Shown here: positions 1 to 64,000 of the stretch, piece after piece | Position numbering within the stretch: position 1 is the stretch's first letter | How the letters are laid out: every line of letters starts with the position of its first letter | From: a virus | Virus record (IMG/VR): IMGVR_UViG_3300045926_000283 | Coordinates: 1 to 64,000 of that record | Strand: one strand, 5' to 3' | Length of the DNA stretch: 64,000 nucleotides | Made by a program: the position numbers and the translations under genes | Notes under the pieces: model-generated | What the model was told of the DNA's origin: nothing | Databases searched by the model: none | The model's input: only the letters and a program-made list of their open reading frames with translations

Positions 1-200
1 TCCTTGGCGATCTCCTCGGTCTCGATCTTCTCGGCTTCGGTCTTCGTCTTCACATGCGGTCGGTTCCCGCGCGCGCGCACGAAGTCGTCGATGTAGACGG
101 AGCGCCGCACGCCCTTGACCATCAGCCGGCTCTCCCAGCTGTGCTCGCAGCGATGGTCGGCGTAGGGGCAGGTCTTGCCGCAGGCTTTGCGGACGCTCAT
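1..200 (-). CDS. int: Tyrosine-type integrase, N-terminal part (cut by window edge)
   Basis: The reading frame opens with ATG at 200 and runs off the left edge, giving about 66 residues. It begins with a cysteine cluster (KACGKTCPYADHRCEHSW) and continues with RRSVYIDDFVRARG and a Lys/Glu-rich helix (TKTEAEKIETEEIAK). A short CxxxCP...C head followed by a 'resemble-my-own-site' strand and a charged helix is typical of the arm-type DNA-binding N-terminus of phage tyrosine integrases. The catalytic domain lies outside the window, so the call rests on the N-terminus and on the excisionase-like neighbour. The start overlaps the stop of that upstream gene (ATGA), so the two are translationally coupled. 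A temperate lifestyle follows if correct. Confidence 0.62.
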   Translation of the reverse strand, partial: MSVRKACGKTCPYADHRCEHSWESRLMVKGVRRSVYIDDFVRARGNRPHVKTKTEAEKIETEEIAK

Positions 201-406
201 CGGTAGTGCCCCACGGGCAGCGCCGTGTTGGCGCCCGCGTCGCGCCAGTCGTAGAGATCACCGCGCGTGATGCGGACGATGCGCCCGGTCGATCCCAGGC
301 GCTGCACCTTCAGGTGCCCGCCCATGTACCCCCGCCGGATGGTGTGCTCGCTGAGCTTCAACTCCCTGGCCGCCTCAGCGACGGTGAGCGGCTCTTCTTC
401 AGGCAT
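197..406 (-). CDS. xis: Excisionase-like HTH protein (MerR/HTH_17 type)
   Basis: A 69-residue protein beginning MPEEEPLTVAEAARELK. The pattern LTVAEAARELKLSEHTIRRGYMGGHLKVQRLGS... followed by RITRGDLYDWRD is the winged helix-turn-helix of the HTH_17/excisionase family: recognition helix SEHTIRRG, a wing with a basic turn, then a closing helix. It would bind attachment or regulatory DNA and direct excision. ATG 406 was chosen because AGGAGGGCAC precedes it; the longer frame start upstream has no such site. Its stop overlaps the start of the integrase-like gene. A simple transcription regulator is the alternative. Confidence 0.72.
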   Translation of the reverse strand: MPEEEPLTVAEAARELKLSEHTIRRGYMGGHLKVQRLGSTGRIVRITRGDLYDWRDAGANTALPVGHYR

Positions 407-456
407 GTGCCCTCCTGTCCCCCGGGCCATCCGGGGCAACTCAGGGCTATTGTAGC

Positions 457-561
457 TCATCCCCGCCTCCCGCTGCGAAACCGCCACCACTCAATGATCA
501 GCACCGTCAGCGCTGCGAGGATCGCCGTCGCCAGCAGATTCCCGCCGATTTCAATCGTCAT
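457..561 (-). CDS. Small single-pass membrane protein
   Basis: A 34-residue frame, MTIEIGGNLL... to ...RFRSGRRG, with one hydrophobic segment (about residues 8-24) and a basic Trp/Arg-rich C-terminus, which predicts an N-out/C-in single-pass peptide. The start at 561 lies against the short pentanucleotide array (564-628), whose GG-rich transcript supplies the only Shine-Dalgarno-like sequence. No family is recognised. Coding status is plausible because of the clean membrane segment, but unproven. Confidence 0.42.
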   Translation of the reverse strand: MTIEIGGNLLATAILAALTVLIIEWWRFRSGRRG

Positions 562-563
562 AA

Positions 564-628
564 CCACACCGTACCCTGCCGTGCCGGACCTGACCCTGCC
601 GTGCCGTGCCCGACCTGACCAGACCGGA
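564..628. repeat. Short pentanucleotide-phased CC array (13 units)
   Basis: Thirteen consecutive 5-base units each start with CC: at 564, 569, 574 and so on to 624. The last base of each unit is A or G. On the transcribed minus strand this is GG every five bases. It has the same design and orientation as the long array at 1872-2383. It fills the gap between the methyltransferase-like stop (632) and the small membrane protein start (561). Confidence 0.85.
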
Positions 629-631
629 TTC

Positions 632-1192
632 CTAGTCTCGACTCGCCTGCCGAACGCCGCCCTTGACAAAGACCACACTGGCGATCGTGTGATCACCGAG
701 CACATCGCCGCGATATTTCCAGTCCGTCCCGCCCAGCACCCGCAGCCCGCCGCGCCGCACCTCGCCAATCAGCTTCTGCAACCCGACCGCGTCGTAGATC
801 CGCCGCCGCCCCTGCCACCCGCGCGCGACGTCCTTCCCCACCGCGTTCCACGCCGCTACGGTGCAGACGAACAACCCGCCCTCGCACAGCGTGCGCGCCC
901 AGGAGTTCAGGAACAGCACCGGCGCGTCGACGTGATCGAGGATCTGCAGCGCGAAGATCGCGCCGACCGGGCCGGGGTCGGGCGGGGTGAGCGGATCGGC
1001 CAGCTCCACCGCCTCGGGCAGCGGGCAAGCGAAGGGCAGCCCCGATCGATTCAGCACCCACACGCGGCCGCGCGTCGGTCTCGCTGCCTGCCACACGCTG
1101 ACCGCACTCGCCGCCAACGCTTCCTGCCACGCCGCCGGGGTGAGGCAGCCGGGGAAGTCGGCGAGGTCGCAGGTGCGGGTGAGGGCGAGCAT
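632..1192 (-). CDS. Class I SAM-dependent methyltransferase-like protein
   Basis: A 186-residue protein starting MLALTRTCDLADF. Residues about 40-130 read like the core of small class I methyltransferases: a VWVLNRSGLPFACPLPEAVE stretch, then GPVGAIFALQILDHVDAP (motif IV position) and SWARTLCEGGLFVCTVAAWNAVG (post-IV helix and strand). A clean GxGxG motif I is not visible, so substrate and activity are open. Start ATG 1192 follows GGAGG with a 5-base spacer; the earlier in-frame start overlaps the upstream gene out of frame. It lies 14 bases after the stop of the RAMP-like gene and ends against the 564-628 array. Confidence 0.5.
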   Translation of the reverse strand: MLALTRTCDLADFPGCLTPAAWQEALAASAVSVWQAARPTRGRVWVLNRSGLPFACPLPEAVELADPLTPPDPGPVGAIFALQILDHVDAPVLFLNSWARTLCEGGLFVCTVAAWNAVGKDVARGWQGRRRIYDAVGLQKLIGEVRRGGLRVLGGTDWKYRGDVLGDHTIASVVFVKGGVRQASRD

Positions 1193-1206
1193 CACCGCCT
1201 CCACGA

Positions 1207-1839
1207 TCACTGGAGGACGATCTTCTCGAAGTGCGTCACGGCAAAGCGGCCGTACGACGGCCGGTAATCCCCGAGCCCGCACAAGCGTCCGGCGTTCACC
1301 AGCGTGTGCTGCAGCAGCGCCGGGGGGATGTACTCCGGCAGTACCACCTGCAGGTCGTAGCGCACCTTCCACCCGGCCTTGAACGCCGGTCGCACGCGGG
1401 TGATGCCGCGCTGCTGCACCGGCGCGCGCCGCTTGTCCTCGTAGTCCCACTTCTTCGTCCCCAGCGAGGCCAACGCGGTCAAGGACACGACCCCCGCCTT
1501 GAAGAGATCCTGCGCCGACTTCCGCGGGCTACGCGGATCTTGGGCGAACTTCGCGGCGCCGATCAGCGCCCCGATCAGGTACGTGCCAGGGATGCAGATG
1601 TCCTCGTCTTCGTCGCGGTAGACGTACGATTCGAGGTCGTCGGTCTTCTTGATCTCCGACCCCTTTGGCGCACGCCCCTTGTCCTCGATCGCCTCGACGT
1701 TCCAGCGATGCGCGAGAAAGTCGGCGACGCCGGTCACCTCGACGCGTGCTTGGTAGGGCACGCTCATCTCGATGAAGGCCGCCGCGCCGTTGGTCACCGG
1801 ACCGATCGCTGTCGGGTCTTTCTCCTTCGTCCTAGCCAT
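1207..1839 (-). CDS. Phage protein with RAMP-like glycine-rich C-terminus
   Basis: A 210-residue protein. The N-terminus is a strand-rich segment (FIEMSVPYQARVEVTGVADFLAHRW). The middle carries ICIPGTYLIGALIGAAKF, and the C-terminus ends LLQHTLVNAGRLCGLGDYRPSYGRFAV. A closing helix followed by GLGDYRPxxGRF resembles the glycine-rich loop of RRM-fold RAMP proteins (Cas7/Cas6 type), and similar tails occur in uncharacterised phage proteins; a structural relation is inference. Start ATG 1839 follows AGGAG. The longer frame upstream to 2121 translates the pentanucleotide array and is rejected. The long array lies immediately upstream in the same transcript. Confidence 0.68.
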   Translation of the reverse strand: MARTKEKDPTAIGPVTNGAAAFIEMSVPYQARVEVTGVADFLAHRWNVEAIEDKGRAPKGSEIKKTDDLESYVYRDEDEDICIPGTYLIGALIGAAKFAQDPRSPRKSAQDLFKAGVVSLTALASLGTKKWDYEDKRRAPVQQRGITRVRPAFKAGWKVRYDLQVVLPEYIPPALLQHTLVNAGRLCGLGDYRPSYGRFAVTHFEKIVLQ

Positions 1840-1871
1840 GTTCGTCGCTCCTCTCCCTCTCACCAGGTGAA

Positions 1872-2383
1872 CCACACCGAACCCCACCAAGCCCCACCCC
1901 GCCGAACCGGACCGTGCCGTGCCCTGACGAACCAAACCCAACCGCACCCTGCCGCACCGGACCACGCCCCAGCACGCCATGTCCGACCCCACCAGGACTT
2001 GCCACGCCACACCCGACCAAACTCGACCCCACCGCACCCGACCTGACCAAGACCTTGCCTTACCAGACCATGCCCGACCTGACCGCGCCGAACCCGACCT
2101 CACCGGACCATGCCGTGCCACGCCTCACCGCACACCGCCCTACCCGACCTCACCCCACCCCGCCGTGCCACAGCTACGAAACCGCACCAGGACCTTGCCA
2201 CACCCGACCTCACCTGACCGTGCCACGCCTGACCGAACCGTGCCATGCCGGACCAAACCGGACCCGACCCGACCCGACCAATGCCATACCCTGCCCGAGC
2301 GAAGCGAACCATACCGAACCGCACCTAACCGCGCCTCACCACACCGTGCCCAACCAAACCACACCCAACCGGACCCTGCCTCA
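1872..2383. repeat. Long degenerate pentanucleotide array, CC every 5 bases
   Basis: About 100 consecutive 5-base units of the form CCNNR on the plus strand (YNNGG on the transcribed strand). CC starts fall on positions equal to 2 mod 5 from 1872 to 2047, 3 mod 5 from 2053 to 2278, and 4 mod 5 from 2284 to 2379, with a brief disturbance near 2170-2190. Only two single-base slips therefore break the phase over 512 bp. The other three positions vary, so it is not a simple satellite. It begins about 30 bases before the start of the RAMP-like gene and ends exactly at the helicase stop codon (2381-2383). The period is not a multiple of three, so the open frames through it are by-products. Confidence 0.93.
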
Positions 2384-4009
2384 GAGCCAGCGTTTCAGTC
2401 TCGGATCGCAGACGCACCGTTCGATCAACGCCGCACGTGATCCCACCAACCGCAATCCCTCCGCGCTTCTCGCTCGGGAGAGGGCGACGTAAATCATTCC
2501 AGGCGTTTTAAAAAATCCGTCGCGGATGTTGACCTGGACTTTGTCGAGCGATAAGCCTTGGCTTTTGTGGGTCGTACTTGCGTAGGCGACCCGGAGCGGC
2601 ATGTAGGTGATCCCGCCGACGATCTCCCACTTGCCGTCGATCCGCTCCTGCTTCCCCTCGGCCATCAGCTCCTTCCGCCTGGCGCTGTCGCAGGGGATCT
2701 TCACCTCGCGCTCGACCGGCACGACCGTCACGACCTCCCTCGTGCGCTGCAGCCGGACGTAGGCCGCGCGCACGATCTTGTCGAAGCCGCCGGTCGTCTC
2801 GTCCCACACCGTGGTGTCGCCGACGTCCTCGATCGTCCCCAGATCGCCGTTCACATACAGCAGCCGCCGGCCGATCCCATCGCCGGTCCCCGGCGTGCGG
2901 CGGTTCGCCAAGACCATGATCAAGGCGCCGATTTTCAGCTGCAGCTGTTGTGGAATCCCCCAGGTGTCCGGCGGCTTCTCCGGGTTGCCCCACTCGCTGC
3001 GCTGCTTGCCCCAGCGCGCGCTTCGGAAGCTCACGGGAGCCCCCTGCACCTTTCCCAGGCACAGCCCGTTGTAGCGGTCGACCGCGTCGTTCTTCGCGAG
3101 GATCGTCGGCCCCTCGAACTTCTCATCGGTCTCGTGCTGCAAGGCGCCCCGCGCCAGGAAGTACTCCGCCACCGCCTCGCCTCTCCCCTCTCTCGCCGCT
3201 CTCAACACCTCGATGAAGCCGGGGTCGGCCTGTCGCCGAATCTCGGTGAGCGTCTGCACGTGCGGCGCGAACTTCCCCCACTCGTCGCTCTCGAACGCGT
3301 AGGTCGCCTTGACCGGCGCCAGCTGCAGGAAGTCGCCCACCAGCGTCAGCCCCATCGACGGCGGCGGCCCCTCGTCCTCCTCCCGCTTCTTGCCGATCAC
3401 GTAGCCCTTCTCGTTCACATCCTCGATGCCCTTGACCAGCAGCGACAGCTGATCGCCCGCGAGCATTGACACTTCATCCAGCACCAGCCGGCGCACCCCG
3501 CACTTCCACAGCCGTCCGAGCTTCGCCGCCAGGAAGCCGCTGATGTACAGCTCCTGCAGCGAGGCGGTGTCGAAGTAGCCGAGCACGCTGTTGATGGTCT
3601 CGCCGCCCAGATTGATCGCGGCGATCCCGGTCGTCGCACAGAGCAGCAGCCCGCTGTCGCTCTCGGCGTGCGCCTTGGTCAGGAAGGTCTTGCCGCTGCC
3701 CGCGGCGCCCGCGAGATAGGTGAAGGGAGGCACCGGATCGCTCCACCAGCCGTCGGCCTCAAACCGATCGGGCGCAGCAGCGGTCGGCTCAAGATCCACA
3801 CCGGCCGGTGGCGGCGCCGCCCCCACGAGGAGGTCGCCAGGAGGAGCTGCGACAGGACGATCGCGATCTCCCATCTCACGATCACCTCGATCGAGCCGGT
3901 CGTACGCTGTACCAGTACGTACATCCGCATCGTGCGAGTCTTTCCCCTGCACGCCGGCCAGCGTCGGCAGCGCCAGCCCCGCTTCGGTGGTGAGCTTCTG
4001 CTTCTGCAT
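2381..4009 (-). CDS. PIF1/Dda-type SF1B DNA helicase
   Basis: A 542-residue helicase. After a variable N-terminus (about 90 residues), Walker A is GAAGSGKT (101-108), Walker B LVLDEVSML (175-183) and motif III VGDFLQLAPV (224-233). Near the C-terminus come THKSQGLSLDKV (motif V region) and YVALSRA (motif VI). This set is diagnostic of 5'-3' SF1B helicases such as PIF1, RecD2 and T4 Dda, which act in replication restart and recombination. Start ATG 4009 follows GGGAG. It lies one base from the cold-shock gene and is followed directly by the long pentanucleotide array. Confidence 0.93.
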   Translation of the reverse strand: MQKQKLTTEAGLALPTLAGVQGKDSHDADVRTGTAYDRLDRGDREMGDRDRPVAAPPGDLLVGAAPPPAGVDLEPTAAAPDRFEADGWWSDPVPPFTYLAGAAGSGKTFLTKAHAESDSGLLLCATTGIAAINLGGETINSVLGYFDTASLQELYISGFLAAKLGRLWKCGVRRLVLDEVSMLAGDQLSLLVKGIEDVNEKGYVIGKKREEDEGPPPSMGLTLVGDFLQLAPVKATYAFESDEWGKFAPHVQTLTEIRRQADPGFIEVLRAAREGRGEAVAEYFLARGALQHETDEKFEGPTILAKNDAVDRYNGLCLGKVQGAPVSFRSARWGKQRSEWGNPEKPPDTWGIPQQLQLKIGALIMVLANRRTPGTGDGIGRRLLYVNGDLGTIEDVGDTTVWDETTGGFDKIVRAAYVRLQRTREVVTVVPVEREVKIPCDSARRKELMAEGKQERIDGKWEIVGGITYMPLRVAYASTTHKSQGLSLDKVQVNIRDGFFKTPGMIYVALSRARSAEGLRLVGSRAALIERCVCDPRLKRWL

Positions 4010-4010
4010 C

Positions 4011-4259
4011 TCAGTCTCCCAGCCACGTGACGTGTTCGGCGCGCGCGCCCTTCGGTGTCTGCTGCGGCTCGAAGGTCACCCGGGCGCCGGCCGACAGCTC
4101 CGCCAGCGAGCAGTTCTCCAGGCTGGTGTAGTGGAAGAAGTAGTCCTGCCCGTCGTAGCGCAGGAAGCCAAAGCCGCGATCGGGAACGGTCCTGAGCACG
4201 GTGCCGCGGACCAAGGTCGGGCCCGGCTGCTCGATGCGCTCGGTGTGCTTGCCCATCAT
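4011..4259 (-). CDS. Cold-shock domain nucleic-acid-binding protein
   Basis: An 82-residue single-domain protein. RGTVLRTVPDRGFGFLRYDG (RNP1 region) and DYFFHYTSL (RNP2 region) are the two aromatic RNA/ssDNA-binding motifs of the CspA fold; the closing strand is ARVTFEPQQTPKGARAEHV. It would bind single-stranded RNA or DNA, as a chaperone or antiterminator-like factor. Two start codons lie in tandem (ATGATG); the first, at 4259, has GGAG six bases upstream. It is part of the recombination/replication operon beside the helicase. Confidence 0.93.
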   Translation of the reverse strand: MMGKHTERIEQPGPTLVRGTVLRTVPDRGFGFLRYDGQDYFFHYTSLENCSLAELSAGARVTFEPQQTPKGARAEHVTWLGD

Positions 4260-4268
4260 TGGCGTCTC

Positions 4269-4478
4269 CTAGTGCGCGGCGGGCTGGTCGAGCGGCAGCG
4301 GGACGTCCACCTCGCGGCGGCGGGACTTCTTCGCCGAGCGCTTCGGCGCCTTCGTTTCGATCGGGCGGCGGCGGGCGACGATCGCCTTGGCGAGCGCCAG
4401 CGCGGTCTCGGCGACCGGCTGGTCGGCGGTCTCGAAGTAGTGCAGCACGGCGACGATCGGATCCTTCCTCTTGCTCAT
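4269..4478 (-). CDS. Small basic protein of unknown function
   Basis: A 69-residue protein (MSKRKDPIVAVLHYFETADQ...) with a short helical N-terminal half and a Lys/Arg-rich C-terminal half (KAPKRSAKKSRRREVDV). ATG 4478 follows GAGGAGGCGTG and overlaps the stop of the Acb2-like gene (ATGA). The composition suggests a nucleic-acid-binding helper, but no family is recognised. Confidence 0.72.
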   Translation of the reverse strand: MSKRKDPIVAVLHYFETADQPVAETALALAKAIVARRRPIETKAPKRSAKKSRRREVDVPLPLDQPAAH

Positions 4479-4702
4479 CACGCCTCCTCGACGACTGACG
4501 CGGGGTCGTTGAAGACCACGGCCTTGATCGCCCACATGGCTGTCTGCTCGTTGTTGGTGAGCGCGATCGACTGCTGCCGCGACAGCGGGCAGACTTCCTT
4601 GATCAGACGCTCTCCCTCTGAGAAGTGCGCGCGGAGCTTGGTGATCTTCGCGAGCCCCTCCGGCGAGGGTTGGTGATAGGCGTATGGTTTGTCGATCGGC
4701 AT
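4478..4702 (-). CDS. acb2: Acb2-type cyclic-nucleotide sponge (anti-CBASS), probable
   Basis: A 74-residue helical protein. The C-terminal helix pair CPLSRQQSIALTNNEQTAMWAIKAVVFND matches the signature of Acb2/DUF7681 (Acb2/Tad1 helical hairpin): a (P/C)xSR-x-x-S-x-ALTxxExAxMWAxxA pattern after an N-terminal helix containing SPEGLAKITKLRA. Characterised Acb2 proteins form hexamers that sequester the cyclic di- and trinucleotide messengers of CBASS and so block its effectors. The length fits the family (about 75-100 residues). Start ATG 4702 shares a base with the upstream stop. Identification is by motif memory only; ligand range is unknown. Confidence 0.78.
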   Translation of the reverse strand: MPIDKPYAYHQPSPEGLAKITKLRAHFSEGERLIKEVCPLSRQQSIALTNNEQTAMWAIKAVVFNDPASVVEEA

Positions 4703-4818
4703 CAGCGCACCCCCAGGTCGCGAAAGTGATCGACGACCGTGCGGCTGTCGCGACGCAGCCACCCGTCCGGGATGAAGAACAGCCAGCGCAGGAACGCGCG
4801 CCAGTCGATCCCCCTCAC
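4702..4818 (-). CDS. Small Trp/Arg-rich peptide
   Basis: A 38-codon frame starting GTG 4818 (VRGIDWRAFLRWLFF...DHFRDLGVR). GAGGAGGCGCC just upstream is a good ribosome-binding site, and the start overlaps the upstream stop (GTGA) while the end overlaps the Acb2-like start. An amphipathic, aromatic N-terminal segment is visible. No family is recognised. Confidence 0.5.
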   Translation of the reverse strand: MRGIDWRAFLRWLFFIPDGWLRRDSRTVVDHFRDLGVR

Positions 4819-5132
4819 GGCGCCTCCTCGTCCTCCTGCGGCCGGATCAGAAATCTCGGCGTCGCCTCCCCGAGCCACGCGCCCACGGTGTTGAACTCGA
4901 ACCACTCGCGCGCGTGCTCCTCGCCCATGTCCTTCGCCAGCGCGGCGAGCGCCTTCTCCTCGTCGTAGAGAATCGCCGGCTCCTGGCCGAAGCCATACAC
5001 GACGCCGACGATCGCTGGGTCGAAGGTCTCGGGCGGATCGAGGAAGATCAACTCGATCGCCCGATCCTCCGCCCACGCCGACAGCCGATCCCTGAGCGGG
5101 TTGCGTGCGGCCATCGGGCGCTTCTTGGTCAT
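4815..5132 (-). CDS. Conserved phage protein of unknown function
   Basis: A 105-residue acidic protein (MTKKRPMAARNPLRDRLSAW...). It contains FDPAIVGVVYGFGQEPAILYD and EWFEFNTVGAWLGEATPRFLI, segments I recall from uncharacterised proteins of many tailed phages. Start ATG 5132 overlaps the upstream stop. Its place between the zinc-ribbon protein and Acb2-like genes puts it in the early operon. No catalytic motif is visible. Confidence 0.75.
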   Translation of the reverse strand: MTKKRPMAARNPLRDRLSAWAEDRAIELIFLDPPETFDPAIVGVVYGFGQEPAILYDEEKALAALAKDMGEEHAREWFEFNTVGAWLGEATPRFLIRPQEDEEAP

Positions 5133-5794
5133 GGCCGGATGTTGTCGACGTTGGCAAAAGCTCGGAGCAGGGCGCCGCACTTGCTGCACTGCACTTCGTA
5201 GGGCACCTGGCCGTCCGCGCCCTTGCCGACGTTCTCCTCGTAGTACCCCTCGCCGCAGCCCTTCTTCCCCTCGATCACCTGGATCTGCCCGGCGCCGTCG
5301 CGCACGCGGATGTCGCGCTCCTTGCTGCAGCGCCAGCTGTACCTGAGGTCGGCGCCGAACTCCTTCCCCGCCTGCTGTGTCACCGCCTGGATGTACGCCT
5401 GGTTGCTCTGCGGCTTGCTCTTCACGCCGCACGCTCTGAGCAGGTAGTCGAACTCGCTCGCCACCACGCTCTTGTCTTTCCCTCTCGCCCGCTCGTTGTT
5501 GGTCATCCGCGTCTCGAACGGCTCGCCGTTGCTCTTCCCCTGCGGCGACTGCACGATCAACAGCGGATGGTCGCGATCGAAGTGCGCTCGCACCCGCTGG
5601 GGCGGCGTCTTGTCGGCGACGTCGAACACGTCCCAGACGTTCGACAGATCGCTCGGCAGCTTGAAGCGGTAGGCGCCGGGCGGCGGCGGCGGGGTGAACG
5701 TCCCGAACATCGGGAGGTCATCCAGCTCCTGGCCGGCGGTGGGGAGCTGCTCGGTCCGCAGCATCCCGGCGAGTTCTTGCAGGCTCTTCGACAT
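5129..5794 (-). CDS. Early operon protein with C-terminal zinc ribbon
   Basis: A 221-residue protein. The N-terminus carries a proline run (FTPPPPPGAYRFKLP), the middle is mixed alpha/beta, and the C-terminus has paired cysteines (WRCSKER..., GCGEGYY and VQCSKCGALL), which look like a zinc ribbon. It lies between the ATPase and the helicase/exonuclease genes, where phages often carry a single-strand-binding or loader protein; that role is only positional inference. Confidence 0.75.
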   Translation of the reverse strand: MSKSLQELAGMLRTEQLPTAGQELDDLPMFGTFTPPPPPGAYRFKLPSDLSNVWDVFDVADKTPPQRVRAHFDRDHPLLIVQSPQGKSNGEPFETRMTNNERARGKDKSVVASEFDYLLRACGVKSKPQSNQAYIQAVTQQAGKEFGADLRYSWRCSKERDIRVRDGAGQIQVIEGKKGCGEGYYEENVGKGADGQVPYEVQCSKCGALLRAFANVDNIRP

Positions 5795-5800
5795 AACGGG

Positions 5801-7303
5801 TTACTCCTTCTTGGTGGACGATGGAACGGCTGACGGGTCCGTGGTGCCGGGTGCGCGTTGCGGTGGTTTCATCCCGGGCGGTGCGGGCGGCGCGGGCGCT
5901 GCCGTGGCGATCGCCGGATTGACGACGCCGCCGTCGCCGTTGCCGGTTGGCGCTGCGGGGGGAGCCGGTGCGGCAACGGCAGCCTTCTTCGCACGCGGGA
6001 TCGCCATCGGCGCGGCGATCGGCATCGTGGTGGTGGTGGTGGTGGTGGTCGTCGTCGGCGACACCGCGGCCGCTGCCGGCGCGAGCGGCTTGGTCGGCGT
6101 GGTGAGCGGCGCGATCCCGCTCGCCGGTTCCGCGGGCGGCGGCGGCGTGACGCTGAAGCCCTTCCCGCCGTACTCGGTCGGCGTCCCGGCCAACCCGGGC
6201 GCGTCGGGGATGTCGTCCTCGGCGAGCGCCTTTCGCAGATCCTCGTCGAGGAGCGTGAAGACTCTCCCGAGGTTCGCCTGCGTCCACGGTTGCCCCACCG
6301 GATCGATCAACTTGTCCGGCAGCCCGGTCGGGCTCGCGCTGGTCTTCAGCAGGTGACGCCGTCCCTGCGGATCGGTGAACGGCCGGAGGAACAACGTGAA
6401 CAGATCCTCCTGGCCGTTGTCGCTCTTCGTCTTGCCCATCTCGAAGCAGTTGCCGACCCACGCGGGCGCTTCGTCGGTCGCCGCACGTCCCGGCAGCTTC
6501 GGCCCGACGATCGACAGCCCGCCTTCGTCGCTCGCCTCCATCGTCAGCGCGGTGAACACCGGCCCCTCGACGAGGTTCGGGATGGAGAGCGCGTTGTTGA
6601 TGAACTCCTTCGCCCGGCTCTGGCCGAGGCCGATGTCCGCCCGGTTGTTGCCGCCGATCCGGATGTCGCCCGAGACGATCGGCGCCCCGTGTGACGCCTT
6701 CTCGCCGCCGATCCGCCCTTCTCCTCGCTCGTGATCGAGGAAGGTCAGGACCTCGCCGGTCATCGAGGTCAACCCGTCGTACGCCACGCCGCCGACGCGC
6801 TCGAAGCCTTCGGTCTGCCGGACGTTCTCTTCCACCAGCTGATCGCCGAGCTGGATCATGTTGCGGCACTGATCGCAGTAGGTCGGCGCGAGCTGACTCC
6901 TGACCGGCAGCGTCGCGAGCAGATGCCCCTGCCGGCAGCGGACGTAGTAGGCGCCGGTGACCGGCGGTACCAGCCGCACGCCGGGCGAGGTCTCGCCGGT
7001 CGCGGCGTTGATCGACGAGGGCCAGTAGCCCTTCGTCGCCTGATAGAGGTTCTCGATCCCGAGCCCCTCGGCGCTCCGAGTCCGGACGCGCCAGAAGCGG
7101 ATCAACCCCTGCTTCACGAGCTTCTGCACCAGGGTGGGGATCGCGCCTCCATCCCAGGAGTACAGCAGCAGCACCTTCTTGTCGTGCGCTTCCCAGAGGT
7201 AGCGCGCGAGCGTCGCCAGCAGCGACGTCTTGCCGCTGCCCGGGACGCCGATGAGCAGCGTGGCGGTGAGGATGCGACGGACCGACTGGATCGCTTCAGC
7301 CAT
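5801..7303 (-). CDS. P-loop ATPase with long Pro/Ala/Thr-rich tail
   Basis: A 500-residue protein. Walker A GVPGSGKTSLL sits near residues 19-29 of the chosen start and is followed by KVLLLYSWDGGAIPT. A zinc-ribbon-like insert (YYVRCRQGHL...YCDQCRNMI) follows. The C-terminal 130 residues are low complexity, including ten threonines in a row encoded by an ACC run. It resembles phage RecA/AAA-type nucleotide-binding proteins beside recombination exonucleases. Start ATG 7303 (MAEAIQSVRR) is preferred to 7318 because GGAG lies 9 bases before it. It overlaps the upstream gene by 8 bases. Confidence 0.85.
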   Translation of the reverse strand: MAEAIQSVRRILTATLLIGVPGSGKTSLLATLARYLWEAHDKKVLLLYSWDGGAIPTLVQKLVKQGLIRFWRVRTRSAEGLGIENLYQATKGYWPSSINAATGETSPGVRLVPPVTGAYYVRCRQGHLLATLPVRSQLAPTYCDQCRNMIQLGDQLVEENVRQTEGFERVGGVAYDGLTSMTGEVLTFLDHERGEGRIGGEKASHGAPIVSGDIRIGGNNRADIGLGQSRAKEFINNALSIPNLVEGPVFTALTMEASDEGGLSIVGPKLPGRAATDEAPAWVGNCFEMGKTKSDNGQEDLFTLFLRPFTDPQGRRHLLKTSASPTGLPDKLIDPVGQPWTQANLGRVFTLLDEDLRKALAEDDIPDAPGLAGTPTEYGGKGFSVTPPPPAEPASGIAPLTTPTKPLAPAAAAVSPTTTTTTTTTTMPIAAPMAIPRAKKAAVAAPAPPAAPTGNGDGGVVNPAIATAAPAPPAPPGMKPPQRAPGTTDPSAVPSSTKKE

Positions 7304-7814
7304 GTTGGGGGACTCCATAGGTCTTGGTGATCTGCTCGATCAGCTGGGTGGTCTCGTCCTGGCTGCACCACTCACCCGTCGCAATCTCCTCCGGACCCTC
7401 CGCCAGCACGTGGTCGCGAAAGTAGGCGAGCGCGGCGACGATGGTGCGCGCTGGCTTTCCCTCGGGGGCGAGCTGCGGCACGTCGGCGGTGACCGGCGGC
7501 GCCACGGCGAGCTGACGCCTGAGCGCGTCGCGGTGCCCTTCGATGTAGCCGGCGGTGAAGGCCTCTTCGAGCGTCGCGCCGGGATGGGCGAGCGCCCAGC
7601 GATCGAACACGCCGAGCTGCTCCTCGGGATCGATCGGCCGTGTGGGCCGAGGCGGCGGCGCGGCGACCTTGTAGCCCACCCGCCCCGCCCCGCAGTGCGC
7701 GCACGGCGTGCCGAGCGGCGCCTGGTTCTCCACCCCGCACGCCGGGCACGTCCATCCAGCCACCTCGCCCAGCCCGGGGCCCTGGTAGTGACGGCTGCCG
7801 CCGACCGGGCTCAC
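7296..7814 (-). CDS. Zinc-ribbon protein of the recombination operon
   Basis: A 172-residue protein with a GTG start at 7814 that overlaps the upstream stop (GTGA). Residues about 22-42 form a zinc ribbon (WTCPACGVENQ...PCAHCGAG). The remainder is helical, with ATLEEAFTAGYIEGHRDALRR. No family is recognised. Its coupling to the ATPase and exonuclease genes suggests a shared role in DNA processing. Confidence 0.78.
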   Translation of the reverse strand: MSPVGGSRHYQGPGLGEVAGWTCPACGVENQAPLGTPCAHCGAGRVGYKVAAPPPRPTRPIDPEEQLGVFDRWALAHPGATLEEAFTAGYIEGHRDALRRQLAVAPPVTADVPQLAPEGKPARTIVAALAYFRDHVLAEGPEEIATGEWCSQDETTQLIEQITKTYGVPQHG

Positions 7815-8002
7815 GCGTCCTCCCCCCGGCGGTCCTCGACCGTCCGCTGCGCGGCCGGGTTGTCCTCGAACCAGTCCTCGATCGATTGCTGGATCGACCG
7901 GGCGAGTGACTGGATCACGATCGCGTTGCTCTGCTCGATCGAGTGCTGCAGGAAGTGCTTCGCCAGTTCCTCACACGCCGGGTCGTAGAGCTTCACCCTC
8001 AT
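7811..8002 (-). CDS. Small helical protein
   Basis: A 63-residue protein (MRVKLYDPACEELAKHFLQH...) predicted as mostly helix with an acidic tail. ATG 8002 overlaps the exonuclease stop (ATGA) and its own stop overlaps the next start, so the three genes are translationally coupled. No function assigned. Confidence 0.75.
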   Translation of the reverse strand: MRVKLYDPACEELAKHFLQHSIEQSNAIVIQSLARSIQQSIEDWFEDNPAAQRTVEDRRGEDA

Positions 8003-9411
8003 CGCTCGTCCTCCTCACGCTCCGCCGCTTCTTCCGGCAGCAGCCCGCGCGCGATCGCCTGCTTGGTTTCCGGGTCGTGGTGGGGCAGACGCGGCTGGTA
8101 TCTCCCGCTGCCGATCGGATCCTGCCAGCCGTCGTAGCGGTGGCAGATGGGCACGAACTCGCACTGCGCGTCTTTCCCGAACGGCCGGCACATCCAGCTG
8201 CACGGGATCTCGCGATCGAGCCACGCCTGGAAGACGTCGCTCTCCCAGCGGTGCCCCTGCTGCTGCAGTTCGAACCCGTCCCACAGCAGCTCCTGCCAGC
8301 GTGCTTCCTCGCCGTCCATCGATCGCCGGAGGCTTCTGAGCTGCGCGTCCTGGCGGTTCATCGGCCCGAGCAGGAAGCACACCTTCTCCCGCTGGCTCTC
8401 GGGCAGCCAGCGGACCCAGAACTCTTCAGGCGTCAGCGCGGGGTTCGCGTCTTTGTGCGCGACCCAGACCGGCCAGTCGCTCGTCGCCAGTTCCCACACG
8501 CCCTTGCGGCGGTGCATCTTCGACTTGCGCTTGACCTCGCCGTTCTGATCGATCCACTCGTAGGAGGGCAGCCAATCCTCGGGCAGCAGCGGTGGGTTCC
8601 CGGGTCTCGCGTAGCCGTAACACAACGTCGAGAGCTGCTTCTTCCGTCCGTCGTCGTCGTACTTGTCCTTCGCCCGCCGGCCCTTGCTCAGGCCGATGAT
8701 GTACAGCTCGCTGACCTCGGCGCCGTACCGCGCCTCGGCGTCCAAGGTCCCGAGCGCGAGCTGCGGATCCGTCTCCCACTGCTCCGCCCACGCATCGCTC
8801 TCCCACCCGGTCGTTTTACACTCGAAGTAGGCGAGCGTGTGTCCGCCCCTGCGCTGCGCGAGGAGATCCGTCCTGAGCATCAGCGCGCGGCCGCTGCACC
8901 CTCGTCGGATGTGTTCGGCCTCGTCGAGCGGCGGCGCTCCACAGGTGCAGCTGAGGAAGTGCATCCGCTCTTGCTCGATCGCCACGACGCGGTACTGCTT
9001 GTGCAGCCACGGCAGGAACTGCAGCCTGAGCGTCCACAGCAACCCGGAGATGAGCGCCTTCTGTTCCTTGATCGTCTCTTCGGTCTGCTCAGAGCCGAGG
9101 ATCCCTCTGAAGCCTTTCGCTTCGACCTTGGCGACGTAGCGCGCGCAGACCTCGGCGACGATGGCGCGCGTCTCCTGCTCGTTCGGCAGGCGGTCCGCTT
9201 TGAGCGCCCCGGCGAACGCCTCGACGCCTTCGTGCGCGGCGAGGCCCGTCGCCAGCGGTAGCGACTCGGCGCGCATGGTGAGGCCGTACCCCGTCGGGCC
9301 GGCGTGATAGCTGAGGTAGCGGGCACGCCGGCAACGGCCGGTGCCCAGTTTGAAACGCGAGCGATCGGTTAACCAGATCGTGGTAGGGGCGGAGGTGTCG
9401 GGGGCCACCAT
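7999..9411 (-). CDS. Cas4/AddB-like PD-(D/E)XK exonuclease with Fe-S cysteines
   Basis: A 470-residue nuclease. The nuclease core is LMLRTDLLAQRRGGHTLAYFECKTTGW: Asp then ECK, as in PD-(D/E)XK enzymes of the RecB/Cas4 clade. One N-terminal cysteine (GRCRRARYLSYH, residue about 27) and three at the C-terminus (CSWMCRPFGKDAQCEFVPIC) give the 1+3 pattern of the 4Fe-4S cluster in AddB and Cas4; the extra cysteines may also contribute. It would resect DNA ends for recombination with the neighbouring ATPase. ATG 9411 follows GGAG with a 7-base spacer. Confidence 0.85.
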   Translation of the reverse strand: MVAPDTSAPTTIWLTDRSRFKLGTGRCRRARYLSYHAGPTGYGLTMRAESLPLATGLAAHEGVEAFAGALKADRLPNEQETRAIVAEVCARYVAKVEAKGFRGILGSEQTEETIKEQKALISGLLWTLRLQFLPWLHKQYRVVAIEQERMHFLSCTCGAPPLDEAEHIRRGCSGRALMLRTDLLAQRRGGHTLAYFECKTTGWESDAWAEQWETDPQLALGTLDAEARYGAEVSELYIIGLSKGRRAKDKYDDDGRKKQLSTLCYGYARPGNPPLLPEDWLPSYEWIDQNGEVKRKSKMHRRKGVWELATSDWPVWVAHKDANPALTPEEFWVRWLPESQREKVCFLLGPMNRQDAQLRSLRRSMDGEEARWQELLWDGFELQQQGHRWESDVFQAWLDREIPCSWMCRPFGKDAQCEFVPICHRYDGWQDPIGSGRYQPRLPHHDPETKQAIARGLLPEEAAEREEDER

Positions 9412-9430
9412 CAAGCGTCTCCGTGTGCGA

Positions 9431-9450
9431 AGCGTTAATAACCCAGCGTC
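9431..9450. promoter_or_regulatory. Operator-like AGCGTTAATAACC site
   Basis: AGCGTTAATAACC at 9431-9443, followed by CAGCG, matches AGCGTTATAACC at 10376-10387 and 12875-12886 except for one extra A. It lies between the regulator stop and the exonuclease start. Probably a binding site for one of the local regulators. Confidence 0.4.
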
Positions 9451-9451
9451 A

Positions 9452-9676
9452 TCAGGCGGCGCGGCGCCCCGCCCGTCTCTTCTTCTTCCGGAGCAGCGCC
9501 TCCAGCGGCACGCCGGTCAGGTCGTGGATCTTCAGCGCCAGCGGCAGCCGCGGCGCCCGTTTCCCATTGACGATCATCGACAGCGCCGACTGGGTGATGC
9601 CCAGCCGCCACGCGAACACCTCCTGCGTCGTCTTGGTCGCGGCCAGGTAGGCTTTGAGCGACGGGTGCGGCGGCAT
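9452..9676 (-). CDS. XRE-type HTH regulator (leftward repressor or Cro-like)
   Basis: A 74-residue protein. TKTTQEVFAWRLGITQSALSMIVNGKRAPRLPLALKIHDLTGVPLEALL is a complete XRE helix-turn-helix domain with recognition helix QSALSMIVNG and a basic C-terminus. It is divergent from the plus-strand regulator at 9923. A promoter (TTGACA at 9715-9710, 17-base spacer, TTAGAG at 9692-9687 on the minus strand) would start transcription about 4 bases before ATG 9676, and no Shine-Dalgarno is present, so a leaderless message is likely. Confidence 0.88.
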   Translation of the reverse strand: MPPHPSLKAYLAATKTTQEVFAWRLGITQSALSMIVNGKRAPRLPLALKIHDLTGVPLEALLRKKKRRAGRRAA

Positions 9677-9686
9677 GACCGGCGGA

Positions 9687-9715
9687 CTCTAATGACTCAG
9701 AGTTATCGCTGTCAA
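9687..9715 (-). promoter_or_regulatory. Promoter and operator of the leftward HTH gene
   Basis: On the minus strand, TTGACA (9715-9710), 17 bases, then TTAGAG (9692-9687). Between them lies a near-palindrome, TGACTC-A-GAGTTA at 9693-9705, with one mismatch between arms. It is well placed for autoregulation. Confidence 0.6.
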
Positions 9716-9766
9716 GCCCCACCCCCGCGGCCGAATCGGGCGGGGTGGGTCAGCGACGGCGTCTCA

Positions 9767-9787
9767 CCGACAGTCGCTCACTGTCGG
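9767..9787. other. Hairpin between divergent regulators
   Basis: Arms CCGACAGT (9767-9774) and ACTGTCGG (9780-9787) are perfect, with a 5-base loop. No T-run follows on either strand, so it may be an operator or RNA hairpin rather than a terminator. Confidence 0.55.
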
Positions 9788-9832
9788 CGGCGGGAGAGGC
9801 GCAGCGGCAGGCGGGAAACCCGAAGCGCTAAT

Positions 9833-9868
9833 GATATGCTTGTCTGCATATCACTCTCTGTGATAAAT
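9833..9868 (+). promoter_or_regulatory. Rightward promoter with two nested palindromes
   Basis: TTGTCT (9840-9845), 17 bases and ATAAAT (9863-9868) form a sigma70-like promoter for the plus-strand regulator. Two perfect dyads overlap it: GATATGC (9833-9839) with GCATATC (9846-9852), and TATCAC (9849-9854) with GTGATA (9860-9865). The second contains the 13-mer ACTCTCTGTGATA that also occurs at 15728 and 24597. Confidence 0.62.
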
Positions 9869-9922
9869 TCCCTCCCAAAAACACCACACACACAACAGGA
9901 CACAGCAACCACCACCCACCCT

Positions 9923-10666
9923 ATGCCCAGGACCGCGACACTGACCGATCAACTCTGTGAAGAGATTCAACGGCTCTGCGATCTGCGCGGCCTCACGCAG
10001 CGCGACGTCGCCGAGCATCTCGACATCTCGCAGGCGTACGTCAGCCTCACCTTCCGCGGCGCGCGGCGAAAGAACTACTTCGAGGCGTGGGTGCGGCTGG
10101 CGCGGCTGGTCGGCTACCGCTTCAGCGCGCTCGTCCGGCTGGCGGAGCAGCAGCTGGCGCGTGAGGACAAGGCGCGGCGGAAGCGAGCGCGGGCGCGCAC
10201 GGCGGTCCACCACGCGGCCGGCAGTGGCAAGGAGGAGACGGCGGGCGCACCGGTCGCGGCGGTCGCACGTACCGCTGAGGTCGCGCACCCCCGACGTAAA
10301 AAGATACAGGGGGGTCAGAAATCTGTTGCACCGTCGACGCCTGAACGTGTATCGTCCTCGACGCCGTTATCACACAGCGTTATAACCCAGGCGTCGTCGT
10401 CGGCGCGTTCCCAGGAGTCGATCGATGGCCAAGCCGCGTCCCGCTCCGGCGTTCCCTCGTCCACAGATGCTGCGCGTCGTGACTACCAGCGACGTCAGCG
10501 AGAAGCCGCCGCCGTCCTCGCAGCTGGCCTCCCCGGAGCCGCTGCTGCCGTGGGCCGAGTACGTGGGGCAAGCGGTCGGCCTGTCGCAAAAGCTCCTGGA
10601 TCCAAAGCGCCCGTTCGAGCTGGAGCTGGTCGCGTGGCTGTGGCGCGCACTCGTCGTCGCGCTTGA
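9923..10666 (+). CDS. HTH regulator, divergent partner of the leftward HTH
   Basis: ATG 9923 opens MPRTATLTDQLCEEIQRLCD, then LRGLTQRDVAEHLDISQAYVSLTFRG (helix-turn-helix), and NYFEAWVRLARLVGYRFSALVRLAEQ. A Lys/Arg-rich linker follows. The frame stays open to 10666, but its last 80 codons overlap the well-founded gene at 10425 and the promoter at 10326, and read as low complexity, so the native protein may be shorter (a frame error near 10290 is possible). No Shine-Dalgarno precedes the start. Likely one half of the lysis-lysogeny switch. Confidence 0.68.
   Translation: MPRTATLTDQLCEEIQRLCDLRGLTQRDVAEHLDISQAYVSLTFRGARRKNYFEAWVRLARLVGYRFSALVRLAEQQLAREDKARRKRARARTAVHHAAGSGKEETAGAPVAAVARTAEVAHPRRKKIQGGQKSVAPSTPERVSSSTPLSHSVITQASSSARSQESIDGQAASRSGVPSSTDAARRDYQRRQREAAAVLAAGLPGAAAAVGRVRGASGRPVAKAPGSKAPVRAGAGRVAVARTRRRA
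10326..10387 (+). promoter_or_regulatory. Promoter plus AGCGTTATAACC operator
   Basis: TTGCAC (10326-10331), 18 bases and TATCGT (10350-10355) form a candidate promoter for the gene at 10425. Downstream, CGTTATCACAC and AGCGTTATAACC (10376-10387) lie in the leader; GTTATAAC at 10379-10386 is a perfect 8-base palindrome. Confidence 0.5.
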
Positions 10667-10781
10667 GTTCCTCCATCGGCATCACAGCCGCGCCGAGCAG
10701 CGGTACCTCCGACAGCTGATTCGGAAAGCCCTGTCGGGGACGGGGAAACTCGTCCTCAGCTGCCTGCTCGTCGCTAGTTGA
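10425..10781 (+). CDS. Unknown protein following the regulator
   Basis: A 118-residue protein (MAKPRPAPAFPRPQMLRVVT...). The N-terminal third is Pro/Ser-rich; the rest is helical with EYVGQAVGLSQKLLDP and ALEFLHRHHSRAEQRYLRQLIRKAL. ATG 10425 follows AGGAG with an 8-base spacer and has its own candidate promoter. No family recognised. Confidence 0.65.
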   Translation: MAKPRPAPAFPRPQMLRVVTTSDVSEKPPPSSQLASPEPLLPWAEYVGQAVGLSQKLLDPKRPFELELVAWLWRALVVALEFLHRHHSRAEQRYLRQLIRKALSGTGKLVLSCLLVAS

Positions 10782-10972
10782 CGCCCCGACCCGGACAGCC
10801 CGGTGGGCTGCCTCCGTCCGGCGGCGTCGCTCCTCGCCCCCCTCTAACTCCAGCTGAGCTTGCACCCTAGCCGCGCGAGCCTAGCTTGTGGTGCGTGGTC
10901 GCAAGCATCGCCATCCCAGCGTGTACGCTTGGTTGTCTCGTCCGGTCGGGTTTTCTAGCATCGGTGGCCATC

Positions 10973-11188
10973 ATGGTCACACGGCGAGTGTCGACGCGGG
11001 CGCGCGCACGGCAGGTGAACTTCCGGTTGCCGGGGGAGATCTGGCAGCGGCTCGACGCGACGGCGGGGCTGCTGGGCCTGCCGCAGTCGCGGATCGTCAC
11101 CGACGCCCTGGTGCAGTACTTCCAGCAGCTGCCAGCGGAGACGCGGTCGCTGATCGACAAGACGATCGCGCTTCGGCAGAAGCACTGA
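10973..11188 (+). CDS. Ribbon-helix-helix DNA-binding protein
   Basis: A 71-residue protein (MVTRRVSTRARARQVNFRLP...). The strand RQVNFRLPGEIWQRLD, helix LDATAGLLGLPQSRIVTDALVQYFQQLP and basic N-terminus fit the RHH/CopG fold of small dimeric repressors. ATG 10973 was chosen because the 29 residues upstream in the longer frame are Cys/Ile-rich and unrelated. The ribosome-binding site is weak. Confidence 0.68.
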   Translation: MVTRRVSTRARARQVNFRLPGEIWQRLDATAGLLGLPQSRIVTDALVQYFQQLPAETRSLIDKTIALRQKH

Positions 11189-11208
11189 GGGGGGCGGGAG
11201 GCCCGGTT

Positions 11209-11835
11209 CTACTCCTCCGGCGCGGCCTTCCCGGTCCCGACGTAGCCCTCGCTGGTGAGCTTCGCGTAGCCGTAGCGCACCAGACTGCCGAAGCCGGCGG
11301 CGCCGATCTTCCGTCCCAGGCGCTCTTCGATCCGTGCGCGGAAATCCTGCTTCAGGAGCGGCGCCTTCGCGTGACTGAGCACGCCGAGCGCCGCGTCGCG
11401 CAGCGCGCCCTTCGTCGGTGTCGCCTTCGCCGTCCGCCGCGTCGTTCCCGCCGGCTTCGCGCCGGTGTGCGTGTAGCGCGTGCCGGAGAACTTCCCGGTA
11501 CGCTTCACGCGCGTGGTGCGCTTCAAGGCCTTCGCGACTTGATCCCGGGTCTGGGTGACGCCGCGCGTCCTGAGCCAGTCGACGATCTGCCCGACCTTGA
11601 GCGGGGCGGACGCGTCGCGCAGGCAGGTCTCGATGAGGGCGAGGCGTTCGTCGGCCGACACCGCGCCATTGGTGCTGCGCCGGATCTGGATCGCCTTCGA
11701 CAGGTTCTCGGGCAGGGCGGTCTTCGCGCGCTTCGTGTCGTCGGCGCGCAGATCCTCCAGCGTGATGCGGTAGGCGTTCGCGCGGTCCTCGTGGTAGCGG
11801 ATCTTGGCTTCGAGCTTGTCGTAGATGGTCGGCAT
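11209..11835 (-). CDS. Unknown protein with winged-helix-like segment
   Basis: A 208-residue basic protein. The N-terminus is a coiled-coil-like helix (YDKLEAKIRYHEDRANAYR). Residues about 65-110 (ALIETCLRDASAPLKVGQIVDWLRTRGVTQTRDQVAKALKR) resemble a winged helix, and the C-terminal half has a second such segment (HAKAPLLKQDFRARIEERLG). ATG 11835 lies downstream of a GAGAGGAGAGG site with a long spacer. A DNA-binding role is likely, its target unknown. Confidence 0.72.
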   Translation of the reverse strand: MPTIYDKLEAKIRYHEDRANAYRITLEDLRADDTKRAKTALPENLSKAIQIRRSTNGAVSADERLALIETCLRDASAPLKVGQIVDWLRTRGVTQTRDQVAKALKRTTRVKRTGKFSGTRYTHTGAKPAGTTRRTAKATPTKGALRDAALGVLSHAKAPLLKQDFRARIEERLGRKIGAAGFGSLVRYGYAKLTSEGYVGTGKAAPEE

Positions 11836-11862
11836 CGGGGGCTGCCTCTCCTCTCTCTCCTC

Positions 11863-12355
11863 TTAGCTGGGTTGATCGGCGGCGAGGAACCGTTCGCTGC
11901 GGATCCGGTGCGCCTCATCCCGCCGCTGCTGCTTGCGTCGTCGCCGCTCCTTCTTCTCCTTCGCCGCCTCCGCCGCCTCCCGCTCCTTGATCGTGTGGAA
12001 GGTCCGCACCGCGTCGCCCAGGTGCTTCTTCGCCCAGGCGTCGAGCGGCTCCTCCCCGCCCAGGCCCTTCGCCTCGAACGCGGCGCCGAGCACGGCGAGG
12101 CTGATCGCGCCCAGGCGCGGCAGCGCCAGCGCCTCGGGCGAGACGTTCATGTACACATCCCGCAGATCCTTCACCTGCAGGTGCTGGTTCAGCACCACCG
12201 AGAGGTTCGCCCGCCGCGGTGAAGTTGTAGCAGGCGACGCCGGCCAGATCCGCCCGCGTGAAGCGGTCGCTGCCGATCTGCAGGATCGGTTGCGCGTTCT
12301 TCTCCTGCAGCTTCGTGACGACGTAGTGGCCGAGCAGGCTGTTCGAGAGGTTCAT
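11863..12355 (-). pseudogene. Phage protein interrupted by a +1 frameshift
   Basis: Frame one starts at ATG 12355 (MNLSNSLLGHYVVTKLQEKN...) and reads well to ...GVACYNFTAA at about 12212. The next in-frame codons become Gly/Ala/Arg nonsense, while the +1 frame continues as ANLSVVLNQHLQVKDLRDVYMNVSP... to ...RFLAADQPS (11863). Removing one of three consecutive C bases at 12210-12212 would fuse the two into about 163 residues. The total length (493) is one more than a multiple of three. It could be a sequencing error, a dead gene or programmed frameshifting. Confidence 0.72.
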
Positions 12356-12558
12356 GGCTCTCCCTCCACGCCTTCGCTCATCAGGCGGTTGAGCAAGCCG
12401 AGTGCGGCGCGGTTCGCCTCGATCGCCGACACGAGCGCCGCGTCGTGGTGGTTGAACGCGAGCTGCATCGCGCCGTGCGCGGCGTGGATCTCCTGCAGCG
12501 CTTCCGCGTGGCTGTCGAGGATGCGGTGGATCTCCTGACGGATGTCGTGCGCGCTCAT
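12352..12558 (-). CDS. Small helical protein
   Basis: A 68-residue protein (MSAHDIRQEIHRILDSHAEAL...) that is almost entirely helix with His/Ala-rich heptads, suggesting a coiled coil. ATG 12558 overlaps the upstream stop and its stop overlaps the frameshifted gene's start. No function assigned. Confidence 0.72.
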   Translation of the reverse strand: MSAHDIRQEIHRILDSHAEALQEIHAAHGAMQLAFNHHDAALVSAIEANRAALGLLNRLMSEGVEGEP

Positions 12559-12869
12559 GAGGCTTCCTCCTGGGGGTGGAGCGTGGCGAGGTGCGTCCGC
12601 ACGGTGGCGGCGCCATGATCAGCGACGAGCGCGAAGAAGTCCTGCATCGCCTGCCTCAGCGCGATCGCTTCTTCGACGGTCTCGCATTCGAGGATCCAAC
12701 GGACGTGCTTCCAGGGCTGGTGCTGCTGATCGTGCCCGCGGCCGGAGGGGTGGGTGCGGAGGACGCTGGGCTGGACCCGGATGCGAATCGTCTTCCCGGG
12801 GCGCTCCTCGGCGGCGTCACGGACGGTCTGGTCGAGGTCGAGGGTATCGGCGCTGAAGCTGCTCTGCAT
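12555..12869 (-). CDS. Unknown protein, first gene of a leaderless operon
   Basis: A 104-residue protein (MQSSFSADTLDLDQTVRDAAE...) with KTIRIRVQPSVLR, HVRWILECETVEEAIALRQAMQDFF and an acidic end. No Shine-Dalgarno precedes ATG 12869. The promoter at 12908-12879 would start transcription 2-4 bases upstream, so this gene is probably leaderless and heads the minus operon 12869-11863. Confidence 0.72.
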   Translation of the reverse strand: MQSSFSADTLDLDQTVRDAAEERPGKTIRIRVQPSVLRTHPSGRGHDQQHQPWKHVRWILECETVEEAIALRQAMQDFFALVADHGAATVRTHLATLHPQEEAS

Positions 12870-12874
12870 GACGA

Positions 12875-12908
12875 AGCGTTATAACCTGACAGGCTGGCAG
12901 GCTGTCAA
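12875..12908 (-). promoter_or_regulatory. Leftward promoter with operator
   Basis: On the minus strand TTGACA (12908-12903), 18 bases, then TTATAA (12884-12879). The spacer holds inverted GACAG...CTGTC arms, and AGCGTTATAACC (plus strand, 12875-12886) overlaps the -10 box. Transcription would begin at about 12872. Confidence 0.65.
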
Positions 12909-13027
12909 GCAGAAGCGTGTCGGCGGCGGGCTGTCAGCCGACCAGCCTAGCGCCCAGATCGCGCAGAGACACCACGGGTGGGGAGGCTTGCGCTGGGGTA
13001 ACGGAGGTGTGTAGAACAGCGCTTTCC

Positions 13028-13055
13028 TTGGCTCGCTGTCCGGATTAGCTATGCT
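13028..13055 (+). promoter_or_regulatory. Candidate promoter of the RepA-like gene
   Basis: TTGGCT (13028-13033), 16 bases, TATGCT (13050-13055), about 98 bases before the start codon. It is the best sigma70-like pair in the gap 12870-13152. Confidence 0.42.
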
Positions 13056-13152
13056 CGTCGGGAGGGAGAGGGGGGCGGGGTGAGTGGCCCCGCCCCTAGA
13101 GAGAGCGAGCATCGAGCGAGCCTCAATCCGGCCGGAAAGGAGGCGTAGTGCG

Positions 13153-14109
13153 ATGACGCCCGATCACGATAGCACGCTTTTGGTAGGACACCAACCCGCG
13201 TTCCCGGACCCCCTCCCCCGCATCATCCCCTTCGGGGCCGTGACACTGCTCGGCGGCGCTCCTGGCGTCGGCAAGACCGCGCTCCTCGCCGACTGGTTGG
13301 TGCGCTTCCGGGACGGTAAGACCATCTTCGGCTTCCCGACAAACCCACCGCCAGGGGGGATCTTCTATCTAGCGTCAGACCGCGGTTGGCGGTCGGCCCG
13401 GCACTGGTTCGCGCTGGTCGACTACACGAACATCCCACACTACTCCCTGACGAACGATCCGAAGCTCAATCTGGACGACCTCAAGGACTGGAAGGCCAGC
13501 ATCCTCCTCGACAAGTGCCTATCGCATCTCAACCCACCGCCGGGGGCGCTGCTCGTCCTCGATCCGCTCGCACCGCTCTTCATCGCGGGCGATCCGAACC
13601 GCACACGGGACGTGGCGCGCTCACTCATCCTGCTCGGACGCCTCTGCGAGCATCGGCAGATCACGATCATCGCGACGTGTCACTTCGGGAAGCAGAAGGT
13701 CGACAGCAAGGACCGCTACACCCGCCCACAGGACCGCATTGCCGGGTCAACCTCCTTCGCCGGCTTCACCGACACCCAGATCTACCTGCTCGGTCCTGAA
13801 CCGCCCGAGTATCCGCAGTATCGGGTCGGATGGGTACCACACGAGGCACCGCCGGCCGAGTTCGACCTGCAACGGGACGACCGCGGCCTGTTCGTCCCCG
13901 TGACCCTCACTGACTTCCTCGACTCGAACGCGGATCGCGTCTACCGGCATCTGCCGGCGGCGGGCTATGAACCGCTGGGCCTGGACGTCCTGCTGCTCAA
14001 GGCCGGGCTGCCGCGCCGGACGTTGCAGCGGGCGCTGACGGATCTGGTGAACGACGGACGGGCCGAGCGGGTCCGGCCGGGCTATTACCGGAAGCGCAAA
14101 CCGCAGTGA
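13153..14109 (+). CDS. RepA-like hexameric ATPase/helicase (replication)
   Basis: A 318-residue protein. Walker A GGAPGVGKTALL is at residues 34-45 and Walker B GALLVLDPLAPLF at 131-143. ITIIATCHFGKQK (sensor-like His) and QDRIAGSTSFAGFTDTQIYLL follow, as in AAA_25/RepA-type RecA-fold helicases of plasmids and phages. The C-terminal 70 residues form a winged helix (VYRHLPAAGYEPLGLDVLLLKAGLPRRTLQRALTDLVNDGRAERV). ATG 13153 follows AAGGAGG. It is the only plus-strand gene between 11.2 and 24.6 kb, and an iteron-like cluster follows it, so it probably initiates replication. Confidence 0.85.
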   Translation: MTPDHDSTLLVGHQPAFPDPLPRIIPFGAVTLLGGAPGVGKTALLADWLVRFRDGKTIFGFPTNPPPGGIFYLASDRGWRSARHWFALVDYTNIPHYSLTNDPKLNLDDLKDWKASILLDKCLSHLNPPPGALLVLDPLAPLFIAGDPNRTRDVARSLILLGRLCEHRQITIIATCHFGKQKVDSKDRYTRPQDRIAGSTSFAGFTDTQIYLLGPEPPEYPQYRVGWVPHEAPPAEFDLQRDDRGLFVPVTLTDFLDSNADRVYRHLPAAGYEPLGLDVLLLKAGLPRRTLQRALTDLVNDGRAERVRPGYYRKRKPQ

Positions 14110-14155
14110 AAATCGCTGCGAGAGGCGAAAGTCACGATGGTGGTGGGTGAGATCG

Positions 14156-14312
14156 TGGCGCAGGGGAGATCTTAACTCTTAATACACGCTGGCGCAGAGG
14201 GTACTATTTCTGGCGCAGCTGGCACAGAGCTGCGCCACCTGCGCCAGTTTTTATCACAGGCTGGCGCAGGGTTATCTCCTGTACTGTCTGTGGGTTAACC
14301 CCAAGTGCGCCA
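14156..14312. repeat. Iteron-like cluster, candidate replication origin
   Basis: TGGCGCA occurs at 14156, 14190, 14211 and 14262, a variant TGGCACA at 14220, and the inverse TGCGCCA at 14231, 14240 and 14306. Spacings are 34, 21, 9, 11, 9, 22 and 44 bases, mostly close to multiples of a helical turn. AT-richer stretches (14172-14184 and 14247-14258) lie between copies. The position just after a RepA-like gene fits an iteron origin. Confidence 0.68.
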
Positions 14313-14344
14313 ATTTTCCACCCCCAATCCGGGGGGCAACTCGA

Positions 14345-14848
14345 TCAGCCCTCACTTTCGCCCCCCTCTTCCCCTCGCGGAATCCACCCATGCACCGGGC
14401 AGCCGGCGTGCCAGCCGTAGGGCTTCGGGCAGGTGCAGGGGACGTCGAGGGCGAGGTTCACTTCCTCGCCGCTGGGCTTGGCGTCGATCGCCCAGAACCC
14501 AACCCCGGCCTGCTGCCGGATCGCCAGGAACTGGCGCGGGCTGGGGATGGTGTCAGACGGCTCCACGGCCTTCTTGGAGCGCGGGACGACCGGGTAGGCC
14601 ATCAGGCCTATCTGGTAGACCTTTCGGCACCTGGGGCAGGCTAGACGCTGTGTGAGGGCATTGTAGGTGACCTCCCGGGCGCGGCGCGGCCGGCGGCGAA
14701 CGCGGTTGGTCTCGTCGTCTCGGGAGCGGTGGCGCGTAGCGTCGAGCTGGGCGACGATGACGAGGCCGCAGCTCGGGCATTCGCAGGTGAAGCGGTCGAT
14801 GCGGGCGAAGAAGCGGCTGGACGGCGGGACGGTCGGGACGTGGGGCAT
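14345..14848 (-). CDS. Multi-zinc-finger phage protein
   Basis: A 167-residue protein with four cysteine groups: CECPSCGLVI (about 24-33), ACPRCRKVYQI (about 70), and near the C-terminus CTCPKPYGWHAGCPVHGW. They form at least two zinc sites. The region between is Arg-rich. ATG 14848 follows AGGAGG. It may bind nucleic acid. Its upstream region carries the GTACGTACGATC repeats. Confidence 0.75.
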   Translation of the reverse strand: MPHVPTVPPSSRFFARIDRFTCECPSCGLVIVAQLDATRHRSRDDETNRVRRRPRRAREVTYNALTQRLACPRCRKVYQIGLMAYPVVPRSKKAVEPSDTIPSPRQFLAIRQQAGVGFWAIDAKPSGEEVNLALDVPCTCPKPYGWHAGCPVHGWIPRGEEGGESEG

Positions 14849-14866
14849 GGCTGAGCCTCCTCGGCC

Positions 14867-14967
14867 GGGTACGTACGATCGGCTGCCGGGACGATCGGGA
14901 GGTCGAGGGTACGTACGATCGGCGATCGACGATCGGCGATCGGGATGATCGGGATGATCGTACGTAC
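14867..14967. repeat. GTACGTACGATC direct and inverted repeats
   Basis: GGGTACGTACGATCGGC occurs at 14867-14883 and 14907-14923, and the inverse GATCGTACGTAC at 14956-14967. GATCG words repeat between them. The block sits 20-120 bases upstream of the zinc-finger gene start (14848, minus), so an operator or promoter array is likely. The rest of the gap to 15077 holds only the hairpin at 15022-15052. Confidence 0.6.
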
Positions 14968-15021
14968 GCTGGCAAGGGGGACCGCTCAGACGCAGGGGAC
15001 AGGCCGGGGTGGGGCGGTTCC

Positions 15022-15052
15022 GGCGCGCCGCCTTCAGGAGGCGCGGCGCGCC
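15022..15052 (-). terminator. Strong GC hairpin after the long leftward operon
   Basis: Arms GGCGCGCCGC (15022-15031) and GCGGCGCGCC (15043-15052) are perfect with an 11-base loop. It lies 26 bases beyond the stop of the gene ending at 15078. No T-run follows in the direction of transcription, so it is a stability hairpin or factor-dependent terminator. Confidence 0.45.
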
Positions 15053-15077
15053 GCCACCAGCCAGGGTCGGGGGTCGG

Positions 15078-15413
15078 TCAGGGCTCGTCGACGATCTCGC
15101 CGTCCTTGACCGCGACCTCGGCTTGCTGAGCCTCGGCGAGGCGGTCGTAGATCCGGCGGACTTCGGGGTACTTCAGCGGCGCGTGCCGGACGAAGTGCTC
15201 GTAGTTCAGGATCGGGATGAACTGCCACCACTCGCGCACGGTCGAGGAGCGCGGCGGGGGTGTAGTCCGGTAGCGTTCGAGGTAGGCCTCGATCGCATCG
15301 AGGACGGCACACGCCTCGCGCGCGCTCAGCGCCAGGTGGAGGGTCGGGGGCTCGGGGGGATCGATCGGGACGTTGGTGCGTCCGTAGATCTCTTCCGGGG
15401 TTCTTGGGGCCAT
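15078..15413 (-). CDS. Unknown protein, last gene of the small-gene operon
   Basis: A 111-residue protein (MAPRTPEEIYGRTNVPIDPP...) with LALSAREACAVLDAIEAYLERYR and YPEVRRIYDRLAEAQQAEVAV helices. Its ribosome-binding region is a long GA-repeat tract (15418-15461). No family recognised. Confidence 0.68.
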   Translation of the reverse strand: MAPRTPEEIYGRTNVPIDPPEPPTLHLALSAREACAVLDAIEAYLERYRTTPPPRSSTVREWWQFIPILNYEHFVRHAPLKYPEVRRIYDRLAEAQQAEVAVKDGEIVDEP

Positions 15414-15417
15414 CGGT

Positions 15418-15461
15418 CTCTCCTCTCTCTCTCTCTCTCTCGCTCTCGCTCTCGCTCTCTT
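15418..15461. repeat. CT/GA microsatellite serving as ribosome-binding region
   Basis: About 44 bases of CT and CTCG dinucleotide repeat, GA-rich on the transcribed strand, fill the gap between two small genes. Purine repeats of this kind contain many GAGG-like sites. Confidence 0.8.
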
Positions 15462-15677
15462 CTACGGCAGCCGGCCCATGATCGTGAAGCCCTGCCAGAA
15501 CAGCCCGCTGACCAGCACGATCAACGCCGCCAGCATCCACCGCAGCAGCCGCAGCTCGCCGCGGATGTCGGCGAGCGCGCGGTCGTAGCCGGCGACTTCC
15601 TCCGCCGCGATGCGGGCCTTGTCGGCGTTGCCGGGGTCGAGCAGCGCGTCGTGCAACGCGCCTAATCGCAAACTCAT
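15462..15677 (-). CDS. Small tail-anchored membrane protein
   Basis: A 71-residue protein. An acidic helical N-terminus (MSLRLGALHDALLDPGNADK...DRALADIRGELRLLR) precedes one membrane segment (WMLAALIVLVSGLFWQGF), so it is probably anchored in the inner membrane with the N-terminus in the cytoplasm. Upstream lies a perfect hairpin. Confidence 0.7.
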   Translation of the reverse strand: MSLRLGALHDALLDPGNADKARIAAEEVAGYDRALADIRGELRLLRWMLAALIVLVSGLFWQGFTIMGRLP

Positions 15678-15699
15678 AGTGTTCTCGCTCGCTCCTCTC

Positions 15700-15729
15700 G
15701 TGCTGCCGGCCAGCGACGACCGGCAGCAC
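15700..15729 (-). other. Intergenic hairpin (element E1)
   Basis: Arms GTGCTGCCGG (15700-15709) and CCGGCAGCAC (15720-15729), perfect 10-bp stem, 10-base loop, 23 bases before ATG 15677. Confidence 0.65.
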
Positions 15730-15740
15730 TCTCTGTGATA
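15728..15740. promoter_or_regulatory. 13-mer ACTCTCTGTGATA, copy 2
   Basis: Exact copy of the word at 9853-9865 and 24597-24609. Here it sits next to the E1 hairpin, within a leftward operon. Confidence 0.45.
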
Positions 15741-15743
15741 AGT

Positions 15744-15950
15744 CTACGCCTTCTTCTTGGTGACGTCGGTCGTCGGCTCGATGCGAAGGATCGGGGTGTG
15801 CTGCAGCAGCGTCGGCACGCCGTTCGCCCACTTCGCTCTGTGCTTGTAGACCGAGTCCCAGTTCGCTTCGATGGCGCGCACCGCCAGCTCGGGGCTGTGG
15901 GTGTCGACCTCGACCTCGAACTGCGCCTCGATCGTGACGATGACTCTCAT
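15744..15950 (-). CDS. Small strand-rich protein
   Basis: A 68-residue protein (MRVIVTIEAQFEVEVDTHSP...) with two beta strands and a helix (ELAVRAIEANWDSVYKHR), ending in Lys residues. ATG 15950 follows GAGGAGG and overlaps the upstream stop (ATGA). No family recognised. Confidence 0.68.
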   Translation of the reverse strand: MRVIVTIEAQFEVEVDTHSPELAVRAIEANWDSVYKHRAKWANGVPTLLQHTPILRIEPTTDVTKKKA

Positions 15951-16186
15951 CGTGCCTCCTCTCGCTCGACCGTCGCCCCCTGCCGGCGCAGGATCGCCGT
16001 GCCGCAGTCCTCGCAGTACCCGAACCACGGCCCGGGCGTCGGCTCGGTCTGTCCGTCCTTCACATCGCCGAGCGTGCGGGTGTCGACCACCCGCACGCGC
16101 ATCGTTGCGTGTTTCCGACAGCGGGTGAAGCGCCCGCCGTGGATCTCCCGCTTCTCACACTCGCAGATACTGCCCGGGCGCATCAT
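15947..16186 (-). CDS. Small zinc-finger protein
   Basis: A 79-residue protein. ICECEKREIHGGRFTRCRKH and GYCEDCGTAIL provide two cysteine/histidine pairs for one zinc. Tandem ATGs at 16186 and 16183 overlap the upstream stop. Function unknown. Confidence 0.68.
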   Translation of the reverse strand: MMRPGSICECEKREIHGGRFTRCRKHATMRVRVVDTRTLGDVKDGQTEPTPGPWFGYCEDCGTAILRRQGATVEREEAR

Positions 16187-16389
16187 CGCCGCACCCACAG
16201 CTTCCCGACGACTTCGGCGTCGTCGTTCTCTTCCACGATGTCGTAGGTCTCGCTGAGGAACTGTTCATAGTCCCCGTCGTCGAGCGCCTTGTCCGCCAGC
16301 TCCTTCAGCCGTGTGATCGCGCCCTTGCAGGCGTCGTAGAACCGGATCTCGTTGTCGAAGCTCGGCTCGAACTGCAGGGTGATCTTCAT
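16183..16389 (-). CDS. Small acidic protein
   Basis: A 68-residue protein (MKITLQFEPSFDNEIRFYDACK...) with a strand, a helix containing ACKGAITRLKELADKALDDGDYEQFL and an acidic patch. Ends overlap both neighbours. No family recognised. Confidence 0.68.
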   Translation of the reverse strand: MKITLQFEPSFDNEIRFYDACKGAITRLKELADKALDDGDYEQFLSETYDIVEENDDAEVVGKLWVRR

Positions 16390-16772
16390 CGCTCACCTGC
16401 CTTCTTCAGGAAGGCCGGCTCGATCCCCTTCGCCTTCCTGGTCGCCGCCGCCTTGTTGGCGCCGCGCTTCCGGTTCACCGTCGCCGCCCCGTCTCGATGC
16501 CGGGCCAGGACGCTGGTCACATCCGGCGGCAGCACGATCCGGTCGCCGCCCGTGGCGTCGTTCTTCTGCAGGAAGACCGTGTCGGACCCGTCGGCCCGCA
16601 CGGTCTTGATCACCCAGGTGACGCTGTTACCGTAGGTGTCGATCAGCTCGACGATCGACTGCTTGGTCACCGCCGCCGGGTTGTTGCTGCACTTCCTCAG
16701 CGCGACGCTGTACTCGTCGCGCGGCAGGCTCGTGGTCAGGTCGGTGTCGACCCCCACGTTCTTCACGCTCAT
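16386..16772 (-). CDS. Conserved phage protein of unknown function
   Basis: A 128-residue protein starting MSVKNVGVDTDLTTSLPRDEY. GNSVTWVIKTVRADGSDTVFLQK and GGDRIVLPPDVTSVLARHRD, then a basic AAATRKAKGIEPAF tail, form a pattern I recall in uncharacterised tailed-phage proteins. ATG 16772 has the operon's standard GAGAGGAGCGAGAGCG site. Confidence 0.72.
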   Translation of the reverse strand: MSVKNVGVDTDLTTSLPRDEYSVALRKCSNNPAAVTKQSIVELIDTYGNSVTWVIKTVRADGSDTVFLQKNDATGGDRIVLPPDVTSVLARHRDGAATVNRKRGANKAAATRKAKGIEPAFLKKAGER

Positions 16773-16797
16773 CGCTCTCGCTCCTCTCTGCTCGTTA

Positions 16798-17013
16798 TCA
16801 CTCGAACTCGACATCCTGCCGCACCATCACCGACGTCGTTCCGTCGCCCGGTCCGAACAGGTACGTGTCGTCGGCCGGGATCGGCTTCGCATAGCGGCGA
16901 TTGCCGACGTACCGCTCGGCGGCGGCCAGCGCCGCTTCGCGGGTGGGGTACTGCTTCTCCGTGTTGCTGTTCAGGAAGTAGCAGGTATAGGTCTCCAGGC
17001 GCTTGACGGCCAT
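16798..17013 (-). CDS. Small unknown protein
   Basis: A 71-residue protein (MAVKRLETYTCYFLNSNTEK...). A strand, a helix (TREAALAAAERYVG) and a closing strand (TSVMVRQDVEFE) suggest a compact alpha/beta fold. The upstream extension to 17334 is out-of-frame reading of the next gene. Its ATG shares a base with the upstream stop. Confidence 0.68.
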   Translation of the reverse strand: MAVKRLETYTCYFLNSNTEKQYPTREAALAAAERYVGNRRYAKPIPADDTYLFGPGDGTTSVMVRQDVEFE

Positions 17014-17261
17014 CAGACCACGCCCCGGATCCGCGCCTCGATCAGCCGCAGCTGCGTCAGCATCTCGCGCAGCCGCTGCTCGCCCTGCTTCCTCGGCAGC
17101 CAGTCGCCGCCGCGCTCGCGGTTCACCGCGAGATCGACCGCGTTCTGCTGATACGCGCGGAACTGCCGCACGTACTTCGCGCACGCCTTCGCCAGCAGCT
17201 CCAGCTCGTCGTACTTGTCGAGATGCGGCTCGTCTCGCCGCACCTCCTGCGTTCTGCTCAC
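17013..17261 (-). CDS. Small helical protein
   Basis: An 82-residue helical protein with a GTG start at 17261 (SRTQEVRRDEPHLDKYDE...), heptad-like Leu spacing and a basic C-terminal half. GAGAGGAGCGA precedes the start. The E2 hairpin pair lies just upstream. Confidence 0.65.
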   Translation of the reverse strand: MSRTQEVRRDEPHLDKYDELELLAKACAKYVRQFRAYQQNAVDLAVNRERGGDWLPRKQGEQRLREMLTQLRLIEARIRGVV

Positions 17262-17277
17262 TCGCTCCTCTCCTCTC

Positions 17278-17327
17278 GGAGTCGGTCATCGACTCCGCAC
17301 GCGGTCCGAACCTCGGCTCGGACCGCG
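17278..17327 (-). other. Double-hairpin element E2
   Basis: Hairpin A: CGCGGTCCGA (17300-17309) with TCGGACCGCG (17318-17327), 10 bp; the transcribed-strand loop is GCCGAGGT. Hairpin B: GGAGTCG (17278-17284) with CGACTCC (17290-17296). The downstream start is 17261. Confidence 0.8.
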
Positions 17328-17338
17328 CACGCAACCGA

Positions 17339-17569
17339 TCACCCCTGCTCGCTTGTTAGCTCCTTCGTCACGTCGAACTGCAGCACGACCTCGGTCTCGG
17401 AGTCGTGCTCAACCCACCTCCTCACGGCCGGGTAGCGCAGATCGTGGCTGGTCATCCCCTCGACCTCGGCCTCGGCTAGCTGCTCGGCCGCTTCCATCGT
17501 CTCCGCCTCGTAGACCTTGACGAACGTCGTCGTCGTGATCCGGTGCGCCAGTACTTCAAACCTCGCCAT
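17339..17569 (-). CDS. Small unknown protein
   Basis: A 76-residue acidic protein (MARFEVLAHRITTTTFVKVYE...) with a strand-helix-strand pattern; AETMEAAEQLAEAEVEG is the helix. No family recognised. Confidence 0.65.
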   Translation of the reverse strand: MARFEVLAHRITTTTFVKVYEAETMEAAEQLAEAEVEGMTSHDLRYPAVRRWVEHDSETEVVLQFDVTKELTSEQG

Positions 17570-17593
17570 TGCTCGTGCTCCTCTCTCTCTCCC

Positions 17594-17857
17594 TCAGACT
17601 GCCCTGAGGATCTCGACGTCCCGCCAGCGCACCCCACCCGGCTGCCCGTACACCGCCTCCCCGACCTTCAGCCTGAGCAGCTGCCGGCCGGTCTCGTCCC
17701 GTAGCTCCGCGCTCGCCACCGTGGCGTGGACGTGCTCGGTGCCTTCGAGGATGTCCCACATCCTCGCCTGCTTCGCCAGCCGCGCGTGATAGGCGACGTG
17801 GACCGGGCCGACGTAGACCTTCACGCGGTACAGCTTCGTCACCGCTCGCTCACTCAT
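17594..17857 (-). CDS. Small unknown protein
   Basis: An 87-residue protein (MSERAVTKLYRVKVYVGPVH...), mostly beta strand with VGEAVYGQPGGVRW near the end. ATG 17857 is preferred to the GTG just before it; GAGAGGGGAG lies upstream. Confidence 0.66.
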   Translation of the reverse strand: MSERAVTKLYRVKVYVGPVHVAYHARLAKQARMWDILEGTEHVHATVASAELRDETGRQLLRLKVGEAVYGQPGGVRWRDVEILRAV

Positions 17858-17877
17858 CACTCACTCCCCTCTCTCGC

Positions 17878-18087
17878 TCAGTAGTTCATCGAGTAGTCGA
17901 AGTCGCCGCCCTCCGCCCATCGCCGCTCCAGCCGCTTCTGGCACTTCACGCAGATCGAGCTGGTCGCCTTCAAGGGCAGCCGCTTGCCGCACTCCACACA
18001 CGTCCACCGTTCCCGCCCTCGGCTGTCGAGCGTCGGGCAGTCGCCTGCCTGATGCCCGCAGCAGGGGAAGTCTTCACACCTCGCCAT
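17878..18087 (-). CDS. Small zinc protein, CEDFPCCGH type
   Basis: A 69-residue protein. MARCEDFPCCGHQAGDCP is a cysteine cluster that recurs in many small phage proteins; WTCVECGKRLP and SSICVKCQKR form a second ribbon. Probably binds two zinc ions; the role is unknown. Confidence 0.75.
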   Translation of the reverse strand: MARCEDFPCCGHQAGDCPTLDSRGRERWTCVECGKRLPLKATSSICVKCQKRLERRWAEGGDFDYSMNY

Positions 18088-18122
18088 CACGCACGCTCCT
18101 CTCTCGCTCTCTGCTCTCGCTC

Positions 18123-18350
18123 TCAGACCAGCTTCTCGTTGTAGGCCGGCGTCACATGCCCGGCGAGGATGACCACGATGGACCACGCCCGCGCGTGCCC
18201 GTTCTCGTCGTTCTCCTCCTCGGGCGTCAGCTCGAAGTCGCGGGCGTCTCGGCCCTCGAACGGCTTCACGAAGATCTCGCCGACCGCACTCGGATGATCG
18301 AGGTACAACCCGATCAGCGTGTACGGCTTCCGCTCCTGCTGCTCACTCAT
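18123..18350 (-). CDS. Small unknown protein
   Basis: A 75-residue acidic protein (MSEQQERKPYTLIGLYLDHP...) with an internal acidic loop (FELTPEEENDENGHARAW) and a strand at the end. Standard GAGAGCG ribosome-binding site before ATG 18350. Confidence 0.66.
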   Translation of the reverse strand: MSEQQERKPYTLIGLYLDHPSAVGEIFVKPFEGRDARDFELTPEEENDENGHARAWSIVVILAGHVTPAYNEKLV

Positions 18351-18362
18351 CGCTCTCCTCCC

Positions 18363-18824
18363 TTACCTGACACTCGGCGGAACATAGATGCCCCGCACCC
18401 GCCCGTTGTTCGCGTCCTCGTGGCTCGTCCCCCGCGGCACCAGCCGCAGCACGGCGCCCCGCGGGTCGCCGTTGAACGCCGGCTGCAGCTCGGTCTTGGC
18501 GAGCAGCTGCTCGACCTTCGACTCCGCGTAGCAGCTCGGGCAGCGCCGCTCCCGCTTCCGCCTGACGCCCTTGCCGTCGGCGTACGGCACTTCCTCGACC
18601 ACCACCGGGCGGAAGCTCGCCGGCACGTAGCCGCTCTGGCACTTCGGGCAGTAGTCGACTTTGCGCTCGCCGTTATCCGCCGGCCAGTCGCCGTTGCACT
18701 CGGCCACCGCGAGCCGCTGCAGCGTCGTCGCGTAGCGCAGCAGCTTGCGGCTGGTCTCGATGTCCAATCCCGCCTTGGTCGCGGCGACGATGAACTCGTC
18801 GCGCTCCCGTGTGTAACTCATCAT
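18363..18824 (-). CDS. Zinc-ribbon phage protein
   Basis: A 153-residue protein. An N-terminal helix bundle (FIVAATKAGLDIETSRKLLRYATTLQRLAV) precedes CPKCQSGYV and RRCPSCYAE, two CxxC knuckles about 35 residues apart that fit one zinc ribbon. Tandem ATGs at 18824/18821 follow GAGAGGAGAGAGCG. Upstream, GATAACCCAGCG (18864-18877 inverse) is a relative of the operator word. Confidence 0.72.
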   Translation of the reverse strand: MMSYTRERDEFIVAATKAGLDIETSRKLLRYATTLQRLAVAECNGDWPADNGERKVDYCPKCQSGYVPASFRPVVVEEVPYADGKGVRRKRERRCPSCYAESKVEQLLAKTELQPAFNGDPRGAVLRLVPRGTSHEDANNGRVRGIYVPPSVR

Positions 18825-18882
18825 CGCTCTCTCCTCTCACGCTCTCTGTCTGACTGTTGTATCACGCTGGGTTATCGGTCGT

Positions 18883-19539
18883 TCACGCGGTCTTACGCAG
18901 CCAGATCACGTTGGCTGGCTTGAGCGGGCTGCTCCCGTGGTAGACCAGCCCGATCCGTCCCTTGCCCTGCTGCGCCGGCTTGTCGTTCTTGTTGCCGTCG
19001 ATGTACTTCGCTCGGCGCCGGTCGGCGTGACTGGCGAAGATGCGCGAGTGCGGCTTGCTGTGGTCGATCTGGTGATCGAGCTTGCCGCCAACGCTCTGGA
19101 TCACCGTGAAGTGCGCCGGCTTCCTGCTCCAGTCGAGATGCAGGCTCTTGGTGTAGCAGTACCACGCGCGATCCGGGAATCGCGCGATGATCCTGAACCA
19201 GCAGTCGAGATACGCCTGGCTGAAGAAGTCGCCGCTGTCGTGCAGCCGGATACTGCGCTGCTTGATCCGGTGGGTGAGGTCGTCGATCGCCAGCTCCTCG
19301 AAGCGGGCGAGGTCGGTTCGCGCTACGGCCAGATTCGCCTCTCGTGTCCGTCTTGCGTCGGGCATGAGAAAGCGACCCTGCCTCGCGTAGCACAGGGTCG
19401 CGCAGCCACCGGCCTGCGGACAGACAGCAAAGCCGTCCGCAGACCGGAACGCCGGGAGGTTGAAGCTGACAGTGCGCGTCTTACGGAGCTTGCGGTTGTT
19501 GACCGACCAGTAGAGCCGCTCCGCTCGACGCCTGCTCAC
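18883..19539 (-). CDS. Gp88-family phage protein
   Basis: A 218-residue protein. NNRKLRKTRTVSFNLPAFRSADGFAVCPQAGGCATLCYARQGRF at the N-terminus is the signature of the Gp88 family (gene product 88 of mycobacteriophages): NxKL, SFNLPA, then CP...C...CYA. Later segments include LHDSGDFFSQAYLDCWFRIIARFPDRAWYCYTKS. The four cysteines may bind metal or an Fe-S cluster; the biochemical role is not known. GTG 19539 overlaps the upstream stop (GTGA). Confidence 0.87.
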   Translation of the reverse strand: MSRRRAERLYWSVNNRKLRKTRTVSFNLPAFRSADGFAVCPQAGGCATLCYARQGRFLMPDARRTREANLAVARTDLARFEELAIDDLTHRIKQRSIRLHDSGDFFSQAYLDCWFRIIARFPDRAWYCYTKSLHLDWSRKPAHFTVIQSVGGKLDHQIDHSKPHSRIFASHADRRRAKYIDGNKNDKPAQQGKGRIGLVYHGSSPLKPANVIWLRKTA

Positions 19540-19973
19540 TCCGCCGCCTTGGCGACGAGGCGAGGCTCGATCTCGCAGCCGAACAGCATCGCGTAGCGGT
19601 CGGTCTTGTCGGGCGGCGACACCACGCCGCCCGCCGCGCTGATCGTGCGCCGCCGCGCGATCCGCTCCCTGGTCTGCCGCTTCCACCACTCCGGCGGCTG
19701 CCGCAGACTGAGGTACACGCCCAGCCACCCGTGCTCGATGAAGTAGCCCTTCACCGTGGCCGGGCCGAGGTTGTTCATGTAGGCAGTGACCTTCGTCCCC
19801 ACCGTGGGCGGCGCCTGCTCGCCGCTCCACAGCGCGACCTCGTCGCTGTAGTTCTCGATGATCGGATCGCCGTGCTGATCCTTCACCGAGGTGCTGTAGA
19901 CGGGGCGCTGCCACGCGGGCCGCGTCGTCTGCAGCTCGTACCGGGTCACACCCGGTTTCCTCTGCTCACTCAT
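19536..19973 (-). CDS. Unknown protein coupled to the Gp88 gene
   Basis: A 145-residue protein (MSEQRKPGVTRYELQTTRPA...). The first half is strand-rich with VGTKVTAYMNNLGPATVKGYFIEHGWLGVYLSL, like a small beta-barrel; the second half is helical and basic. ATG 19973 follows a GA-rich tract. Function unknown. Confidence 0.72.
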   Translation of the reverse strand: MSEQRKPGVTRYELQTTRPAWQRPVYSTSVKDQHGDPIIENYSDEVALWSGEQAPPTVGTKVTAYMNNLGPATVKGYFIEHGWLGVYLSLRQPPEWWKRQTRERIARRRTISAAGGVVSPPDKTDRYAMLFGCEIEPRLVAKAAE

Positions 19974-20024
19974 GGACTCACTCTCTCTCTCTCTGGAGTC
20001 GCTCTCTCGTGCGCTCCGCTGGGC

Positions 20025-20048
20025 GAGGCTCGACCCACTGCGGTCGAG
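20025..20048 (-). other. Intergenic hairpin element E3
   Basis: GGCTCGACC (20025-20033) pairs with GGTCGAGCC (20040-20048), 9 bp with a 6-base loop, upstream of ATG 19973. It lacks the GCCGAGGT loop of its relatives. Confidence 0.65.
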
Positions 20049-20080
20049 CCCCGCACGCAGCACACGAGCTACTTGCTCTC

Positions 20081-20281
20081 TCAGCTCGCCGTGTTCAGCC
20101 GCTCGCACAGCTCGTCCACCTCGCCGAAGTCCAGCGGCGCGTCGTCCTCGAAGTGGCCGAGGAACCGCTCCGGGATCTCGCCCGTGCCCTCCTCCAGCAC
20201 TTCCTCCTGCCAGAACCTGAGCGCCACCAGGACCGTCGCCAGCTCACGGTCGGTCAATCGTCCTGCCACTCGTTTGCCCAT
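20081..20281 (-). CDS. Small acidic phage protein
   Basis: A 66-residue protein (MGKRVAGRLTDRELATVLVAL...). LTDRELATVLVALRFWQEEV and PLDFGEVDELCERLN are helices recalled from small uncharacterised phage proteins. Standard ribosome-binding site. Confidence 0.7.
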   Translation of the reverse strand: MGKRVAGRLTDRELATVLVALRFWQEEVLEEGTGEIPERFLGHFEDDAPLDFGEVDELCERLNTAS

Positions 20282-20302
20282 CGCTCTCTCCTCTCTGCTC
20301 TC

Positions 20303-20728
20303 TCAGCCGTAGATCAGCGTGCCGAACACGGTCAGCTGCAGCACCACGTCAGCGGTCTCCGCGTCGTCGTTCTCCTGCAGGAAGTTGGCGAGGTGGCTCA
20401 TCGCGCCCGGGAAGGGCATCGGCTTGCCGCCGCCGTTGTCGGGCATCATCCCGGACACCGCGCACGCGCCCAGCCGCTCCAGCCCCTTCGCCAGATCCTC
20501 GGCGGCGATCATTCGCCGCACCCTCGGCCCGTCGTCGTGCGATTCGTGCTCGACGACCTCGACGCCCAGGTAGTCGAGATTGACCGCCTGATGGACCTTG
20601 CGGAAGCCCGCCCAGTAATTGGACCCGCCCTCGACCGCACTGCACAGCAGGTCTCTCAACCGCTGCACGTCGATGTCGATGGGGACGACGATCCGCACCC
20701 GCTCCTCCTTCACGCTCTCGTCACTCAT
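20303..20728 (-). CDS. Conserved phage protein of unknown function
   Basis: A 141-residue protein starting MSDESVKEERVRIVVPIDID. VQRLRDLLCSAVEGGSNYWAGF is followed by MIAAEDLAKGLERLG and AMSHLANFLQENDDAETADVVLQLTVFG. The EGG(S/I)xYW core recurs in phage proteins that, to my knowledge, have no assigned activity. Standard start site; element E4 is upstream. Confidence 0.74.
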   Translation of the reverse strand: MSDESVKEERVRIVVPIDIDVQRLRDLLCSAVEGGSNYWAGFRKVHQAVNLDYLGVEVVEHESHDDGPRVRRMIAAEDLAKGLERLGACAVSGMMPDNGGGKPMPFPGAMSHLANFLQENDDAETADVVLQLTVFGTLIYG

Positions 20729-20744
20729 GGTTCTCTCTCCCTCT

Positions 20745-20799
20745 GGAATCGACTCACCGACTCCGCACGACGGCTGGAACCTCGTTCGGCTCCAGCCGT
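20745..20799 (-). other. Double-hairpin element E4
   Basis: Hairpin A: ACGGCTGGA (20770-20778) with TCCAGCCGT (20791-20799), 9 bp; the loop is the E2 loop with four extra bases. Hairpin B: GGAATCG (20745-20751) with CGACTCC (20758-20764), including one G-U pair in RNA. The downstream start is 20728. Confidence 0.8.
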
Positions 20800-20829
20800 G
20801 CCGCGCAATCGTCGAATCGCTCACCCGCC

Positions 20830-21045
20830 TTAGTCCTCGTCGGTCAACCACTCCCCGCACTCGTCGCACTGGTAGTAGCAGTCGAAGTCCTGGTACGGCG
20901 GATGCTCGGCGTCGTAGGCGAAGCAGTTGCCTCGCCCGTCCGGCCCGTCGCCCATCGCCCCGTACTTCTCCTCGGCCTCGTCCTCGGTGGGACGACAGCC
21001 GACGCAGAAGTCGTACGGGTCATTCGCGCTCGTGTAGATCCGCAT
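20830..21045 (-). CDS. Small acidic zinc protein
   Basis: A 71-residue protein (MRIYTSANDPYDFCVGCRPTE...) with FCVGC and YQCDECGEWL cysteine pairs separated by an acidic loop. One zinc site likely. Confidence 0.7.
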   Translation of the reverse strand: MRIYTSANDPYDFCVGCRPTEDEAEEKYGAMGDGPDGRGNCFAYDAEHPPYQDFDCYYQCDECGEWLTDED

Positions 21046-21066
21046 CGCTCTCCTCGCTCTCTTTCC

Positions 21067-21264
21067 TCACTGCTCCTCGAACTCCGCCTTCTTGCTCAGG
21101 AAGCCCGGATCGTGCGTGGCGTTCCACGCCTTGCAGATTGCCCGCGCCTCCTCGATGGTCTTGACGTTCTTGCGGATCGTCCGCCGCTTCCCTGCGCCGG
21201 GCTCGCGTCCGCCCGGCCATGCCGGGTTGGCGATCCACCACGTCCTCGTGAACACTCGGTACAT
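21067..21264 (-). CDS. Small unknown protein
   Basis: A 65-residue protein (MYRVFTRTWWIANPAWPGGR...) with a basic middle and helix TIEEARAICKAWNATHDPG. ATG 21264 has the standard site; the longer upstream frame does not. Confidence 0.68.
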   Translation of the reverse strand: MYRVFTRTWWIANPAWPGGREPGAGKRRTIRKNVKTIEEARAICKAWNATHDPGFLSKKAEFEEQ

Positions 21265-21286
21265 CACTCGCTCCTCTCTCGCTCTC

Positions 21287-21565
21287 TCAGCCTTTCGTCT
21301 CATCGAACGGCTGCCCGACATAGGTCTCGCAGCACTCCCGCGAGCAGAACAGTCTCCCGCCCGCAATCGGCCCGCTCTGCCTCTTCCCTTGGTCATCATC
21401 GACGTGGAAGCGGTACAGCCAGTGGCCTGTCACCTGCCCGCCTCGCCGCCGCTCTCTCCGTCCGCCGCACCAGTCGCACGTCGAGATCGTGACTCGCACG
21501 ACCTCCGCCATGATGCTGTGGCGGGCGAAGCTGTTGCGTACTACGCTCCTCCTCCTCTCGCTCAT
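21287..21565 (-). CDS. Small zinc-finger protein
   Basis: A 92-residue protein with TISTCDWCGGRRER and GRLFCSRECCETYVG. CxxC...CxxxC spacing resembles treble-clef zinc knuckles. Start ATG 21565 follows GGGAGAGCGAG and element E5. Confidence 0.7.
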   Translation of the reverse strand: MSERRRSVVRNSFARHSIMAEVVRVTISTCDWCGGRRERRRGGQVTGHWLYRFHVDDDQGKRQSGPIAGGRLFCSRECCETYVGQPFDETKG

Positions 21566-21579
21566 CTCGCTCTCCCTCT

Positions 21580-21623
21580 GGAGTCAGTGACTCCGCGAGG
21601 GGCTGGAACCTCGGCTCCAGCCC
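21580..21623 (-). other. Double-hairpin element E5
   Basis: Hairpin A: GGGCTGGA (21600-21607) with TCCAGCCC (21616-21623); transcribed loop GCCGAGGT, identical to E2. Hairpin B: GGAGTC (21580-21585) with GACTCC (21589-21594), triloop. Confidence 0.82.
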
Positions 21624-21639
21624 TCCCCGCAGTCGCCGA

Positions 21640-21870
21640 CTACTCAGGGTCGAGCTGCGACCCGTACGCCCAGTGCCCGTTGTTCAGGCCCACCGTGCAG
21701 TAATCGGCTCGCACTCTCGCCCACGGCAGCTCCTGCACCTCACGGCCATACTTCTCGTGCGGCCGGTCGGTCTCATCGATGCTCGTGACCACGGCCAACC
21801 GCGCTGGCTGGCTGCCCCACGCGCCGCGCCACCTCACGCGGTCGCCCACTCGCAACATCTGCTCTCCCAT
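21640..21870 (-). CDS. Small SH3-like protein
   Basis: A 76-residue protein (MGEQMLRVGDRVRWRGAWGS...). VGDRVRWRG...ARLAVVTSID...REVQELPWARVRAD is a short five-strand pattern like small SH3-type barrels. Function unknown. Confidence 0.66.
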   Translation of the reverse strand: MGEQMLRVGDRVRWRGAWGSQPARLAVVTSIDETDRPHEKYGREVQELPWARVRADYCTVGLNNGHWAYGSQLDPE

Positions 21871-21891
21871 CGCTCTCTCCTCTCGCTGCTC

Positions 21892-22386
21892 TCAGCACGC
21901 CTCCATCCACTCCGTCACATCCAGCCCGCACGGCAGCTCATCGCGCCTCGCGGCGAACACGCTCACGTGCTCGCCGTAGTGCTGGCCGTACCGCTGGATG
22001 ATCCGCACCCGCTCCGCCACGCTCTCTCGCTCCCAGCACTCGCCCGCCGCGACGTCGATCCGCTGGCTGTAGTCGTCCTCGTCGAGGATTGGGTACTCGC
22101 TCAGGCTGCCCTCGATCTCCTCCGCCTCGCGGTACTTGTCCTCGTCCTTCGGGTCGACGAGGATCAGCTCGAACCAGCCGCAGGCCCAGTGCCCGAAGCG
22201 ATGCACCTGCACGCTGTCGCTCTCGCCGCCGAGCTGCGCCAGCGCGACGGCGAAGTTGGACTGCGTCAGGTAGTCGCTGTCCCGCGTCTGCGAGTACAGC
22301 ACCTCGAAGTCGCTGATCCCGTGCCGCTCGCCGCCGAGGCCCGCCGGGTCGAACCCGGTCGGGCGGAACTCCCTGTACCTCTCCAT
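21892..22386 (-). CDS. Acidic phage protein of unknown function
   Basis: A 164-residue acidic protein (MERYREFRPTGFDPAGLGGE...). HRFGHWACGWFELILVDP and DVAAGECWERESVAERVRIIQRYGQH are the most distinctive segments. It lies in the standard operon with a GAGAGCG site. Confidence 0.72.
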   Translation of the reverse strand: MERYREFRPTGFDPAGLGGERHGISDFEVLYSQTRDSDYLTQSNFAVALAQLGGESDSVQVHRFGHWACGWFELILVDPKDEDKYREAEEIEGSLSEYPILDEDDYSQRIDVAAGECWERESVAERVRIIQRYGQHYGEHVSVFAARRDELPCGLDVTEWMEAC

Positions 22387-22408
22387 CGCTCTCTCCCCTC
22401 TCGCTCTG

Positions 22409-22666
22409 CTACTCCGTCACCCGATCCCAGCTCCGCCACTCCGGCGCGTGAACCGTCCACGTCGTCCGTCGCTGGCCCTCCAGCGGAATCCCCAGCGTGT
22501 CCCACGTCGGGACCTCGCCCTTGTGCTCCTTGCAGTAGCGGCACGAGCAGCCGCCGTCGATCACCCGGCGCAGCTCGTAGGGGATCCGCACGTAGACCGA
22601 TCCGCGCCATACCCGGAGCACGTCCCAGCCTTGCAGGCTGATATTACACTCCGTCATATCCTCCAT
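22409..22666 (-). CDS. Small phage protein with CxC..C pattern
   Basis: An 85-residue protein (MEDMTECNISLQGWDVLRVW...). A strand-rich first half is followed by CSCRYCKEHKG and WDTLGIPLEG. The cysteines may bind zinc. Element E6 is upstream. Confidence 0.7.
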   Translation of the reverse strand: MEDMTECNISLQGWDVLRVWRGSVYVRIPYELRRVIDGGCSCRYCKEHKGEVPTWDTLGIPLEGQRRTTWTVHAPEWRSWDRVTE

Positions 22667-22680
22667 CGCTCTCTCCCTCT

Positions 22681-22725
22681 GGAGTCGAAGACTCCGCGAA
22701 GGGCCTGAACCCTCGGCTCAGGCCC
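22681..22725 (-). other. Double-hairpin element E6
   Basis: Hairpin A: GGGCCTGA (22701-22708) with TCAGGCCC (22718-22725); transcribed loop GCCGAGGGT. Hairpin B: GGAGTC (22681-22686) with GACTCC (22690-22695). The downstream start is 22666. Confidence 0.82.
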
Positions 22726-22755
22726 AACGCGCAATCTCATCGACCCTGCTCTCGC

Positions 22756-23307
22756 CTACGGCCGTCTCACTTCCTGATCGTCCTCGACCTGCCACACCCG
22801 GTACGGCGCTTTCTCCTCCTCGAACCAGTCATGGCCCAGGCAGTAGGTCTTCACCCCGCCCGCCTCGAACGCGTCCAGATCCCCCGCGCCCGGGCAGCAC
22901 GGCGAGCAGAACCGCGCCGTGGTGTAGTACGGCGAGCGGATCACGTAGATCCCGAGGCTGCTCGTCTCCAGCACGTACCCCTCCGCCTCGTAGCGGTAGG
23001 TGTCCTCGCTCTCCTCGTAGCGGTCGTTGAAGCGATCCTCGACGTCGCCCCAGATGCCGCTGACGTGCTCCTCGACCTGTGCCGCGTCGGCAATGTCGAA
23101 GTCGTCGACCAGCACTCGGCTGAGCGCCAGCCGGATCTGGTCCTTGACCGCGTCGACCGCTGCCGCGTGCGTCAGGTTCTCGCCGCTCGTCCAGATGTCC
23201 TGCGTGGCCTCTGGGTTCGGCGTGTGCGGGCTGATCACCCCGTACCGGATCCCGGTCGCGTGATCCACGTTGGCCAATCCCCGCCCATAGTCAATCCCTG
23301 CACTCAT
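22756..23307 (-). CDS. Conserved phage protein (GIDYGRG family)
   Basis: A 183-residue acidic protein starting MSAGIDYGRGLANVDHATGI. The GIDYGRGxxNxDxxTGIRYGVI opening is shared by many uncharacterised phage proteins. The C-terminal part carries CSPCCPGAGDLD and CLGHDWF, a likely metal site. No activity is known to me. Confidence 0.8.
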   Translation of the reverse strand: MSAGIDYGRGLANVDHATGIRYGVISPHTPNPEATQDIWTSGENLTHAAAVDAVKDQIRLALSRVLVDDFDIADAAQVEEHVSGIWGDVEDRFNDRYEESEDTYRYEAEGYVLETSSLGIYVIRSPYYTTARFCSPCCPGAGDLDAFEAGGVKTYCLGHDWFEEEKAPYRVWQVEDDQEVRRP

Positions 23308-23353
23308 CGCTCTCTCCTCTCGGGCCCGGATCGTCCTTCATCCGTCCCCCACA

Positions 23354-23417
23354 GGGCTCACGCGACCCACGCTGAGCCCTCTAGGCGACAGACCGGGCAG
23401 AGTCTCGCCCTGCCCGG
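23354..23417 (-). other. Double-hairpin element E7
   Basis: GGGCTCA (23354-23360) pairs with TGAGCCC (23373-23379), and CCGGGCAG (23393-23400) with CTGCCCGG (23410-23417). Same two-stem layout before ATG 23307, different loops. Confidence 0.68.
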
Positions 23418-23433
23418 ACCAGATCGCTCCTTG

Positions 23434-23679
23434 CTAGGCCGCCTTGGTCTTCAGCTCCGCGTCGTTGGCCTTGATGAAGGCCTTGACCTGCTCGGCCATC
23501 GCCAACAGCTTCTCCCACTGCTCCCGGTACAGCGTGACCGGGAATCTGCCCAACCCATAGACGCTCAGTCCGCCCTTGGGGCTGACCTTGAGCGTGACCT
23601 TGGGCGTGCGCGCGGCCTTCAGCCTCGCGTTCTCTGCGATCAGCCGTGCGATCTCCGCTTGCATCTGTTCGTTGCTCAT
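23434..23679 (-). CDS. Coiled-coil phage protein
   Basis: An 81-residue protein starting MSNEQMQAEIARLIAENARL, a leucine-zipper-like helix, then VTLKVSPKGGLSVYGLGRFPVTLYREQWEKLLAMA. The GxxSVYGLGRFPVTLYxxQW core recurs in small phage proteins. It is the promoter-proximal gene of the long leftward operon; AGAGGAG precedes ATG 23679. Confidence 0.78.
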   Translation of the reverse strand: MSNEQMQAEIARLIAENARLKAARTPKVTLKVSPKGGLSVYGLGRFPVTLYREQWEKLLAMAEQVKAFIKANDAELKTKAA

Positions 23680-23693
23680 CTCTGCACTCCTCT

Positions 23694-23738
23694 GGGCTTC
23701 GATGGAAGCCCTAATGCCGTCTGGGCTATGAACCAGAC
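23694..23738 (-). other. Double-hairpin element E8
   Basis: GGGCTTC (23694-23700) with GAAGCCC (23705-23711), and GTCTGG (23719-23724) with CCAGAC (23733-23738). First element of the leftward operon. Confidence 0.68.
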
Positions 23739-23739
23739 T

Positions 23740-24596
23740 GCCGCATTTCAGGCGAGCTTCCCATGTAGGGTTCCCCTCGCCTGTCACCTGCGTCCGCGCG
23801 CGTACACAGCTCGCGCTGTGGGTGATACGCTCGCGGTGTGAGCGGTGCCTACTCCGGTGCCTGTGGGGGACTCAGGGTCGCGTGGTCGCCCGCGACGGAA
23901 GGCTTTAAGACTCACTGGGCGTTTAGCGTGTGAGCGATCAGCGCCGTCGTAGGCTCGCCTGTCCTACCCGTTCTGCCGGTCTGGTCGTACTCCGGCTCCC
24001 CTGCCCGCCTTGGGTGTGGCCGTCGGCAAGGGCGTTTCGGCTATGGCTGCCTGCCTGTAGTCTCAGTGTCGGACGGCTACTGACTCCCCGGAATGGCTTC
24101 GTCGGGGCGGAGCGTTCGTCGTCCGGCATGCCTTGGGGCAGACCGCGTTTGTCAGAGAACTCGAACCCACCGCGTCCCGCAGGCGACCAAGGGCCCTGTC
24201 GGGGCACCGGCGAACCGGTGCGGAGCGGCGTGCTGCCTGCCAAATTTGCAGGCACCGTGCCAAACGCAAAAACGGCCGGTTTTCGGCACCTTGCGCCGTT
24301 TGTTCGCCTTGAAAATCTGCCGGTTTCGGTAGAAAAAACCGACTTTTGTCTGCCTGCAGGCAGATTGCACAGAATTGCACGGACGTCGTCCCGCTAACTC
24401 CTTCGCTATCAACGAGTTCCGAGGACTGGTTCCGATAATCTAGGTTATGTTAACTAGCTCGGCTGTAGTGGTCCTGTAGGCCGTAGGACCAGGGCATTGT
24501 CCGGGGGGTAGGCCCGCGCGACCTAAGGACATGTCCGGGACTCAGCACAATTTTTCTCACAAATTTGTCGCGCAATTTTTCGGCGCGCGAGCGATT
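23740..24596. other. Hairpin-rich non-coding divide between the two transcription arms
   Basis: No frame here is supported by a start site or protein-like composition. Structures seen: GCACCGG/CCGGTGC around CGAA (24204-24221; a UUCG loop on the minus strand), GCCTGC/GCAGGC (24235-24253), a 16-base perfect palindrome TCTGCCTGCAGGCAGA (24349-24364), repeated TTGCAC (24365-24381), GGTCCT/AGGACC (24470-24490) and AT-rich stretches at 24435-24458 and 24550-24580. It separates the leftward and rightward genes and probably holds the main promoters; an att site or second origin is possible. Confidence 0.6.
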
Positions 24597-24609
24597 ACTC
24601 TCTGTGATA
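24597..24609. promoter_or_regulatory. 13-mer ACTCTCTGTGATA, copy 3
   Basis: Exact copy of the word at 9853 and 15728, ending 11 bases before ATG 24621. TGATAG (24605-24610) could act as a -10 box; no -35 match is evident. Confidence 0.5.
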
Positions 24610-24620
24610 GCCTCCCCCGC

Positions 24621-24833
24621 ATGAGCGAACAGATCGTCCGCACGCTGCAGAACGAGATCATCGACCTCGACGATCGCCTCAGTCGCCTCGCCGAGCGGGT
24701 GCGGACGGTCAACGAGCGGCTGCAGATCGACCCGGGCGGCAGCGATCGCCTCGATGCGATCGACGAAGCGCTCGTGCAGCTCGCGGCGCGCGTCGCCGCG
24801 CTCGAACGCGAGGTCGCCAGCCATGAGCGGTGA
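24621..24833 (+). CDS. Small coiled-coil protein
   Basis: A 70-residue helix (MSEQIVRTLQNEIIDLDDRL...) with continuous heptads to the end (ALVQLAARVAALEREV). No Shine-Dalgarno: the bases before ATG are CCTCCCCCGC. With the -10-like TGATAG just upstream a leaderless start is likely. First gene of the rightward arm. Confidence 0.68.
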   Translation: MSEQIVRTLQNEIIDLDDRLSRLAERVRTVNERLQIDPGGSDRLDAIDEALVQLAARVAALEREVASHER

Positions 24834-25452
24834 TGGCGATCCGTTCGATCACAACGCGGAGTGTCGCTTCTGCGACGAGCAGGCGGGCCACCGCGCCGAC
24901 TGCCCCTGGCTGCTGGCGCTGCAGCAGTGTGTGCAGGCGAAAGACGAGGAGCTGGTCAAGGCCAACGAGAAGGTCGAGGAGGCGCGTGAGGCGGCGCGCA
25001 GCTACGCGGCCGAAGTGGTCGAGTACGAGCAGTCCTTCGAGCGGTACCACAAGGCGTCGATGGCCCTGATGGACGCCTACAAGCGTGCCCACCCGGACGT
25101 GCCGAAGGACGTCTGGCCCGACGTCGGTGTCGTCAACGCCTGGGCCGTCGATCAGATCGAGAAGCACCTGACCTACCTCGAAGCCGAGCAGATGAAGCAC
25201 GAAGTCGGGGCGCTGCAGGCGTGGAAGGACGCCGTCATCGACGCCCTGGTGGTCGACTGCATCTACACCAATGAGCATGAGACCGACCCGCGCCAAGCGA
25301 TTGCCGACCTGTGTGCGTGGGAGGTGAAGATCGCGCTCGACCCGGCGGTCAGCGAGCCGGTCGCGAAGCTGCATCAGCGCATCGCCGAGCTGGAAAACGC
25401 GCTTGCCGCTGTCGAACGAGCCCTGCGCGACGAGCAAGAGCACCCGCGATAA
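24823..25452 (+). CDS. Zinc-knuckle plus coiled-coil protein
   Basis: A 209-residue protein starting MSGDGDPFDHNAECRFCDEQ. CRFCDEQAGHRADCP is a C-x2-C-x5-H-x3-C knuckle. Helices follow, with an acidic coiled coil and a second one at the end (LHQRIAELENALAAVERALRDEQ). It overlaps the upstream gene by 11 bases. No family recognised. Confidence 0.72.
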   Translation: MSGDGDPFDHNAECRFCDEQAGHRADCPWLLALQQCVQAKDEELVKANEKVEEAREAARSYAAEVVEYEQSFERYHKASMALMDAYKRAHPDVPKDVWPDVGVVNAWAVDQIEKHLTYLEAEQMKHEVGALQAWKDAVIDALVVDCIYTNEHETDPRQAIADLCAWEVKIALDPAVSEPVAKLHQRIAELENALAAVERALRDEQEHPR

Positions 25453-25480
25453 CCTCCCGTCATCGCTGAGGGGGGAGGGG

Positions 25481-25514
25481 GGCTGGACAAACCCCAGCCT
25501 CGTCTGCGTATCCT
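25481..25514 (+). promoter_or_regulatory. Hairpin and candidate promoter before 25526
   Basis: GGCTGG (25481-25486) pairs with CCAGCC. TGGACA (25484-25489), 19 bases and TATCCT (25509-25514) form a weak promoter whose start would fall about 5 bases before ATG 25526. Confidence 0.35.
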
Positions 25515-25525
25515 GCCTGCCGTCC

Positions 25526-25897
25526 ATGTTCAAACGGCTGGCCGGCGCGTTCCTGCTGCGGCGCCTCACGCGCGATCTCTCCGCGATCAGCGCCGCGCTC
25601 GATCGCCAGAACGTCCTGCTCGCGCGTCTGGTCGACCACCTCTGCCCCGCCCCGCCCGACGATGCGCCCACCGTCGCCACCAGCACCGATACCGGCGTCA
25701 CCTTCCTCGATCCGATCGAGATGGGCCTCTCGCTCGACTACATCCAGAAGATGCGCGCGGCGACCGGCCACACCCCCGACGACGAGGAGATCCTCGTCTA
25801 CCTCGCCGACGAGAAGACCCACGACCTGCACCTGCGGATGGCGGAGCGTGAGGCCGATCTCGCACGCCTCACCGCGGCTCGGGAGCGTCGGCGATGA
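25526..25897 (+). CDS. Unknown protein, probably leaderless
   Basis: A 123-residue protein (MFKRLAGAFLLRRLTRDLSA...). A basic amphipathic N-terminus is followed by a coiled-coil-like helix and VTFLDPIEMGLSLDYIQKMRAATGHTPDDEEILVYLADE. No ribosome-binding site is present. Function unknown. Confidence 0.65.
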   Translation: MFKRLAGAFLLRRLTRDLSAISAALDRQNVLLARLVDHLCPAPPDDAPTVATSTDTGVTFLDPIEMGLSLDYIQKMRAATGHTPDDEEILVYLADEKTHDLHLRMAEREADLARLTAARERRR

Positions 25898-26040
25898 CGG
25901 CGCCGCTCAGGTGTGCCCGCTGCCGTCGGCCGGTCCTCATCGAGTGGCGCCGCTCAGGCCCCTCGCGGGTGCCGCTGCGGGCGTTCCGCTGCCCGCACTG
26001 TAAGCGTGCCCTCTACCAGCGGAAGGAGGCGCGCGGCTGA
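25894..26040 (+). CDS. 48-residue zinc-ribbon protein
   Basis: Frame ATG 25894 to TGA 26040. CARCRRPVLIEWRR and FRCPHCKRALYQRKE give a C-x2-C...C-x2-C ribbon. It overlaps the previous stop (ATGA) and the next start (TGATG), so it is coupled on both sides. Its size makes it easy to miss. Function unknown. Confidence 0.72.
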   Translation: MTAPLRCARCRRPVLIEWRRSGPSRVPLRAFRCPHCKRALYQRKEARG

Positions 26041-26912
26041 TGAAAAGGAAGTCCGGTCTCGTCCCCGCCGCCGCGCGCGTGCCGCTCGCGCTCAGCGACG
26101 CCGACCAGGCCCTCTCCGATGAGGCGGTGCAGACCTTCGTCGCCGAGGTCGGCGGCCGCCACGCCCTCACCGGCGCGCTCGCGGTGGGCGCCACCTCGCC
26201 CGACGTGCAGCAGATCGTGCGCCTGCTGCTCGACCCGCGCTACGACCAGACCTCGCTCCCGCGTCTCTGCCGCCTCGCCGGCCTGACCGTCGCCGACTTC
26301 TTCGTCGCTTACCGCAAGGCGCTGGTCGCGCGCTCGCACATCGCTGCCACGCATCTGGTCGCCGGGCAGATCCTCACCGTCGTCCAGGACATCCTCCACC
26401 GCGCCGCGCCGCATCACGTCCCGTGCGACGCCTGCTACGGCTGCGGCTCGATCACGCCGTCGCCGACGCGGCAGGTCCCGAACCCCTCACCCGGGCCGTG
26501 CCCGCGGTGCCAGGGCAGGGGGCAGATCACCCTCCTGCCCGATCTCGATCGGCAGAAGGTCGCGCTCGAACTCGCGCAGCTCACGCAGAAGAGCGGAGGC
26601 ATCGTCGTGCAACAGCAGACCACCGTCACCCAGCCGCAGCGGCCGCTCCAGGCGCCCGGCGCCCTCGAACAGCTCCAGCAGGCGGTCAGCCAGATCCTCT
26701 ACCACGAGCCGATCACCCTCAGTCCCGACGCCGACGAACCGCCCGCCGAGGTCGACGAGCCGCCCGCCGACGACGACGCAGAAGACGAGCCCGAGGATAG
26801 CGAGCAGCCGGACCCCTCCGACGCCGAAGCGCCGCCGCCCGAGCGCGTCTTCGACGAGCCGCCCAACGTGGCCCAACCCCTTCGCAGCCACCCCGGCCCC
26901 GATGCTGCCTGA
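26040..26912 (+). CDS. Putative small terminase subunit with DnaJ-like zinc motifs
   Basis: A 290-residue protein directly before the large terminase. Residues about 40-110 are helical (VQTFVAEVGGRHALTGAL..., LPRLCRLAGLTVADFFVAYRKALVARSHIAATHLVAGQ), like the DNA-binding part of TerS. CDACYGCGSI and CPRCQGRGQI are CxxCxGxG-type knuckles as in the DnaJ zinc domain. The C-terminal third is acidic and Pro-rich. The TerS role is positional inference supported by the helical N-terminus. Confidence 0.62.
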   Translation: MKRKSGLVPAAARVPLALSDADQALSDEAVQTFVAEVGGRHALTGALAVGATSPDVQQIVRLLLDPRYDQTSLPRLCRLAGLTVADFFVAYRKALVARSHIAATHLVAGQILTVVQDILHRAAPHHVPCDACYGCGSITPSPTRQVPNPSPGPCPRCQGRGQITLLPDLDRQKVALELAQLTQKSGGIVVQQQTTVTQPQRPLQAPGALEQLQQAVSQILYHEPITLSPDADEPPAEVDEPPADDDAEDEPEDSEQPDPSDAEAPPPERVFDEPPNVAQPLRSHPGPDAA

Positions 26913-27000
26913 CCTCACCCTGCCGCAGGCGATTGTGATCGTGGGCCTCGTGTTCGCGTGGCTGATCTTCGTCATCGCCCGGGCGATCGGTGAGCGGTAG
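26902..27000 (+). CDS. 32-residue single-pass membrane peptide
   Basis: ATG 26902 to TAG 27000: MLPDLTLPQAIVIVGLVFAW then LIFVIARAIGER. One hydrophobic helix with a basic C-terminal end. It overlaps the TerS frame by 11 bases and ends two bases before the TerL start. Coding is likely but unproven. Confidence 0.5.
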   Translation: MLPDLTLPQAIVIVGLVFAWLIFVIARAIGER

Positions 27001-27002
27001 CC

Positions 27003-29285
27003 ATGTACGACCCGCGGATCATTGAGGCGGTCGAGGCCCGCCTCCTGCAGCAGCCGTCGCTGCGCCTGCAGTTCCCCGACGGCATCCCGCGCTACTCGGT
27101 CGCCGACTCCGCGGCGCTGACCGCGACCTTGATGAACGCCGTCGACGAGGACAACCGTGTCGCGCGTCCGCTCACCGAGGACGAGCAGGCGTTCATCCGC
27201 GCGACCAAGCTCAGGGTCACCTTCGACTTCCCCTACTTCGCCGAGCGCTTCGCCTATATTGATGATCAGGGCTCGGGCCTCCGCCCGCTCTACCCGCTCT
27301 GGGAGTCGCAGCACTTCGTCCTCAAGGCGCTCGGCCGGCTCGAAGTCAGCCGCGCCAGCACGACGCATCCCGACGGCCTCCTGGTGAACGTGCTCAAGGC
27401 GCGGCAGCTCGGCGTCTCGACCCTCGCCGAAACCCTGGTCGCGCACCGCCTCCTCACCCAGCCGCACGTCCGCGCCATCTCCGGCGCCGACGTCGAGGAG
27501 CAGGCCGGCTACCTCTTTCGTATGGTGGTCCGCATCTACGACGAACTCCCCTGGTTCCTCAAGGTCGATCGCCTCTACTTCAACAAGAATCGCGAGCTGA
27601 CCCTCAGCAACCAGAGCTTCCTGAAAACCGCGTGGGGCAAGTCCACCCGCGGCGCCCTGCAATCAGTGACCGGCCAGGAAGGCACCAAGGGCGCGATCGG
27701 CCGCGGCCAGACCTTCGGCGTCGTCCACATCTCGGAACTCGCCACCTGGGACAACCCGCAGCAGCTCGACACAGCGCTCTTCCCCGCGATCCCGATGTCG
27801 CGCCTCACCCTGGTCGTCCTCGAATCGACCGCCGAGTATGCCGGCGACTGGTGGCACAAGCACTGGCTCACCACCGCCGACGGTGACGGCCGCTTCATCA
27901 ACGTCTTCATCCCGTGGTACGCCGAGCCGACCAAGTACTCCCTCCCCGCGCCCCTCGACTGGACGCCCCTGACCACCACCACGCAGCACGCCACCAAGTG
28001 CGAGACCGACTCGCCGCGCTGGTTCGACGGCAAGACCGTCACCCTCTCCCGCGATCAGCTCTACTGGTACGAGCGCACCCGCGCCTTCTACGAGAAGAAG
28101 GGGGAACTCTACAAGTTCTTCAAGGAGTACTGCGCCGACGATCAGGAGTGCTTCCAGTACGCCGGCCGCTCGGTCTTCACCCTCGACCAGCTCGCGACGA
28201 TCGACCGCGCCGGCAGCCAGAAGCCGCTCCTCGATGTCTGGATGGTCGAGCCCGCGCGCGAGATCGCCGAGCTGCGCCAGGTCCGCACCGACGACGAGCC
28301 GGCCTCCACCGTGCGCCGCCCGGTGCCGCCGCTCAGCCCGCGCCTCGCCCAGACCGCCTCCCCGCTCGCGCATCTCACCTTCCCGGTGCCGCCCGGCTAC
28401 GGCTTCCACCGCCTCTCGCCCGCGGCGCTCAAGGCCCTGCCCTCGCTGCGCCAGTCGGTCCTCTCGATCTGGGAGTATCCGCGCCCCCGCGGCACCCGCC
28501 GCTACGTCCTCGCGGCCGACGTCTCTGACGGCCTCGGCCAGGACTACTCGGTCGTCGACGTGATCCGCCTCCCGACCATCGAGGAACCCGCCGAGCAGGT
28601 CGCGCAGTACATCACCAATCGCCTCGACCCCAAGCAGCTCGCCTTCGTCTGCGACGCGATCGGCCGGCTCTATCCCGACGAAGACGGTGTGGAGGCGCTC
28701 GCCGCGATCGAGACCAACGGCCACGGCCTCGCCACCCAGGACACGATGCAGCTCCATCTCGGCTACTCCTCGTTCTACGTCTGGGAGTACGCCGACTCCG
28801 CCACCCCCGAGCGGCGCTACTCGACCAAGATCGGCTGGGTCACCACCAACCGCACCCGGCCGCTGCTGCTCGCCAGCTTCTACGGCGCGATCCTCGCCGA
28901 GGACGCGATCACCGCCCAGCCCGACTTCATCCTCAACTCGCCGATCACGCGCGGCGAGCTGCGCCACTTCATCACCGAGTCGACGATTGGCGAAGCAGAA
29001 GCCGCCCGCGGGCAGCACGACGACTGCGTGATGGCCGCCGCCATCGGCTACTACGTCGCCTGGCGGATGGCCGGCGGCGAGATCGAGCCGATCGCCGAGC
29101 GCCGTCGCCGCCGTGCCGCGCTGCGCGCCCGCGCCGCGACCGAACGCCAACCGGTCGGCGACTACCGCAACACCGGCCTCACTATCGAGGAAGCCGATCA
29201 TCACCAGGAGGACGACGATGAGTTCGTCGACGACGTCTCCGCCAACCCCGGCGCGCTCTTCTTCGACGAGCGGCAACGGATCTAA
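27003..29285 (+). CDS. terL: Terminase large subunit
   Basis: A 760-residue packaging motor. The P-loop is LKARQLGVST (131-140), the adenine-binding/Q segment lies before it (LYPLWESQHFVLKAL), and the Walker B position reads FGVVHISELATWD (238-250). The nuclease domain begins YVLAADVSDGLGQDYSVVDV, and the C-terminal acidic cluster is GQHDDCVMAAAIGYYVAWR. It cuts concatemers and pumps DNA into the prohead. The Walker B aspartate position is Ser (ISE), while the catalytic Glu is kept. ATG 27003 follows the small membrane gene. Confidence 0.93.
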   Translation: MYDPRIIEAVEARLLQQPSLRLQFPDGIPRYSVADSAALTATLMNAVDEDNRVARPLTEDEQAFIRATKLRVTFDFPYFAERFAYIDDQGSGLRPLYPLWESQHFVLKALGRLEVSRASTTHPDGLLVNVLKARQLGVSTLAETLVAHRLLTQPHVRAISGADVEEQAGYLFRMVVRIYDELPWFLKVDRLYFNKNRELTLSNQSFLKTAWGKSTRGALQSVTGQEGTKGAIGRGQTFGVVHISELATWDNPQQLDTALFPAIPMSRLTLVVLESTAEYAGDWWHKHWLTTADGDGRFINVFIPWYAEPTKYSLPAPLDWTPLTTTTQHATKCETDSPRWFDGKTVTLSRDQLYWYERTRAFYEKKGELYKFFKEYCADDQECFQYAGRSVFTLDQLATIDRAGSQKPLLDVWMVEPAREIAELRQVRTDDEPASTVRRPVPPLSPRLAQTASPLAHLTFPVPPGYGFHRLSPAALKALPSLRQSVLSIWEYPRPRGTRRYVLAADVSDGLGQDYSVVDVIRLPTIEEPAEQVAQYITNRLDPKQLAFVCDAIGRLYPDEDGVEALAAIETNGHGLATQDTMQLHLGYSSFYVWEYADSATPERRYSTKIGWVTTNRTRPLLLASFYGAILAEDAITAQPDFILNSPITRGELRHFITESTIGEAEAARGQHDDCVMAAAIGYYVAWRMAGGEIEPIAERRRRRAALRARAATERQPVGDYRNTGLTIEEADHHQEDDDEFVDDVSANPGALFFDERQRI

Positions 29286-29640
29286 CCGCGCCCTGCGCCA
29301 GAAGCAGCTCGCGCCCCTGCTCGTCGATCTCGGGAACCAGATCGCGGCGTTTCTCGACCAGGCCCCGACCCTCCCGCCCGGCAGCCTCGTCCTCTCCGCC
29401 GAGGACTGCCGCCGCCTCGAAGAGACGGTCGGCCTGGCGACCACCGTATCGCCGGCCGTGCTCCTCGCCGCCATCGAGCGGCTCGCCGCGATCCGCGTCG
29501 GCGACATCCGCCTCCCGTTCACCCCGGGGCAGCTCGCCGAGCTGCAGCACCGCGCCAGCAAACGCGGCCGTTCGATCGAGCAGGAGATCCGCGCGGTGGT
29601 CGATCGGATCCGCGACGAGATCTTCCACCGGGGAGGCTAG
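29218..29640 (+). CDS. Ribbon-helix-helix-like protein overlapping terL
   Basis: A 140-residue protein whose ATG 29218 lies inside the terL end; AGGAGG stands six bases before it. The first 25 residues are Ser/Thr/Pro-rich, the middle is helical, and the end (RLPFTPGQLAELQHRASKRGRSIEQEIRAVVDRIRD) is an Arc-type RHH domain. Possibly a late regulator or packaging accessory. Confidence 0.72.
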   Translation: MSSSTTSPPTPARSSSTSGNGSNRALRQKQLAPLLVDLGNQIAAFLDQAPTLPPGSLVLSAEDCRRLEETVGLATTVSPAVLLAAIERLAAIRVGDIRLPFTPGQLAELQHRASKRGRSIEQEIRAVVDRIRDEIFHRGG

Positions 29641-29871
29641 ATGCCGCCGCTCGTCCTTCTCGCGGTGGTGATCGTGGCGATTCCGCTCGCGGCCTGCGCC
29701 ACGATCGCGCCGCCCCGGCCGCGCTTCGTCGCCGTGTTCGAGCAGCGATCGGAGTGGTGCCGCATCCAGATCATCCAGGACAGCCGCTCGCTGGCGTGCT
29801 TCGTCGCCTTCCGCTGCGGCCGGCAACCCGTGTCAGTGCTGCCGGCCGAGGACGCGGTCTGCGTCCCCTGA
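29641..29871 (+). CDS. Small lipoprotein
   Basis: A 76-residue protein. Hydrophobic residues 3-18 end in LAAC (16-19), a lipobox; the mature part contains four more cysteines. It would be lipid-anchored. Candidates are superinfection exclusion or an outer-spanin-like role, neither proven. GGGGAGG precedes ATG 29641. Confidence 0.7.
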   Translation: MPPLVLLAVVIVAIPLAACATIAPPRPRFVAVFEQRSEWCRIQIIQDSRSLACFVAFRCGRQPVSVLPAEDAVCVP

Positions 29872-29895
29872 AGGAGAGAGAGAGGAAGGGCTGCC

Positions 29896-30078
29896 GTGGG
29901 GTTGATTGAACTGCTGCTGGTACTGATCATCATCGGCGTCGTGCTCTACCTGGTCGAGACCTACCTGCCGATCTCGCCGCCGATCAAAGTGGTCATCCGG
30001 GTGGTGGTGGTGCTGGTGATCATCCTCTGGCTGCTCAGAGCGTTTGTCGGCGACGTCAGTCTGCCGCGGCTGCGCTGA
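29896..30078 (+). CDS. Two-helix membrane protein, Thivi_2564-like
   Basis: A 60-residue protein (GTG 29896). Two hydrophobic segments (LIELLLVLIIIGVVLYLV and VVIRVVVVLVIILWLLRAF) flank TYLPISPPIK. This layout matches the Thivi_2564 family of small membrane proteins that recur in phages. AGGAGAGAGAG lies upstream. Function unknown. Confidence 0.78.
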   Translation: MGLIELLLVLIIIGVVLYLVETYLPISPPIKVVIRVVVVLVIILWLLRAFVGDVSLPRLR

Positions 30079-30089
30079 AGGAGATCTCT

Positions 30090-30578
30090 GTGGCGAACCA
30101 CGATTTTTGGTGTCAGATCTGCGGCCAGGTCCTGGTCGACATCAACGTCCCGATCGCGGTCGGGGCGACGGCCGGAGCGCCGCTGCACTGCGGGCGGAAG
30201 ATGAACTGGATCCCCGCGGTCGCACGGATGGATGCGTCGAGCGGTCCAGGCTTCCAGGAGTTCGAGGCACATGATGGCCAGAACAACAAAGTCGTCGTCG
30301 ACTCGCTCAAAAAGCTCCGCGACATCGAACGCACCTCCGAGCAGCAGTACCGCAACGGCGAAGGCCAACCGCTCGTCTGGCGGCGCTGGTCGCAGGACTC
30401 GTCCAACCGCGACGTCCACAGCCTCGACCCCGCCCGCTTCTCTGGCGGCGAGCGACCCGACCCCGCCTACACCAAGAAGTTCGGCCTCCGCCGCTTCGGC
30501 GCCACCGAGCCCGATCACAGCTACGGCCCCGGCGTCGACGACAGCAACACCTCCGCCCTCGACCATCTCAAGGAGTGA
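30090..30578 (+). CDS. Zinc-ribbon virion-cluster protein
   Basis: A 162-residue protein with a GTG start. FWCQICGQVL and LHCGRKMNW make a four-residue zinc site at the N-terminus. The remainder is polar and ends with DDSNTSALDHLKE. I recall related proteins between terminase and portal in uncultured phages. Function unknown. Confidence 0.74.
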   Translation: MANHDFWCQICGQVLVDINVPIAVGATAGAPLHCGRKMNWIPAVARMDASSGPGFQEFEAHDGQNNKVVVDSLKKLRDIERTSEQQYRNGEGQPLVWRRWSQDSSNRDVHSLDPARFSGGERPDPAYTKKFGLRRFGATEPDHSYGPGVDDSNTSALDHLKE

Positions 30579-30582
30579 CGAC

Positions 30583-30819
30583 ATGGCGAAGACGCCGCCG
30601 AAGGACGCCCCAGAGAAGGCTCCGCCCGCCGACGCCTGGCAGCCGATCGCCACCGCCCCGCTCGACGGCCGCGATCTCCTGCTCGTCGTCCTCCCCGGCG
30701 GCCGGCTGTTCATCGGCTGGTATGGCGACCGCCACGGGATCAAGTGCTGGCTCGCCGACGACCGTCGCATCGAACCGACCCACTGGCAGCCGCTGCCGCC
30801 GCTGCCGACGACAGCGTAG
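30583..30819 (+). CDS. DUF551-like small protein
   Basis: A 78-residue protein. After a Lys/Pro-rich lead, AWQPIATAPLDGRDLLLVVLPGGRLFIGWY and HWQPLPPLP reproduce the W-x-PI-x-TAP-x-DG...W-x-PLP pattern of DUF551-type domains common in phages. It has a paralogue immediately downstream. Confidence 0.75.
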   Translation: MAKTPPKDAPEKAPPADAWQPIATAPLDGRDLLLVVLPGGRLFIGWYGDRHGIKCWLADDRRIEPTHWQPLPPLPTTA

Positions 30820-30828
30820 GAGACGATC

Positions 30829-31293
30829 ATGGCCGACTGGTCCCCGATCTCGACCGCCCCGCGTGACACCCGTGATCTCCTCGTCTACCTCTCCGGCGGC
30901 CGACAACTCGTCGCCCGCTGGCACGACCCGTCTGCGGCCTTCGTCGCGATCGACGCTCGGCCGCTCACTCCGATCGCCTGGCAGCCGCTCCCCGATCCGC
31001 CGCCGCCCGCCGCGCCCGAGCCGCCGCCGACTCCCGTCATCGCCGCGATCAACCCATCCTCCGCCGTCCTCGGCTCGCCCTCTTTCACGCTGCACGTCGT
31101 CGGCAGCGGCTTCACCGCCGACGCCGCGATTCTCTGGAACGGCACGCCCGAGCCGACCACGGTGGAGTCCTCGACCGAACTCACCACCGAGGTCGATATG
31201 TCCACCGCCGAAGTCGCGATCGAGATCCCGGTCGCCGTCGCGCAGGGCGGGGTCGTCAGCAACGCCTTCGCCTTCACGCTGACCGAGGGCTGA
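30829..31293 (+). CDS. DUF551-like domain fused to an IPT/TIG Ig-like domain
   Basis: A 154-residue protein. The first 60 residues (WSPISTAPRDTRDLLVYLSGG...IAWQPLPDP) match the gene before it. After a Pro linker, VIAAINPSSAVLGSPSFTLHVVGSGFTADAAILWNG is a clear IPT/TIG immunoglobulin-like domain, often used for surface binding on virions. GTG/ATG choice: ATG 30829 follows AGGAG. Confidence 0.8.
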   Translation: MADWSPISTAPRDTRDLLVYLSGGRQLVARWHDPSAAFVAIDARPLTPIAWQPLPDPPPPAAPEPPPTPVIAAINPSSAVLGSPSFTLHVVGSGFTADAAILWNGTPEPTTVESSTELTTEVDMSTAEVAIEIPVAVAQGGVVSNAFAFTLTEG

Positions 31294-31297
31294 TCAT

Positions 31298-31537
31298 GTG
31301 CAGTACCAGGACGCGCTCAATCGCGTCCTTGCCGCCTCTCGCGACGAGCCGCACCGCCTGGGCGCCGCCGACGAGCCATGTCCCTGCTGGCGCTGCGTCG
31401 CGCACCGCCTCGTCCTCGACATCGCCAACAGCAAAGAAGGCGAGAACGCGGAGTTCCGCGTCCACCTCGCCGCCACCCGCCGCCGCGCCCGTAAGAAGGC
31501 TGAAGCCGATCTTCATCTGAGGACACGCCGTGGCTGA
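31298..31537 (+). CDS. Small basic protein upstream of portal
   Basis: A 79-residue protein (GTG 31298: QYQDALNRVLAASRDEPHRL...), with CPCWRC and a basic helix (AATRRRARKKAEAD). It overlaps the portal start by 8 bases. The alternative frame from 31296 is Ser/Thr nonsense and was rejected. Confidence 0.62.
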   Translation: MQYQDALNRVLAASRDEPHRLGAADEPCPCWRCVAHRLVLDIANSKEGENAEFRVHLAATRRRARKKAEADLHLRTRRG

Positions 31538-33680
31538 CTTCTCTTCATCCGGTCTCCTCGATCTGCCGCTCACCTCCGCCGAGTCCCTCCAGCACGGCGA
31601 CCCGAAAGTCCTCGGCTGGCTGCGCGAGTGGATCCAGGAGGGCGACGCGATCAACCGCGCCGACCCCTCCTACGACATCATCACCCGCGCGCAGGAGTAC
31701 ATCGTCGGCGAGCAGCTCTCGCCCGAGCGCTGCAAGCTCAAATACCTGCCGCAGGTCACCATCAACGAAACGCGCAAGGCGATGCAGGCCCACGTCTCCG
31801 CGATCACCGATCTCCGCCCCGTCGCCGGCTGGAAGGCGAACCCCGAGTATCAGGTCCAGGCCGATCTCCTCAACAAGTACCTCCTCAGCGAGTGGATCAC
31901 CACGATGATGGATCTCGACCTGGGCGACTGCGTGAAGTACGCCCTCGCCGGAGGCACCGGCGATCTGGTCATCGACTGGGATCCGCACGCCCCGCAGGGC
32001 GGCGCGCACCAGCTCTCCGCCCGCGATCCGCGCGACACCCTGCCCCTGCGCCCCTCCTTCGGCCGCTCCTGCCAGCTCTGGGAAGGCGTCTGCTTCCGCG
32101 AGGAGCACACGGTGAACGTCCTGCGCGGGATGTACCCGGCGAAGGCGCAGCTCTTTCGCTCGGCGTCCGACTCGGTCCTCGGACGGGTGATGGGCCGCTT
32201 CCGCGTCGGCCTCTCGCGCCTCATCTCACCGGCCGATCCGCTCGACACGCTCGGCGGCACCGCCGCGACCCAGCGCAAGGCGCGGATGGGATCGCTCGTC
32301 CTCTACCGCGCCTACTTCCGCGACCGCACGCGCAACCTCACCGACCGCCCGATCCCGATGGGCACGCCGGGCTCCAACTGGGCCTACACCGTCCAACCGC
32401 GCCAGCCGCTCTACCCGCGCGGCCGCCTGCTCGTCGCCACCGAGGACGCGATCATCTACGACGGGCCGCAGACCTACTGGCACGGGATGTTCCCCTTCTG
32501 CCGCCTGAAGCTCTGGTCGCTGCCCTGGCAGTTCCTCGGCATCCCGCTGTTCAACGATCTCCTCCCGCTCCAGGACGCGATCAACGACACCGTGCAGGAT
32601 GTCCGCCTCGGGATGCAGCAGTGGACCAACCCCGACATCACCTACAACCGCAACGCGGTCTCCGAGTCCACCATGAAGCTGATGGACCCGCGCCGCGCCG
32701 GCAAACGCGTCAAAGTGATGCCCGGGTTCGGCGATCCGTGGAAGAAAGAAGACGGCCCCAACCCGCAGATCCTCTCGATGGGCCTCGACCTCTGGGACCG
32801 CCTCACCCAAAAGTTCGCCGACCTCTCCGGCACCGCCAACCTCTCGGCGCTCCTCCAACTGCGCCAGCTCCCTTCCGCCGACACGATCCAGAAGTACTAC
32901 GAGGCGCTCACCCCCGAGATCCGCCAGGAAGCGCGGCAGGTCGAACTCTTCCTGCGCGACTTCTCCGAGATGATCAAAGTCAATTACTTCCAGTTCCTCT
33001 CCGAGTCGAAGCGCATCATGATCCTCGGCCAGGGCGGGCGCACGCTCTCCGACTTCGACTACGACCCCGACACCCTGGTGCCCGCTCTGCTCCCCGGCCA
33101 ACCCGGCTACACCCCCGAACTCGACGCCAACACCACCACCCGCGACCAGCGCGCGCAGTACTTCCACAAGCAGTTCGTCTTCGTCGTCGCGCCGAACAGC
33201 GTCCTCTCGATCGATGCGCAAGAGCGGAAGATGATGCGGGTGCAGCTCGCGCGCATGGGCTACTACGACTTCTGGTCGCTGCACGAGACGCTCGAAACGC
33301 CCAACGTCGGCGCGCCGCCGTCCATCCCACTTCCTCCGCTCGACGCGCCTCCTCCCGGCATCCTCGAAGGGATGCTGCAGCAGCTCGCCGCCAACCCGAT
33401 GGGGATCCAGGCGATGGCCGCGGGCGCGATGCCCTCCCTCCCGCAGTACTCCGACCCGGTCACCGGCCGCACCTTCACGCTCGATCCGGCCTCGGGCCAG
33501 CTCCTCGAAATCCGCGTCCCGACCACCGTCACCGAACGCCTCTCCGCGCAGCAGATGCTCGGCATCGGCCAGACGGTCAGTCCGAGTGGCAGGAAGGCCT
33601 CCGGTCAGTCTCCGCCACAACAAGAAACGAAGAATGACGAACCAGGCGGGCGTCAGACGATCACGGAGTCGCCTAAGTGA
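31530..33680 (+). CDS. Portal protein
   Basis: A 716-residue protein, GTG 31530. Features typical of large portal proteins: an N-terminal tail with DAINRADPSYDIITRAQEYIVGEQ, then LKYLPQVTINETRKAMQAHVSAITD, a core strand region with LPWQFLGIPLFNDLLPLQDAINDTVQDVRLG, a helical stem (QKFADLSGTANLSALLQLRQLPSADTIQKYYEALTPEIRQEARQVELFLRDFSEMI) and a Gln/Pro-rich C-terminus. It forms the dodecameric DNA gate of the head. The length is nearer podovirus-type portals than short HK97 portals. Its 3' end overlaps the HNH gene by 28 bases. Confidence 0.9.
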   Translation: MADFSSSGLLDLPLTSAESLQHGDPKVLGWLREWIQEGDAINRADPSYDIITRAQEYIVGEQLSPERCKLKYLPQVTINETRKAMQAHVSAITDLRPVAGWKANPEYQVQADLLNKYLLSEWITTMMDLDLGDCVKYALAGGTGDLVIDWDPHAPQGGAHQLSARDPRDTLPLRPSFGRSCQLWEGVCFREEHTVNVLRGMYPAKAQLFRSASDSVLGRVMGRFRVGLSRLISPADPLDTLGGTAATQRKARMGSLVLYRAYFRDRTRNLTDRPIPMGTPGSNWAYTVQPRQPLYPRGRLLVATEDAIIYDGPQTYWHGMFPFCRLKLWSLPWQFLGIPLFNDLLPLQDAINDTVQDVRLGMQQWTNPDITYNRNAVSESTMKLMDPRRAGKRVKVMPGFGDPWKKEDGPNPQILSMGLDLWDRLTQKFADLSGTANLSALLQLRQLPSADTIQKYYEALTPEIRQEARQVELFLRDFSEMIKVNYFQFLSESKRIMILGQGGRTLSDFDYDPDTLVPALLPGQPGYTPELDANTTTRDQRAQYFHKQFVFVVAPNSVLSIDAQERKMMRVQLARMGYYDFWSLHETLETPNVGAPPSIPLPPLDAPPPGILEGMLQQLAANPMGIQAMAAGAMPSLPQYSDPVTGRTFTLDPASGQLLEIRVPTTVTERLSAQQMLGIGQTVSPSGRKASGQSPPQQETKNDEPGGRQTITESPK

Positions 33681-34213
33681 CGCCAGGTCAATCCATGGAT
33701 GATCGAAAAGATCGCGTACTTCGTCACGCCGTAGCGCGTTGCCAGTCCGCGAAGCGAAGTCGTGGTCGAGCGTGGTGCGGTGCCTCGTCGGTACTCAGCA
33801 CGGATCGCTCGCACGTGATCGGCTGTCAGCTTCGTCTGACAGTTGGCAGGCCCGGTCGCCTTCCGTGCGTGTTTGAGGAGGGTGGGATCGAAGCGTCCTT
33901 TCCGAATCGCGTCCGTGGTGTTGGCCTTCGTCGTCCCGACGAACAGGTGACTGGGACGGACGCACGCTGGGGTGTCACAGTGGTGGCAGACCTTCAACCC
34001 CGCGGGGATGGGACCAACGTACTGCTCGTACGTGAAGCGGCTCGCCGTGACGTTGCGTCCCTGGTACCAGAACTTCCCGTAGCCCTTGTCGGTCTTCCCG
34101 GTCCAGATCCAGCAAGCGGCAGGCCTCTTGGGGAACTGCTCGACGAACGCCCAGAAGCGCGGCAGCGGATCAGCCAAGGGTTTCGGCTGACGTTGATAGA
34201 CGCCGGTTGGCAT
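33653..34213 (-). CDS. HNH homing endonuclease 1
   Basis: A 186-residue protein on the opposite strand. CWIWTGKTDKGYGKFWYQGRN and AGLKVCHHCDTPACVRPSHLFVGTTKANTTDAIRKGR are the HNH core of phage homing endonucleases (HHCDxxxCxxPxHL). The C-terminal half is a helix-turn-helix-like target-recognition part (SLRGLATRYGVTKYAIFSIIHGLTWRHL). It overlaps the portal 3' end and has its own TATAAT box, so it is a mobile insertion. Confidence 0.92.
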   Translation of the reverse strand: MPTGVYQRQPKPLADPLPRFWAFVEQFPKRPAACWIWTGKTDKGYGKFWYQGRNVTASRFTYEQYVGPIPAGLKVCHHCDTPACVRPSHLFVGTTKANTTDAIRKGRFDPTLLKHARKATGPANCQTKLTADHVRAIRAEYRRGTAPRSTTTSLRGLATRYGVTKYAIFSIIHGLTWRHLGDSVIV

Positions 34214-34222
34214 CGTTTGCCC

Positions 34223-34228
34223 ATTATA
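34223..34228 (-). promoter_or_regulatory. TATAAT -10 box of HNH gene 1
   Basis: A perfect TATAAT on the minus strand ends 10 bases before ATG 34213, preceded by AGG; no clear -35. The message would be almost leaderless. Confidence 0.55.
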
Positions 34229-34245
34229 CCTGTCGAGAGTCCGAA

Positions 34246-34470
34246 GTGAGCGCCGACGATCGCCCGTCGCCCGCGCCGCCCGCGCTCGCCCGCCCGATCG
34301 ACCAGGCCCTCGATCGCATCGTCGTGCGTGAAGACGACTTCTCCGCGGTCCTCATGGCGCTCTACCGCCGTCGCTACTCCGGGGCCCTGACCATCCACTT
34401 CCGCAACGGCCAGCCGCGCACGATCGAACTCCCGGGCGTGCAGGTCACGCTCACCACCGAGCCCGCCTGA
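34246..34470 (+). CDS. Small virion-cluster protein
   Basis: A 74-residue protein (GTG 34246; VSADDRPSPAPPALARPIDQ...). ALDRIVVREDDFSAVLMALYRRRYSGALTIHFRNGQPRTIELPG is an alpha/beta segment. It was probably next to the portal gene before the HNH insertion. Function unknown. Confidence 0.62.
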   Translation: MSADDRPSPAPPALARPIDQALDRIVVREDDFSAVLMALYRRRYSGALTIHFRNGQPRTIELPGVQVTLTTEPA

Positions 34471-34565
34471 CCCGCCAACGCCCTCGGCTGACCCCCGGGG
34501 GGCTTGACGGCGCTCGCCGCCCTTCTGCACTCTAGCCGACACTCGTCGTCGCCCTGACCGGCGCC

Positions 34566-34604
34566 GACCGATCGATTCGCAGCGGGGGCTGTGGCCGATC
34601 GGTC
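34566..34604 (+). promoter_or_regulatory. Structured leader hairpin before the capsid operon
   Basis: GACCGATCG (34566-34574) pairs perfectly with CGATCGGTC (34596-34604); an inner GCAGC/GCTGT stem (one wobble) lies in the loop. Ten bases later comes the terminator. Confidence 0.7.
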
Positions 34605-34613
34605 CAACGTCCT

Positions 34614-34658
34614 GGGCCCACTGCACGAAGCCATGCGTGCGGTGGGCCCTTTTCTTTT
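34614..34658 (+). terminator. Strong intrinsic terminator upstream of the capsid operon
   Basis: Arms GGGCCCACTGCACG (34614-34627) and its partner (34636-34649) form a 14-bp stem with one wobble and an 8-base loop, followed by TTTTCTTTT (34650-34658). The start codon at 34665 follows six bases later. Confidence 0.9.
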
Positions 34659-34664
34659 GTACCG

Positions 34665-34820
34665 ATGCCACTCACGAAGTCCGGATCGAAGGTGCTCAGC
34701 TCGATGCAAGAGCAGTACGGCGGCGAGAAGGGGACGCGTGTCTTCTACGCGACGGCGAACAAGCGGCCGGCGCTCGGCAAGAAGTGGCACGGCCGATCGA
34801 TGAGCAAGGGGAAGCATTGA
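34665..34820 (+). CDS. 51-residue conserved phage protein
   Basis: Frame ATG 34665 to TGA 34820: MPLTKSGSKVLSSMQEQYGG then EKGTRVFYATANKRPALGKKWHG. The GSKVxxSMxxQYGxxKGxxVFYAxxNK pattern recurs in small proteins between portal and capsid genes of many phages. It has no ribosome-binding site, only the terminator T-run in front. Function unknown. Confidence 0.78.
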   Translation: MPLTKSGSKVLSSMQEQYGGEKGTRVFYATANKRPALGKKWHGRSMSKGKH

Positions 34821-34990
34821 TGCCGAAGGGCGATCCGGCCGGCTACCTCCCGAACGTCCAGCAGTACCGATCGGAGAAGGGCGGCGGCAAGGGCAAGCGG
34901 CGCTTCGGCAAGAAGAAGTCCGGCAAGTCCGCGCCGATCCAAACCCAACTCCGCAGCGGCTCGCGGCCGATGGCGAGGCCCGCCAGGTGA
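34820..34990 (+). CDS. Small basic protein
   Basis: A 56-residue Lys/Arg-rich protein (MPKGDPAGYLPNVQQYRSEK...). Its start shares a base with the preceding stop (TGATG). A nucleic-acid-binding or head-associated role would fit the charge; no evidence beyond that. Confidence 0.6.
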   Translation: MPKGDPAGYLPNVQQYRSEKGGGKGKRRFGKKKSGKSAPIQTQLRSGSRPMARPAR

Positions 34991-35208
34991 GCACGGTCGG
35001 CCCGAACCCGGTCGACGCGGAGATCAACCGCCGCATGGGCATCGGCAAGCCCGGCGATCTGCTCTTCGCCGGAGCCGAGCGCGCCGCCGCTCGCGCGTCC
35101 ACCCGTGGCGAGCGCGCCGACCCGACCCCCGACCTCTCGCTGCACGCGATGCCGTCGCTCACCAAGCGCCGCACCACCCGTTCGCTCTCGCGTGGAGGGT
35201 CTCGCTGA
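34987..35208 (+). CDS. Small virion-cluster protein
   Basis: A 73-residue protein (GTG 34987; STVGPNPVDAEINRRMGIGK...), rich in Arg and Ala, ending TKRRTTRSLSRGGSR. Overlaps both neighbours. No family recognised. Confidence 0.58.
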   Translation: MSTVGPNPVDAEINRRMGIGKPGDLLFAGAERAAARASTRGERADPTPDLSLHAMPSLTKRRTTRSLSRGGSR

Positions 35209-35399
35209 TGGCTGCCAACCGCGGCTCCCCGCTCCCGACCATGACCGCGACCGAGCGCCAGTACAAGGCGGAGTCCGATCTCCGCACGCTCACCGACGCC
35301 GACGACATCCGCCGCGACGACGCGCGCCTGAAAGAGGCGACCAAGCACGCGACCAAGCAGATGTCGCGCTACCGGCGGATCACCGGGAGGAAACGCTGA
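35208..35399 (+). CDS. Small charged protein
   Basis: A 63-residue helical protein (MAANRGSPLPTMTATERQYK...) with Lys/Asp/Arg-rich helices. GGAGGG precedes ATG 35208. Function unknown. Confidence 0.6.
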   Translation: MAANRGSPLPTMTATERQYKAESDLRTLTDADDIRRDDARLKEATKHATKQMSRYRRITGRKR

Positions 35400-35581
35400 T
35401 GGCCGGCAAGGACGTTCACCTGCCGAACGAGTCGCGCACGATCGATTCGCGTCTTCCCAACGCCCAGGTGCGTCAGTTGGCGCTGGATCGTGGACAGACC
35501 ATACCCCGCGATTGGAAGCCGCCAGCTCGGTGGATGAAACGGTCGCCGGCTGAACGCCGTGAGATGCGAGGGAAACGCTGA
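35399..35581 (+). CDS. Small basic protein
   Basis: A 60-residue protein (MAGKDVHLPNESRTIDSRLP...), basic C-terminal half (KPPARWMKRSPAERREMRGKR). GGGAGGAAACGCTG precedes the start, and the same layout precedes the next gene. Confidence 0.6.
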   Translation: MAGKDVHLPNESRTIDSRLPNAQVRQLALDRGQTIPRDWKPPARWMKRSPAERREMRGKR

Positions 35582-35970
35582 TGGCCTTCCCGCCAGCCTC
35601 GACGATTCCACCCAGCAACGCCGCTTCGCCGCTCGACGGCCCGCCGCCCTCCCCGACCGCGATGTCCGGCGGCGGCAACACGCCCTTTTCGATGCGCGGC
35701 GCGGTGCCCCCGCTCCCGCCGCAGGAGATCCCGCCGGAGATGCTCACCGGCATCACCGCGGCTTTTACCCAAGTCACCTCAGTCCTCGACGCCACGGCCC
35801 AGGCGCTGCCCACCAAGGCACCGCAGATCGGCCTGATCAAGGACCTGATCGCCCAGCTGCTCGCCGACGTGATGTCGGCCGGCGGCGGCTCCATCTCTCC
35901 CACCAATCCCGGACCGGCGGCGCCGATGGGTGGGATCGACCGTGGCATCGCCGGACCCGGCGCGATCTGA
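35581..35970 (+). CDS. Pro/Ala-rich protein before the scaffold
   Basis: A 129-residue protein. Pro/Ser-rich for about 50 residues, then ITAAFTQVTSVLDATAQALPTKAPQIGLIKDLIAQLLADVMSAGG, helical. Possibly a head-assembly accessory; no family recognised. The 80 bases after it hold nothing recognisable. Confidence 0.65.
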   Translation: MAFPPASTIPPSNAASPLDGPPPSPTAMSGGGNTPFSMRGAVPPLPPQEIPPEMLTGITAAFTQVTSVLDATAQALPTKAPQIGLIKDLIAQLLADVMSAGGGSISPTNPGPAAPMGGIDRGIAGPGAI

Positions 35971-36050
35971 AGGCGGACCCGCTCGCCTCGCCCGCATCCC
36001 CGCGGAGGGCGACCTCGCCGCTGGCTCAGACGGCCAAGGAGATCTGATTC

Positions 36051-36860
36051 ATGGGTGCATTCGAGTCGGGACAAAGCCTGATGGCTAGCGTGCTCGCGAA
36101 GCTCCCCGAGTCTTCCCGCGCACAGGTCGAGGCCGCGTTTCAATCCGCGGAGGCACGCGACGCCGTGACGCTGATCGGCGACAGCGCGCTGGCCCGCAGC
36201 GACTACAGCAAGCACATGGACGGGATCCGCGCGCAGACCGAGGAGCTGAAGGGCAAGGAGCAGCAACTGGTCTCCGAGTTCGAGCGGCTCAACTCGTGGT
36301 ACGAGGTCAACAAGACCGCGCTCGACGACTACAAGACGCTCAAGGCCACCGGCAACGGCGGCCATCCGCATCCGAGCCCCACCCCCACCCCGCCGAAGCC
36401 CGATCCCGCCGTCGACATCCGCAAGACCGTCGACGACGCGATCGCCGACGCCGGCCGCGACTACGTGAACCTCAATATGTTCACGATCGATCAGGCGATG
36501 CGCCACTACCAGATGTTCGGCGAAGCGCCGGACATGCAGGCGCTGGGATCGAACCCGAAACTCGGCAAACCGATCGCCGGGCAGCCCAATCGCATCTTCT
36601 CGCTGCAGGACGCCTACAACGAACGCTACGGCGAGCGGGTCGCGCAGAAACAGAAAGACGCCGAAGACGCACGCATCAACGCCGAGGTCGAGAAGCGCCT
36701 CGTCGAGGAGCGGAAGAAGCTGACCGGTCAGCCCTTCCCGATCCGCGACGCCAGTCCTTCTGTCCTCGACATTCTCTCGACGAAGGACGGTCCCGCCGCT
36801 CACACGATCGACTCCGCGGTCGCTGAGTACGAACGCCTGCAAAGCGCACGCGGGCAGTAG
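36051..36860 (+). CDS. Capsid scaffolding protein
   Basis: A 269-residue acidic protein just before the major capsid gene. Mostly helical with coiled-coil segments (HMDGIRAQTEELKGKEQQLVSEFERLN; AQKQKDAEDARINAEVEKRLVEERKKL), a Pro/His linker near 105, and a short C-terminal helix that would contact the capsid protein. These are usual scaffold traits. ATG 36051; AAGGAG lies upstream. Confidence 0.82.
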   Translation: MGAFESGQSLMASVLAKLPESSRAQVEAAFQSAEARDAVTLIGDSALARSDYSKHMDGIRAQTEELKGKEQQLVSEFERLNSWYEVNKTALDDYKTLKATGNGGHPHPSPTPTPPKPDPAVDIRKTVDDAIADAGRDYVNLNMFTIDQAMRHYQMFGEAPDMQALGSNPKLGKPIAGQPNRIFSLQDAYNERYGERVAQKQKDAEDARINAEVEKRLVEERKKLTGQPFPIRDASPSVLDILSTKDGPAAHTIDSAVAEYERLQSARGQ

Positions 36861-36915
36861 CGACGACGCGCCGGGGTAGACGCATCAGGCACGGGACCAC
36901 GCCAGGAGGACCTCG

Positions 36916-37965
36916 ATGGCGATTCAGCTGGACGATGTCAATACCGTCACGACGAAGGAGATCATGCCTGGCGTCGTCGACGGCTACTTCCGCGCGGGCC
37001 CACTGATTGCGATGGCGAAAGCTCGCTTCACTCGGAAGTGGATCGGGCCGCAAATCCAAGAAAATTTCATGTTCAAACCGATGAAGGGCGGCAGCTACAA
37101 GAAGGGCGCCTCCTTCAACATCGATCGGCGGCAGACCCGCACGGGTCTCCTCTTCGGCCCTCGGTACTACCAGGTGAACGTCACCGAGTTCCTCGAAGAT
37201 CTCGAAGTCGAGATGGCGGGCCCGCGCGCGGCGTTCTCGGTCATCCGCACCGACATGCAGCAGGCCGCGCTCACCATGTCGGCGATTCTCGAAATCGCGG
37301 CGTTCCACCACGGCCAGGCGCTCGCCGGTGACGATCGCACCGCCGAGATCAACGGGCTCGAAGAGGCGCTCAACGACGGCACCAACGCCAGCTACGCCGG
37401 CAACACCTTCCCGTCCTACGGCGGGCAGACGCGCGCCGACGTCGTCCCGGCGCTCACCCCGCCCACCGGCCTGGTCGCCGCCAACGTCAACGGCCCGATC
37501 TCCTACCGCGTGCTGCGTCACTCGTACTTCTCGACGATCATCGGCAACGAAGCGCCGACCACCGGTCTGACCACCAACCGCTGCATGGGGTACATCTCCG
37601 AGAACTTCCTGCCGCACCAGATCATCGACACGACGCAGCCGGAAATTAATTGGCCTGGGATGAAGTTCGACAAGGCGACGATCCTGATGTCGCAGTACTG
37701 CCCCGGCGTCGACGGCGTCAACGATGCCGATCTCGGCGACTACTCCGCGGCCGCCGAGACCTTCTGGTGGATCAACTGGGGCCCGACCGGCGACGACGCC
37801 TACATCCGTCTCTACATCGCGCAGTCGTCGAAGTTCGCCTTCGGCTTCACCGGCTTCAAAGGCGCGCGCCAGGACAACCAGGTCGCCGGGCAGATCCTCT
37901 TCGCCGGCAATCTCACGGTGAAGGCACTCCGCCTCTCGCGGGTCCTCCACGGCATCACCAGCTAG
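36916..37965 (+). CDS. Major capsid protein (HK97 fold)
   Basis: A 349-residue protein in the canonical place after the scaffold. It starts MAIQLDDVNTVTTKEIMPGV; GASFNIDRRQTRTGLLFGPRYYQVNVTEFLEDLEVEMAGPRAAFSVIRTDMQQAALTM looks like the E-loop/P-domain region, and VDGVNDADLGDYSAAAETFWW with VAGQILFAGNLTVKALRLSRVLHG closes it. AGGAGG precedes ATG 36916. Confidence 0.88.
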   Translation: MAIQLDDVNTVTTKEIMPGVVDGYFRAGPLIAMAKARFTRKWIGPQIQENFMFKPMKGGSYKKGASFNIDRRQTRTGLLFGPRYYQVNVTEFLEDLEVEMAGPRAAFSVIRTDMQQAALTMSAILEIAAFHHGQALAGDDRTAEINGLEEALNDGTNASYAGNTFPSYGGQTRADVVPALTPPTGLVAANVNGPISYRVLRHSYFSTIIGNEAPTTGLTTNRCMGYISENFLPHQIIDTTQPEINWPGMKFDKATILMSQYCPGVDGVNDADLGDYSAAAETFWWINWGPTGDDAYIRLYIAQSSKFAFGFTGFKGARQDNQVAGQILFAGNLTVKALRLSRVLHGITS

Positions 37966-37992
37966 CTGCTGGCAAGGAGAAGGAGATCGTCC

Positions 37993-38559
37993 ATGCCTGT
38001 CCCCTACGAACAGAACGCCATCTACCTGCAATCGGGCAACCCGCTCACCGAGGACGCCGCGTCGAATCTCTATCCCGGCCAGCTCGGCGCCCGCTTCACG
38101 ATGACGCATCCGGCGCGCGGCACCGCCTCGTCACCGTCGCGCACCAAGCGCTTCCAGTACGTCCAAGTCGACTCCGCCGCCGCGGCCGCCCCGAAAGCGA
38201 ACCAGCCGGTCTACTGGGTCGACCGCGCCAACTACAAGGTCACCACCGCAGGCGGCACCACACTCAACCAGATCGCCGGCGTGATCAACAACGCCGCCAC
38301 GCGCGGCAACTTCACCTGCATCCAGCAGGGCGGTCCCTGCTACGTCCGTGCCTCTGACGCGAACGTCACCGCCGCGGTGGCCGGCGCCGACATGCTGGTG
38401 GGCGGCGCCACCGATCTCGCCGTCCTGGTGGCGGCCGGCACCGCGCCCGGCACCACGCCGCTCGGCACGATCGCCTCGCCGAAGGCGACCAACACCGCAG
38501 GCGGCACCGGCAATCACCTGATCCTCGTGGATCTCGATCTGCCGTCCGAGAACTTCTGA
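37993..38559 (+). CDS. Capsid decoration/cement-like protein
   Basis: A 188-residue Ala/Gly/Thr-rich, strand-rich protein (MPVPYEQNAIYLQSGNPLTE...). KRFQYVQVDSAAAAAPKANQPVYWVDRANYKVTTAG and the closing LILVDLDL fit beta-rich head decoration proteins that follow the capsid gene. Role inferred from position and composition. Confidence 0.58.
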   Translation: MPVPYEQNAIYLQSGNPLTEDAASNLYPGQLGARFTMTHPARGTASSPSRTKRFQYVQVDSAAAAAPKANQPVYWVDRANYKVTTAGGTTLNQIAGVINNAATRGNFTCIQQGGPCYVRASDANVTAAVAGADMLVGGATDLAVLVAAGTAPGTTPLGTIASPKATNTAGGTGNHLILVDLDLPSENF

Positions 38560-38571
38560 GGAGGACCGCCT

Positions 38572-38892
38572 GTGCCAACCATTGATCGCACGACGGTCGG
38601 GCAGTACCACGACAGCAGCAATGCGTGCATCCGCAAGATCGGCGGCTACACCGGGCCCGCCAGCTACGTCAGTGGCGGCGACCCGATTGTGCCCGCCGAC
38701 CTCGGGATGGCGCGTGTGCAGCTGATCCTCTTCACCCCCGCGACCAACGGCACCCTGTTCGTCTACCCGGTGTGGGTGCCCTCCGGCAGCGGGGGCGCGG
38801 TCAAGTGGCTGGTCGGCACCACCGGCGTCGAGGTCGCCGGGGGCGTCAACCTCTCCACCTACACCGCGCGCTTCGAGGCGATCGGGAAGTAG
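38572..38892 (+). CDS. Small beta-rich head protein
   Basis: A 106-residue protein (GTG 38572; PTIDRTTVGQYHDSSNACIR...). LGMARVQLILFTPATNGTLFVYPVWVPSG is strand-rich. AGGAGG lies upstream. Likely a virion component next to the capsid gene. The 54-base gap after it carries two copies of a GCGTCTCGCTC word. Confidence 0.58.
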   Translation: MPTIDRTTVGQYHDSSNACIRKIGGYTGPASYVSGGDPIVPADLGMARVQLILFTPATNGTLFVYPVWVPSGSGGAVKWLVGTTGVEVAGGVNLSTYTARFEAIGK

Positions 38893-38946
38893 GCGCGTAG
38901 GAGCGTCTCGCTCGCGTCTCGCTCGCGTCTGCGATCGAGAGTCCGT

Positions 38947-39753
38947 ATGCTGCTGACGAAGTACACGCCCGTCCTGCACGGGCTCTCGTTCGATCTCGAC
39001 ACCGGCCCGCAGCCGCGCCAGGCGTACCTCGTGCAGACGGCCGGCTCCTCCGCCCTGGTCTCCCTCAACGGCACCGGCGTCTGGACGGTCGAGATCCTCG
39101 GCTCCATCGACGGTCAGGACTTCACCGTCCTCGCCACCCGCTCGATGCCCGGCCAGTGGCGCTTCGACACCAAGGGCATCAGCGCGATGGCGGTCCGCGT
39201 CGTCGCCTACACCTCGGGCCAGATCACCGGCGGCGTCCTCGCCCACGGCGCGCCCTACGCCGTCACCAACGTCTCGCCGCTCTTCGGCGCGTATCTCGTC
39301 TACAGCTACAACGCCACTCCCAACGAGCCGCCGATCGGTAACCAGCTCCGCTTCAACAACGCCACCTTCCCCTCCGTGACCAAGGTCTGGATTGCCAACA
39401 CCGCCAACGACGGCACCGACCACTTCCAGGCCCTGCGCAAGATCCCGCACGGCGGCACCCTGATGGTCCAGGACCGCGCCAAGCACCTCGACGCGATCGT
39501 CCTGCGCGTCCAGGGGCCGCCCGTCGACAAGACCGACTACGTCGAAGTCCCGGTCAGCTACCAGCAGCACACCGGGGCGCTGGTCGCCGGCCAGGTGCTC
39601 ATCGCCATCTTCAACCCCGGCCCGACGATCTCGCTGACCGGTCCCTTCGAGCGCGAGTTCGCCACGCCCGGCTCCGACGCACTGCCGCCGCCGCCCGAGG
39701 AGCCGCCCGAGGAGCCGCCCGAGGAGCCGCCCGAGGAGCCGACCGGTGCCTAG
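38947..39753 (+). CDS. Beta-rich virion protein with Pro-Glu repeat tail
   Basis: A 268-residue protein. GTGVWTVEILGSIDGQDFTVLATRS and WRFDTKGISAMAVRVVAYTSGQITGG resemble discoidin-like or jelly-roll domains seen in phage head-tail proteins. The last 20 residues are PEEP repeats from a 12-base unit. It overlaps the adaptor gene by 8 bases. Confidence 0.62.
   Translation: MLLTKYTPVLHGLSFDLDTGPQPRQAYLVQTAGSSALVSLNGTGVWTVEILGSIDGQDFTVLATRSMPGQWRFDTKGISAMAVRVVAYTSGQITGGVLAHGAPYAVTNVSPLFGAYLVYSYNATPNEPPIGNQLRFNNATFPSVTKVWIANTANDGTDHFQALRKIPHGGTLMVQDRAKHLDAIVLRVQGPPVDKTDYVEVPVSYQQHTGALVAGQVLIAIFNPGPTISLTGPFEREFATPGSDALPPPPEEPPEEPPEEPPEEPTGA
39694..39740 (+). repeat. 12-base tandem repeat coding PEEP
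   Basis: About four copies of CCCGAGGAGCCG at the 3' end of the virion gene ending at 39753. Confidence 0.85.
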
Positions 39754-40471
39754 CGACTTCGGCTACTGCTGGCGCACCGTCCGTCTCTACTGCCCTGCGG
39801 CGCCGACCTTCCTCGCCCGCGAGTGGGTGCAGACCGCCTACAAACAACTCCTCGCCGCGCGCCGCTGGAGCTTCATGCGCGGCACGCTCGATCTCGTCTA
39901 CGACGGCCTCACCCCCTACGTCACGATGCCGGCCGACTTCGCGAGCTTCGAGATCGTCGTCGACCCTTCCCAGCAGAAGAAGATCTGCACCGACCAGTCG
40001 CTCGCCGCCCTCACCTGCGCCGATCCGCTGCACGCGACCACCGGCTCGGCGCGCGCCCTGCTCCCCGCGCCGCCCGATCCCGTCACCGGCGCGGTCCGCT
40101 CAGAAGTCTATCCAGCCGGCACCGCGACCACCTTCTCCGGCTTCTATCACCGTCAAGGATCGCGCCTCGTCGACGGCCAGTTCTTCTCCGGCGTCCTCGC
40201 CGACGGCGCCGAGGTCCTCGTCGCGGGCGCGCTGGCCCAAGCCGCGCTCTGGCCCGGCACGCCCGACAAACCGAATCCGTACTTCCTGGTCAGTCTCGCC
40301 GAGGCGAAGTCCGCCGAGTTCAAGTACGGCGTGCAGATGCTCTCGCTGCGCGACGACGAACAGGCCCCCGCCGATCTCTGGGACAGCTGGGACACCGCCA
40401 GCTGCAGCTGTCACTGCGATCAGGGCGGCGGCGACTGGCGCGAGACCGACGCCAGCGCGCTCTATCACTAG
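39746..40471 (+). CDS. Head-tail adaptor-like protein 1
   Basis: A 241-residue protein (GTG 39746). CPAAPTFLAREWVQTAYKQLLAARRWSFMRG is the helix pattern of phage adaptor proteins that dock under the portal. The strand-rich middle follows with TPYVTMPADFASFEIVVD. Later residues include a Cys/His cluster (ASCSCHCDQGG). It probably extends the connector below the portal. Confidence 0.7.
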   Translation: MPSDFGYCWRTVRLYCPAAPTFLAREWVQTAYKQLLAARRWSFMRGTLDLVYDGLTPYVTMPADFASFEIVVDPSQQKKICTDQSLAALTCADPLHATTGSARALLPAPPDPVTGAVRSEVYPAGTATTFSGFYHRQGSRLVDGQFFSGVLADGAEVLVAGALAQAALWPGTPDKPNPYFLVSLAEAKSAEFKYGVQMLSLRDDEQAPADLWDSWDTASCSCHCDQGGGDWRETDASALYH

Positions 40472-40486
40472 AAGGAGCCTCTCATC

Positions 40487-40774
40487 ATGGGTGATCTGAA
40501 GACCTACTTCTCCGACGCCGTCGTGCCGACGCCCAGCCTCTCGGGCGATTCGATCACCGCCAGCGGATCCGATCCGAACGCCGACGGCAACCCGGGTGTC
40601 GCCGCGACCGATCCGCTCTGGCCGGCGCCCTTCGTCCCGACGCCCTCGGGCGAGGAGTCGCGCAACTCGGTCTCCGGCCTCCCGCCGCTGCCGACGCGCT
40701 ATCAACCCTCCGAGACGCCGCCGGAGCCGCCCTCACTCGAAGATCGCAACCCCGGCACGATCGATCGGCGGTAA
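40487..40774 (+). CDS. Pro/Ser-rich virion-cluster protein
   Basis: A 95-residue protein (MGDLKTYFSDAVVPTPSLSG...), low complexity. AAGGAG precedes ATG 40487. Function unknown. Confidence 0.62.
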   Translation: MGDLKTYFSDAVVPTPSLSGDSITASGSDPNADGNPGVAATDPLWPAPFVPTPSGEESRNSVSGLPPLPTRYQPSETPPEPPSLEDRNPGTIDRR

Positions 40775-40796
40775 CCGATCCGCACACGAGGCAGCC

Positions 40797-41102
40797 ATGA
40801 CCAAGGCGTACAGTCTCGCGCTCGCCGCCGGAGCCAAGCGCGTCTCCGACGTCTACGGCGGCACGGCCGGCGCCATCGACGCGGCGACCGACATCCCGTA
40901 CCGCCAGCTCCTCCTCTCGACCACCGGCGCCGACGGCTACATCGGCGGGTCGTCGGTCTCCACCACCGCCGGGATCAAGATCGCGACCGCCTCGACCTTC
41001 CCGGTGTCGATCGGCCCCTTCCCCACCGGCGCGGTGAAGCTCTCCGATCTCTACGCGGTCGGGGCCGGCGCGACGCTGCAGATCCTCGGAGTGCCCTTCT
41101 GA
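40797..41102 (+). CDS. Small beta-rich virion protein
   Basis: A 101-residue protein (MTKAYSLALAAGAKRVSDVY...) with alternating small residues and LSDLYAVGAGATLQILGVPF. Similar small proteins follow head genes in other phages. Function unknown. Confidence 0.65.
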   Translation: MTKAYSLALAAGAKRVSDVYGGTAGAIDAATDIPYRQLLLSTTGADGYIGGSSVSTTAGIKIATASTFPVSIGPFPTGAVKLSDLYAVGAGATLQILGVPF

Positions 41103-41332
41103 TGCCCGACGAACTCTGCTCCGGCTGCGGCGCCCTCGCCCCCGCTCACCCGATCGTCGGCGTCACCCGCGACGAGGACGGGCGGATGGCCTCCTTCCCC
41201 ATCTGCCACGCCTGCTGGATGGACCCGTCGCACCGCCAGCATCCCCTGAAGATGCACTTCTTCGATCGCTCCCAGGCCTCGGTCGCGGTCGACGCCGCCG
41301 AGCGCAACATCCTGGTCGAGCCGCCGTCGTGA
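41102..41332 (+). CDS. Small zinc protein
   Basis: A 76-residue protein with ELCSGCGALAP and FPICHACWMDPSHR (CxxC...CxxC). The ATG shares a base with the preceding stop. Function unknown. Confidence 0.68.
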   Translation: MPDELCSGCGALAPAHPIVGVTRDEDGRMASFPICHACWMDPSHRQHPLKMHFFDRSQASVAVDAAERNILVEPPS

Positions 41333-41336
41333 TGCG

Positions 41337-41753
41337 ATGGACCCTAACTCTCAGCATCAACGCTGGTCACTCTGGGAGTACCGCGTCTACCCGGACACTA
41401 CCCGCCGCCCGACCTACCACGACGTCAAACGGAACGCAGCGCGCTTCGGCCGTCTGCTCTTCGGCAGTGCCTCCGAGATGCGGATTGTGTGCGCCACCGA
41501 CGACCACGGCCGCCTCTACTGGGAAGTCGCGGTGCTGACCGAGAACCACCCGGTCCACGAGCCGCTCTACGTCGCGTGGATGCACAAGCAGTGGGCGAAG
41601 TTCTTCCGCCGCGGCTTCGGCCCCGCGTGCGAGATCCGCCCGCACGCGCGGCTCGAAGCGGGCGACCGCCAGGACGGCCGCCCTGCCGACCAACTGATCA
41701 TCCTGCCGACGTTGGCGATCGAAGGAGGAGATCACTGTCCGGTTGCGAGGTAA
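41337..41753 (+). CDS. Unknown protein whose 3' end meets HNH gene 2
   Basis: A 138-residue protein (MDPNSQHQRWSLWEYRVYPD...). WEVAVLTENHPVHEPLYVAWMHKQWAKFFRRGFGP is distinctive. The last 7 codons overlap the HNH gene 2 end. Just before the junction stands GGAGGAG, which looks like the ribosome-binding site once used by the gene now at 42288, so the C-terminus may have been changed by the insertion. Confidence 0.62.
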   Translation: MDPNSQHQRWSLWEYRVYPDTTRRPTYHDVKRNAARFGRLLFGSASEMRIVCATDDHGRLYWEVAVLTENHPVHEPLYVAWMHKQWAKFFRRGFGPACEIRPHARLEAGDRQDGRPADQLIILPTLAIEGGDHCPVAR

Positions 41754-42256
41754 CGACAGCGTCGAGAGCAAAAACGGATGGGCCGATCCCTTCGGTGTTG
41801 ATCAACCCGTTCAAATGTTGCGCCGCACTGTTCGCATGTAAATTCAGCAACGTACTTCGGCGGGGGTCCGCTGCGTGTGCAATTACACCGATGGCAACTC
41901 GGCACGAGGTTGTCGATGGCGTTGTTCGACGGGTCGTCGTCGAGGTGATCGACCACCAGTGCGCCCTGTTTCGTGCGAGCACCCGGTGTTGCGACCACGG
42001 AAGTGCCGCACCAATGGCACGGATGTGGGCCGGGACCGTGCGCATTGAGGAACAGCATCCGGTGAAGCGGGACTCTACCGTCGTCAGTCCAGACGTATTC
42101 GTACTGACGGACGCGCTCGTCTGGCGGTACTCGGGCCGCAAGGCCACGACAGCGGTAGGAACAAAAGCGAGGAGGTGGTCTGGTGCTGGCCCAGAATCGT
42201 CGCGTGAACGGAGTGTGGCAGTACTCGCATACGGCCGACACATCGCTGTGACGCAT
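41732..42256 (-). CDS. HNH homing endonuclease 2 with duplicated zinc knuckles
   Basis: A 174-residue protein on the opposite strand. The HNH core is HPCHWCGTSVV...GALVVDHLDDDPSNNAIDNLVPSCHRCNCTR. A treble-clef-like module occurs twice: CEYCHTPFTRRF...RFCSYRCRG at the N-terminus and CEQCGATFERV...RFCSRRCRY at the C-terminus. Base composition is visibly less GC-rich than its neighbours, as expected of a recent mobile gene. Confidence 0.92.
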   Translation of the reverse strand: MRHSDVSAVCEYCHTPFTRRFWASTRPPPRFCSYRCRGLAARVPPDERVRQYEYVWTDDGRVPLHRMLFLNAHGPGPHPCHWCGTSVVATPGARTKQGALVVDHLDDDPSNNAIDNLVPSCHRCNCTRSGPPPKYVAEFTCEQCGATFERVDQHRRDRPIRFCSRRCRYLATGQ

Positions 42257-42287
42257 GACCTCAATTTAACATAGGGAGTCAACTACG

Positions 42288-42698
42288 ATGGCCAATCTTT
42301 TGTACCCGAAATTCAAGCAGGCCCTGCTCAACAAGGAACATGATCTCGACACCGATCAGATCAAAGCCTCGCTGATCGACGGCGCCGACTACACCTACAA
42401 CGCCGCGCACACCACCTACGCCGACGCCACCGTCCCCGCCGCCTCGAAGGTCGCGGTTTCCTCCGCTCTGACCTCGCCGACGATCGTCGACGGCGTGTTC
42501 GACACCGCCGACTTCACCTGGTCCTCGGTCACCGGCGATCAGTCCGAGAACATCATCCTGTGGAACGACACGCCGACCACGCCGACCGCCGACCCCCTGG
42601 TCGCCTTCTACGACACCGGCATGACGGGAATGCCCGTGACCCCCAATGGCGGAAATATCAATGTGACCGTTCACGCCTCGGGGTGGTTCGCGCTCTGA
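42288..42698 (+). CDS. Virion protein sandwiched by two HNH genes
   Basis: A 136-residue protein (MANLLYPKFKQALLNKEHDL...). DQIKASLIDGADYTYNAAHTTYADATVPAASKVAVSS is shared by a family of phage virion proteins of unknown exact role. HNH genes lie on both sides. GGGAG precedes ATG 42288. Confidence 0.72.
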   Translation: MANLLYPKFKQALLNKEHDLDTDQIKASLIDGADYTYNAAHTTYADATVPAASKVAVSSALTSPTIVDGVFDTADFTWSSVTGDQSENIILWNDTPTTPTADPLVAFYDTGMTGMPVTPNGGNINVTVHASGWFAL

Positions 42699-42750
42699 AG
42701 TTCTTGATACGTAAGGACTTAGCTAAACGGTAGAAACATGACATAGAGCG

Positions 42751-43272
42751 ATGTGGCCCAATCTATATCAGCCGAAGCCGTGTCGCCGTTGCGGGCAGAC
42801 CTTTCAGCCAGTCAGTGCGAACAGCCGCTGGTGCTCCGATGCCTGCTGCCGCGGCACCAAGACGTGTGAAGAGTGCGGCGCAGCGTTCGTACCCAAGAGA
42901 AAGAGCCGTGGTCGGTTCTGCTCGCGGGAGTGCTTCAACGACCACGAGCATCCGATCGGAGCGCGGAAGCCGATGAACGGCTACATCATCGTGAAGGTGC
43001 CTCGCGGCACGGCAGGCACGATTGGTGGAACGCTCAATCGCTGGATGTTCGAGCATCGCTACGTGCTGCAGCAGCACCTCGGGCGGCCGTTGCTGAAGAC
43101 CGAAACCGTCCATCACAAGAACGGCGACAAGCAGGACAACGCCACTGAGAACCTCGAACTGTGGAGAACTCGCCACGGGAACGGGGTTCGCGACGGTGAC
43201 TACCACTGTCCCGGCTGTCGCTGCTTTGAGTCGTCCGGTGACCGAGCCCTCCAGCACGCATCCCCTGCGTGA
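42751..43272 (+). CDS. HNH homing endonuclease 3
   Basis: A 173-residue protein on the same strand as the virion genes. Two zinc knuckles (CRRCGQTFQ...WCSDACC; CEECGAAFV...RFCSRECFNDH) precede the HNH core RPLLKTETVHHKNGDKQDNATENLELW. RWMFEHRYVLQQHLGR is the usual helix before HNH. The upstream 50 bases are AT-rich and unlike the phage. Confidence 0.92.
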   Translation: MWPNLYQPKPCRRCGQTFQPVSANSRWCSDACCRGTKTCEECGAAFVPKRKSRGRFCSRECFNDHEHPIGARKPMNGYIIVKVPRGTAGTIGGTLNRWMFEHRYVLQQHLGRPLLKTETVHHKNGDKQDNATENLELWRTRHGNGVRDGDYHCPGCRCFESSGDRALQHASPA

Positions 43273-43429
43273 ACGCCCCGACCTGACCCTCGCGCAGCAG
43301 GTCCAGCACTACCGCGAGGCCTGCGCGCGGCTGCTGGACTATGTCTGGTGGCGCGTGAAGCTCACTGAGGCCGAGCGGCAGGCGTACCGCGATCAAGGGT
43401 TCGCCGACATCGAGCTGGACGAGCTGTAA
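43238..43429 (+). CDS. Small protein after HNH gene 3
   Basis: Sixty-three residues from GTG 43238 (TEPSSTHPLRERPDLTLAQQ...); helical, with HYREACARLLDYVWWRVKLTEAERQAYRDQG. The start is uncertain because the HNH gene overlaps it by 35 bases and may have replaced the original 5' end. Confidence 0.55.
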   Translation: MTEPSSTHPLRERPDLTLAQQVQHYREACARLLDYVWWRVKLTEAERQAYRDQGFADIELDEL

Positions 43430-43430
43430 G

Positions 43431-46400
43431 GTGGCGACCAAGTCGTACTACCTCACCGCGACAAATAGCGTCGAGGGTCCGTTCCGCACTATCGACGAGA
43501 CTCCCGTCACTGCCGCGACCAATCCCGATGGCTGGGTGGTTGGCACCGGCTCGACCGCCCATTCGGAATACGCGCTCGGCCAAGAGCGAGCTTCCAGTTC
43601 ATTCACCTTCCCCGTGGCCCCGGAAGGGGTGAGCACGCTCGTCAGCATGCGGGATGCCTTCCGCAGCACCAACGCCGTCAATGGCAGCTTCGCCTCCGGC
43701 GACTGGGCATTCAACTTCGTGGTGCGTGGGGTCACGTCCGCCAGCACCCAGAACGGCCGCATCCGCTTCCGCATCATCGTCGCCAACGCCAACGGCTCCA
43801 GCGCCACGGAGATCACCAGCGGCCATCAGCAGGCCTCCCTCACCGGCGCCATCGCCAATACGACCTCCGACTTCACCTCGTCGCTCACCGTCAACCCCGG
43901 CGCGTTCTCGGTCGGCGCGAACCAGTATCTCTTCATCCAGCTCGCCTGGGAGCGCACCGCCGCCGGGCCGATGTCCACCTCGGACGTGAACTGGCGCACC
44001 GGCTCCAGCAGCTCCGCCGGCACCCGCATCGTCACCAGCGACTTCACCCCCGCCCAGAACGTGGAGACTCCGAGAACGGCGCAGGTAGTGGATGCCTACT
44101 CGCAGTTGAACTCCACGGGCGGACAGAACTTTGTGAACCTCGCCACCGGGCGAGCGCAGAGCTTTCAGGGCGATGGACGCGAGGTCGTGGCGTGTCAGTT
44201 CTATGTGCGTTTGAACGGCACGGTGACCGGGGGGAGTGTGCGGGGGGCGCTCTATACCACACAGAGCAGCGGCAGCGTCGTGGACAGTGTTATCGCGACG
44301 ACGGCATCGATGGACCCCTCGATACTGTCAACCAGCTATGCCCCAGTGACGTTTACATTTTCTCCATCGGTCACATTGGCGGCGGGGACGTGGTATGCCT
44401 TTGGGCTGGAAGTGATCAGTGCGATCACGGGCGGCGGGTTTGTGCAGGTTAGCGTGAGCACAGCACTGACACATGCGGGGACTGGGTTCATCATGACCGG
44501 TGGCGCGTGGAACCCCAGTGGTACCGCTGACACGCCTTTTACGGTTCTCGCGGCGGCGTCTGGAGCCACAACGCTCTACGCCCCGACCGTCACCCCGGTT
44601 GCCCCTGCCGGCCAGGCCGTCACCGGGGAGACGATTGCCTCGACGCTCGTCGTCCGCACGCCGAGCGTGGGGTATGGCCTGCTGCCGCCGACGACCATCC
44701 ACCCGTATCGGGCCTTCACGACGAGTCCCATCTGGGAGGCAGTCAGTTCTTGGGAACTCTACGGCGGCAGTGGCGCGTTCGAGATGCTGGGCCAGCCGTT
44801 CACCGTGGTGTCGGCGGTTACGGCGACTGACATCGTGCAACTCCCCCTCGATAAAAGCGGCACTCCCACCGATGGTCTTCTGCTGGAGATTCTGACTGGT
44901 TCGTTGACCGGGACCGTCGTGGCAACTTCCGCAACGCTGCCCGCGTCGGCGGTTGTTTCCAATCCGTGGATTGAACCGGAGGTTCCCCAGTACTACACGT
45001 TTACGTTTTCCTCCCTATCGTTGTCGCCGGGACAGTACTGGGCGCGGCTGTCTCGCACGGGCAGCCGGGACCTGGTCAATTGCTGTACCTGGATCTACAA
45101 CGCCAGCAACGGCGGCAAGCCGTTCGGGATGGATCTGGCGGACGACGAAAGGGGGTGGAATCGCAACGGAGGCACCTGGACGAAACATACGCAGACGTTG
45201 ATTTTCTCGTTACGCATCCTCTCCCCGCTCCCGGCCCCGACCGTCACGCCGGTTGTTCCCGCCGACCAAGCCATCACCGCCGACACGATCACTTCGACGC
45301 TGGTCGTCTCCACGCCAACCGTCAGCCAGCCCACGGCCCAGGCGATCACCACCGCCTTCATCGGTGGCACGCCGGTCACGTCCACGTTCGTCGGCAGCGA
45401 AGACCCGTTGTCGGAAGGCGGCCTGTGGGCCGCGGTGCCGCACTGGGTCACGCCGACCAAGAACAACGGGGTGCAGCCCAAGGCGGGTGGGACGCCTGAC
45501 GAGCAGAGCGCCCGGCTGACGACCGCGATCGGCCTCGCGCAATCCGCCGAGATCACCTACGACACCGCGCCGTCTGGGACGTGGGTCGGTATCTGTACGT
45601 TCCTCGGGACGAGCACCGGCAGTTGTTACCTCTCGCTGATTCTCAGCGGGACGCTGCGCCTGTATCGCTGCTACGACAACGGCAGTTCGCTGGAATTTCA
45701 GTTGATCGACCAGAGCGACACGCTCGACACCAGCGTGTCTCCGCGCCGCTTCCGCGTTGAAGTACGGATCGTTGATGGCTACACCGTCATCAGGCATTAC
45801 TTCAACGGCGTGCTGCAGCGCCTCATCGGCGGCTTGGGGCCGGAGATCGTCCCGCCCAATGCCTCCATCGGGGTGGCCGTCGAAGAGGCGTACACCGGCA
45901 AGATCACGTCGTTCAGCGGGGCGGCGCTTGGCTCCGCTGTGCTGTTCGCCCCGACCGTGGCGGAGGCTGGCGGCGCCGACCAGGCGATCACCACCGCCGC
46001 GATCACCACCGCCATCAGCCTCTTCGCCCCGAGCGTCGCGCCCGGCCCGGTCACCGTCCTCGCCCCGTCGATCGCCGCGACCGCCCAGCTGTTCGTCCCG
46101 AGCGTCACGCCCGGCGCCGTCTCGATCACCACCGCCCTGATCATCGCGACCAGCCTCGCGCAGGCGCCCACCCTCGCCGTCGGCCCGGTCACGATCACCA
46201 CCGCCGTCCTCGCCTCGACCGCCGTCCTCTTCGCCCCGACGATCACCACCGGCCCGGTCGCCGTCATCACCGCCACGCTCTCATCGACCGCCACGCCCTT
46301 CGCGCCTACGGTCGCGCCGCAGGCCGTCACCGTCACCACCGTCCTGATCGCCTCGACCGCCACCCTCGCCGAACCGATCGTCTCGCAGGGCGCCGTCGTC

Positions 46401-47174
46401 GTCCTCCTGCCGCTCGTCTCGTCGACTGCCCAGCTCTTCACCCCGACCCTCTCAACCATCACCTTCGCCTCCGGCGTCCACGTCGCCTCGACCGCGCAAC
46501 TCTTCCCGCCCGCCGTCACCCCGACGATCACCGCCGGCACGCTCACCAACCTCTCGTCGCTCTTCTCGCCGTCGCTCGCGACCCTCACGCCGATCACCAC
46601 CGCGACGATCGCCAGCGGCAGCCAGCTCGCCTCGCCCACGATCACCACCGGCGCGGTCTCGATCACCACCAGCGCGATCGCCTCGACCGCCCAACTCTTC
46701 TCGCCGTCGCTCACCGCCGTCGCGGCGATCACCACTAGTCCGATCGCCGCGACCACCACGCTCTTCGCGCTGTCGCTCTCGACCGGCGCCGTCTCGATCT
46801 CCCTCGCCTCGATCGCCTCGCTCGCCCAGCTCTTCTCGCCGACCGTCGTCCCCGCGGGCGTCGACGTCATCACCAGTCCGATCGCCGCCACCACCACCCT
46901 CGCGCCGCCGACCCTGCGCTCCGACCTCGCCGTCACCACCGCCCCGATCGCCTCGACCACGACGCTCTATCCCGGCCGGGTCGCGCTCGCGCAGGAGATC
47001 ACCACCGCCCTGATCCTGAACGCCTCGATCGTCAGCCCTGGCGTGATCACGGTCGGCCCGGTCTCCGTGCTGCTCGGCCTCTGGTCAACCTCGACCCGAC
47101 TCTTTCCGCCGCGCCTGATTCTCGAACGCCTCTCCTGCCCCGCAAACTTTCTGATCGACAAGGATTGGGACTGA
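43431..47174 (+). CDS. Giant tail/fibre protein with tandem beta repeats
   Basis: A 1247-residue protein (GTG 43431). The first 170 residues form a jelly-roll-like domain. Two further domains follow (about 220-380 and 420-600). A lectin-like segment lies near 660-810 (LRLYRCYDNGSSLEFQLID...FRVEVRIVDGYTVIRHYFNGVLQRL). From about 820 to 1200 there are some 15-18 degenerate units of about 20 residues of the form (I/V)TTA-x-IASTA-x-LFAPTVxPGAV. Such repeats would stack as a long rod, and similar ones occur in uncultured phages. Likely a receptor-binding or fibre component. Confidence 0.75.
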   Translation: MATKSYYLTATNSVEGPFRTIDETPVTAATNPDGWVVGTGSTAHSEYALGQERASSSFTFPVAPEGVSTLVSMRDAFRSTNAVNGSFASGDWAFNFVVRGVTSASTQNGRIRFRIIVANANGSSATEITSGHQQASLTGAIANTTSDFTSSLTVNPGAFSVGANQYLFIQLAWERTAAGPMSTSDVNWRTGSSSSAGTRIVTSDFTPAQNVETPRTAQVVDAYSQLNSTGGQNFVNLATGRAQSFQGDGREVVACQFYVRLNGTVTGGSVRGALYTTQSSGSVVDSVIATTASMDPSILSTSYAPVTFTFSPSVTLAAGTWYAFGLEVISAITGGGFVQVSVSTALTHAGTGFIMTGGAWNPSGTADTPFTVLAAASGATTLYAPTVTPVAPAGQAVTGETIASTLVVRTPSVGYGLLPPTTIHPYRAFTTSPIWEAVSSWELYGGSGAFEMLGQPFTVVSAVTATDIVQLPLDKSGTPTDGLLLEILTGSLTGTVVATSATLPASAVVSNPWIEPEVPQYYTFTFSSLSLSPGQYWARLSRTGSRDLVNCCTWIYNASNGGKPFGMDLADDERGWNRNGGTWTKHTQTLIFSLRILSPLPAPTVTPVVPADQAITADTITSTLVVSTPTVSQPTAQAITTAFIGGTPVTSTFVGSEDPLSEGGLWAAVPHWVTPTKNNGVQPKAGGTPDEQSARLTTAIGLAQSAEITYDTAPSGTWVGICTFLGTSTGSCYLSLILSGTLRLYRCYDNGSSLEFQLIDQSDTLDTSVSPRRFRVEVRIVDGYTVIRHYFNGVLQRLIGGLGPEIVPPNASIGVAVEEAYTGKITSFSGAALGSAVLFAPTVAEAGGADQAITTAAITTAISLFAPSVAPGPVTVLAPSIAATAQLFVPSVTPGAVSITTALIIATSLAQAPTLAVGPVTITTAVLASTAVLFAPTITTGPVAVITATLSSTATPFAPTVAPQAVTVTTVLIASTATLAEPIVSQGAVVVLLPLVSSTAQLFTPTLSTITFASGVHVASTAQLFPPAVTPTITAGTLTNLSSLFSPSLATLTPITTATIASGSQLASPTITTGAVSITTSAIASTAQLFSPSLTAVAAITTSPIAATTTLFALSLSTGAVSISLASIASLAQLFSPTVVPAGVDVITSPIAATTTLAPPTLRSDLAVTTAPIASTTTLYPGRVALAQEITTALILNASIVSPGVITVGPVSVLLGLWSTSTRLFPPRLILERLSCPANFLIDKDWD

Positions 47175-48208
47175 TGGCTCTGCTCTTCATCGACAGCTTC
47201 GACCACTACGACGGCGACCACGTCCACTGCAAGTACACCAGCGGCTTCTTCTACGGCGGCATCGTCGTCGGCAAGGGGCGCTGCGGCACCAACTGCATGG
47301 GCCTCGGCCTGTTCACCGCGATGAACAAGGGGCTGGTGTTCGGCTCAGCCACCGGCACCATCGGCTTCGCCTTCTACATCGTGAAGGACCGCACTGCCTT
47401 CAGCATTAGCCCGGTCTACCTGAACGGCATCGGCGGTACGCACTGCGTCGTCACCTATCACTTCGGCGACGGCTCGCTGGAGGTCTACCGCGAGACCAAC
47501 AACGCCTGGGTCAGCCTCGGGCGTACCGCCCCCGACCTGATTCGCATGGACACCTGGTACTATCTCGAACTCCAGTACTTCGTTCACGCCAGCGCCGGCT
47601 CGATGTCCCTCCGCATCAACAATGTCGAGCACCTCACCTTCACCGGCAAGACCGTCGGCAGTGCCGGCGGCGTCGACTACGGCGCCGACCTGCGCTCAGT
47701 CACCTGGCGCTGCCCCAGCAACTGCGAGTGGTACATGGACGACCTCTACATCCTCGACTCGACCGGCCCGGCCCCGTGGAACACCTTCCTCGGCGACGTC
47801 CGCGTCGAGTATCTCCGCCCGCGCGCCGCCGGCACCTACCAGGAGTGGACCCCGGTCGGCGCCGCCTCTCACTGGCAGGCGGTCGACGATCTCTACACCC
47901 CCGACGACGACGCCACCTACGTCTCGGCCAACGCCCCCGACCTTCGCGACACCAACCTCTATCGCCCGACCGGCCTCCCCTCGGGCCCGGTCTACGGCGC
48001 GCAGCTCTCGCTCCTGGTCCGCAAGACCGAGGCCGGGCCGCGCATCCTCGCGCCGATGATGAACGGCGCGGTCGGCCCGTCCTACGCGCCGAGCGAAGTC
48101 AGCTACACCTACCTGCACCAGCCCTACGGCCCGAACCCGGCGACGGGCACGCAGTGGACGATCGCCGAGATCAACGCGATCGACGCCGGAGTGAAGGTGG
48201 TGAGCTGA
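47174..48208 (+). CDS. Concanavalin-like tail protein A
   Basis: A 344-residue protein starting MALLFIDSFDHYDGDHVHCK. FGDGSLEVYRETNNAW...DTWYYLELQYFVHASAGSMSLRINN matches LamG/ConA-like jelly rolls; CEWYMDDLYILDSTG follows. It has a paralogue next door. TGATG coupling to the giant protein. Probably a glycan-binding virion protein. Confidence 0.72.
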   Translation: MALLFIDSFDHYDGDHVHCKYTSGFFYGGIVVGKGRCGTNCMGLGLFTAMNKGLVFGSATGTIGFAFYIVKDRTAFSISPVYLNGIGGTHCVVTYHFGDGSLEVYRETNNAWVSLGRTAPDLIRMDTWYYLELQYFVHASAGSMSLRINNVEHLTFTGKTVGSAGGVDYGADLRSVTWRCPSNCEWYMDDLYILDSTGPAPWNTFLGDVRVEYLRPRAAGTYQEWTPVGAASHWQAVDDLYTPDDDATYVSANAPDLRDTNLYRPTGLPSGPVYGAQLSLLVRKTEAGPRILAPMMNGAVGPSYAPSEVSYTYLHQPYGPNPATGTQWTIAEINAIDAGVKVVS

Positions 48209-49203
48209 TGGCCCTCTTGTTCATGGAGTCGTTCGACGGCTACGGCGGCAACACCAGCTACATGCCGCAGTACTACCACTGGCCGATCCTGATGACCGAC
48301 GTGGTGCGGACCGGCTCTCACTCGATGCGCAACGGCCTCGGGCGGAACATCTCCCCCTCGGGGATGACGCTGATCTTCGGATTCGCCTTCTACCGCTCGT
48401 CCTCCCACGCCCAGGGGATAATTTCGTTCAGCCAGATACCGAGCAACTCCGGTAATTTCACCCAGTACCTGGCCCAGGTCACCCTCGACACCGACGGCAA
48501 GGTCCGCGTTTACCTCGGCTCTAGCACACTGCTTGACACCACCAGCACCGCGCCGCTCATCTCCGGCTCCTGGAACTACATCGAAGCCAAACTCGTGATC
48601 GCCGACGCCGGCAGCTGGACGATCAAAGTCAACGGCGTCACCGTACTCACCGGCACCGGGGATCTCAACCCAGGCGCCACCAGCATCGGCTCGATGTATC
48701 TCGACATCTCGAACAGCAACCGTCTCGACGACTTCTACCTGCTCGACGCCTCCGGTTCGTCCCTCAACGACTTCATCGGCGACTGCCGCGTCGAGTGGCT
48801 CGCCCCCCAGACCGGCAACGGCTCGAACGTCGGCCTGACCCCCTCGACCGGCACCGACCACGGCGCCCTGGTCGACGAACTTCCGCCCAACGACGACACC
48901 GACTACAACTCCGGCACCGCCGCCGGAGTGAAGGACACCTACAATTTCAGCAACCTCGCCACCACCGGCGTGGTGAAGGCGGTGCAGCTCTCCGCCCGCG
49001 CCAAGAAGACCGACAGCGCCACCAAGCAGCTCGCGCTGGTCGCCCGCGTCGGCTCGACCGACTACGACGGCGCCACCCAGACGCTCGCCGCGACCACCTA
49101 CGGCCAGTACCAGCAGATCTGGGAGAAGCGCCCGAGCGACAACGCCGACTGGACGATCGCCGACGTCGACGGCGCGGAGTTCGGCCTGAAGGTCGTCTCC
49201 TAA
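48208..49203 (+). CDS. Concanavalin-like tail protein B (paralogue)
   Basis: A 331-residue protein starting MALLFMESFDGYGGNTSYMP. WNYIEAKLVIADAGSWTIKVNGVTV and RLDDFYLLDASGSSLNDFIGDCRVEW align with the gene before it, and both end GxKVVS. They arose by tandem duplication. Its ATG overlaps the preceding stop. Confidence 0.72.
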   Translation: MALLFMESFDGYGGNTSYMPQYYHWPILMTDVVRTGSHSMRNGLGRNISPSGMTLIFGFAFYRSSSHAQGIISFSQIPSNSGNFTQYLAQVTLDTDGKVRVYLGSSTLLDTTSTAPLISGSWNYIEAKLVIADAGSWTIKVNGVTVLTGTGDLNPGATSIGSMYLDISNSNRLDDFYLLDASGSSLNDFIGDCRVEWLAPQTGNGSNVGLTPSTGTDHGALVDELPPNDDTDYNSGTAAGVKDTYNFSNLATTGVVKAVQLSARAKKTDSATKQLALVARVGSTDYDGATQTLAATTYGQYQQIWEKRPSDNADWTIADVDGAEFGLKVVS

Positions 49204-49222
49204 CGGTGGCGGTGGTACCGTA

Positions 49223-50524
49223 ATGGCGATCACCCACATCGCCACCGTCTCGGCCACCCCCGGCGTGACCGGCGGGACGACGGCCGCGATCGACACGACC
49301 GGCGCCGATCTGATCGTTGTGAGTGTCTCCTCCTACGCGGGCGGCATGGCGCCCACGCTCACCGATTCCAAGGGCAACACCTACACGGGGCTGACCGCGC
49401 GGTTGCTGTCGAACGCCGCGCATCGCTTGTTCTACGTCCTCGCGCCGACGGTGGGCGCGGGGCATACCTTCACCGTGACCGGCGCGACGCTGTACCCCGC
49501 GATCGTGGTCGACGCCTTCGCGGGGGTCGCGAGCTATCAGACCGAAAGCGGGGCCACGGCGACCAGTATCGCCAGTCTGGCGTGCGGCAGCGTCACGCCG
49601 TCGACCAATGGCGCGCTCGTCGTGACCGGCGCCGCCGGGGACGGCGCCGTGACCGACACGGTCTCGCCCGCCGGGTTCACGCTGACGCAGAAGACCTTTA
49701 GCGGCGGCAATAACATGCAGGGCAGCGCGGCCTGGCAGGTTCAGGCGACCGCCGCCGCGATTAATCCGACCTGGTCGTTCAGTCCGGCGCAGGGCAGCGC
49801 GGCGGTCGGCGCGGCCGTGTTCGTGCCTGCTGCGGCGCCCTCGGGGGCGGTCCGCCTCACCACTCTCTACGCCGAGGCCCTCACCCAGAACGCCAGCGCC
49901 GACCTCCGGCTGACCGGGATCTACGCCGAAGCCCTCACGCAGAACGCCTCGGCCGACGTTCGCTTGACGGCGCTCTTTGCCGAAGCCCTGACCCAGAACC
50001 CCTCGGCCGACATCCGCCTCACCAGCCTCTTCGTCGAGGTGCTCGCCACCACGGCTCCCGCCGAGAGCGGAGTGGTCGGCGGGACAGTGGCCTCGACGGC
50101 GGTCGTGTTCGCGCCCACCGTCAGCGCCCCCTCTCAGGCCGTCACGCTCCCCACGATCGCCCCGACCGCCGAGGAGCCCTTCCCCCCGACCGTCTTCCGC
50201 CTCCCGCCCTCGCCGGTCCAGGAGACCCAGGCGTCGCTGGAGATCATCGCCTCGCCGAACCCCGACGCCCGCCTGACCACCGCCGCCGTCGACACGCTGC
50301 GCCAAGCCGACGCCGCGATCACCGACGCCCGCACCACTCAGGCGCCCGTCGAGACCCTGCGCCAGGCGCTCGCCGCCGTCACCGACGCCCGCCTCTCCCA
50401 GGCGGTGGTCGAAGTGATCTACCCCTTCGGCTGCTACACCCCGAAGCCGCCCGCCTGCCCGCCCGGCGGCAGCTTCCCGATCGACTCCGACAGCCTGCTC
50501 GTCGACGAGGACGAGGACTCCTGA
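49223..50524 (+). CDS. Virion protein with RLTxLYAEALTQN repeats
   Basis: A 433-residue protein. The first 210 residues are a beta sandwich (ATVSATPGVTGGTTAAIDTTGADLIVVSVSS...). Four copies of an 18-residue unit (VRLTTLYAEALTQNASAD) follow, then a VASTAVVFAPTV unit like those of the giant protein, then three units of DARLTTAAVDTLRQADAAIT type. The Cys-bearing, acidic end may cap the rod. Confidence 0.7.
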   Translation: MAITHIATVSATPGVTGGTTAAIDTTGADLIVVSVSSYAGGMAPTLTDSKGNTYTGLTARLLSNAAHRLFYVLAPTVGAGHTFTVTGATLYPAIVVDAFAGVASYQTESGATATSIASLACGSVTPSTNGALVVTGAAGDGAVTDTVSPAGFTLTQKTFSGGNNMQGSAAWQVQATAAAINPTWSFSPAQGSAAVGAAVFVPAAAPSGAVRLTTLYAEALTQNASADLRLTGIYAEALTQNASADVRLTALFAEALTQNPSADIRLTSLFVEVLATTAPAESGVVGGTVASTAVVFAPTVSAPSQAVTLPTIAPTAEEPFPPTVFRLPPSPVQETQASLEIIASPNPDARLTTAAVDTLRQADAAITDARTTQAPVETLRQALAAVTDARLSQAVVEVIYPFGCYTPKPPACPPGGSFPIDSDSLLVDEDEDS

Positions 50525-50525
50525 G

Positions 50526-51893
50526 ATGCCACCCCCACCGAACCTCACCGCCGCCACCGCCCTGGTCGTCACCGCCAACGAGCCCCTGACCCTCGACACC
50601 TCGGGCGCGACCGCCCCGGCCTTCGCGGTCTGGTTCAAGTACACCACCCGCCCCGGCGAGATCCTGATCAGCGTCTACGCCCACGCCTCCACCGCCACCA
50701 CCTACCGCCCGCAGTTCAGCATCTGGACCGGCGACGATCCCGGCGCCCTCGTCGAGTACGACACGATCACCTCCGAGTCCGACGACAACCGCCCGATGCT
50801 CATCCCGGTCGATCTGGTCCCGGTGCCGAGCGACTTCTACTTCCGCGTCATCCAGGAGGCGAGCGGCGTCACCCCGACCGTCCCGCTCCAGTTCGCCGTC
50901 TACAGCAAGCTCGGCGTCGACGTCCCGGCCGGCGCGTGGCTGGTGACGAGCGACGGGCCCGGCTTCCCGCTCTGCTCCTTCGGCCAGGCCGGCGAGATCT
51001 ACGGCCACAAGACCTACACCAACGGCGAAGCGGGCGTGATGCTCACCTCGGGCGTCTCCGCCCACACCAACAAGAACACCTCCGGCCTCACCGTCTACGA
51101 TGCCGACTACTCCGTCCTGGTCGACTACCCGTCCTCGGCCATCCTCACCGGCAACACCACCACCATCGCCACCGACCGCACCTCGCGCTTCTACGTCGCC
51201 TTCCCCGGCTCGGTCGGCGTCGCCAACGCCAAGGTCCACACCCTCGACGGCGAGGGCGCCCTCGTCTCGACCCAGACCTTCACTGGCGCGATCGGCAAAG
51301 CCGCGGTCCGCACCGACAACACGATCCTCTACTTCACCCAGGACGGCGCGCGGGTGCGGCGCTGGGATCTCGTCAACAGCGTCTTCCTCTCCGACCTCTA
51401 CACGCTCCCCGCCAGCCACATCTTCCGCGCCGACATCCTCTGCCTCGCCGACCACAGCATCCTCATCCCGGTCCGCCAGACCGTCTCGCCCTTCGCCGTC
51501 TTCGTCCTCCGCCTCGCCGCCGACGGCAGCGTCCTCAACACCATCACCCTCGACGGCGGCCTGATCCCGACCTGGTCGATCAACCGCACCGCCAACGCCA
51601 TCAACGGCACCGACTTCCTGATCTGGGACCGCTCGCAGGACGGCCGCGAGCGCTTCCGCCAGCTCGTCGCCGCGACCGGCGCAGAGGTGGCCTCCGTCAT
51701 CCACGATCGCTTCGACGCCGACGGCACCGCGACCCGCACGCCCTACGACGACATGGACCCCTATGGCCCGCAGAACTCCTGTCCGATCTTCGTGGCGATG
51801 GTGCCGTTCTCGACCGACGGCCCGGCCCCGGCGCAGCTCGGGGTGTGCCCGGCCGCCCTGCCGATCGACCCCGACCGGGGGATCTTGCCTTGA
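50526..51893 (+). CDS. Beta-propeller-like virion protein
   Basis: A 455-residue protein. The N-terminus is a small beta domain (ATAPAFAVWFKYTTRPGEILISVYAHAS). From about 140 repeated strand sets (GVMLTSGVSAHTNKNTSGLTVYDADYSVLVDY; AAVRTDNTILYFTQDGARVRRWD; DFLIWDRSQDGRERFRQLVAATG) look like propeller blades. Likely a tail or fibre part. Confidence 0.66.
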   Translation: MPPPPNLTAATALVVTANEPLTLDTSGATAPAFAVWFKYTTRPGEILISVYAHASTATTYRPQFSIWTGDDPGALVEYDTITSESDDNRPMLIPVDLVPVPSDFYFRVIQEASGVTPTVPLQFAVYSKLGVDVPAGAWLVTSDGPGFPLCSFGQAGEIYGHKTYTNGEAGVMLTSGVSAHTNKNTSGLTVYDADYSVLVDYPSSAILTGNTTTIATDRTSRFYVAFPGSVGVANAKVHTLDGEGALVSTQTFTGAIGKAAVRTDNTILYFTQDGARVRRWDLVNSVFLSDLYTLPASHIFRADILCLADHSILIPVRQTVSPFAVFVLRLAADGSVLNTITLDGGLIPTWSINRTANAINGTDFLIWDRSQDGRERFRQLVAATGAEVASVIHDRFDADGTATRTPYDDMDPYGPQNSCPIFVAMVPFSTDGPAPAQLGVCPAALPIDPDRGILP

Positions 51894-51925
51894 CCGCCCG
51901 CTCCCCTGACACTGGAGCCTGACCG

Positions 51926-52672
51926 ATGCCCTACACCACGACGACCCTCGCCGACCTCCAGACGCTGATGCAGCAGCGCTGGGACCAGGTCGTCTTCTGG
52001 ACGCCCGAGGAAGCCCGCCTCGCGCTGAACGAATCGCTGCGCGACTGGAACCTCCTCACTGGCCGCTGGCGCCGCCGCGTCACCCTCTCCACCCTCTCCG
52101 GTGCACACGACTATCTCCTCCCCTCGACGATCGTCTACGGGATGCGCGTGCGCGTCGGCACGGCGACCCTCATCCCGTCCTCGACGCTCGAACTCGATCT
52201 CGGTCGTCCCTCCTGGCGCGGCGAGACGGTGGCGACGGGCGGCGACGTCCCCGCCCTCCCGACGCTCTGGGCGCCGATCTCGCTGCGCCAGGTTGCGATC
52301 TGGCCCGCCACCCTCGGCGGCACCGACGATCTCCTCGTCGACGGCGTGAGCATCACCCCCGTCCTCGTCCTCCCCGCCGACACGGTCGATCTCGACGAGG
52401 AGACGATCGACATCCTGGTCGACCAAGCGCTGCACGTCGTCGCGTTCAAGGAAGCCGGCCCGCGCTGGCGCTCGACGCTCGTCTACTTCCAGACCTTTCT
52501 CGCCGCCGCGGCGGAGGAGAACGGCGTCCTCAAACAGTCGCAGGCCTACCGCCGCTGGGCGGGCCTCGATCGCCGCCGCGACCTCTACCCGACGAAGGAT
52601 GCGCCGAACCAGATCGCCGAGATCATCGCCGCCGTCGCCGGTGGCGGCAGTGCGGGGGCCTCCGATGCTTGA
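51926..52672 (+). CDS. Head-tail adaptor-like protein 2
   Basis: A 248-residue protein. LADLQTLMQQRWDQVVFWTPEEARLALNESLRDWNLLTGRWRRRVTL is the adaptor-type helix bundle; strands follow with HDYLLPSTIVYGMRVRVG. Similar proteins sit just before nozzle-type genes. Probably part of the lower connector. Confidence 0.7.
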   Translation: MPYTTTTLADLQTLMQQRWDQVVFWTPEEARLALNESLRDWNLLTGRWRRRVTLSTLSGAHDYLLPSTIVYGMRVRVGTATLIPSSTLELDLGRPSWRGETVATGGDVPALPTLWAPISLRQVAIWPATLGGTDDLLVDGVSITPVLVLPADTVDLDEETIDILVDQALHVVAFKEAGPRWRSTLVYFQTFLAAAAEENGVLKQSQAYRRWAGLDRRRDLYPTKDAPNQIAEIIAAVAGGGSAGASDA

Positions 52673-53297
52673 CACCGATCTCCTCAGCGAACTCCAGTAC
52701 GCGCTGATCGAACCGCCCGACGGCGGCGACACCTGGCCGGGTGAAGTCTGGACGCGCGACGAGGTCCTCGACGGCCTGAACGGCTCGATCCGATCGCTCG
52801 CGCGCGACACGCATCTCCTCGTCACGCGCGTCGAGCTGCCCGTCGCCGCGCTCGCCCTCTCGGTCGCGCTCCCCTCCGATTGGATGGTGACGGCGCACCT
52901 GGTCTGGCGCGACACGGCGACGGGCACCCGCACCCCGCTCGGCCGCGCCGACAGCGTCGAGAGCGATCTCGCCGTCCTCGGCTGGGAGACCACCCCCGAC
53001 CTCCCGCTCGCGTGGGCCGACTTCGACGCCACCACGCTGACCATCCGCCTCGTCCCCACACCCGCGGCCGACGGCGTGCTCGACTGCCTGTACATCGCGC
53101 GCCCGCCCGACGCGCTCGGCACCGACAGCCCGCTCCCGGTCGCCGAAGAACTCGTCTCCGGCGTGAAGTACGCGACCCTCGGCTGGCTGCTTCGCAAGGT
53201 CGCGCGCCTGCACGACGCCGAGCGCGCCGCCTACTGCGAGCAGCGCTACGAACTGACCGTGACCGCGACCGAGATCCTCCTGGAAGGGTGGGCCTGA
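52665..53297 (+). CDS. Head-tail adaptor-like protein 3
   Basis: A 210-residue protein (MLDTDLLSELQYALIEPPDG...). WTRDEVLDGLNGSIRSLARDTHLLVTRVELPV and GVKYATLGWLLRKVARLHDAERAAYCEQRYE repeat the helical plan of the gene before it, which it overlaps by 8 bases; the two are likely diverged paralogues. Its stop overlaps the nozzle start. Confidence 0.7.
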   Translation: MLDTDLLSELQYALIEPPDGGDTWPGEVWTRDEVLDGLNGSIRSLARDTHLLVTRVELPVAALALSVALPSDWMVTAHLVWRDTATGTRTPLGRADSVESDLAVLGWETTPDLPLAWADFDATTLTIRLVPTPAADGVLDCLYIARPPDALGTDSPLPVAEELVSGVKYATLGWLLRKVARLHDAERAAYCEQRYELTVTATEILLEGWA

Positions 53298-56200
53298 TGC
53301 CGGAACAGCAATCGCAGCGGGGGAACCAGATCACCGTCGCCCCGTTCGAGGCGCCGTTCGAGAATCAGATCGTCCGCTACGGCCGCCTCGGGCTGAACCT
53401 CAAGGACTCGCTCGACGCGATGGAGGGCTGGAGCCGCCTGACCAACGTCTGGCACCAGAACGAAGCGGAAGCGACCGCGCGCCCGGGCCAGACCACCGTC
53501 GCCACGCTGCCCGCCGCCTCCACCGTTCACTCGATCCAGAAGCTCCGCACGCCGCACGCGCCGCCCGCCACGCGCTTCTGGGGCGCCGGGACTTCGCTCT
53601 TCCGCGCCGAGGTCGGCACGCCCGCCGAGGTCGCCACCGGCTTCAGCGGCGATCCACTCGCGCTCCTGCCGCATCGGCCGACGCTCTCCGGCGAGCCGTG
53701 GATGTTCGTCGGCGATCGAACGCAGATGCTCAAGGTCCGCCACGATTCGCTCGCCCTCCCGATCGGCCTCCCCGCCCCGTCCTCCGCCGCGACCTCCGCC
53801 CTCGGCGAGGAGTACCGCACCCAGATCGCGATGTGCGAGGAGGCAGACTCGACCGACGCCGCCAACTGGACCGGCCACCCCGGCCACGACGCCGACGGCC
53901 ACCTGATGGGCGTGCCGATCATCGAGGACGATCCGAATCCACCCGTCCCGGGCGACGGCGCGGTGCGCTTCCGCACCACCGCCGACGACGCCACCGACAC
54001 CTACGACAGCTGGTGGGGCCTGGAGAAGACGCTCAATCTGTCGCAGCTCACCTCCTGGCCCACACCCGGTACGACCATCCCGGCCTCTGACGACGACATC
54101 ATCCACTTCTGGACGATGATGTCGCTGCCGCATCTCATTCAGGAGATCCGCCTCTACTTCGTGGTCAGCGAAGTCTTCGATCCGCGCTGCCTCCCCGGCA
54201 CGATGATCGATCTGGGCGGCGACCCCGACGACGGCACCGCCGCTAACCAGGACGCCTACGTCAAGGCGTTTCGCCGCGACGACTTCACGCAGTTCATTCA
54301 AGGCCGGCAGTCGCAAATCGACGCCGCCGAGATCGCGCGCATCCACATGCTGCGCGACGACGACCTCGCCGACCGGGTGATCACCGACGTGCGCTCGACC
54401 TGGGAGGTCATGCGGGCGGTGAAAGATCCCGCGCGCAAAGCCTCCCTCCTCGCCGCCTCCGGCTCCTACCAGTGGATCGAGTTCGGCAACACCGGCGTGC
54501 CGCTCCGGCGCGGCGACTTCCAGCGCATCGGCGTCACCAAGGACCGCGACTGGTCAACGGTCACCGGCGTGATCTTCTACGTCCGCACCGACATCGACGA
54601 CGTCAACCTCACGGTGGTCGCCGGCCTCGACGATCTCTACCTCACCGGCGGCCGCGGCCCCGACACGATCGAGCCGGGCGCGCAGATGTACGACTACCGC
54701 TACACGCACTACGATCCGCGCACCGGGGCCGAGTCGAATCCCTCGCCGATCCAGGAGGACGCGCGCACCGACACCGCGGTCCAGCAGGACGCTCCGATCG
54801 ACACCCTGCGCCGCGCGATCGTCGTCGACCCCGAGGCCTACGGCGACAGTGCCGTCCGCCAGCGCGTCTATCGGCGCGGCGGCTCGCTCTACGACGACTG
54901 GTTCTACGTCGGCATGAACGACGCGGACGGGGCGACCGTCGAGGATCTCCTCGCCGACGACGCGATCGCCGCCGCCGGGACCGCGCCGACCGATCACTTC
55001 CAACCGGTGCCGACCCTCGACGCCAACGGCAACACGGTCCTCGCCCAGCCGCTCAGAGCCCTCTGGGGCCCGGTCGAGGGGATGCTGCTCGCCTGCGGCG
55101 ACCCGTACCGCCCGGGGCACGCCTACTGGTGCCTACCCGACGCGCCCGATCACTGGTCGGCGTTCGGCAACGTCGAGGTGTGCGCGCCCTCCGAAGAGCT
55201 GATGAACGGCGGGCTGCTCGGTCATCAAGCGTTCGTCTTCTCGCGCCAGCGGCTCTACTTCCTCTACCCGAACCTCTCGGGCGACGCGCGCTTCACCGCC
55301 ACGCCGTCCCAGTGCAAACGAGGCCTCTTCGGCTACTGGAGCTTTGCTGTGGGACCAGGTGGCGTGTACTTCATGGCCGAGGACGGCATCTTCGTCACCC
55401 AGGGTGGGGATGAAGTCTGGCTCTCCCGCGAGATCAACCCGATCTTCTACGGCACGGCGGTCAACGGCTACCAACCGATCGACAAGACGAAACCGACCGC
55501 CTGCCGCCTCACCGTCTGGGAGAACGATCTCTATGTCCTCTATGAAGATCTCGCGGGCGCGCGGCAGGTGATGGTCTACTCGATCCTCGAAAAGTTCTGG
55601 CGGCATTACAGCTTCGGCCGATCTCCCGCCTGCGTTCAGGGCGAGGACGAGGAGATTCTCCTCCTCGGCGGCGAAGGCACCGGCAAGGCCTACCGCCACG
55701 ACGGCAAGAGCGACGACGGCCTCGCCATCGCCTGCGTCGCCAGGACCGGCGCGATCTCCGGCGGGCGGCGCGAGGAGAAGCTCTTCGGCGACAGCTTCCT
55801 CGACGTCCGCACCGGGTCGGTCGAACTCACCCTGCAGTACTTCCTCAACGAAGAGACGCACGCCAACCAGACGCACACCATTGCCAACAGCACCGGCCGC
55901 CAGCGTTACATCGTCGACGCCTTCGGTCTCGCGCCGCAGAAAGCGCACTCGATCTCGACCGACCTGCGCTGGTCCTCATCCTCCGACGCGCCGATCCTCT
56001 ACCAGTTCGGGATCGCCATCACGCTCCAGCCCGATCTCACCACCGCGCGGGTGACCAACTGGGACGACCTCGGCTCGCCCGACGAAGTCTGGCTGACCGG
56101 CATCACCCTCGACTGCGACACCGGCAACGCGGTGAAGACGATCAACATCGAGCGCGACTTTGGCGGCGAACGCATCCTGGTCGCCACCTTCACCGTCACC

Positions 56201-57328
56201 AGCGCCAACCGCCACAAGTTCAAGTTCTCCTGGCCGGCGGTGCCCGCGAACATGGTGCGCATCCGTCCCGACCCGGAGTGCGTCCCGTGGCTGCTCTACC
56301 GCGCCGACTGGATCTACCAACCCGAGCCGCCGCGCATCGCCGGCTGGGACATCCACTTCGAGAACAAGTGGGATCAGTACTACACCGGCCTCGATCTCTA
56401 CTGCGACACGCTCGGGCAGGAGAAGCGCATCGAGGTGTATGTCGACGAGGTGCGCCTCTCCGATCCCGCCACCAGCCTGCCGTACTGGCCGGTGGTCGCC
56501 GCCGGTCGCCAGGTCGTCCACCTGACCCTCCCCTGGGGCCGCGGCCACGTCTTCCGCTTCGTCGCGATCGACGACCACCCCGGCCTGCTCTACTCGCACC
56601 GCTGGCATCTCGAACCCGAGCCGAGCGAGCAGCACAACTGGAATCAGAACTTCTCGATCCTCGGCACCCGCGCCGACAAGTGGCTGAAGGCGGTGATCTT
56701 CGAGTGCGACACCTACGGCCAGGACAAGCAGGTGCAGATCGAAGTCGACGGCACGATCGCCGAGACGCTCACGGTGAACACCCTCGGCCGCAAGGTGGTG
56801 CAGCTCGCGCTCAGCGATCAGCACCTCGGGCGGGTGTGGCGGATGTTCCCGGTCGATCACTTCCCGGGCCGGCTCTACTCCGCGCAGCCGATCTTCGACG
56901 AGGAGCCGTTCCAGCTGAATCGCTGGGAGACCCAAGAAAGCAACCACCAGATCCCGGGGTGGTTCTACCCGCTCTACGCGCACATCACGCTGAAGTCGAC
57001 CGCCGATGTGACGTTGACGACGACGATTCAGCACAACCAGAGCGGCGGGCTCACCACCGACAGCTACACGATCGCCTCGACCGGCGGCGTGAAGCAGCGA
57101 AGATTCCTGCGCGGCTTCCACGCGACCAAAGGCGTGCTGATCAAGTACGTCCTCACCTCCGCCGTCCCCTTCTGGCTGTACCGCGAGGAGACGGTGGTGG
57201 TGATCCAGCCGTGGGGCGCCGCCGATCCGATCACGGTTCACGCCTTCGGCAACGATGACCTCGATCCGACGCGGACGATGACCCACGCGGTTCTCGCTGC
57301 GACGACCTCCGGCGGAGGGACCACGTGA
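53297..57328 (+). CDS. Tail nozzle-like protein (large)
   Basis: A 1343-residue protein starting MPEQQSQRGNQITVAPFEAP; the frame upstream of 53297 is antisense-like and overlaps the adaptor. NLKDSLDAMEGWSRLTNVWHQNEAEATARPG, FWGAGTSLFRAEVG and GEPWMFVGDRTQMLKVRHD, then YDYRYTHYDPRTGAESNPSPI and CKRGLFGYWSFAVGPGGVYFMAEDGIFVTQGGDEVWLS resemble the nozzle/tail tubular B class of podoviruses. The last third holds three similar beta domains (GLDLYCDTLGQEKRIEVYVD; ILGTRADKWLKAVIFECDTYG). It would form the distal tail. Confidence 0.74.
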   Translation: MPEQQSQRGNQITVAPFEAPFENQIVRYGRLGLNLKDSLDAMEGWSRLTNVWHQNEAEATARPGQTTVATLPAASTVHSIQKLRTPHAPPATRFWGAGTSLFRAEVGTPAEVATGFSGDPLALLPHRPTLSGEPWMFVGDRTQMLKVRHDSLALPIGLPAPSSAATSALGEEYRTQIAMCEEADSTDAANWTGHPGHDADGHLMGVPIIEDDPNPPVPGDGAVRFRTTADDATDTYDSWWGLEKTLNLSQLTSWPTPGTTIPASDDDIIHFWTMMSLPHLIQEIRLYFVVSEVFDPRCLPGTMIDLGGDPDDGTAANQDAYVKAFRRDDFTQFIQGRQSQIDAAEIARIHMLRDDDLADRVITDVRSTWEVMRAVKDPARKASLLAASGSYQWIEFGNTGVPLRRGDFQRIGVTKDRDWSTVTGVIFYVRTDIDDVNLTVVAGLDDLYLTGGRGPDTIEPGAQMYDYRYTHYDPRTGAESNPSPIQEDARTDTAVQQDAPIDTLRRAIVVDPEAYGDSAVRQRVYRRGGSLYDDWFYVGMNDADGATVEDLLADDAIAAAGTAPTDHFQPVPTLDANGNTVLAQPLRALWGPVEGMLLACGDPYRPGHAYWCLPDAPDHWSAFGNVEVCAPSEELMNGGLLGHQAFVFSRQRLYFLYPNLSGDARFTATPSQCKRGLFGYWSFAVGPGGVYFMAEDGIFVTQGGDEVWLSREINPIFYGTAVNGYQPIDKTKPTACRLTVWENDLYVLYEDLAGARQVMVYSILEKFWRHYSFGRSPACVQGEDEEILLLGGEGTGKAYRHDGKSDDGLAIACVARTGAISGGRREEKLFGDSFLDVRTGSVELTLQYFLNEETHANQTHTIANSTGRQRYIVDAFGLAPQKAHSISTDLRWSSSSDAPILYQFGIAITLQPDLTTARVTNWDDLGSPDEVWLTGITLDCDTGNAVKTINIERDFGGERILVATFTVTSANRHKFKFSWPAVPANMVRIRPDPECVPWLLYRADWIYQPEPPRIAGWDIHFENKWDQYYTGLDLYCDTLGQEKRIEVYVDEVRLSDPATSLPYWPVVAAGRQVVHLTLPWGRGHVFRFVAIDDHPGLLYSHRWHLEPEPSEQHNWNQNFSILGTRADKWLKAVIFECDTYGQDKQVQIEVDGTIAETLTVNTLGRKVVQLALSDQHLGRVWRMFPVDHFPGRLYSAQPIFDEEPFQLNRWETQESNHQIPGWFYPLYAHITLKSTADVTLTTTIQHNQSGGLTTDSYTIASTGGVKQRRFLRGFHATKGVLIKYVLTSAVPFWLYREETVVVIQPWGAADPITVHAFGNDDLDPTRTMTHAVLAATTSGGGTT

Positions 57329-58080
57329 GCCCGATCACCAAGCGCCCACGCCTCACCGTGCCGCATCCGCGCCGCGCCCGCGCCGCCGCCGACGATCCGC
57401 CGATCGCCGCGGTCGAGATCGCCCCGCTCCAGCGCGTCTATCCGCACGTCGACGGCATCAAGGAGTGGCAGACCAACCAGTCCGTCCGTCTCCTCTGGGA
57501 CCGCGTGTTCGCCCTCACCGAGCAGCTGACCGCCGCCGACGCCACCATCCGCCGTCTGGTCGACGAAGCCAACGACAACCGCGAGCGGGTCACGGCGGTC
57601 AACCGCGCGGCGAAGGAAGCGCTGGCGACCGCGCAGCTGACCGAGGCCGAGCGCGCCGCCGTCACCCCGCCCGATGCCGGCGAGGCGACCATCCCCGACT
57701 ACTACGACACCGTGGTCGCGGTCCTCGCCACCTTCGACCCGGTCATCCCGATCGCCGACCGCGAGGCCGGCAAGGCGCAGCTGACCCGCGCCGTCGCCTG
57801 GGAGATCTACAACACGGTCGGCGACACCAACATCGGTCTGCTCGCCAAGGACTACGGCACCGAGGTCAACGGCCGCTCGACCGACATCATCGTGCAGATG
57901 ACCGACGGCAGCTACGCCGACTGCTGCAGTGATCCCGAGACGCCCGGCGATCCGACCACCGTGACGATCACCGCGAGCTGGAACCGCCACGCGGGCGACA
58001 GCAACACCACCGACGAATCGCGGTGGATCGTCCCGACCGCGGCGATCGCCGCCGAGTCGGGGCCGATGGGGCCGGCATGA
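57325..58080 (+). CDS. Unknown virion protein with coiled coil
   Basis: A 251-residue protein (GTG 57325). After a basic N-terminus, LWDRVFALTEQLTAADATIRRLVDEANDNRERVTAVNRAAKEAL is a coiled coil. The rest is acidic and ends in a strand-rich part with CCSDPETPG. It is coupled to genes on both sides. Confidence 0.65.
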   Translation: MSPITKRPRLTVPHPRRARAAADDPPIAAVEIAPLQRVYPHVDGIKEWQTNQSVRLLWDRVFALTEQLTAADATIRRLVDEANDNRERVTAVNRAAKEALATAQLTEAERAAVTPPDAGEATIPDYYDTVVAVLATFDPVIPIADREAGKAQLTRAVAWEIYNTVGDTNIGLLAKDYGTEVNGRSTDIIVQMTDGSYADCCSDPETPGDPTTVTITASWNRHAGDSNTTDESRWIVPTAAIAAESGPMGPA

Positions 58081-58508
58081 ACGAGCCGACGATCCAGGCC
58101 CCCGCCCCCGCCCCCGCCGCCGCGCTCACCATCCGTCTGCTCCCGCCCGAGGAGTGGGAGCGGATGCGCGCCTTCCCGCCCTTCGACGTGGGGGGCTTGC
58201 CCACAGCCGACCAGTGGCGGATCATCGTCGCCGAGGAGGGCGACCGGATCGTGGCGTTCACCTGCCTCTTCGCCGCCGTGCATTGGGAGCCGTGGTACAT
58301 CGACCCCGCCCGCCGCGGCCTCGCCGGGATCGTCCGCGGCCTGCTGCGCGAGGGACTGGCCCAGCTCCGCGCGCTCGACGTCGGGGCCGCCTTCGCCGTC
58401 GTCCGCGACACCGACGCCCCGACCCAGACGCTGGTCGAGCGGCTCGGATTCACCCCCGCGCCGGGTCAGCTCTACACCGTGATCGTCGACGACTTCAAGG
58501 AGTACTGA
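58077..58508 (+). CDS. GNAT-fold N-acetyltransferase-like protein
   Basis: A 143-residue protein. LTIRLLPPEEWERMRAFPPF, IVAFTCLFAAVHWEPWYIDPARRGLAGIVRGLLREGLAQLRALDVGAAFAVVRDTD and LVERLGFTPAPGQLYTVIVDD give strands and the acetyl-CoA-loop helix order of GNAT enzymes (the RRGLAGIVRGL turn stands at the pyrophosphate loop). Its target is unknown; its place among virion genes suggests a virion or tail protein. Confidence 0.75.
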   Translation: MNEPTIQAPAPAPAAALTIRLLPPEEWERMRAFPPFDVGGLPTADQWRIIVAEEGDRIVAFTCLFAAVHWEPWYIDPARRGLAGIVRGLLREGLAQLRALDVGAAFAVVRDTDAPTQTLVERLGFTPAPGQLYTVIVDDFKEY

Positions 58509-58513
58509 GGCTT

Positions 58514-59185
58514 ATGGGCTTCATCGCACCGGCGCTGCCGTGGATCGCCAAGGGCGCGGGGATGCTGGGCGGCGTGCTCGCCGGCCGCCACGCGCAGAAG
58601 AAGGCGATGGAGCGGACGCCCGAAGAGCAGGTCGCGCTCGGGCAGGCGCAGCAGGTCGGCGGCACGCTTCGCCAGACCGGCAGCGGGCTGCTCTCGACCG
58701 GGCAAACGACCCAGGCGCCCGCGACCGACTACTGGGACACGCTGCTGCGCGGCAACCGGGCGCGGCAGTCGCAGGCGGTGGCGCCGGGGGTCGCCGCCGC
58801 GCAGGACGTCGCCCGCGGCGAGGAGCGCAGCCTCGAACGCTCGGGCGTGCGCGGCGCGGCCAGGGATGTCGCGGCCGCAGACATCGGCCGGCGGCGAGCC
58901 TCGACCATCGCGGGGTTGGTGACCGGCGTGCAGCCGATCGCCGCGCAGCAGCTCACCGACATCGGCCAGACGCAGATCAACCAGGGTGGGGTGCTCACCT
59001 CCAACGCCGGATCCCTCTTCGCGAATCTCCTCGGGCAGGGCGCCAGACGCAATGAGTACGCGCGCGAGGAAGGGCGGCGGGCGGGTGAGTCGGTGGGCGG
59101 CTTCATCCGCGACATCGTCGGCAGCCTGCCGTTTGGCAAGCAGAAGGCCGGACCCACACTCGACGACTGGCACGGGGGGAGGTGA
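58514..59185 (+). CDS. Internal virion protein, gp14-like by position
   Basis: A 223-residue protein starting MGFIAPALPWIAKGAGMLGG, a hydrophobic Gly/Ala segment, then GRHAQKKAMERTPEEQVALGQAQQVGGTLRQ and an Arg/Ala/Gln-rich helical body. First of three consecutive genes that resemble, in order and character, the T7 ejection proteins 14, 15 and 16. The similarity is in layout only. Confidence 0.58.
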   Translation: MGFIAPALPWIAKGAGMLGGVLAGRHAQKKAMERTPEEQVALGQAQQVGGTLRQTGSGLLSTGQTTQAPATDYWDTLLRGNRARQSQAVAPGVAAAQDVARGEERSLERSGVRGAARDVAAADIGRRRASTIAGLVTGVQPIAAQQLTDIGQTQINQGGVLTSNAGSLFANLLGQGARRNEYAREEGRRAGESVGGFIRDIVGSLPFGKQKAGPTLDDWHGGR

Positions 59186-59188
59186 GGC

Positions 59189-61147
59189 GTGGGCTGGTTC
59201 GACGGCCTGATGAGCGGCTTCCAGGGCCGCCACTACGCGCTCGAAGCGCAGCAGCTGCGTGAGGCGGAACTCCGCAACGAGCGCGAGGCGAAGATCTTCT
59301 CGCAGCTGCTCTCCTCGCCCGACGACGAGGTCAAGGCGCTCGCCGCCACCGGCCTCCTCACCTCGGCGCAGTCGCCGAAGCGCAAGGGTGGCTTCCGCGG
59401 CTGGCTCGGCGAGGTCGAGACCAACCCGTACCTCGATCAGATCAAGGCGCTGATCGGCACGAGCAAGGAGACCGTCGTCCCGGGCATCACCAGCACGCAG
59501 TACCAGGGGTACCACCTCCCGGGCGCGCCCAACGCCGCCTCCGCCGCCGCGCTCCCGTCCTCCTCGCCGACCGAAGCCGGGTCGGCCGCGATGGCGACGC
59601 CGCAGCCGACGCCGCAGCCAACTAACCCCGCCGAGCCGTGGGTCAGTCCGATCCTCGGCCAACAGCCGCCGCGCCCGTCGGTCACCGACGCTCCGGCCGA
59701 CTACGTCGGGAGCTGGCGCCGCAGTCTGCAGCTCGCCCCACAACCGAGCTTTGAGGACGCGATCACCGCGCGCCCTCTTTCCTTCGAGGCGGTGCCTGAA
59801 CCGTCGCCCGCCGCAGAGGCACCCGTCTCCGCTGTCGACGCGCGCGTCGGTGCGCCGCCCGAGCTGCCGGTCGGCCTGAGCGGGACCGAGGAGGCGCCAG
59901 TCGTCACGATGGCGCATCCCGACGTCGAGGTCACTGCGCCCGTGCCGGAGCCGATCGGAACGACGGGCGCCGCCCTCACGCCGCCCGAGGTCGCCGCCGC
60001 GCCCCCGATCCCCTCCGCCGCCCACACCACCCGCACCTCGACCAGCCCCGAGCGTATCGAGCGCACGCCGCGGCAGATCTTCCAGACGCCCGAGGGGCAG
60101 ATGCGCCTCAACACGCTCGCGCGCGAGGAAGCGGAATACGCCGCTGAGTACAACTACTACAAGCGCATCGGCTTCTCCGACCCGGAGATCAAGGCGATGC
60201 TGCAGGAGAAGGCGCGGCGGGCGGCCGGGCGCGGCGCGGCGATTCGCTATCAGCGTGTGAAGGGCTCGCTCGCCGACGGGACGCCGGCCTTCGGCACCTA
60301 CGATCCGAGCACGGGGCAGTTCCTCGATCCGAACAACAACAACCAGCCCTTCGCGCCGGGGACGTTCCAGCCCTCTGACGACGACTCGTTCGGGGTGCTG
60401 TTCAACCGCGCGAAGAGCGAGTTCCCGTGGGGGAACAACCCACGCCTCACGCCGGAGCAGACGCGGCTGGTGAACGATCGGGTCGCCGAGATGCTGGAGA
60501 GCGAAGCCTACGGCCGCGGGACTGGCACGAGCCGAGCGGCGGTCGAGCGCGGGCTCGACAAGAATCAGCAGGCGACGCTCGTCAACCAGTACACCACCGA
60601 GTGGCTCAAGCTGACCGACGAAGCCCGCGGCATCGACGGCGCCGTTGCCAAGATGGAAGCGGGCATGGATGCGATCGACCGTGGCGACCTCGGGCCTGGG
60701 GCCGAGGACATCATCGTGACCTTCCAGAAGGTACTCGACAAGAACTCGGTCGTGCGCGAGGCCGAGGCCGAGCGGTCGGGACGCTTCACGGGGTTGCTCA
60801 CACGCGTCCAGGGAGCCGTCGACAATCTCCGCAAGGGTGGGGCGCCCAACATCCCGGCCGGGAACCTACAGCAGTACATCGACCTGGCGAAGGACATCCA
60901 GAAGGCGCACCACGACCTGGCGATCGAGCATCGGACGCGTCTCGGCTGGAACGCGCGCTACTTCCAGATCCCCGAGGGACTCATCTTCGGCAGCAGCGTC
61001 CTTGGCCTGCCGGGCGGCGCGGCCCCGCTCACCGAGCCGGCACCGGCCGGTGGCCGGGGCAGTGCGGGCGGCGGCGGCAGAACGAACGCTCCTGTGACGC
61101 TCGACACCCCGATGGACATCGATCCCGCGACCGGGCAGTTCCGGTAA
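59189..61147 (+). CDS. Internal virion protein, gp15-like by position
   Basis: A 652-residue protein (GTG 59189). A helical start (GLMSGFQGRHYALEAQQLREAELRNEREAKIFSQLL) is followed by a long Pro/Ala/Ser-rich middle (about 100-290) and a helical second half (LVNQYTTEWLKLTDEARGIDGAVAKMEAGMDAIDRGDLGPGAEDIIVTFQKVLDKNSVVREAEAERSGRF). Between a gp14-like and a transglycosylase gene this fits an ejection-channel subunit. Confidence 0.6.
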   Translation: MGWFDGLMSGFQGRHYALEAQQLREAELRNEREAKIFSQLLSSPDDEVKALAATGLLTSAQSPKRKGGFRGWLGEVETNPYLDQIKALIGTSKETVVPGITSTQYQGYHLPGAPNAASAAALPSSSPTEAGSAAMATPQPTPQPTNPAEPWVSPILGQQPPRPSVTDAPADYVGSWRRSLQLAPQPSFEDAITARPLSFEAVPEPSPAAEAPVSAVDARVGAPPELPVGLSGTEEAPVVTMAHPDVEVTAPVPEPIGTTGAALTPPEVAAAPPIPSAAHTTRTSTSPERIERTPRQIFQTPEGQMRLNTLAREEAEYAAEYNYYKRIGFSDPEIKAMLQEKARRAAGRGAAIRYQRVKGSLADGTPAFGTYDPSTGQFLDPNNNNQPFAPGTFQPSDDDSFGVLFNRAKSEFPWGNNPRLTPEQTRLVNDRVAEMLESEAYGRGTGTSRAAVERGLDKNQQATLVNQYTTEWLKLTDEARGIDGAVAKMEAGMDAIDRGDLGPGAEDIIVTFQKVLDKNSVVREAEAERSGRFTGLLTRVQGAVDNLRKGGAPNIPAGNLQQYIDLAKDIQKAHHDLAIEHRTRLGWNARYFQIPEGLIFGSSVLGLPGGAAPLTEPAPAGGRGSAGGGGRTNAPVTLDTPMDIDPATGQFR

Positions 61148-61150
61148 GCG

Positions 61151-63868
61151 ATGGCGCAGGATCCTGCCGTCCCGTCGCCCGCCGCGTCACCGGCCGCGCC
61201 GCCGGCCCAGCCGCCGAAGACCTACCGCGACTACGTGCGCGAGCAGGCGCTGAAGTGGAAGGTCCCCGAGGAGCTGGCGTTCGAGATCGTCGATCGTGAA
61301 TCGAAGGGCATTCACGATCCTGGCGACGGCATCACGACCTCCACGCAAGGAGCGCAGGGCTTCTTTCAGCTGCTGCCGTCCACCGCCTACGGCGAGTTCG
61401 GGCTCGATCCGACCAAGCCGCGGCAGAACATCGAAGCCGGCATCCGCTACCTGCGCCAGGGCCTGGAGCGCAACAACTTCGATTCGCGCCTGGCAGCGGA
61501 GTACTACCACGGCGGGCCGGACGTCAAACAGCATGGGCCGAAGACGCGCGCCTACGGCGAGGCGATCGTCACCGGCGTCCGGTCGCGGCTGGACGCGCGG
61601 AAGAAGGGGCAAGCCTTCCCGACCGTCCGCGTCGACGTGCAGCAGGCTGGGCCGACCTTCCCCGCCGCGGGCACCGCGCGCACACCCTCCATCCGTCGCG
61701 GCGGCTCGCCAGAATCCACCTACCTCTCCGAGAAGCTCGCCCAGGAGCGTCCGCGCCGCAGCGACTTCAGCTGGGGTGGCACGCCGCCGACGATGGGCAG
61801 TCCGGAGGACGGCCACACCCTCTCCACCGTCGGGACGCCTCCGCCGCCACCCAGCCCGCGGCAGTTCGAGGACATCGGAGCCGCGTTCCAGATCTCCAAG
61901 CCGACGCTCATCGGCGGCGGCGCGGGGGTCGGGGCCTACTACGGCGGGCAGATGGGGCTCCCTGCAGGACCGCTCGGGGCGGCGCTCGGCACGACGTCTG
62001 GTGCCATCGTCGGCGGCACCGCCGGCTACGTGACCGACCAGCTCGCGCAGGAAGCGGCGCGGCAGATGAACTATCTCGGCCAACCGCCCTCGCGGCCGAC
62101 CGGCTACGAACTCGCGGCCGACGCCGCCGAAGCCGGGCGGTCGGGCGCGTACGCCGAAGCGGGTGGCCAGGTCGGCGGCGCGATCATCAACAAGGCTCTC
62201 GCCCCGTTTGCGAGCAAGCTCGCCCCGCACGCGCAAGCGGCGATGGCGCGCTTCCGCGGCTCCAAGGGCGAGCCGCTGACGCTCCCTGGCGAAGTCTCTG
62301 ACTCGTGGTTCCTCAACTTCCTGCAGAACGTCTCGGACTACAGCCTGCTCGGCAAGGGGCCGGGGCAGGCCCTGCGCGCGCAGCGGCAGCGGGAAGCGGA
62401 GCGACAGGTGCTCGACACGCTCGGCGATCTCGATCTGCCGATCATGAAAGACGCCGAGCGGGGCGCCGGGGTCATCGCCGACCACACCACCGCCGTCAAA
62501 GCCTTCCGCGTCGCGGAGAAGGCGCGGTGGCAAGGGACGCCCGAGCAGCCCGGCTTCAACCGACTCGCGCGGGAGATCCCGGCCGAGACACCGACGCTCG
62601 ACGACTACGCCCAGGCGTTGCTCGGCGAGAAGACGGTCGTGCCGAACCTTGGGCAGCGACTCGCGCTCGCCGTCGCGCGCCGCACCGCGCCGGTCGGGGA
62701 GCTGGGCGACACCGCGGCGGACGAAGCGATCAAGGCGCTGAGCGGCTCGACGGCCGGTCCCCCGCCCGCATCCTTCCAGGAGGCGATTCAGCAAGCGATC
62801 GCCGACCCCGCCCAGCGGACACCGCTCACCGCCTACGACCTACGCCACATCGTCTCCAGCCTCGGACGTCAGGTGCGGAATCTGCAGCGGGCGGAGAAGC
62901 TGCCGAACGCCAGCGCAGACGCTACCTACCAGCGGTCCCAGGTCGAACAGCTCTGGCAGCGCGCGAAGGCCGATCTCGAAGACGCGCTCTTCCGCACCTC
63001 TCCGCAGGCGCATCGGCTGTACCTCGAAGGCGTCGAGTTCTCGAAGGGCGGGAACGCGCAGCTCCTGAATAAGTACGTCAAGGAGGTGGTCCGATCGCGG
63101 CCCGAGGAAGTCTTCACGAAGATGTGGGGGAAGCGGCGGTCGACCTTCGTCAACACCGTGCGCGCCGCCGTCGGCGAGGAAGCGTTCCGGCCGATGCAGG
63201 CGCAGGGCATCGAGGAACTGCTGCAGCGCAACGCCAAGACCGGCGAGATCGACTGGCCGGCGGTGCTCAAACGAATGACCGAGATCGGCGACGACACGCT
63301 CGACGCCTTCTTCCCCGGCGGGCACGCTGAGACGATCCGCGAAACGGCGACCCTGATGCGGGATCTCGGGAAGAAGCGCTGGGGCGACAAGGGCCGCTAT
63401 GCGGTCGAGGCGTCGCAGATCGGCGGGGTCGGGGCGATCCTCTACTTCAACGGACATCCGGCGCTCTACGCCGCCATGACCATCCCGACCGTCGCCGCGC
63501 ACGTGCTGAGCAGCCGCGCAGGGATCCGCTGGTTGACCACCGGGCTCAAGGCCGGCCCCTTCGCCCAGGCGACGATCAACGCCAACACACGGCTCGCCGC
63601 CCTGCTCGCCGAGGAAGGGATCGAGACCGGCCGCTGGGAGGATCCGGACGATCCCAACAAGGCGCCGCGGCGGGTGCGCGAGATGCCCTCGGTACTCGGC
63701 CAGCCGCCGATGCCCCCGCCGCTCAGTCCGCGCGCACCCGGCGAGCGGGTGGAGCCGCCACCACCAGCCGCACCAAGCCTGTACGATCGGACGATCGGGC
63801 GGGCGGGCGAGGCGATCGCCCCGTCCACGCGGCCGACGCCCTACCGCGATCTCGTCGGCCGCCGCTGA
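61151..63868 (+). CDS. Internal virion protein with lytic transglycosylase domain
   Basis: A 905-residue protein. After a Pro/Ala lead, VPEELAFEIVDRESKGIHD carries the catalytic Glu50, followed by AQGFFQLLPSTA (68-79), NIEAGIRYLRQGLERN and LAAEYYHGG (115-123), the SLT fold of soluble lytic transglycosylases. The remaining 780 residues have a Gly/Ala membrane-like hairpin (about 255-300) and long helices. Like T7 gp16 it would open peptidoglycan and span the envelope during DNA entry. Last gene of the virion operon in the window. Confidence 0.88.
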   Translation: MAQDPAVPSPAASPAAPPAQPPKTYRDYVREQALKWKVPEELAFEIVDRESKGIHDPGDGITTSTQGAQGFFQLLPSTAYGEFGLDPTKPRQNIEAGIRYLRQGLERNNFDSRLAAEYYHGGPDVKQHGPKTRAYGEAIVTGVRSRLDARKKGQAFPTVRVDVQQAGPTFPAAGTARTPSIRRGGSPESTYLSEKLAQERPRRSDFSWGGTPPTMGSPEDGHTLSTVGTPPPPPSPRQFEDIGAAFQISKPTLIGGGAGVGAYYGGQMGLPAGPLGAALGTTSGAIVGGTAGYVTDQLAQEAARQMNYLGQPPSRPTGYELAADAAEAGRSGAYAEAGGQVGGAIINKALAPFASKLAPHAQAAMARFRGSKGEPLTLPGEVSDSWFLNFLQNVSDYSLLGKGPGQALRAQRQREAERQVLDTLGDLDLPIMKDAERGAGVIADHTTAVKAFRVAEKARWQGTPEQPGFNRLAREIPAETPTLDDYAQALLGEKTVVPNLGQRLALAVARRTAPVGELGDTAADEAIKALSGSTAGPPPASFQEAIQQAIADPAQRTPLTAYDLRHIVSSLGRQVRNLQRAEKLPNASADATYQRSQVEQLWQRAKADLEDALFRTSPQAHRLYLEGVEFSKGGNAQLLNKYVKEVVRSRPEEVFTKMWGKRRSTFVNTVRAAVGEEAFRPMQAQGIEELLQRNAKTGEIDWPAVLKRMTEIGDDTLDAFFPGGHAETIRETATLMRDLGKKRWGDKGRYAVEASQIGGVGAILYFNGHPALYAAMTIPTVAAHVLSSRAGIRWLTTGLKAGPFAQATINANTRLAALLAEEGIETGRWEDPDDPNKAPRRVREMPSVLGQPPMPPPLSPRAPGERVEPPPPAAPSLYDRTIGRAGEAIAPSTRPTPYRDLVGRR

Positions 63869-64000
63869 TCACGCCGGGTAGTACCACAGCGCGTGATCGG
63901 GTGCGCCTTTGTAGCTCCACGCCGGCTCGGCGTCCGGACTCTCGGTGCTCAGGATGATGTCGTAGATCCCCGGCCCCGTGCTGCCCGCCTGCGCCACTAG
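63869..64000 (-). CDS. C-terminal part of a minus-strand gene (cut by window edge)
   Basis: An open frame enters from the right edge and stops at 63869 (TGA), one base after the transglycosylase stop. The 43 residues read AGSTGPGIYDIILSTESPDA...YKGAPDHALWYYPA, protein-like and acidic. The two operons therefore converge here. No family recognised. Confidence 0.6.
   Translation of the reverse strand, partial: LVAQAGSTGPGIYDIILSTESPDAEPAWSYKGAPDHALWYYPA

Follow-up and report, generated by a model that had tools for sequence, protein, structure and literature searches.

What is the function of a tract of about one hundred five-base units lying between two genes of a phage operon? The tract is part of a stretch of 64,000 nucleotides (the window), which belongs to a virus record of 70,496 bases encoding a terminase, from a phage of 68% GC. 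An earlier note, based on the letters of the window, had singled out the tract and knew of no described phage element of this form. Such elements have in fact been described: VIPR systems were reported in a bioRxiv preprint of April 2026 (June 2026 version; PMC13142463) and combine an ancestral Cas7-like RAMP, named Vipr, with vrRNAs made of alternating GGY and NN motifs. Only the NN bases pair, one target base is skipped per unit, and these systems repress competing phages (PMC13142463). The structure of the Vipr of phage SUSP1 is also available in the PDB. We consider it highly probable that the locus in the window is a phage-borne VIPR system whose arrays would serve as guides against competing phages. 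The relevant features are as follows.

561-625, minus strand: array 2, 13 perfect GGYNN units (GGYNN parsing)
632-1192, minus strand: gene between vipr and array 2, with a weak methyltransferase-like match
1207-1839, minus strand: vipr, encoding a 210-aa Cas7-like RAMP (phrog_4652) homologous to SUSP1 Vipr (tblastn, profile, AlphaFold/Foldseek)
1869-2380, minus strand: array 1, a putative vrRNA tract of about 100 GGYNN units in four phase blocks, namely 2380-2306 plus degenerate units, 2279-2190, 2169-2050 and 2048-1869 (unit parsing)
2321-2380, minus strand: units 1-12 of array 1, a guide for which a target could be decoded (antisense to the helicase motif AYASTVHKTQGL)
2381-4009, minus strand: gene for a Dda/Pif1-like SF1 helicase, ending at array 1
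2552-2587, minus strand: AYASTTHKSQGL, the form that the targeted motif takes in the phage's own helicase, matching the guide at 18/24 bases, a putative self-sparing site (sequence match)

Two arrays on the coding strand of a leftward operon

Both arrays read GGYNN on the minus strand, which is the coding (mRNA) strand of a leftward operon with vipr, helicase, cold-shock and HTH genes, in agreement with the earlier assignment of the pattern to the leftward transcript. Array 1 starts directly 3' of the helicase stop codon (2381-2383) and ends about 30 nt upstream of the vipr ATG; array 2 sits 3' of the two genes that come after array 1. The five-base CC/GG array lies where it had been reported, with exact unit limits at 1869-2380, and its periodicity is far above the null expectation: the minus-strand GG-GG count at lag 5 is 89, against 31.4 +/- 4.7 (maximum 46) in 2000 dinucleotide-preserving shuffles, and the top lag-5 counts in the whole 64 kb (515-base windows) all overlap array 1. 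The three phases recognised previously are correct apart from one place, at about 2170-2189, where the frame slips briefly and then comes back, and the 13 perfect units of array 2 had been missed altogether.

The phase shifts within array 1 each come from one extra T, which follows GGCAT, GGTCC or GGTCT. GGCAAGGTCYTGG is a possible boundary motif at these shifts that recurs inside the window, and it showed no conservation in relatives when array loci were compared. Throughout the parsed runs, the base after an in-phase GG is always C or T, the counterpart of the purine noted before CC on the opposite strand, and six internal units start without GG. All 16 dinucleotides are present at the NN positions of the array units. 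The proposal that this is a selected, non-coding pattern and not a satellite is supported.

The choice of Y is not uniform with respect to the following base: it is T in 29/29 window units with C next, and C in 22/27 units with A next, and neither array (1869-2380, 561-625) has a single GGY-N unit that reads GGCC. Outside the arrays, too, the window has less GGCC than expected (observed/expected 0.74), perhaps reflecting restriction-site avoidance. Other array loci, L052 among them, use GGCCN freely, unlike the window arrays.

The gene following array 1 encodes a Cas7-like Vipr homologue

A tblastn search with the window Vipr retrieved a gene of phiSUSP1 (E 2e-5, 24% identity over 85%), which is itself flanked by GGYNN arrays. 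A profile of 49 sequences built without SUSP1 had a sole match in the PDB, 36pp_D, 'SUSP1 Vipr protein', with an E-value of 2e-36. The most conserved stretch of the family, GxGDFRPxYGRF, aligns directly with 36pp_D. Consistently, the AlphaFold model of the window Vipr (pLDDT 90.7) gave in Foldseek only Cas7-type proteins among the best 50 matches (type VII Cas7, Csm3/Cmr and Cas7-11), with E-values down to 2e-7 and a TM of about 0.5. The family has no Pfam entry, and its PHROGs entry, phrog_4652, is of unknown function.

Among named phages, the closest Vipr is that of the freshwater phage DSL-LC04 (OR003939.1), with 54% identity. The homologue (22429-23046) is annotated there as a 'helix-turn-helix transcriptional regulator' and has GGYNN arrays upstream; judging from its sequence, this is an unannotated VIPR-like locus.

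Similar arrays accompany the same gene family in other viral contigs

Runs of this type had been suggested as a search target, and a pattern scan of IMG/VR with 13 RCC units (the plus-strand form) matched at least 120 stretches. The array loci among the matches listed range from 29% to 76% GC, many carry several arrays, and their variable bases differ. A Vipr homologue was detected in 91 of the 120 matches listed by an HMM seeded with the protein adjoining the window array and its relatives. Six of the remaining 29 are plain pentamer microsatellites, whose removal brings the proportion to 91/114, and in several of the other matches devoid of Vipr the array lies near the end of the available DNA. 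By contrast, the same HMM found no Vipr in 81 control loci (0.7 Mb) fetched with unrelated patterns. No nucleotide relatives of the window were found in phage genomes.

In many relatives arrays lie downstream of vipr, as array 2 does in the window. Some, such as L032, have separate vrRNAs of 11-16 units with a repeated 54-nt tail. Very long unbroken arrays are also common among the VIPR-bearing contigs, in a set biased toward long arrays by the 13-unit pattern with which it was picked: the longest tolerant runs comprise 134 units (L038), 104 (L098), 100 (L056) and 91 (L083 and L125), compared with 55 in the window. In L038, positions 6301-7010 form one unbroken run of 142 pentamer units, 130 of them GGY, beside a Vipr. 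Its NN code is partly duplicated in stretches, which suggests that guides may be copied within arrays.

One guide decodes to a helicase motif of other phages

The NN bases of units 1-12 of array 1 are AG CC TG GT TT TG AC GT GA GC TA GC. We scanned 2.9 million viral contigs for units 4-12, reading them with 1 nt skipped per unit so that 18 bases were fixed, and obtained three contigs, all matched antisense in helicase genes and at one and the same motif, AYASTVHKTQG(L/S). Units 1-3, which are outside the scan pattern, match too in two of these contigs, giving 24/24 bases, and the third contig reaches 22/24. Assuming a collection of about 5e10 bases, a pattern of 18 fixed bases is expected to hit roughly 1-2 times by chance, and one of 24 about 4e-4 times. 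The match stops at unit 12, and the skipped base falls at the wobble position of the target helicase genes. A local comparison of skip lengths is biased toward 1 nt because the collection was scanned, and the target contigs were retrieved, with a 1-nt-skip pattern.

The two best target contigs are 62 and 45 kb long, with a GC content of 43% and 55%. The proteins that they have in common with the window phage, as distant homologues, are the helicase (41% and 38% identity), a large protein encoded at 64541-67861 of the record (28%), an AAA protein and the terminase. The target phages are of the same broad kind as the window phage, distant relatives that may or may not share its host. That one guide of a phage with 68% GC perfectly matches a phage of 43% GC is permitted by a code that skips the wobble base.

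Targets were found for one of the six array stretches tested in 1-nt-skip scans of viral contigs. The five other scans, of 8 units each and covering both arrays, gave 10-24 contigs each, with extension by at most about two units, which is chance level. For array 2, 15 contigs matched 8 units, and in the best two the match reaches 10 units; in the one of these two that has a convincing gene it is out of codon register, and scanning genomes for 10 units produced no match. In array 1, units 3-10 of block B, 25-32 and 14-21 of block D, and 9-16 of block C gave matches at chance level without real extension. The matches of block C include several in-frame EVTIPERS motifs in phage neck/tail-type proteins, for which we claim no target, since they fail to extend and the 10-unit version found nothing in bacterial genomes.

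The phage's own helicase and its probable self-sparing

The decoded guide is directed at other phages' version of the window phage's own, probably replicative, helicase. In the 70.5-kb record, no self sites for units 1-12 were found at three or fewer mismatches. The own copy of the motif differs in four units and at six read bases, and because these are 6 of 24, the helicase is probably spared by the guide. Of the four units with mismatches, two escape the guide synonymously: a serine AGT in place of TCN, and a leucine TTA in place of CTN. Each of these codons is unique in the helicase gene, and TTA accounts for 2/653 leucine codons in the other genes examined. The chance of both escapes is about 1.6% by genome frequencies (TTR 4.9% of Leu, AGY 33% of Ser) and about 9% by the helicase's own codon frequencies. 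The codon choice at this site is suggestive of self-escape, but is not proof of it.

A second case comes from a relative. In L142, the vrRNA at positions 2780-2854 reads, once decoded, GDFRPTYGRFS, a motif that is the hallmark of Vipr. It agrees at 19-20/22 bases with the majority of the other Viprs of the branch and at 18/22 with L142's own copy, which departs through one replacement and two synonymous arginine changes (AGA for CGN, CGA for AGR). No target with a perfect match turned up; the guide looks to be aimed at other VIPR systems.

Skipping the wobble base, as the preprint points out, defeats synonymous escape (PMC13142463). Six-fold codons are an exception, of which these phages may make use for self-immunity, as we infer. 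More tentatively, and with a sense that the idea is somewhat readier to fail than to hold, we suggest that long unbroken vrRNA tracts (about 100 units here, about 134 in relatives) could represent a distinct VIPR architecture, with many guides on each tail-less RNA and self-immunity via swaps within six-fold codons (Ser TCN/AGY, Leu CTN/TTR, Arg CGN/AGR). Such swaps are the sole synonymous changes visible to the code when the skipped base is the wobble, and the rule of self-immunity that they suggest is testable.

Proposed function and comparison with known systems

RNA expression, complex formation, the 1-nt-skip code and repression have been reported for SUSP1 and P. fulva (PMC13142463). By analogy, both arrays of the window phage would be transcribed within the leftward operon mRNA, including the whole of the long array, and vrRNAs would then be cut or trimmed from it. 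The Cas7-like Vipr would coat the vrRNA, each GGY acting as a spacer gripped by the protein and each NN carrying information. Successive exposed NN would pair with DNA read as NNx, the skipped base usually being a codon wobble, and the bound complex may block transcription of the helicase gene of a competing phage, the contigs matched by units 1-12 being the presumed rivals.

The locus resembles that of SUSP1 (type II VIPR, PDB 36pp) in being a minimal phage-borne locus with a homologous Vipr, coding-strand GGY/NN arrays around vipr, and a guide that, read by the 1-nt-skip rule, matches other phages exactly. However, the two Viprs are just about 24% identical. SUSP1 vrRNAs have 9-16 units and an invariable structured 3' tail within the SUSP1 clade (PMC13142463), whereas array 1 runs on for about 100 units in one piece, and the window arrays have neither a detected folded 3' tail nor a recognisable vap1-like gene. 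An unbroken array far over 9-16 units, the lack of a recognisable tail, the failure to find a vap, a target for just one of the six stretches and the distant kinship of the target phages speak against a VIPR system here. Array 2 has 13 units and the decoded match spans 12, and unit counts of mature vrRNAs cannot be read from the DNA because array 1 is continuous. VIPR architectures differ between types, and staggered arrays with overlapping vrRNAs are mentioned in the preprint (fig. S18; PMC13142463); as far as that mention goes, array 1 may be of the staggered kind.

DSL-LC04 shares with the window GGYNN arrays immediately upstream of vipr, but these have 20, 11 and 10 units, are more degenerate and have non-repeat sequence interspersed, and a different gene follows vipr. 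Class 1 CRISPR-Cas effectors (type VII Cas7, Csm3, Cas7-11) share the fold of the predicted Vipr model and are likewise RAMP proteins that coat a guide RNA at a regular period; however, the TM is only about 0.5, and the window guide is a gapped NN code and not a contiguous spacer. No CRISPR repeat-spacer array or cas genes were found in the window operon, and the array units are of 5 nt with only GGY fixed.

Other functions would be conceivable for such a tract. The array might be a long RNA scaffold or attenuator, on which Vipr, by coating the leader, controls the operon that encodes it while the NN positions carry no target information, in the manner of TRAP, whose sites are NAG repeats. Array 1 does directly precede vipr in one transcript, it is longer than the described vrRNAs, and most array stretches have no target found. 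We nevertheless regard this as very improbable, as units 1-12 decode to 24/24 bases in two helicase genes, the L142 array decodes to a conserved Vipr motif, and arrays lie 3' of vipr in many relatives, as array 2 does.

The opposite strand of the tract is C-rich, as are rut sites, and could act as a Rho-utilisation tract ending antisense transcription, or as a DNA-level site for replication or packaging. A rut site calls neither for strict five-base phasing nor for a fixed pyrimidine after GG, and it would explain neither the company of a Cas7-like gene at 91 loci nor a code that reads as a helicase motif, making this account exceedingly improbable. Simple pentamer microsatellites do exist, as in the six of 120 pattern matches listed, yet a functionless degenerate satellite or an assembly artefact is scarcely credible: keeping only GGY while NN runs through all 16 dinucleotides is the reverse of what a decaying satellite would do, and comparable arrays lie beside one gene family in scores of independent contigs. 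In particular, an artefact as the source of array 1 is very unlikely because 91 other viral contigs have such arrays beside homologous genes.

A VIPR system therefore remains our preferred reading. VIPR itself has been known since 2026 and experiments concern few systems. The window locus offers an independent check from raw sequence: both the GGY/NN code and the rule of skipping 1 nt are indicated to apply in a branch as distant as this, and in a high-GC phage. The locus adds to VIPR a member whose array is unusually long and for which one target was decoded.

Neighbouring genes, RNA folds and repeats elsewhere in the window

The gene at 632-1192, with its weak methyltransferase-like match, is a possible vap. 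The helicase encoded at 2381-4009 was considered as a vap and rejected, because no helicase homologue recurs beside other Viprs; it is probably the phage's own replication helicase and not a VIPR accessory. Clustering of genes neighbouring Viprs, spoilt by translated arrays and out-of-frame ORFs, brought out no clear vap.

No stable folded tail was found at the phase boundaries of array 1 or after array 2 (z +0.8 to +1.4), and a weak fold lies upstream of vipr (z -1.45). Rfam gave no match to ribozymes or tails, nor, to E = 1 over positions 1-4300 of the window, to hammerhead ribozymes, a feature of the hammerhead-interspersed VIPR type.

The window also contains tandem repeats within coding sequences. 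Positions 45984-46958 hold imperfect 69-bp (and 135-bp) repeats in ORF 43431-47174, which encodes a repetitive structural-type protein, and positions 49851-50404 hold in-frame repeats of 54 bp and 60 bp in ORF 49223-50524.
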